IMG/VR virus record: IMGVR_UViG_3300008267_000391
Span: 1-23,599 of that record
DNA length: 23,599 nt
Source of the DNA: a virus
Direction: 5' to 3' (one strand)
Shown here: piece after piece, positions 1-23,599 of the stretch
Numbering within the stretch: position 1 is the stretch's first letter
How the letters are laid out: every line of letters starts with the position of its first letter
Translations under genes and position numbers: made by a program
Notes under the pieces: generated by a model
Database searches by the model: none
Told to the model about the DNA's origin: nothing
What the model saw: only the letters and a program-made list of their open reading frames with translations

Positions 1-3000
1 TGTTACGGTAGGGGTTATTAATCCTGTACATCCATTAGGGTCAGCTGCGATGATTAAACCTGTTCCACCTGAAACTTGGTACCATGCAAATCCATCAGAG
101 TAGAAACCATCTGTAGCCGGATTAGTTGGATTAGGTCCAGCATCTAAATAAATAAATTCACCCACATTAGGTGCGGTACCACCTGATGAAGGAGCGTATA
201 AAGTTTCAGGTGATGACCAATAGTCACTACAAGCCGTTGTCTCAGTAGTTCCTGTTCCTAAGGTGTAAGAGTAAAAACCTATGGTTGGAGTTACTGAAGT
301 TGTTATAGTTGGAGTTACAGATTTAGTTGGGGTCACTGTTGGGGTATTAGTTGGTGTCTCAGAAGGTGTCTGTGTCACTGTATTAGTATTAGTCGGAGTT
401 ATAGAAAGTGTTGGAGTTATAGTTGGTGTAATCGAAGGGGTAACAGTAGGTGTAGGACTTGGGCAAACACCAAACGCACCAACTACGTTACCTCCAGTAT
501 CAAGTTCGCACACAACTCCACCCAAAGAATAATATCCTGACATTACAACTGTAACAGGTCCATACTGTGAGTTATAGAATTCGCTATTGTAATCGAACAA
601 AGATGCTACACCATATATAGTAGTCGTACCCGTTCCAAAACAAGCGTCATACTGTGTAGCACCTGAACTAACTGAGAATAAATATCTATAACCACTCGGG
701 GTAATTGTTGGTGTAACCGATGGTGTAGGTGTTGTTGTTGCAGATATTGATGGAGTAATAGTTATAGTTGGGGTTATTGAAGGCGTTGGGGTTGGACTTA
801 CACAAATAACATCATTAATAGATGTACAATTTATTATAAAATCTATAATAATAGTAAAACTTATGGTTTCATCCCTATATCCACCTGAACCTGATGAAAC
901 TATACTTATGGCATTAGTATCTGCATCAACAACACAACTAACAATATTAGGTATTGTTAAAACCGAACTTTGTATAATTCCAGCAAAATAACCAAGGTCA
1001 GGTATATCATTAAATGATTGTGTATAATAAAAAGGGAATTGGTAGTCAATTCCTGAAATATTTACTCTAAATGAAAAAGTTGCACTACTTAAAGAACACC
1101 CAATAGCGTTTGAAACTAATGATGTATATCCAGAATACATCATATTCTTTAACGTAAACTTTGTCGACTGAGTTGTATTTACAGTACCTTCTTTAAATTT
1201 TACAGTATAATTAGAAGCACTTAATGGGTTACATGATATTGTTGTAAAGGTTTTTTGTGTACATCCACTATAATTTGAAATCGTTAAGCTGTAGGTTCCA
1301 GCGGTTAATCCTGTGACAAAAATACCTGTTTGATTTCCAACATTCTCACTCCAAGTAAAAGTAAAAGGACCATCAGCATCTTTAATTAATGCGGTAATTG
1401 TTCCTGAATTACCGTCAACACAACTTGTTGGATATAAAAATACTGAAAGTAAATCTGAAGAGGTGACAAATAAATCTTGACTTCTAGTACATCCAAATTG
1501 GTCCGTAACAAAAACAGTGTGTGGACCAGGTTTTAGTGAGTCAAATGTGTAAGACTCAGCAGGACTTTCGGGAGTTTTAAGTCCATTAGAGAGTGAATAA
1601 GTGTATTTTAAATCATTTCTAATTGGGTTGTTTACACTGACGCTAATACTTCCGTTATCCCCTCCGCACTGTGTTCCCACAGCAGATGCTGAAATATCAA
1701 AATTATAATAATTTTCTATTGTAATATTTTCATTATAGGTGCAAACCCCTTTAGTGTCGGTTATTGTAAGTAGATATGAACCTGGTGATAGTGAAGTGAA
1801 AGATGCCGAACTAGATATAACATTTTGACTTGATAAATTACCATTAATTCCTGATAGTGCGTAATTATATGGGGGTGACCCTCCTATTAAGTTTATATTA
1901 AGACTACCTGGTGCCAAACAATTGGCATCTTTTTTTATTGTGTTTATTACGGAAAATGAACTTGGTGTAAGTAAAGTAACTTTAGCTGAAGTAGTACAAA
2001 GACCTGAGTCAGTAACATTTAATGTGTAATTTCCAGAACTAAGACCTGTAAATGTAACTTGATTTGATAAAATAACTTGTGAATCACCGTTACTAAGTTG
2101 ATAATAAAATGGTGGTGTACCTCCTGAAAAATTAAATGTTATAGCACCATCACTTCCAAAACATGAGGGAGAAATAATAATATAGTCAATTAATCCAGGT
2201 TGTGGTGCAACTCCAACTGTTGCACTTTTTGTTTTTGTACATCCTCCCGCATCGGTAATAGTTAATGAATAAGTATTACTATTTAAACCGGTTATACTTA
2301 TGTTTGTGTTACCTGTTGTTATATTATAAGATGAATCAATATTTCCAGACCATTTGTAAGTATATGGTGGAGTTCCAGTCACACCTGTAAGGTGTATTTG
2401 ACCATTACCTAAAGAACAGAAAGGACTATCTATAACATAAAAACCAAAATCTAAATTAGAACTTGATTTTACCAAAGTTGTTTGGCTAGTTGCCATACAT
2501 CCACCTAAATCTTCAGCCATAACATAATATAATCCTGGTAATAAATTTATAAAACTACTGTAAACTGATGTAACAGTCTTAGCGGTAATAGGTTCAGTAG
2601 ATGTGGTATCAATACCTAAATTTATTGGCTGTCCACTAAAATCATATAATCTTAGAATATTTCTATTGTATATGTTTGGGGTATATACTTGTAATGCCCC
2701 ATTAGAACCTCCACAAAAAGTATTAGTTGTTGAACTTATACTTACTGTATTTGATGTTGTCACATAAAAACCTCCTGAAGATACTGAAGAGTCCAAATCA
2801 GTCAAATAAAACGTATAAGCTCCCCCGCTTAATCCAGTAATGACGTATGGATTTTCCGTTAAAGTTTGGGATGAAAAAGTAATTCCTGACACAGGATTAG
2901 TCCAAGTAATAGTCAAGGGTGGAGTTGAAGCGGTGTAACTTAAAGAAAACGCACCGAGAGATGAATTGGTGCAATCACCTGTCAAATTATAACTATAATT

Positions 3001-3012
3001 TATTTGTCCCAT
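1..3012 (-). CDS. SprB-repeat, Thr/Pro-linker phage adhesin or tail fibre (partial, C-terminus outside window)
   Basis: The frame is open for all 1004 codons from the ATG at 3010-3012 to the window edge, so the stop lies outside. Residues 14-584 hold seven modules of about 80-100 residues. Each begins near a Cys (14, 100, 199, 284, 365, 449, 531). The clearest carry G-T-P-P-Y/F-x-Y, then T/S-G-L-x-x-G/N-x-Y, then T-D or S-N before a closing Cys. This is the pattern of SprB/PKD-like repeats in Bacteroidota surface proteins. After a linking domain (about 585-738), Thr/Pro-rich linkers at 739-773 and 851-911 separate globular modules, and a third linker begins at 999. No signal peptide or membrane segment is visible, as expected for a virion protein. 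The start lies 3 bases after the GpI-like gene, in a TAATAGATG junction. I infer a receptor-binding fibre from repeats, size and position; a host-type adhesin function is less likely but not excluded. Confidence 0.8.
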   Translation of the reverse strand, partial: MGQINYSYNLTGDCTNSSLGAFSLSYTASTPPLTITWTNPVSGITFSSQTLTENPYVITGLSGGAYTFYLTDLDSSVSSGGFYVTTSNTVSISSTTNTFCGGSNGALQVYTPNIYNRNILRLYDFSGQPINLGIDTTSTEPITAKTVTSVYSSFINLLPGLYYVMAEDLGGCMATSQTTLVKSSSNLDFGFYVIDSPFCSLGNGQIHLTGVTGTPPYTYKWSGNIDSSYNITTGNTNISITGLNSNTYSLTITDAGGCTKTKSATVGVAPQPGLIDYIIISPSCFGSDGAITFNFSGGTPPFYYQLSNGDSQVILSNQVTFTGLSSGNYTLNVTDSGLCTTSAKVTLLTPSSFSVINTIKKDANCLAPGSLNINLIGGSPPYNYALSGINGNLSSQNVISSSASFTSLSPGSYLLTITDTKGVCTYNENITIENYYNFDISASAVGTQCGGDNGSISVSVNNPIRNDLKYTYSLSNGLKTPESPAESYTFDSLKPGPHTVFVTDQFGCTRSQDLFVTSSDLLSVFLYPTSCVDGNSGTITALIKDADGPFTFTWSENVGNQTGIFVTGLTAGTYSLTISNYSGCTQKTFTTISCNPLSASNYTVKFKEGTVNTTQSTKFTLKNMMYSGYTSLVSNAIGCSLSSATFSFRVNISGIDYQFPFYYTQSFNDIPDLGYFAGIIQSSVLTIPNIVSCVVDADTNAISIVSSGSGGYRDETISFTIIIDFIINCTSINDVICVSPTPTPSITPTITITPSISATTTPTPSVTPTITPSGYRYLFSVSSGATQYDACFGTGTTTIYGVASLFDYNSEFYNSQYGPVTVVMSGYYSLGGVVCELDTGGNVVGAFGVCPSPTPTVTPSITPTITPTLSITPTNTNTVTQTPSETPTNTPTVTPTKSVTPTITTSVTPTIGFYSYTLGTGTTETTACSDYWSSPETLYAPSSGGTAPNVGEFIYLDAGPNPTNPATDGFYSDGFAWYQVSGGTGLIIAADPNGCTGLITPTVT
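280..462 (-). repeat. Thr/Pro-rich linker 2
   Basis: This stretch encodes residues 851-911, a longer Thr/Pro/Ser run of units such as TPTVTPS and TPTNTPT. It separates two globular modules (about 774-850 and 912-998). Both of those modules open with an aromatic G-Y/F-x-Y/S-Y-x-x-x-x-G-x-x-T motif and a Cys about 5-8 residues further on. A third linker begins at 1-18 (I-T-P-T-V-T), so the linker-module unit probably continues beyond the window. Confidence 0.85.
694..798 (-). repeat. Thr/Pro-rich linker 1
   Basis: This stretch encodes residues 739-773 of the fibre-like protein. It is a low-complexity run of T-P, S-I-T-P and T-I-T-P units. Such runs usually form extended stalks between folded domains. 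At the DNA level it appears on the plus strand as imperfect GTTGGNGT-type units. Confidence 0.85.
1261..2973 (-). repeat. Seven degenerate SprB/PKD-like protein modules
   Basis: Successive module starts are spaced 86, 99, 85, 81, 84 and 82 residues apart. Modules 3 to 7 fit the consensus best, for example GTPPYTYKWSG with ITGL and NTYSLTITDAGGC in module 3, and GGTPPFYYQLSNG with FTGLSSGNYTLNVTD in module 4. Modules 2 to 7 each have a Cys near the start and a closing Cys (172, 258, 339, 424, 508, 584), so one disulfide or paired-Cys site per module is possible. Module 1 lacks the closing Cys. The copies are divergent at the DNA level, so this is an old protein repeat rather than a recent tandem duplication. 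Confidence 0.75.
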
Positions 3013-3015
3013 CTA

Positions 3016-5964
3016 TTATAAACAACCAAATTGTACATTTATGAATTGTAAATCAAATTCTACTGATTGTATCTGAATACAATCTTGAGATTGTAGAGTT
3101 AATACATTATTCTCAAAGGTTGCTTCTATACTTATAGTAATGAACTCCTCAAGTAAAAACCCAATCCCTTGTGTAATAAATGTACTCCAATCAGTATCTC
3201 TGATAATATAATCAGGAGCTTGGTAAATTGTAGGATTAGTATATTGTAAAGTATAAGTTTGTGAATTTTTCACAATCACTAGTTGGAATCCATACTGAAG
3301 ACTTTTAATAAACGGTACAGTTCCTCCGCAATCAACCTCATTTAAAAGAGCATTTGTTTGAAACTGTATTTCATTACCGTTATAGGTTAAATCGACAGTT
3401 ACGTCAGTGGTGTTACAATCGCTTGGGGCGAAACCTCCGAACACTTGTGGCCCCGCAACATTAAAATCAACAGGTAAACATCCTCTCTGTAATCTATAAA
3501 CAAATTTTTGTCTGTGAAAAATAGAATTTTCAATTCTTGTTCCAGTATTCCAAATAGTACTTGCAGGTATGAATTGTTCAACTAATCTTATCCAAAAATC
3601 GCCAATACCATTTATATACTTTGTCATTGCGGAGTATGAGAAATTATTATTTTGAATACCTAAATCATCATACATAGTAAGATATTTGTAGTATAAACTT
3701 TGTAAAGTAGGGTACCCACCTGTTTTACCATCAGATGACTGTTGTCTATGTCTAACATTAATCATATTAGTCCAAAAAGTTTCTTTAAATTCGAAAAAAT
3801 CTTTAACTTGTGGTTTTGGACTTATTACTGTTGAGTCAACATTTTCAAAAATTGCAAAATTTTCAGTTTCGGGTAATTTTGTTATTCCACTGTAAGGTAT
3901 TGGATAATTTTTAGTGTTTGACATATACCAAACATCATAAGTAAGGGCTTGAGCGGGATTTAAAAATAAATCAACATTTTTTACATTAAGAACTAATTTA
4001 TCATTTGCAACTTGATAGTAAGCGTCAAAATTACCGTCACTATTTTTTCTTAATTCTTGGCTTTCAATCCATGATTTTTTATTATCTATTGTTTTCTGTA
4101 ATTCAAATCCCGCACCTAAATATGGAAAATATCTAAATCTATCAAGATACTTTTCACCATAAGAAAATGGTTCCAATGTGGTTTGAACACTTGGACTTTC
4201 ACCTGTAAAAACACTTGTAACATTATCTATAATTTGTGGGCTTCTATGTTGTGGCGTAGACTCAAACCAACCTGAACCTTTTTGGAAATAAAAATTATCA
4301 CTATATTCAGGTACCTTTGGATAACCTTCGTCATCTAAGGGGTAATCATTTATAGTTACTGAAACGTCTTGTATGACAGTTGATGACGTGAACGCAGTGT
4401 ACGGTGCTCCGTTAAACCTGTAAGTATTAAGAGGGTCCAAAGTTGCAAATGAGTTTGTGAATGTCCCACCTAAAACTGTACTATATAAACTATTGAATCT
4501 TTGTAGTGAAAATTTGCCGTCAGCTAAATAAACATGTTCATTAAATTCAACTAAAGCCTCGGGAGCACCAATATTACTCATAAGAAATTCAATCGCCCTT
4601 CTTGTACCTTTAGATTTAAAAAGGTAGGCAGAGTTCATTATTAAATTTCTATAGTATTGATAATTTAGTTCATCAGTAGATAAACCATTAACTAAACCTG
4701 GAAAATCACTTGTGTTTTGTTGGTAGATTGTAGATAAAAATCCATCACTTTGGACTGGTGAAATATTAGTTTTCCATCCCAAAGTTTCAGCAACATTTGG
4801 TAATAATTTAGATGGTACATCATTTCCAACATTATAATTTATTGAAACCATGTGAGATATGGAGTCAATATATTTTTTACTTTCGTCAAAACTTCTCCCG
4901 TAAATCTTCAAAGTTTTTACGGCTTTACCGTCCATAGTATCAAATTCCTTTAAAGATTCGGTTGTATAAAATCTTGAAACTAAATCGGTTTGGTCTTGGT
5001 CAAAACTTTGTCCAATTATATCAAGTTTTTCTAAGTACTTAATATATGCCGGTGACTTAATATCTAAGTTCCACAAACCATCCAATGGCCAAGTAAGTAC
5101 TTCAAGTTTGATAAAATCATTTCCGTCAGGTGCCTCTGTTTTAACTTGGAACTTTGAGGTGTAGATTGGGTATGTATATCTATTTAATAGTAATTCTTCA
5201 ACTTCATCTAATTCTAAATTAAAAATTTCATTTACCGTAAAATCATTCGGTCTAATAATTAAAGTCTGTGTTGTAGTTGGTGTCCCGCTAAATGGATTAC
5301 CTTTAACTAAAATAGATAAGGTTCCCGCCGTTAAAGAAGTAGTTCCAGTCATATCAACAACACTGTAGGAACCGCTGGAGGTTTCCAAAATGTAACTACT
5401 ATAATAAGAAGAAAAATCTCTGTATTTTGAAACTTCAAATTCTAAAGAAGAAATATTTACAGATGAATTACGAGAATAATCAATATAAAAAGGATTACTC
5501 AAAGTAGAGGCGTCAAATTGTATAAAAGTAAAATCTTCTTCAGAGTTATATGATATATTAAATGCCGTATTACCCGTAGAGTAATTGGACCTTATGGTAT
5601 TTGACTCAATAGCCGCAGGAAAATGGTTAATTATATTAATAACCGCAGCCGAAAATCTTTTACTTAGTGGTCCATAGGCGACAAAATTTAAAACATTAGT
5701 TTCGTCAAAATTAGGATAAATTTTAAAATTAACATTGTTGATTTTTGCGGCTTGTACTGTATCGGTAATTTGTAGATTGTCTAAAGTATAGGGTAATGAA
5801 AATGTACCAGTGTCAAAAAAACGATTATCTTTTTCTGTTACAGTAGTTGTGAATTGAAAATTACCTTGCGTAAGTCCCCCTCCTTGGACTACTTGTAGTC
5901 CAACAATATTATCAAAAGGATTTGCTTCGGATATTCTTTGTTGTGGGGGGCAAGTATATGACAT
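3016..5964 (-). CDS. Baseplate/tail protein with GpI/gp7-like region
   Basis: This is a 982-residue protein with no signal peptide or membrane segment. Residues about 305-475 contain helical segments ending in L-F-K-S-K-G-T-R-R-A-I-E-F-L (448-461). A K-G-T-x-x-A-I-E motif of this kind is characteristic of phage tail protein GpI, which corresponds to part of T4 wedge protein gp7. Upstream of it is an N-L-G-W-like turn, here E-T-L-G-W (393-397). A second notable block near residues 780-850 includes V-E-Q-F-I-P-A-S-T-I-W and an F-H-R-Q-K-F pattern. The N-terminal 250 residues and the C-terminal 120 look beta-rich. The gene starts 3 bases after the previous stop, with consecutive TAA and TAG codons before the ATG, and is followed 3 bases later by the fibre-like gene. 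Its place just before the fibre supports a GpI-type wedge role. The family match is by eye and moderate; the whole protein is far longer than P2 GpI. Confidence 0.6.
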   Translation of the reverse strand: MSYTCPPQQRISEANPFDNIVGLQVVQGGGLTQGNFQFTTTVTEKDNRFFDTGTFSLPYTLDNLQITDTVQAAKINNVNFKIYPNFDETNVLNFVAYGPLSKRFSAAVINIINHFPAAIESNTIRSNYSTGNTAFNISYNSEEDFTFIQFDASTLSNPFYIDYSRNSSVNISSLEFEVSKYRDFSSYYSSYILETSSGSYSVVDMTGTTSLTAGTLSILVKGNPFSGTPTTTQTLIIRPNDFTVNEIFNLELDEVEELLLNRYTYPIYTSKFQVKTEAPDGNDFIKLEVLTWPLDGLWNLDIKSPAYIKYLEKLDIIGQSFDQDQTDLVSRFYTTESLKEFDTMDGKAVKTLKIYGRSFDESKKYIDSISHMVSINYNVGNDVPSKLLPNVAETLGWKTNISPVQSDGFLSTIYQQNTSDFPGLVNGLSTDELNYQYYRNLIMNSAYLFKSKGTRRAIEFLMSNIGAPEALVEFNEHVYLADGKFSLQRFNSLYSTVLGGTFTNSFATLDPLNTYRFNGAPYTAFTSSTVIQDVSVTINDYPLDDEGYPKVPEYSDNFYFQKGSGWFESTPQHRSPQIIDNVTSVFTGESPSVQTTLEPFSYGEKYLDRFRYFPYLGAGFELQKTIDNKKSWIESQELRKNSDGNFDAYYQVANDKLVLNVKNVDLFLNPAQALTYDVWYMSNTKNYPIPYSGITKLPETENFAIFENVDSTVISPKPQVKDFFEFKETFWTNMINVRHRQQSSDGKTGGYPTLQSLYYKYLTMYDDLGIQNNNFSYSAMTKYINGIGDFWIRLVEQFIPASTIWNTGTRIENSIFHRQKFVYRLQRGCLPVDFNVAGPQVFGGFAPSDCNTTDVTVDLTYNGNEIQFQTNALLNEVDCGGTVPFIKSLQYGFQLVIVKNSQTYTLQYTNPTIYQAPDYIIRDTDWSTFITQGIGFLLEEFITISIEATFENNVLTLQSQDCIQIQSVEFDLQFINVQFGCL

Positions 5965-5967
5965 CTA

Positions 5968-6879
5968 TTATTGGATAGTTATTATATTTTGGAAATTTTT
6001 ACTAAAATCAATATTGTTAATTCTATCTTGTCTAACCTCATAGAGTAATTCGTTGAATTGGTCACGGATTACATACAAGTTATATTGTCTATAGATGTTA
6101 TTATCAGAGTCGTACATTGTGTAAATACCATCTTCAATTGACTTAGTTTGATTACCGTAAAGAGCAATTGCAAGTGTTGAGGCGTCGTGTTCAACAATCT
6201 CAACTTCTACAACAGTCGGGTTGAAGAAAGTATTAGTTATAATAATATTTTGAGCTGGATTACCAATAAAAGGTGTTGCGTTAGGTCTTGTTGTGGGTGA
6301 TGATGAAGGGGTTAGGGTACAAAATATTAAGTTTGTAGTTCCTTCAGAGTATCTGTATCTAACAGCCTTTTGTAATGTATTAGTTAGATTTTGAGTAACT
6401 GGTTCACAGTAGAATGATGAAGTTATTATTCTATAAAAATTTGGTATTTTTGTCCCATCATCATTTAGGTATTCAACCCTAAAACCTACAAGTCCTTGGT
6501 TAACAAATTTGTTTCTATAAGTTGATGGTACATCTTGTAAATTTATAATAATACCTTTAATATTTGGAGATGACGATAATACACCACAATCATTAATAAC
6601 TGTTCTAATTTGTGCGGGTCTAAAATATAAGGTATATATACCTAAAGCATTAAACTGGTCTGCCGGTAATGTCATGTTATACAGACCCCCAAGTAATTCA
6701 ACATCAGAGCCTCCAGTAGAGGCATTGTTAAAATAAGGTCTTAAATATTGTAAAGAGTCCAATCTTGTCAAAGTAAAATTTGAACTTTGGTCTCTTGAGG
6801 GTACGTAATGTAAAACTATCTCTACATCTTCGGGACTTACGTCTGCCGGTCTAACTATTCCATAATTACCTGTTGCCAC
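5968..6879 (-). CDS. Unrecognised phage structural protein (303 aa), GTG start
   Basis: I do not recognise this family. The 303 residues are beta-rich, acidic to neutral, and lack a signal peptide, membrane segment or catalytic motif. Features include G-I-Y-T-L-Y-F-R-P near residue 80, I-N-D-C-G-V-L about ten residues later, and a Ser/Thr/Pro turn (L-T-P-S-S-S-P-T) in the second half. The initiation codon is GTG (6877-6879); an in-frame TAA lies five codons upstream and there is no ATG between, so the start is well fixed. A 22-base AT-only-like gap separates it from the 471-residue gene, and it abuts the GpI-like gene at a TAATAGATG junction. Its place inside the baseplate block suggests a wedge or fibre-connecting component. 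That is inference from context only. Confidence 0.75.
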   Translation of the reverse strand: MATGNYGIVRPADVSPEDVEIVLHYVPSRDQSSNFTLTRLDSLQYLRPYFNNASTGGSDVELLGGLYNMTLPADQFNALGIYTLYFRPAQIRTVINDCGVLSSSPNIKGIIINLQDVPSTYRNKFVNQGLVGFRVEYLNDDGTKIPNFYRIITSSFYCEPVTQNLTNTLQKAVRYRYSEGTTNLIFCTLTPSSSPTTRPNATPFIGNPAQNIIITNTFFNPTVVEVEIVEHDASTLAIALYGNQTKSIEDGIYTMYDSDNNIYRQYNLYVIRDQFNELLYEVRQDRINNIDFSKNFQNIITIQ

Positions 6880-6901
6880 TATCTTAAAAAATTAAATTTT
6901 A

Positions 6902-8317
6902 TTATATATCGTCATAATTTCTAACATCAAAGAACTTATATCCATAAGTAGAAAGAGAACCAGTATTATTGATTTCTCCTATTCTTCTGAAATTTTCCAT
7001 TCCTGATATTTTACCTCTTTCAATAAATACATTTGATTGAATTATTGGCTGGTCAATTACATTCATTAGGTATTCTAATTTTGTAATTGAGGTCGCAGTT
7101 AAAGTATTATCGGTAAGTCCATAAGACTGTGCAACAAATACACTAGTTCCTGCCGAAAAATCCAAATAACTTTGGTCATTTATAGTATAAGCAGTATACT
7201 CGGGTGATTGTGAGGTCACAACACCTGTAGTACCATCTGCTAAATTTATTGTTAAGTTTGTTACATATGGGTTTGGTCCATATATTTTTAATTCTTCTAA
7301 TCTAGATTCAGTAAATCCAGATACAATAAACGGAACTGAGACAAAATTACTACTTACTTGGTCAGCAACTGTATTTTCAGAATCGTAAGTTGCAATAAAA
7401 TCTTGACTTGGTGGTGTTGTAGACCAAGAAAAATTACCTGGTTGGAACTCTACAGTCCCAAAAGGATTTGTTATTGGTGCTTGTGAATATGGTAATGTTA
7501 TATTTTTCTTTACCACATACGAACCTATAGAGGTATAACCAGTAAAAGTTATAGTATATCCTGTTGTCAACCCTACATCAGTATAAGTATGAAGTAGCGA
7601 TTCAGGAACTACAACTTCAACATTTTCTATTGGTGTTCCGTCACCCCAATTAATTATGAATGTTGAATTTTGTAGATATGTTTTACCACTAATAGATGTA
7701 TTATAAATTAAAACATCAAAAGGACTTTCTGTGTTAGCGGTAAAAACAAAATTAACTTCTTCAGAAAGTTGTGAGATTAATCCGTCAAAGGGTGAATAAT
7801 ATCCTAAATCTTCATAATCTTGTTTTAATAAAATTGGCACTGATAAATCTATTAGTTGTGACGTATTTAGTTGTTCAACTACCACATCAACAAAATTACC
7901 TGTAGTTATACTTCCATTTACATCTATTAATCCCACAGAAAATTGTACATACGAATCATTAGAAAAAAGACTATTAACAGTAAATACAGCTCTTTCCCCA
8001 TCTGAATTAGTTAGAGTTATAGTTGAGCCAGATTTTATTTTTGACAAATAACTACTCCAATTGTATCCATTTGAATCTTCGTTACTTATAGTTAAATTAT
8101 TTGTTAATTCTCCAATTGGGAAAAGAGGAGGTGAATAAGATATTGTGCCAGGTAAAAAAAATGTATTATTAATTCTTCGTTCTCCTAAATTTATAGTTCC
8201 AGCAGACAATACGTAAGATAGTCCTGAATAATAACCAAAACTAACACCACTATAACTTTGTGTAGTTAATTCATTTCTGAGAACTTCAGGTGATATTTTA
8301 ATTTTAAAAACTTCCAT
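6902..8317 (-). CDS. PKD-domain structural protein (471 aa)
   Basis: The centre of this protein (about residues 187-277) matches a PKD/Ig-like domain. It has F-x-x-x-T-x-S-P-F-D-V at the start, the strand I-I-N-W-G-D-G-T-P at 221-229, H-T-Y at 243-245, and a closing Y-T-I-T-F-T-G-Y-T strand pattern. W-G-D-G-T and H-x-Y are the defining PKD motifs. The flanking regions are beta-rich and unrecognised. There is no signal peptide. In phages such Ig-like domains decorate virions or baseplates and may bind glycans. The ATG overlaps the previous stop by one base (TAATG), which suggests translational coupling with the 346-residue gene. I infer a baseplate or tail decoration role. Confidence 0.75.
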   Translation of the reverse strand: MEVFKIKISPEVLRNELTTQSYSGVSFGYYSGLSYVLSAGTINLGERRINNTFFLPGTISYSPPLFPIGELTNNLTISNEDSNGYNWSSYLSKIKSGSTITLTNSDGERAVFTVNSLFSNDSYVQFSVGLIDVNGSITTGNFVDVVVEQLNTSQLIDLSVPILLKQDYEDLGYYSPFDGLISQLSEEVNFVFTANTESPFDVLIYNTSISGKTYLQNSTFIINWGDGTPIENVEVVVPESLLHTYTDVGLTTGYTITFTGYTSIGSYVVKKNITLPYSQAPITNPFGTVEFQPGNFSWSTTPPSQDFIATYDSENTVADQVSSNFVSVPFIVSGFTESRLEELKIYGPNPYVTNLTINLADGTTGVVTSQSPEYTAYTINDQSYLDFSAGTSVFVAQSYGLTDNTLTATSITKLEYLMNVIDQPIIQSNVFIERGKISGMENFRRIGEINNTGSLSTYGYKFFDVRNYDDI

Positions 8318-9357
8318 TATCCAATAGGGGGGTTTATATATTCAAACCAAAGAACATCGTTTGTTGCAACATCTGTTTGATTACTTACAATTTCATAAGT
8401 TTTATCATCATAATTTAAATTAACCGTATAATAAAAATGTATATTTGGAATTCTATATGGGTTTGCAAAATCAGTTTGGGCACTATCTATAAATTTTATG
8501 AACTGTCCTGTAGCAGCATTAAAAAACTTTGCAGTCATATAAAAAGTATCAATGTTCAACAAATTTCTATCTTCAAACCAATGTAAAAAGAACCCTTCTT
8601 GATTACCAACATAATCAAGTAAAATTGATGGTCTTGAAAGGGGTAATTGATTTGATTGTCCGGCGGAACTTTCAACTCCTGAGCATTCACATTCGTTTCC
8701 AGTTGGGAAAACAAATATATTATCAATGTCATACGAATCTCCGTCAAATATAAAATCATATGAAAAAATTTCCTCTTCTAAAGTTCTGACATAAGTTGCC
8801 GTTGTATTAAATGATGGACAAAAAGTTAATACCGTATTTGATGGCGTTTTTGTCCATGACTGTTCATTTCCACAACAATCAATATAAGTTAACGTTCCAA
8901 TTCCCCCTTGGTCAACTAAAATTCTATATTCAACACATCTTGGTATTTCAATATATGACTGTGAGGTTTGTAAAATAACACTCAAATAGTTTTTTTGTGT
9001 TTTAGGGTCCATTGAATTATAAAAATCCAATTTGAAAAAAGACTTTTTAAACGCATCGGTTCTATACCTTACCTGTAATTCTGTAAATTTTGACAAATAA
9101 CTATTTTCCCATGGTTCCTCTAGTGAATTTGAAAAGTGAAAAATATACGATAATTGTCTTACATCAAAATTAGTTGGTTCATTTCTAAATCTAGAAAGTT
9201 CATAATTGAGGGGTCTTCCAATAACTTCTTTTATGATTTCCTGTTCTTGGGTTTGTATTGCGGACTCTCTGTCAAGAAAATCCCAGTTCATCCCTATTGG
9301 GACAACTATACCTTTTTCTGAATCACTTGTAGTTATTTTAATTTTATTCACATCCAT
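8317..9357 (-). CDS. Unrecognised phage structural protein (346 aa)
   Basis: I cannot assign a family. The N-terminus (M-D-V-N-K-I-K-I) resembles that of the next gene (M-E-V-F-K-I-K-I), hinting that both share a docking strand. Residues about 70-135 contain an F-F-K-L-D-F-Y stretch followed by Y-L-S-V-I-L-Q-T. A cysteine pair (I-D-C-C-G-N-E) and a C-E-C motif lie in the middle. No signal peptide or membrane segment is seen. The ATG at 9355-9357 lies inside the end of the 595-residue gene (14-base overlap), and the stop shares one base with the next start. Overlaps on both sides indicate a coupled translational unit with its neighbours, so a baseplate subunit role is likely from context only. 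Confidence 0.72.
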   Translation of the reverse strand: MDVNKIKITTSDSEKGIVVPIGMNWDFLDRESAIQTQEQEIIKEVIGRPLNYELSRFRNEPTNFDVRQLSYIFHFSNSLEEPWENSYLSKFTELQVRYRTDAFKKSFFKLDFYNSMDPKTQKNYLSVILQTSQSYIEIPRCVEYRILVDQGGIGTLTYIDCCGNEQSWTKTPSNTVLTFCPSFNTTATYVRTLEEEIFSYDFIFDGDSYDIDNIFVFPTGNECECSGVESSAGQSNQLPLSRPSILLDYVGNQEGFFLHWFEDRNLLNIDTFYMTAKFFNAATGQFIKFIDSAQTDFANPYRIPNIHFYYTVNLNYDDKTYEIVSNQTDVATNDVLWFEYINPPIG

Positions 9358-11131
9358 CTATATCAGGGTCTAGTACTGTTGTAGTGTTTATTGCGGATAT
9401 ATTTGTACCCTCGGGTATTATTCTAAACATAAAATTTTGATATGGATAATGTCTTCCGTTCATAAATGGAAAATCTGTTCCGTTTCTATCTGAATCAATA
9501 AATCCATAAGGATAAATATCTCTCCAATAAAACGTATCATTATAACTAGAATAAAACGCATAAGATGGAATACCATCAGTCGTTTCACTACTTCCTTCTT
9601 CTATGTAATCCGAAAACCCGCGAGTTCTTATACTAAAAAATGGATTATAATAATACCCAAGTGGGTTTGTTATACTTGCACCAATATCGAATACATCGGG
9701 GTTAAATACAAATTTATGGTAACATGGGGATAAAACAGTTTCTCTTTGTGTAATATCGTTCCACTCACATAAATCACCATTAAGTTCATCTCCAATGCTC
9801 AATTCAGTGTTTCTTCTAAACACTCTTCCGTTTTCCACAAATTGTTCGTTTGGAATTTGTGTGTCAGATGAAATATTATTTCTTTCCCACCAATTAGTTG
9901 GTATATTAGCGATATTAAATTTCCACCCTTCTTTTAATCCATTTCCTTGTGGTGTAACCGGATTAAAATAACCAAAATATCCTCTGTTGATTACTGTTAT
10001 AAATAATTCACTTATGGGTCTATTTTGATTATCTAATAAATTATTAATATCAACACTACTGTTAAAAGAAACATTATAAGATTGTGAGTCTTCTTTTACG
10101 GAAATTCTTGAGTTTCCGTTTGGGGTTAAATCTCCACTTTCCCATTTTTTAACTGTTCTTAATGCATTTTGTTCAAAACCAGAATTTGTTATAATAGCGT
10201 CTCTATAATTAGTCAAAATTCTATGTCTTCTAACATAATATCTTGATTGTGATTCAATTGGATTTTCAACATCTACAACTCTAAAAAATAAACCTGTTTT
10301 ACCAGGAAAAAATGATGCAACAGATTGATAAAACCCTACATCTAAAACATTAAAAACAGTTTCTTCTGAACCATAAAACCCATTACCTAAACTATAAACT
10401 TCAAACCTATTTCTATCTATTTGTACAACTGAAGAAGCATTTGTGACAGTAACAGTTGGTGTGTAAACATACTCACCAATTTGTAGATTATGTTTAAATG
10501 GACAAGTAAATTGCCACATGGTTTTACCATCAACATTTACTTGATTCATTATAAACGGCATTCCATTTATGGGTTGCCAATTAATTGTCTGTCCATCTCC
10601 AAATTGATATTGTAGATTTTTGGTGTAGTTATTTTCAGCAGCATAAGATAAATAAAAAAACCAATTATAGTATGGGGCCATCTCAGGTTGTCCTGTAAAA
10701 TGCCTACCTATTCCTGCGGTGTACCCTGCAACATTTGTATCAGTTCTAATAAAATTAAACTCATTATACTGAGGAACTCCAGCCCAAGGTATTGTATCAC
10801 TGTCGTCTAAAACTTCAATTCTTTTATATGTTTCGGGATTTATATAATATAAATTGTTATTAAATGGGGCATAAGGTGTGGTTGGTGTTTGTGTGAATCC
10901 AGAATAAGCATTAAAAAATAAAAGTTGAAATTTACATGATGGTAAAAATAGTGTAGAGTTTTGTCTTTCGTTATAATAAACTTCAGCCAAACTAACACTT
11001 AAATTTCTATTATATTCATCTAATTCTTTTAATTTACCTCCTAAAGGTACAGAAAACTGAATAGATTTTTCAGGAGCTTGTTTATACCTTAAACTACCCT
11101 TAACAAATTGTATTTTACCTAAATCACTCAT
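9344..11131 (-). CDS. Unrecognised phage structural protein (595 aa)
   Basis: This protein is beta-rich and aromatic-rich with many Asn and Tyr, no signal peptide and no membrane segment. A Y-Q-F-G-D-G-Q motif (175-181), followed by H-N-L-Q-I-G-E-Y-V at 214-222 and a T-V-T-V-T strand, may be a degenerate PKD/Ig-like fold. The C-terminal part contains repeated Y/F/W-rich strands such as F-P-F-M-N-G-R-H-Y-P-Y-Q-N-F-M-F. It starts with ATGAGTGA, overlapping the stop of the giant gene by 8 bases, and overlaps the next gene by 14. Those overlaps tie it to the giant protein in one translational unit and suggest the two are made in related amounts. No function can be named from sequence. Confidence 0.75.
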   Translation of the reverse strand: MSDLGKIQFVKGSLRYKQAPEKSIQFSVPLGGKLKELDEYNRNLSVSLAEVYYNERQNSTLFLPSCKFQLLFFNAYSGFTQTPTTPYAPFNNNLYYINPETYKRIEVLDDSDTIPWAGVPQYNEFNFIRTDTNVAGYTAGIGRHFTGQPEMAPYYNWFFYLSYAAENNYTKNLQYQFGDGQTINWQPINGMPFIMNQVNVDGKTMWQFTCPFKHNLQIGEYVYTPTVTVTNASSVVQIDRNRFEVYSLGNGFYGSEETVFNVLDVGFYQSVASFFPGKTGLFFRVVDVENPIESQSRYYVRRHRILTNYRDAIITNSGFEQNALRTVKKWESGDLTPNGNSRISVKEDSQSYNVSFNSSVDINNLLDNQNRPISELFITVINRGYFGYFNPVTPQGNGLKEGWKFNIANIPTNWWERNNISSDTQIPNEQFVENGRVFRRNTELSIGDELNGDLCEWNDITQRETVLSPCYHKFVFNPDVFDIGASITNPLGYYYNPFFSIRTRGFSDYIEEGSSETTDGIPSYAFYSSYNDTFYWRDIYPYGFIDSDRNGTDFPFMNGRHYPYQNFMFRIIPEGTNISAINTTTVLDPDIDGCE

Positions 11132-14100
11132 ATACTACGTTTGTATCTACATATTTTTGTATGAATAAATCAATTGCACTTGACCCTTTAATTAATCCAA
11201 AATAGAAATGGAATGGGGCACCGAATGTATACCTATTAGTAACACTTGCCGGTGCAACAAATGTTGGCACTCTTACAATATTATTTTGACTGTCAATTAC
11301 AAAATTACCATCGTCATCTAATACTGGTTCAAAATTAATTAAAAACCCTTTGTAATAATAAGAGTCATCACCGTCAGGTTGGAAATATTCTGACAAATCA
11401 CTAAATCTATCTAATGCTTGATATCCACTTGAAAAAAAACCATTTGGGAATGACGAGCTATTTGTATATTCATCAGAATCATATTCAGTAATAAAATTAT
11501 TTGATTGATATCCAAATACACTTGGTGACGAACCTCTATCATGGAACACATTCCATTGATAAAATGGTACTGTTTGAGTCGATGTATCAATTTCTGTAAA
11601 ATCACCAGGGTCTATTGCATCTGTTGGAGCATGGTCAAACCAAATGGTTCTCCTTGGTGAAATATAATCTCTCAATTGATTATCTCCACTAAAATAAATT
11701 CCAAACACGGGTTTATTAGACCTAGTTCTTCTTGTGACCCCATTTCTTGAGAACTGAGCTAAAAATGGTGTACCAGGTATTCCTTCATCTTCACCAAAGA
11801 AAATATCATCATTTGTGTAAGTATCTGGAGAATACTCTTGTACTCCAAACTCAGAATTTATAGAAATCATTTGACTATAATCAGCATCTATGAGTCCTGG
11901 TAATATACCCAACCCAAATACACTTCCATTACCCCATCTTGTGTTTGAGAACATGGCTCCAACTGATGGGTCGTCTGAACCCTCCTCATTACCACCTTCA
12001 TCAACTGGTAGTGGTATAATTTGTTGTATAAAATTAGTATTCACAATTCTACTTAATACGAACAAATTTAAAAGGTCAGTTGTGTCCTGGTATGAAGTGT
12101 CAGGAATTCTAGACACAATATACCCATCATAATCATCCGAATAAACTAATTCTTGAATGAATTCATTTTTTGGTCCCATGTCTAAAATAGTGGTCGGAGT
12201 TTGTAAATTTCTTAAATTACCATTACCATTATTATCTCTTGGTTTACCTATAAAATCAGTTCCATTCCATGGACTACTTCTATAGTAATAGTTATTGAGT
12301 GGATTGTGGAAATATATTGTATCTCTACAAAATCTTCTAATAGGTCTATTTTCTTCATCGAATATCGTTTGGTTTTGGAATGGGTAAGCGTATAAGGTTC
12401 CATTTATCCAATTATTAGAAAATGTATGTGAGAACACCTCAAAACATTGAGCAAATGTCAATTTTAACCTCTGAATCCATTCAATTATTGATGCAATATC
12501 CCAATAAAATTTTCCTTCGGTTATACTATCCGGACCTGGTACTGGATGAGGGAATAATGACCTTAAAGGTTTTGAAACCAAATTATAACATCCTCTTCCT
12601 CTTCTAAACCACAACCAATCAGCACCTGTGGCTGGTTCCGTACTCCATGGGTTTGGGTTAAATATCTGTGGGTTAAACTCAGAATCAGTATAATAACTAT
12701 TTAAATCAACAGCATACTGACACTCACTAAGAGACCTAACCACATTTGCTAAAGCACCATCTTCACCACCAGGTAAATCATCGTAATTAACATCGGTAGA
12801 TGGTGGAGTTACAAGTTCTCCGCCACCTAATTGTTCTACCTGACAATTTGATATTCTATAAATAGAAAAACCATTATTTTGGTGTAACAAATACCCATTC
12901 CCATCATTATCAGTCTGTGGTGTGTCAGAAGAGGGTAATCTATCTGTCCTAAATACGTTTTTTAATCTATTATTAACCCTAATTTCATGATTTGGGTTAA
13001 CGTACCAATATTGTCTAGCTTCTTCAACATCACCTCCAAAAAATGCGACAAATGCTGGGTCGGGTTCAACGTTTTCAGGGAAAGTAGCATAACAAGGTGA
13101 AAGATATTGTCCTTCTTTAATCCATTCTCTAACGTATTCAGCACAATTAGGCTGACCACATTCTATTTTACAATTACCTCCCCCGTTCTCCCACTGAGCA
13201 TCATTCGATTCACCAAACCATCCTTGTCCACTAGGGTCGGAATAATAACAATCGTCCCCACCGATTCCGGAACTATAAAGAGCTTGTCCAAGGTCATTTG
13301 CATTCACAACTCTCAACCCCATAATTGAGGCCCCTTCCACATATTCTCTACCCCAATATCCACTTACTTCATTTGCTTGTTCTGACCTCATCCATGAATG
13401 GTAAACATGTAGTCTATTTCTTAAAAACCCTCTGTATCTACAACAACCAGCACATACGTCTCTAACATTATCTTCATAACAGTCACACAACTGATTATTA
13501 TCGGTAGAAATTCCATCGGCAGGTTCATTTCCACATACTGTAGGCATATCAATGCCATCCATATAACTTCTACCACATGGTATTCTATAACCATCTGATA
13601 CTACCGCACCATTTACTATTATACTAGCACAATTATCTCCTCCTTGTGCTGATGCAACACGGGGAACTAAAATTCTTGAGAAAAAATTGTTGTAATAATA
13701 AGCATCATCGTTATTTTTAACACCTAATGGTCCTCGGGGTCCTCCTTCAGGTAAATCTCTTAATCCTGTTTTTTCAACACATTGGTCGACCATATTTTGT
13801 CCAAGATTTCTCCATCGATAATCTTCTGTAAATCCAAAATCTATTGCGTCCTCATCTAAAGCAGAATAATAATTCGGCATTGTTGTAGTGAATGCGGTAA
13901 AACCACTTGGTGAAATAGGTGTATTTGGATTATACGTAAAAAATTGACTCTCAAAGAAAATGCCGCCTCTATTAGTTATATCTCCATTGTAAATTATTGA
14001 GTTATGTTTAGGTAAAAATAATCCATTAGGATTATCAGTAACCCATGTTGGTGAGTCAGCAAAAATAGTAATTTGTCCACTAGTATTATTATTAAAACGT

Positions 14101-17100
14101 AACCTATACCCTGTTCCCGCAACAAAACCATCAAGTAGGTATATTTCATTTACAAATTCTTCATTTGTTGTTACAGGAAAAGTACCAACAACTATATCTG
14201 CCTCTCCATCAGAACTATAAAAAATTACCTCTAACCCATTATTGTCATTCACTTCTCCTTGGTATCTAATAAAAATTCTAATTCTATTAGTTAAACTGGA
14301 TACGGGATAAAATTTACCGTCATTTGAAAACATGTCTGGGTCATAGATACCCAAAGTTGACTCTGTTAATATTGGGAAAAAAGCACCTCCAGAAGGTACA
14401 AAATCTGTATATGATAGTGCCGCTAAACATCTTGAATCAGTATTAAATATAGGTTGTTGATTAGGTGTAAAAGATTGTACATATCCTAAACATTCAAATC
14501 CACAAGAATTGTTAGTGTTAAACCCACCAGTACTACTTTCACCTCCAGGTAATATTGGTTGATTTGGTTTAAAATTACCATAAATTATACAATCATTTAT
14601 GAGATTAAATGGCGGTCCTCCAGGTTGGTTGCCGTTATCACCCAAATGGTCCACTATAGGATTATTTGACCATACCGCAGAAGCTCCATCATCAGGTGAC
14701 CCAACCCCAAAATACCTTCTAAGGTCAAATCTCATAGGGATGTCGGGTCCATTTGGGTCAACACCTCTTTGTAAAAACACAAGTCTAGCTGTTGGACTTG
14801 GCCTTTCAGTTGGTGGTACGGGTTCTGTAATTGTTGGGTCAGGCGTAAAAGAACTAATAGGGTCATAATATCCCATATAGTGAGTTGTTTTATGTTGGCA
14901 AAGTTCAAAACAAGTTATGTTGTTAGGGTCGTATGCTACAGTTCTATAAACATATTGTCCGTTACCCCAAACGTTGTTATTTGATGAGCCCCATGGTGTT
15001 GACTTAGTTGCACTAAGGTTAAATGATTTTAAAAATCTCCAAGGTAATGAAAATCTTTTGTCACTATCATTAGCCGGTTTAGCCTGCCACATAAGATATT
15101 GATAATATTGAAAATTAATATCGTGAACTACCTGAAAATATTCAATGTCTATTGGATAACAAGATTTTACTTGTGTATCACTTACAAAAGTTCCATCAGC
15201 AAATTGTAATTCACTTATTAAAACTCCATCGGGCGTAATTCCAACAACACCACTATTAGTGTTGTATACATCTGTCATATCATAAACAGTGGTAAGTAAC
15301 GGGTTAGATGTGTCCGCCATGTTTGGATTAGCGTATTTCACAACAACAGAACCTGGTTGTAATCTTGTTCCATTAGCAGTATTAACATTTGGGTCAGTCG
15401 AATTTAGTGGATTTTGGAATGTTAGAATGTCGCCCCTTGTAATACCTGTATTATCCATCAACAACACTATTAAATTATCAAAGTGATATGTATCATCTGG
15501 GTCATTATATTCGTAATTCCAAGTAACTCTAGCTTGATTCCATCCAGTATTTCCAGGACTAATTGAACTTTCTTCTTTATCATATGATGGGTCTTCAACA
15601 GTTGTATTTGTAACATTATCAAAATATTTTGCCTTGGTGTTAAAAAGATTTAATTTCTCGGAAATAGTTAGTTGTGTTGAGAACAAATCTACGTTGACCC
15701 CGTCTATATTACCTTCCCAAAGTGGTAATCTTCTTAACCTATTATTATTAACTCCACTACCTGCCAACATTACAGATATTGCTTCAGCGTATTGTGGGTC
15801 ATTTTGTATTTCAGAGGTACTTCCCCATGGATAAGTATTATTAAAATTGTTTTGGTATACTGGGAAATAAGAAGTAATTAAAGAAATGTCAGCAAGTCTT
15901 GATAAATTAGTACTATCGAATTGTTCAGCGTTTTGTTGTAATTCAAATAATAATTGATTACTAGACTCATCTAATTCTTGGTTTTCAACTCGACATCTAC
16001 ATCTTTCACATCCATCTTCAGTATATAAAAACAAAGGTAAACCAACATTCTTAAATGGGTTTCTTAAAACTTCACTTAATTCTCTTGGTTCTTTACAAGG
16101 TTTATTTCTTAAATTGATTTTTTCTAACAATCTACATATTTGATATATTGCCTGTTGGATTAACCAAACTATAAATAATACTGCGGCAAACACAGGCCAT
16201 AAAAAAGCAAGAACGTGTAAAAATACTGTAACCAATATCATTATTGGTTTCATCAAACTTAATATAAAATTTATGGCAATGAAAAGAAAATCATATCTAT
16301 AATAAACATCATTTACAGGAAAAGTATTATAATCTCCTTCACATTTATTGTCAGTAATATGTTTTATTTGAATAGATTTTTGAGGAAATATTCTATTAGA
16401 GTATCTGTCAATTAGTTGTGAAACTGTATAAACTTTATTATAATCAAATTCAAAAAATCTATCTTGACAATTTACCGCTTCTGAAATCATTTCAGGTGTA
16501 CCATAGTCAGCCCAACTTATACTAAAAGCGTATGAAGCCTGTGACATAAAAGCACCTTGGTCTAACTGCTGAAAAGTTATTGAAGAATTACTTAAAGTAG
16601 GGTCAATCAGTGTATATCTTATCGACACATAACTAACGGGGGTTGACGTGCTTAATAATGCAAGTGGTATTGTATCATTAAGGTCGGGTCTTTCTACACC
16701 ATCAACTACCACAACATAACTTTGCACATTAACCGAGTCTATAACATTATAGTATACATTTGTTAAAGGTGGTAAATCTAACTCAAAGGGTTCACTTGTC
16801 GATAATGGATAAGTTGCGGTTACGGAGCTATCCATTGTAGGGTCTGAAGTACCATCGTCTTCCCATCCATGTTCTTTAATGTTTGGTACTAAAAAATAAG
16901 CTCTTTTATTTTCCTCTCGTAATGAAGGTGATTGTTGCCACTTTATTTTGAATCTATATCTAGCTCTAATAGGAACTCCTACACTACCATCTGCAGAAAC
17001 TCTTCTTTGACCATATTCATCAGTATAAACATAATCTAAGTTCATCGGAAGTTCTGTCATCCAAGCACCATTTTCATCAATTATTTTACCGTCATTTTGT

Positions 17101-18041
17101 AATCTATATTGTTCCAAAATTGGGTACCCCAAATCATCAGTTCTTATAGTTTGTCTTATAGCTTCTATTTGACCTGGTCCTGAAATCATATCACACAACC
17201 ATCCTTGTTTTGCCGGTACTCTACATCTCCTTTTTAATTTCCTTTTGTCTTTAGTTGAAATCATTGACCCGATAAAAACAGCAGTAGGTGACAATTCTAT
17301 TTGAGCTTCTGAGGTAATGTCAAAATCAGCTCTAGTTATATAATGTTGACATATACCATTTTCACCATAAAATGGTGCAACTTGTACTACTTTCTTCAAA
17401 GTCACAATTTGTGGTAATTCACTATAGTTTTCAGAAAATTTAAATCTAGTACCATTAACTTGAGCTTCAGTCGCTCTACCCATTCTAAGTAGGTCTTGGG
17501 GGGTTAATGAAAATTCACCAATATCTGATAAGTCAACTTGCATGAATAAATCATATTCTCCAAGTGGAATTCCAAAAATCATGTAGTCACCAGCATCGTT
17601 AGTCTTTGCCGTAAATTTATAATACTTGTCATAAACTTCAATTACGGAAGGGTCCGATAGTACATCTAATCTATCAGGAAAAGTACCAACAGGTACGTGA
17701 CCAGAATGGGATTGACTATAAGGAAGTAAATTATACTTATACCCGTCCTCGTTGAAGTCTTCAAAACTTTTATATGGGTATAATGTAGAAATTATAGGAT
17801 TACTCTCATCTACTTGGTCTATAGGAATAAAAATAGAAACTCTTGCGTTTACAAGACCTAATCCTTTGTTAGCGAAAACTCTACCGCACACAACTCCAAA
17901 ATCCGCACAACTTCTTGTATAGACATCGTTTGGAAAAATTGCCATAGAGAGAACCTCTAATGTATCATAATCTTGGTCTAATTTTACTTGTAATAACTTA
18001 TCAACACCTACTTGTGTCCTTATTCTATAAGAATTGGGCAT
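11124..18041 (-). CDS. Giant 2305-residue baseplate-block protein with hydrophobic segment and Cys-rich region
   Basis: This is the longest gene here. Residues 52-75 (V-C-G-R-V-F-A-N-K-G-L-G-L-V-N-A-R-V) and 142-170 (T-A-K-T-N-D-A-G-D-Y then G-I-P-L-G-E-Y-D-L) look like the two halves of a carboxypeptidase-regulatory-like beta sandwich split by an insertion of about 65 residues. Residues 584-636 are strongly hydrophobic and could form two or three membrane helices. A C-x-x-C-x-C motif (678-683) follows soon after. A Pro/Thr linker lies near 1064-1086. Residues about 1468-1648 contain 13 Cys, including C-D-C and C-A-G-C-C. The rest is beta-rich and acidic. There is no N-terminal signal. It follows the gp6-like gene after a 51-base leader and overlaps the 595-residue gene by 8 bases. 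I do not recognise the full-length family. A baseplate hub or wedge, or a cell-penetration role, is inference. Confidence 0.8.
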   Translation of the reverse strand: MPNSYRIRTQVGVDKLLQVKLDQDYDTLEVLSMAIFPNDVYTRSCADFGVVCGRVFANKGLGLVNARVSIFIPIDQVDESNPIISTLYPYKSFEDFNEDGYKYNLLPYSQSHSGHVPVGTFPDRLDVLSDPSVIEVYDKYYKFTAKTNDAGDYMIFGIPLGEYDLFMQVDLSDIGEFSLTPQDLLRMGRATEAQVNGTRFKFSENYSELPQIVTLKKVVQVAPFYGENGICQHYITRADFDITSEAQIELSPTAVFIGSMISTKDKRKLKRRCRVPAKQGWLCDMISGPGQIEAIRQTIRTDDLGYPILEQYRLQNDGKIIDENGAWMTELPMNLDYVYTDEYGQRRVSADGSVGVPIRARYRFKIKWQQSPSLREENKRAYFLVPNIKEHGWEDDGTSDPTMDSSVTATYPLSTSEPFELDLPPLTNVYYNVIDSVNVQSYVVVVDGVERPDLNDTIPLALLSTSTPVSYVSIRYTLIDPTLSNSSITFQQLDQGAFMSQASYAFSISWADYGTPEMISEAVNCQDRFFEFDYNKVYTVSQLIDRYSNRIFPQKSIQIKHITDNKCEGDYNTFPVNDVYYRYDFLFIAINFILSLMKPIMILVTVFLHVLAFLWPVFAAVLFIVWLIQQAIYQICRLLEKINLRNKPCKEPRELSEVLRNPFKNVGLPLFLYTEDGCERCRCRVENQELDESSNQLLFELQQNAEQFDSTNLSRLADISLITSYFPVYQNNFNNTYPWGSTSEIQNDPQYAEAISVMLAGSGVNNNRLRRLPLWEGNIDGVNVDLFSTQLTISEKLNLFNTKAKYFDNVTNTTVEDPSYDKEESSISPGNTGWNQARVTWNYEYNDPDDTYHFDNLIVLLMDNTGITRGDILTFQNPLNSTDPNVNTANGTRLQPGSVVVKYANPNMADTSNPLLTTVYDMTDVYNTNSGVVGITPDGVLISELQFADGTFVSDTQVKSCYPIDIEYFQVVHDINFQYYQYLMWQAKPANDSDKRFSLPWRFLKSFNLSATKSTPWGSSNNNVWGNGQYVYRTVAYDPNNITCFELCQHKTTHYMGYYDPISSFTPDPTITEPVPPTERPSPTARLVFLQRGVDPNGPDIPMRFDLRRYFGVGSPDDGASAVWSNNPIVDHLGDNGNQPGGPPFNLINDCIIYGNFKPNQPILPGGESSTGGFNTNNSCGFECLGYVQSFTPNQQPIFNTDSRCLAALSYTDFVPSGGAFFPILTESTLGIYDPDMFSNDGKFYPVSSLTNRIRIFIRYQGEVNDNNGLEVIFYSSDGEADIVVGTFPVTTNEEFVNEIYLLDGFVAGTGYRLRFNNNTSGQITIFADSPTWVTDNPNGLFLPKHNSIIYNGDITNRGGIFFESQFFTYNPNTPISPSGFTAFTTTMPNYYSALDEDAIDFGFTEDYRWRNLGQNMVDQCVEKTGLRDLPEGGPRGPLGVKNNDDAYYYNNFFSRILVPRVASAQGGDNCASIIVNGAVVSDGYRIPCGRSYMDGIDMPTVCGNEPADGISTDNNQLCDCYEDNVRDVCAGCCRYRGFLRNRLHVYHSWMRSEQANEVSGYWGREYVEGASIMGLRVVNANDLGQALYSSGIGGDDCYYSDPSGQGWFGESNDAQWENGGGNCKIECGQPNCAEYVREWIKEGQYLSPCYATFPENVEPDPAFVAFFGGDVEEARQYWYVNPNHEIRVNNRLKNVFRTDRLPSSDTPQTDNDGNGYLLHQNNGFSIYRISNCQVEQLGGGELVTPPSTDVNYDDLPGGEDGALANVVRSLSECQYAVDLNSYYTDSEFNPQIFNPNPWSTEPATGADWLWFRRGRGCYNLVSKPLRSLFPHPVPGPDSITEGKFYWDIASIIEWIQRLKLTFAQCFEVFSHTFSNNWINGTLYAYPFQNQTIFDEENRPIRRFCRDTIYFHNPLNNYYYRSSPWNGTDFIGKPRDNNGNGNLRNLQTPTTILDMGPKNEFIQELVYSDDYDGYIVSRIPDTSYQDTTDLLNLFVLSRIVNTNFIQQIIPLPVDEGGNEEGSDDPSVGAMFSNTRWGNGSVFGLGILPGLIDADYSQMISINSEFGVQEYSPDTYTNDDIFFGEDEGIPGTPFLAQFSRNGVTRRTRSNKPVFGIYFSGDNQLRDYISPRRTIWFDHAPTDAIDPGDFTEIDTSTQTVPFYQWNVFHDRGSSPSVFGYQSNNFITEYDSDEYTNSSSFPNGFFSSGYQALDRFSDLSEYFQPDGDDSYYYKGFLINFEPVLDDDGNFVIDSQNNIVRVPTFVAPASVTNRYTFGAPFHFYFGLIKGSSAIDLFIQKYVDTNVVYE
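16134..16292 (-). other. Putative internal transmembrane segment of the giant protein
   Basis: This stretch encodes residues 584-636. It is almost free of charge, with runs such as F-I-A-I-N-F-I-L-S-L-M, I-M-I-L-V-T-V-F-L-H-V-L-A-F-L and V-F-A-A-V-L-F-I-V-W-L-I. One Lys (598) and Pro residues break it. It is followed by a basic, charged helix with the motif R-L-L-E-K-I-N-L-R-N-K. The length allows two or three bilayer-spanning helices. No other stretch of the protein is comparably hydrophobic. The hydrophobicity is directly visible; the membrane role is inferred. Confidence 0.65.
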
Positions 18042-18092
18042 AACTATTTTTTTTATAAATAGTTTAAGTCAAATTTTAAAAAAATAAATGAA
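18042..18092 (-). promoter_or_regulatory. AT-rich leader with start-proximal hairpin before the giant gene
   Basis: This is the longest non-coding gap in the window. On the minus strand an 8-base inverted repeat, AACTATTT at 18057-18064 and AAATAGTT at 18042-18049, encloses a 7-base A-rich loop and ends directly at the ATG. It could influence initiation of the giant gene. The stem is AT-rich, so its stability is modest. There is no Shine-Dalgarno motif. A TAAAATTTG stretch just upstream is one base off the Bacteroidota -7 promoter element TAnnTTTG, so a promoter here is possible but not shown. Confidence 0.35.
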
Positions 18093-19931
18093 TTAAGAGA
18101 AATTGACAGTGGATAAATTCTTAACTCTTATTCTAATATCTTGTCCTGGAAACCTCACCTGATATATTTGTGTTGGTTCAGCAAATATTGTATCATCAAT
18201 TAATTCAATCTTTCTTGTAAGTGGGTCTGAATACCTTTGTGAGGTTTCAGAAGATGAGTATTGCCCACCAACATTATTGAATACTGAAATGTCTGAAATA
18301 GACACAACTCCATTTTCTGATTGGATTAATCTTCTAAGTTCAGAGATATTTACATTTTGTCCCATTTCTCTTCCACTTGGACTCATAAAGTTCTCAACTA
18401 GAATGATTACATTTGAAATTACAACTCCTTGATTTTGTGTGGCATCTAATACTAATGATAAATCAAAAGTTAAATCAATAACTGAGGCTGATGTAATAAA
18501 AATATAATCATTAATCATTCTGTAATTTGAAAGATAATTTGCTAGATTATTTTTTAGAGTATCAGATATTACAGGTATTAACTTACCTGTTGAGTCATAA
18601 GATAATACATTTATTTTAATCTTATTATCTTCTTCGGTTATTGCGACTTTAGCGGGAGCCCCAAATTGTGATGGCATTTTTCTAATTAAAGACTCGTAAT
18701 CGTTAATTGTAACAGCCCTGTTTTGGGATGCAAAATTAAATGTTGTATAGTTTCTAACTTCTTCTGTTGTCGGTACACTTGCACCTCCAATTGCGGCAGT
18801 TATATTAGTACAAGATAAAGAATTAATTACCGCAGTATTAATTGTGCTTAAAGGACCTGTAACAACAAAATTAACAGTTCCTACATTGTTAATAACATTA
18901 ACACCTAAGTTACTTCCTAATCCCCCTCCAATTCTATATTGTACAAACAAAGTTGAATTGGGTTTCAAGACTGAACCTAATGAAAAATTATTCTGATACT
19001 TAGCTAAGTCAAGTGGTGTACCATTTCTTGCAAATTCTCTTAATAATTCATCTGATGATATATTACCTCCTCCAAATGTCATTTTCAAAAATCCCTCAGG
19101 AGTAAATTCAGTAATAAATCTACTTGTTGTTTGTACATACTTACCAACTTTAATTCCAGGAGTATCTGAAGGTTTGGTGGGGTCTTCAGTAAAAATTCTA
19201 TCCTCAGCAAGAGCTTGTACTTCATACCATCTATTTGCCGTTCCCAAAAACTCTTGTACGGTTGGAACATTAGTGTAATTTGTACCGTCCTTTAATAGAA
19301 CACTTGTTACACCCAAAACATTTTTTTCAGGTAAAAATATCTCATAGAATGGTCTTGACTCCGCATCTGTAATTGTTTTTCTAAAAACTTTTGTAATACC
19401 ATTAACAACCGCCTCTCTTTTAATAATAGTATAACTTATCAACTGATTATTGGCATCAAAATTTGGTATTTTCTTTTTATTAGGAAATCCTTCTGCGTTA
19501 TATTCTGAAGCAAAATCAATATCATTAATTAATTCAAAAATTTGACCTGCTCCTTGTACTTGACTTCCTCTCCTGAGTATACCACAATATCTAATATCTT
19601 CTTTATCTCCAAATACAGGAACAACAATTGAGAATTCACATAGTGCAACTGATGGTCTCTGTCCTGGTACTTTTAATCCATAAGTTCTTGCAATATTGAA
19701 AACTGATGACCTTTGTTGAGCATACTGTAATACAGTTTCTTGGAGACTTCGGTCAATGTGAAAATGTAAATTGTCTGTTACGGCAGCGTTTAAATCCATG
19801 AATACACTAAAAATAGCCGCGTCATTAAAGTTTGCAACTAGTTCAGGATAATAGGTTTTTGTAAAATTTATAAGTTCCGCTCTTATTCCTTGGAAGTCTC
19901 TTGTTGTATAAGATATTTGTTTGTTTGCCAT
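18093..19931 (-). CDS. Baseplate wedge protein, gp6/GpJ-like
   Basis: This 612-residue protein carries the hallmarks of T4 gp6-like (Baseplate J superfamily) wedge proteins. The N-terminus has S-Y-T-T-R-D-F-x-x-I-R-A-E-L (7-20), Y-Y-P-E-L, a helical D-L-N-A-A-V-T-D-N-L-H-F-H-I-D block (46-60), and R-x-x-V-F-N-I-A-R-x-Y-G-L (74-86). The later conserved block T-F-N-F-A-S-Q-N-R-A-V-T-I-N-D-Y-E-S-L (397-415) is a strong family signature, followed by a beta-rich C-terminal arm. In known phages two copies of gp6 join wedge neighbours to close the ring around the hub. The ATG lies 4 bases after the gp25-like stop, giving the 25-6 (W-J) pair common in contractile phages. The length is close to T4 gp6. 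Assignment is confident; the name follows T4 usage and is not given as a symbol. Confidence 0.9.
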   Translation of the reverse strand: MANKQISYTTRDFQGIRAELINFTKTYYPELVANFNDAAIFSVFMDLNAAVTDNLHFHIDRSLQETVLQYAQQRSSVFNIARTYGLKVPGQRPSVALCEFSIVVPVFGDKEDIRYCGILRRGSQVQGAGQIFELINDIDFASEYNAEGFPNKKKIPNFDANNQLISYTIIKREAVVNGITKVFRKTITDAESRPFYEIFLPEKNVLGVTSVLLKDGTNYTNVPTVQEFLGTANRWYEVQALAEDRIFTEDPTKPSDTPGIKVGKYVQTTSRFITEFTPEGFLKMTFGGGNISSDELLREFARNGTPLDLAKYQNNFSLGSVLKPNSTLFVQYRIGGGLGSNLGVNVINNVGTVNFVVTGPLSTINTAVINSLSCTNITAAIGGASVPTTEEVRNYTTFNFASQNRAVTINDYESLIRKMPSQFGAPAKVAITEEDNKIKINVLSYDSTGKLIPVISDTLKNNLANYLSNYRMINDYIFITSASVIDLTFDLSLVLDATQNQGVVISNVIILVENFMSPSGREMGQNVNISELRRLIQSENGVVSISDISVFNNVGGQYSSSETSQRYSDPLTRKIELIDDTIFAEPTQIYQVRFPGQDIRIRVKNLSTVNFS

Positions 19932-19935
19932 GTTC

Positions 19936-20382
19936 TTATAAATTTATAATTATAAAGTCACTAGAATTAAATACATTGTTAGTTATAGTGTAATCAATTC
20001 TAACTTTAGCTGTGTACTCAACTGTTGACCTGCCGGGCATATCAAAAGTTTTAACATCAGTGTTACCATTAACTGGTTCATCATCAGTTGCAGGGTATAC
20101 GGATATATTATTAACTTGCAAATTAGGAATATAGGTACTTACAGAATCTCGTATTTCAGCTTCTATTTGATTAAATGTTGGTCCATCAAGTGGTTCAAAT
20201 ATAAATTCATATAACCTTGTCCCAAAATCAGGTAAGAAATATCTACTACCTTTTCTTGTCAACAGAAGATGGATTAAACTACTTCTAATTTCTTCATCTT
20301 CATAATCTGAAAGGTCTAAATATTTTCCATCAAATGAATCTCTGAAAGGAAAAGTTACACCATATGTTTTTCCATTTGCCAT
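19936..20382 (-). CDS. Baseplate wedge protein, gp25/GpW-like
   Basis: This 148-residue protein matches the small gp25-like wedge family. An E-I-R-S-S-L-I-H-L-L-L-T helix (31-42) leads into R-K-G-S-R-Y-F-L-P-D-F-G-T-R-L-Y-E-F and the conserved F-E-P (62-64). A C-terminal beta hairpin with R-V-D/I-Y-type strands follows. In T4 and P2 this protein nucleates sheath assembly on the baseplate wedge. The family is called lysozyme-like by historical annotation, but no lysozyme catalytic motif is visible. It directly precedes the gp6-like gene, 4 bases apart. The stop region includes a 14-base perfect palindrome, TTATAAATTTATAA (19936-19949), which encodes the last residues and may be chance in AT-rich DNA. 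Confidence 0.9.
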   Translation of the reverse strand: MANGKTYGVTFPFRDSFDGKYLDLSDYEDEEIRSSLIHLLLTRKGSRYFLPDFGTRLYEFIFEPLDGPTFNQIEAEIRDSVSTYIPNLQVNNISVYPATDDEPVNGNTDVKTFDMPGRSTVEYTAKVRIDYTITNNVFNSSDFIIINL

Positions 20383-20399
20383 ATCATATAAATATGGAA
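20380..20399 (-). promoter_or_regulatory. Small inverted repeat overlapping the gp25-like start codon
   Basis: On the minus strand CCATAT and ATATGG are separated by seven bases, and the second arm contains the ATG of the gp25-like gene. A 6-base AT-rich stem is weak. It is noted because a start-proximal hairpin also occurs before the giant gene. No Shine-Dalgarno motif lies in this 17-base gap. Confidence 0.2.
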
Positions 20400-21023
20400 C
20401 TATTCAATTTCATTTATATCGTAATAAAATGAATTCGAATTATCTGAAACCCACCTATCTGAACTAGTTTCAACTGACACTAAATTATTGTCCACTTTTA
20501 TTTCTTCTCTTTTAAGTGGGAATTCGGTTGTAACCCAATTTGAGTCTTTCCAAAAAATTCTATTGTTTGGTTGACATAATAAATACCCTTCATCTGAAAC
20601 CAAAATATGTCCACATTTGTAGTCTGAGGGTTCATCTGAATATGGATTATCAAACCAATCTATTGTCATAAGATAAGTGACCCAAACTTTTGTTTTATCC
20701 TTTAAAATAACTTCAGCTCTTTTTCCTTTCAAAAACTCAAATTTTGTAACCGAATGATTCTCACTAAAACAATCCCAAAGTTGTTTAAAGTGAAATGGTA
20801 TATCTTTTTTTGGTTCCTTTAAAAAAATTTCAGACAAAGGAACTCTTGACCTTAACATTCCATAATCAGTCATTATATGAAATGTTAAAATTTTTCCTGA
20901 TAAAGACTGAATTCCAAAAGCATAAGCGTTATGGAATTTGTCTTTGTCTTCTTCTTTTTTTGTAAAGTGGGATAGTCTCACTAAACATTTGAAACTATCC
21001 ACACTTGAATTTAATACTGCCAT
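20400..21023 (-). CDS. Unrecognised 207-residue protein between nrdA and the tail block
   Basis: I do not recognise this protein. It is soluble-looking, rich in Lys, Asp, Glu, Trp and aromatic residues, and has no signal peptide or membrane segment. The N-terminal half has alternating strands, including A-Y-A-F-G-I-Q-S-L and I-M-T-D-Y-G-M-L-R-S-R-V-P-L-S. It continues with Q-L-W-D-C-F-S, V-W-V-T-Y-L-M-T-I-D-W-F-D and an acidic C-terminus. Composition differs from the Asn/Thr/Ser-rich structural genes to its left, so it may be non-structural. The ATG lies 3 bases after the nrdA stop, and it ends in TAG 17 bases before the gp25-like gene, so it is probably co-transcribed with both. A chaperone, assembly factor or regulatory role would be guesswork. 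Confidence 0.75.
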   Translation of the reverse strand: MAVLNSSVDSFKCLVRLSHFTKKEEDKDKFHNAYAFGIQSLSGKILTFHIMTDYGMLRSRVPLSEIFLKEPKKDIPFHFKQLWDCFSENHSVTKFEFLKGKRAEVILKDKTKVWVTYLMTIDWFDNPYSDEPSDYKCGHILVSDEGYLLCQPNNRIFWKDSNWVTTEFPLKREEIKVDNNLVSVETSSDRWVSDNSNSFYYDINEIE

Positions 21024-21026
21024 ATT

Positions 21027-23459
21027 TTACGATGAGCATCCAAAGCATTCAAATTCACTATTATCAGGTTTTGGTGGAAGATTCATTGATGAATAATCTA
21101 CCTTTGGCGGTTCTGGTGTCACATTTGGTTTTTTAATCTTTGAGATGTCCACAGCCAAGTGTTTTGCCCCCGTAGAAATTGCCTTTGTTCTAACATAGTA
21201 ACAAAGTGTTTTAAGTCCCTTTTCCCATCCATAGAAATGAGATGATGAAATTTTTGACAGTGTTGGGTTACCCATATAAATGTTCATTGACTGAGATTGG
21301 TCAATAAAGGGTGCTCTATCGGCTGCCATTTCAATCAATTCTTTCTGAGAAATTTCCCAAATGGTTTTGTATTTTGGAATTAAATGTTCAATTCTCTTAA
21401 CCTTCTTATTATAATGTCTATCCTCAGGGTCAAGATAATTGTTAAAGTTAATACCCTGAACTGAACCTTCATTTAGAATGATTTCGTTTTTTAGGTCTTC
21501 ACCCCAAATTCCAATCTTTTCAAAATCGTTAATCAAATACTTGTTAACAATCATAATTTCACCACCAACAACACGTCTGTTAAAAATAGCTGAGTGAGCG
21601 GGTTCTGTCATTTCATATGAACCTGTAATTTTGGCTGAGGACGCTACAGGCATCTGTGCTGTGAATAATGAATTACAAACACCATAGTCCTTAACTTCTT
21701 CTTTTAATGAAGTCCAGTTCCATCTTCCTGATAAGTTCTCTTCATTAAGTCCCCACATATCAAATTGGAATATTCCTTCTGACATTGGTGAACCATTGAA
21801 GTAATCATATGGTTTGTATTCTCCTGACTTACAAAGTGAACAACTTTCAGTAATTGACGCAAAATAAATTGTTTCAAAAATTTCTTTATTTAATTTACGA
21901 GCTTCTTCAGATGTGAAAATGTAATCCATCAAGTAGAATACATCGGCAAGTCCTTGGGTTCCAATTGCAATTGCTCTTTGTTCAAGTCCACCTTTTCTAC
22001 CTTTTTCAGTAGAGTAATTGTTAATATCAACAACTTTGTTAAGGGCTCTTACAACCTTACGAGTCTCCTCATATAAAAGTTGGTGGTCAAAAGTTCCATC
22101 TTTAACGAAGTTCTTCAGTACCATTGAAGATAATGTGCAAATAGCAGTTGTGTTCTCATCTGTGTATTGGTAAATCTCGTTACAAAGATTTGATTGTTTG
22201 ATTACACCAATGTTTTGGTGGTTGGTCTTTTTGTTAGCATTATCCTTAGAACAAAGGTATGGTACACCAGTTTCAATTTGTGACTCAATTACTTTAGACC
22301 AAACCTCTTGCGCTCTTACTTTTTTACCAAGACCAAGTGATACTGCTTTGTTATAATTCTCTTCATATTCGTCTCCATAACATTCTTGGAGTGCTTTAAT
22401 TCCGGTCTTCTTAATATCATTTGGACAGAACAAATACCAATCATCATTATTTCTAACGGCTTTCATAAAGTTGTCAGGAATCCAAAGAGCAGTGAACAAA
22501 TCACGAGCTCTGAGTTCCTCAGCACCTGTGTTCTTTTTAATATCCAAAAGGTCAAAAATATCTTTGTGCCAAGGTTCCAAATAAATTGCCGCTGAACCAG
22601 GACGACGACCTTGTTGATTGAAAAAACGAAGAGACTCATTTACAATCTTCAGATATTTCAAAAGACCACCAGCGAATCCACCTGAAGAGGTAATACGACT
22701 TTCTTTACTACGAATATTCGACATAGAAAGTCCAATACCAGCGGCATCTGATGAATATGTTGAAATATCTCTCATTGTATTCAAAAGACCTTCTCTTGAG
22801 TCCGCATCGTTATAGTGAAGAACACAAGATGCAAGTTGTGGGGTCTTTGTACCAGCATTAATCATAATTGGAGTTGCCGGTGAAATAAGTTGACTTGATA
22901 AAGACTTATAATATTCAACCGCCTGTTCAAACGACTTGGTTACCCAAACCGCAACACGCATGTACATATGTTGAGGTCTTTCGACTGTCTTACCATTCGG
23001 TAGTTTCAACAAATACATTTCTTGTAATGAACGCCAAGCAAAGTAGTCGAAATTGTAATCATTATCGTGATTAATTACTTCGTCAATATTACTTGGACCA
23101 TAAGAGTTAATCATATTGATGAACTCGTCATTTACAATTCCTTCTTTGTGAAGGGTCATCATAGTATTTGAAAAACTTGGGTCAGTTTCTTTGTGATAAG
23201 CTGAAATTGCAACTGATGAGGCAAGACGAGAGTAATCGTGGTGACTACCTGTAAACGCCGCAGCAATCTCGTAAATTAACTTATCAAGTTCTTTTGTAGT
23301 AATTTCGCCTTCAGTTGGAACTGAGGTAATTACTTTAATGAAAATTTCATCAGAATTAATGTTAAGACCTTTAGCAGCCCTCTTAATTCGATTGTATATT
23401 TTCTGTGGGTTAAAAGACGCATCTTCCCCACTACGTTTTTTTATTTTTAGTGACATCAT
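21027..23459 (-). CDS. nrdA: Class I ribonucleoside-diphosphate reductase large (alpha) subunit
   Basis: NrdA reduces ribonucleotides to deoxyribonucleotides in the infected cell's cytoplasm, with the radical supplied by NrdB. Residues about 4-90 form an ATP-cone regulatory domain, beginning I-K-K-R-S-G-E. The catalytic barrel follows. Visible key residues are Cys212 (in A-S-C-V-L) and Cys441 (in A-I-C-T-L-S-S) as the redox pair, Cys426 as the thiyl-radical Cys, and N424 and E428 in N-L-C-N-E. The tyrosine pair Y754-Y755 (L-C-Y-Y-V-R-T) is the radical relay. The C-terminus ends in C-F-G-C-S-S (Cys805, Cys808), the swinging redox tail. At 810 residues it is a full-length enzyme with no residue missing. 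Two consecutive ATG codons allow a start at 23459 or 23456. It follows nrdB by 19 bases and lacks a Shine-Dalgarno motif. Confidence 0.96.
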   Translation of the reverse strand: MMSLKIKKRSGEDASFNPQKIYNRIKRAAKGLNINSDEIFIKVITSVPTEGEITTKELDKLIYEIAAAFTGSHHDYSRLASSVAISAYHKETDPSFSNTMMTLHKEGIVNDEFINMINSYGPSNIDEVINHDNDYNFDYFAWRSLQEMYLLKLPNGKTVERPQHMYMRVAVWVTKSFEQAVEYYKSLSSQLISPATPIMINAGTKTPQLASCVLHYNDADSREGLLNTMRDISTYSSDAAGIGLSMSNIRSKESRITSSGGFAGGLLKYLKIVNESLRFFNQQGRRPGSAAIYLEPWHKDIFDLLDIKKNTGAEELRARDLFTALWIPDNFMKAVRNNDDWYLFCPNDIKKTGIKALQECYGDEYEENYNKAVSLGLGKKVRAQEVWSKVIESQIETGVPYLCSKDNANKKTNHQNIGVIKQSNLCNEIYQYTDENTTAICTLSSMVLKNFVKDGTFDHQLLYEETRKVVRALNKVVDINNYSTEKGRKGGLEQRAIAIGTQGLADVFYLMDYIFTSEEARKLNKEIFETIYFASITESCSLCKSGEYKPYDYFNGSPMSEGIFQFDMWGLNEENLSGRWNWTSLKEEVKDYGVCNSLFTAQMPVASSAKITGSYEMTEPAHSAIFNRRVVGGEIMIVNKYLINDFEKIGIWGEDLKNEIILNEGSVQGINFNNYLDPEDRHYNKKVKRIEHLIPKYKTIWEISQKELIEMAADRAPFIDQSQSMNIYMGNPTLSKISSSHFYGWEKGLKTLCYYVRTKAISTGAKHLAVDISKIKKPNVTPEPPKVDYSSMNLPPKPDNSEFECFGCSS

Positions 23460-23478
23460 AGTTTTATAAAATAATCAA

Positions 23479-23599
23479 TTAGAAGTCATCCGTAAAGGAC
23501 AATGTTTCGTTCAACTTAGCTTTTTGATACTCAACAGTCCTTGACTCAAAGAAATTTCCTTTGGTCTCAACGGCAATTTGTTCCATGAACTTAAATGGT
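23479..23599 (-). CDS. nrdB: Class I ribonucleotide reductase small (beta) subunit, C-terminal 39 residues
   Basis: Only the 3' end lies in the window. The 39 visible residues read P-F-K-F-M-E-Q-I-A-V at the edge, then K-G-N-F-F-E-S-R-T-V-E-Y-Q-K-A, and end S-F-T-D-D-F before TAA. N-F-F-E-x-R-x-x-E-Y-Q-K is the standard end of class I R2 proteins. The acidic-aromatic final peptide is the tail that docks on NrdA. It precedes nrdA by 19 bases in the same direction, so the two are likely one operon with order nrdB-nrdA. The radical cofactor residues are outside the window, so subclass (Ia, or another metal centre) cannot be judged. Confidence 0.92.
   Translation of the reverse strand, partial: PFKFMEQIAVETKGNFFESRTVEYQKAKLNETLSFTDDF

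Follow-up and report, generated by a model that had tools for sequence, protein, structure and literature searches.

Seven conserved SprB-like modules in a tail-block protein of uncultured phages suggest a fixed stalk bearing exchangeable tips

Results and discussion

The window analysed here, a viral contig fragment of 23.6 kb (23,599 nucleotides), has at its low-coordinate edge a gene whose product carries seven consecutive SprB-like modules, a C-terminal alpha/beta domain and a variable tip region. This product is probably a conserved virion stalk situated by the baseplate and displaying exchangeable tips. The coexistence of a fixed scaffold and exchangeable tips in one protein points to the parts that may decide host contact, and a module family previously known from Bacteroidota adhesins would be added to the Ig-like modules of phage tails. 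The phage collection searched contains no close relative of the carriers, which represent a widespread group of uncultured phages.

Module identity and predicted fold

The module gene starts with an ATG at position 3012 and stays open to base 1 of the window, with no stop codon before the edge (Table 1), while its complete relatives encode 606–1223 aa. The first-pass annotation had placed SprB-like modules at 1261–2973, a span equivalent to residues 14–584 and hence to nearly all of the seven modules, and the gene runs on past them into a C-terminal domain, P/T-rich linkers and small domains. The seven modules are real, with a motif far above chance. The Pfam SprB profile (PF13573) scored 43.6 bits over the protein as a whole (E 2.3e-11; cut-off 28 bits), four stretches passed individually and the best match lay in module 4 (residues 282–310); the same profile matched 41/41 aligned relatives at E <= 0.01 and gave no match in any of 14 control genomes when run on their raw DNA. 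A profile made from the modules of the window protein and of its relatives recovered all seven window modules, with single-module E-values of 1.6e-8 to 3.4e-24. Cys14 of module 1 is present in 41/41 relatives and the Cys pairs of modules 2–6 are kept in 39–41 of 41; among bacterial modules, 96% contain at least two Cys.

The Ig/PKD-like fold proposed at first pass was also obtained by prediction, as AlphaFold2, run on an alignment of 41 sequences, modelled seven consecutive all-beta beta-sandwich modules (mean pLDDT 80) ending in an alpha/beta domain. The low pTM (0.37) is as would be expected of beads on a flexible string. In Foldseek searches the top PDB match was GhpA of Aureispira (3.2e-21), with Ig-domain proteins also among the best folds, and the top viral model was an uncultured phage protein labelled 'SprB repeat' (1.3e-68, 38% identity). 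Whole-chain TM-scores were low (0.15–0.37), and the fold claim therefore holds per module only.

Table 1 Features of the window and of related loci. Positions refer to the window unless a locus (L) is named.
Feature	Position	Strand	Evidence
Module gene, 1004 aa in window, 3' end cut by contig edge	1..3012	-	ORF list; Pfam SprB 2.3e-11
All seven modules (residues 1-594)	1231-3012	-	
Module 1 (residues 1-92), family-wide TGDC motif, invariant Cys14	2737..3012	-	Module profile 4e-13; modelled beta strands
Module 2 (residues 93-184), Cys100/Cys172	2461..2736	-	Module profile 1.6e-8; Cys pair in 39/41
Module 3 (residues 185-270), Cys199/Cys258	2203..2460	-	Module profile 1.3e-23
Module 4 (residues 271-350), Cys284/Cys339	1963..2202	-	Module profile 3.4e-24; Cys pair in 41/41
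Module 5 (residues 351-434), Cys365/Cys424	1711..1962	-	Module profile 7.6e-18; Cys pair in 41/41
Module 6 (residues 435-520), Cys449/Cys508	1453..1710	-	Module profile 4.4e-17; Cys pair in 41/41
Module 7 (residues 521-594), Cys584 invariant	1231..1452	-	Module profile 9.7e-18
Conserved C-terminal alpha/beta domain (residues 613-738)	799..1176	-	Model; hhalign to upstream protein's C-terminus
Variable tip region (residues 739-1004), cut by window edge	1..798	-	P/T-rich linkers and two small Cys-containing domains
Upstream virion-block gene, 982 aa	3016..5964	-	Adjoins module gene throughout
C-terminal domain of upstream protein (residues 848-982)	3019..3423	-	Homologous to module protein's C-terminal domain
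Baseplate J / T4 gp6-like wedge protein	18093..19931	-	phrog_219 baseplate wedge 1.1e-16
gp25-like baseplate wedge protein	19936..20382	-	Pfam GPW_gp25 1.6e-12; phrog_261 3.7e-18
166-aa gene carrying upstream protein's C-terminal domain	L073:7497-7997; L095:7497-7997; L076:7476-7976		

Gene context and phage type

All large genes of the window lie on the minus strand according to the ORF list, in the order ribonucleotide reductase, a small gene matching phrog_3704, a gp25-like gene, a baseplate J (BpJ)/gp6-like gene, a gene for a 2305-aa protein, four smaller genes without assignment, the 982-aa gene and, last and running off the window, the module gene. The tail and baseplate context proposed at first pass is thus upheld by the gp25 and BpJ genes upstream of the module gene in the window and by conserved synteny, and in a 140-kb relative (L005) the genome that holds the module gene also encodes tail tube, baseplate hub and head-tail adaptor proteins. 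This conserved place in a structural gene block supports membership among tailed-phage virion proteins, and the product would be structural, in a phage with a contractile tail and a T4-like baseplate. In the 140-kb relative, a TnpB/OrfB-like gene (403 aa, judged from sequence) lies within the cluster of fibre genes, at L005:15363-16574.

An alignment search of the viral collection returned 76 loci with the module gene, and a homologue of the 982-aa gene lies upstream of it in each of the 73 loci whose upstream sequence is long enough, the remaining three starting inside the module gene. The first-pass description of this neighbour as GpI-like could not be confirmed: Tail_P2_I (GpI) had no match in the upstream protein of the window and matched 2/26 relatives with a best E of 0.1. 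That protein matched no PHROG family, profile, PDB and structure searches gave no confident family, and its structure model (pLDDT 57) was too poor for use. In the regions compared of Flavobacterium phage immuto and Microcystis phage Mel-JY01, the isolates nearest by the BpJ gene, a homologue of neither gene was detectable.

The BpJ and reductase genes have phages of Bacteroidota among their closest relatives, and the sequence evidence weakly suggests Bacteroidota as the most likely host. Promoter motif and Shine-Dalgarno content were dropped as host evidence; Bacteroidota-type promoter spacing was only slightly in excess (47 vs 45 in one scrambled control) and hence was not used for host assignment. 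When the whole module protein was compared with bacterial genomes, the best matches were other SprB-repeat proteins, none of them close over the full length, which fits a virulent phage.

Conservation of the module array

Exactly seven modules were found in 50/50 distinct complete homologues, down to ~31% identity, whereas module counts of bacterial proteins vary, with a median of 15.5 and a maximum of 83. Modules are also less alike within a phage protein than within a bacterial one (mean of maximum identities 38% vs 61%). In a tree combining modules of 15 phages with 202 bacterial modules, clean clades containing 15/15 phages (support 0.96–1.00) were obtained for six of the seven positions, and module 6 was split; in a second sample most positions again gave such clades, some of them less well supported. 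Module 3, the most conserved (mean pairwise identity 49%), formed a single positional clade in both samples, and in both trees the phage modules stood mostly apart from the bacterial (host) modules. Values of dN/dS among close pairs were 0.05–0.14 in the modules and 0.02–0.09 in the upstream gene, indicating similar, purifying selection.

The constant count, the positional clades and purifying selection together indicate that the array was fixed before the phage group diversified. Two readings are accordingly not supported. Recent capture from the host does not fit an array that always has seven modules, mostly positional orthologues, under purifying selection, although the array may derive from bacterial modules in the distant past. 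Nor is there support for an array that varies with host surfaces, as what varies are cassettes at the ends of the protein, outside the modules. The modules resemble a stalk fixed long ago, with the tip beyond them as the swappable part.

Shared C-terminal domain and variable tips

Residues 613–738 of the module protein aligned with the C-terminal 135 residues of the upstream protein at an hhalign probability of 96.6% (E 5.8e-10), compared with 0.6% and 0.3% for control segments, and the shared-domain profile also found 19 upstream homologues directly. The domain is modelled as a helix (621–633), strands, a second helix (673–684) and further strands. In three phages the upstream protein's version is encoded on its own, by a 166-aa gene lying between the other two. 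The shared domain probably joins both proteins or docks each on the tail, and, being common to two adjacent virion-block proteins, it may be a new tail-docking element.

Roughly half of the homologues end within a few to some 30 residues after this domain, and most others carry an extra ~130–490 residues, often with P/T-rich linkers. The tip region is absent from L007 and L013 and continues to residue 1104 in L005; part of that of the window matches phrog_15511. The exchange of tips is illustrated by L065 and L087, in which 732 of the first 740 residues are identical and similarity extends through the first tip domain, while the ends (about 325 and 125 residues, respectively) are unrelated to each other. 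Tips in L057 and L082 match DUF285 (1.2e-55 and 1.6e-48), those in L061 and L063 are PEBP-like, and others contain Cys-rich domains. At least four loci have an extra Cys-rich domain N-terminal of module 1.

Proposed role and alternatives

We propose that the seven SprB-type Ig-like modules would form a semi-flexible rod that serves as a stalk, or spacer, of constant length. Where P/T-rich linkers and exchangeable small domains occur, they would follow the alpha/beta domain or, more rarely, precede module 1, and would probably be the variable part contacting a surface or receptor. We infer the location on the tail, the orientation and ligand binding by the tips. The N-terminal extra domain of some relatives means that the stalk could be oriented either way, and in the half of the homologues that are tipless, either the variable binding would fall to another gene or the stalk would itself bind.

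This last option leads to a different reading, which we regard as unlikely, in which the modules are themselves a putative adhesin for polysaccharide or cell-surface structures and their conservation reflects a conserved ligand. It would account for the missing tips and agrees with the membership of the family in bacterial surface adhesins, with the GhpA grappling hook as nearest solved fold and with the Ig-like domains of other phages that have been linked to cell or mucus binding (PMC10385173; PMC13370021). The fixed count, the positional orthology and a purifying selection near that of the adjacent structural gene nevertheless argue against it, whereas it is the tips that vary.

A Hoc-like head decoration, in which the C-terminal alpha/beta domain would anchor the Ig-like string to the capsid, appears very improbable. 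The module gene adjoins a gene of the baseplate block, with a C-terminal domain common to both products, and no Hoc-like PHROG family matches the window core, against which stand matches of 7/41 and 6/41 members to two Hoc-like PHROGs and a layout of N-terminal Ig-like domains and an alpha/beta C-terminal docking domain as in T4 Hoc (PMC10385173). We likewise give very little credence to an extension by analogy, in which the modules of the proposed stalk would pair with SprB-type adhesins of a gliding host and so recruit the virion, or carry it along as the adhesins move, before a tip engages a final receptor; its only basis is a published discussion of SprB as a potential phage receptor (PMC13288928).

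That the gene encodes a bacterial secreted protein or a recently captured host adhesin rather than a virion part is extremely unlikely, since, despite module relatives throughout Bacteroidota genomes and a phage record holding a bacterial-type SprB protein (below), no signal peptide is visible, no C-terminal sorting domain was found in the complete relatives scanned, the tail-block synteny is conserved and the modules are mostly separate from bacterial ones in the trees. The N-terminus (MGQINYSYNLTGDC) has no hydrophobic stretch as judged by eye, and the sorting domain looked for was that of the T9SS. Por_Secre_tail was rejected as a secretion signal, its matches being weak and the two that were located lying on modules.

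Comparison with known systems and further SprB-like proteins

The phage protein has in common with the SprB repeat family (PF13573) the module type, the Ig-like fold and Cys near both module ends. It differs from the gliding adhesin SprB and the other secreted Bacteroidota surface proteins of this family in its fixed seven divergent modules, its place in a tail block and the absence of a visible signal peptide or T9SS sorting domain. GhpA, the Aureispira grappling hook (PDB 9flp and related), is also matched significantly by profile (1.4e-4), but is a bacterial protein of 5898 residues with ~17% identity to the phage protein.

The closest precedents are the crAssphage BACON arrays and T4 Hoc. 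The tail-associated BACON protein of crAssphage has a stable array of Ig-like modules of a Bacteroidota-surface type and a poorly conserved C-terminus (PMC6949934), but belongs to another phage group and consists of eight copies of the BACON family arisen by duplications. T4 Hoc resembles the module protein in having several Ig-like domains in a row and an alpha/beta domain at the C-terminus (PMC10385173), but is bound to the capsid and varies in Ig number, and the likeness of the C-terminal domains is one of layout. UniProt A0A6J5LD72 ('SprB repeat', uncultured Caudovirales phage), 38% identical over the whole length, belongs to the same protein family and bears a database label only. The open-access literature gave no description of the phage module protein, and the one paper located there that mentions both 'SprB repeat' and 'phage' concerns bacterial toxins. 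The wac neck-whisker (fibritin) proteins of RB43-type phages are weakly similar (E 2e-3) to residues 196–366 of a distant relative, corresponding to its modules 3–5.

A tblastn search of the phage collection with the window protein returned only LR756502, a 642-kb record, which was rejected as a phage homologue since it encodes a bacterial-type secreted SprB protein. This 1670-aa SprB-repeat protein of the 'uncultured phage' record LR756502.1 (~514.4–519.4 kb; L016:13597-18609) combines a signal peptide with a C-terminal domain of the gliding type, as in a bacterial secreted adhesin. The next gene downstream of the module gene (~320 aa; L005:13351-14319, L013:15193-16170) encodes a SprB-like start, a P/T-rich linker and a conserved C-terminus. 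Two more proteins with SprB-like modules are encoded in a different part of the genome of the 140-kb relative, near other fibre-like genes (L019:10980-13409 and L019:8769-10937, minus strand).
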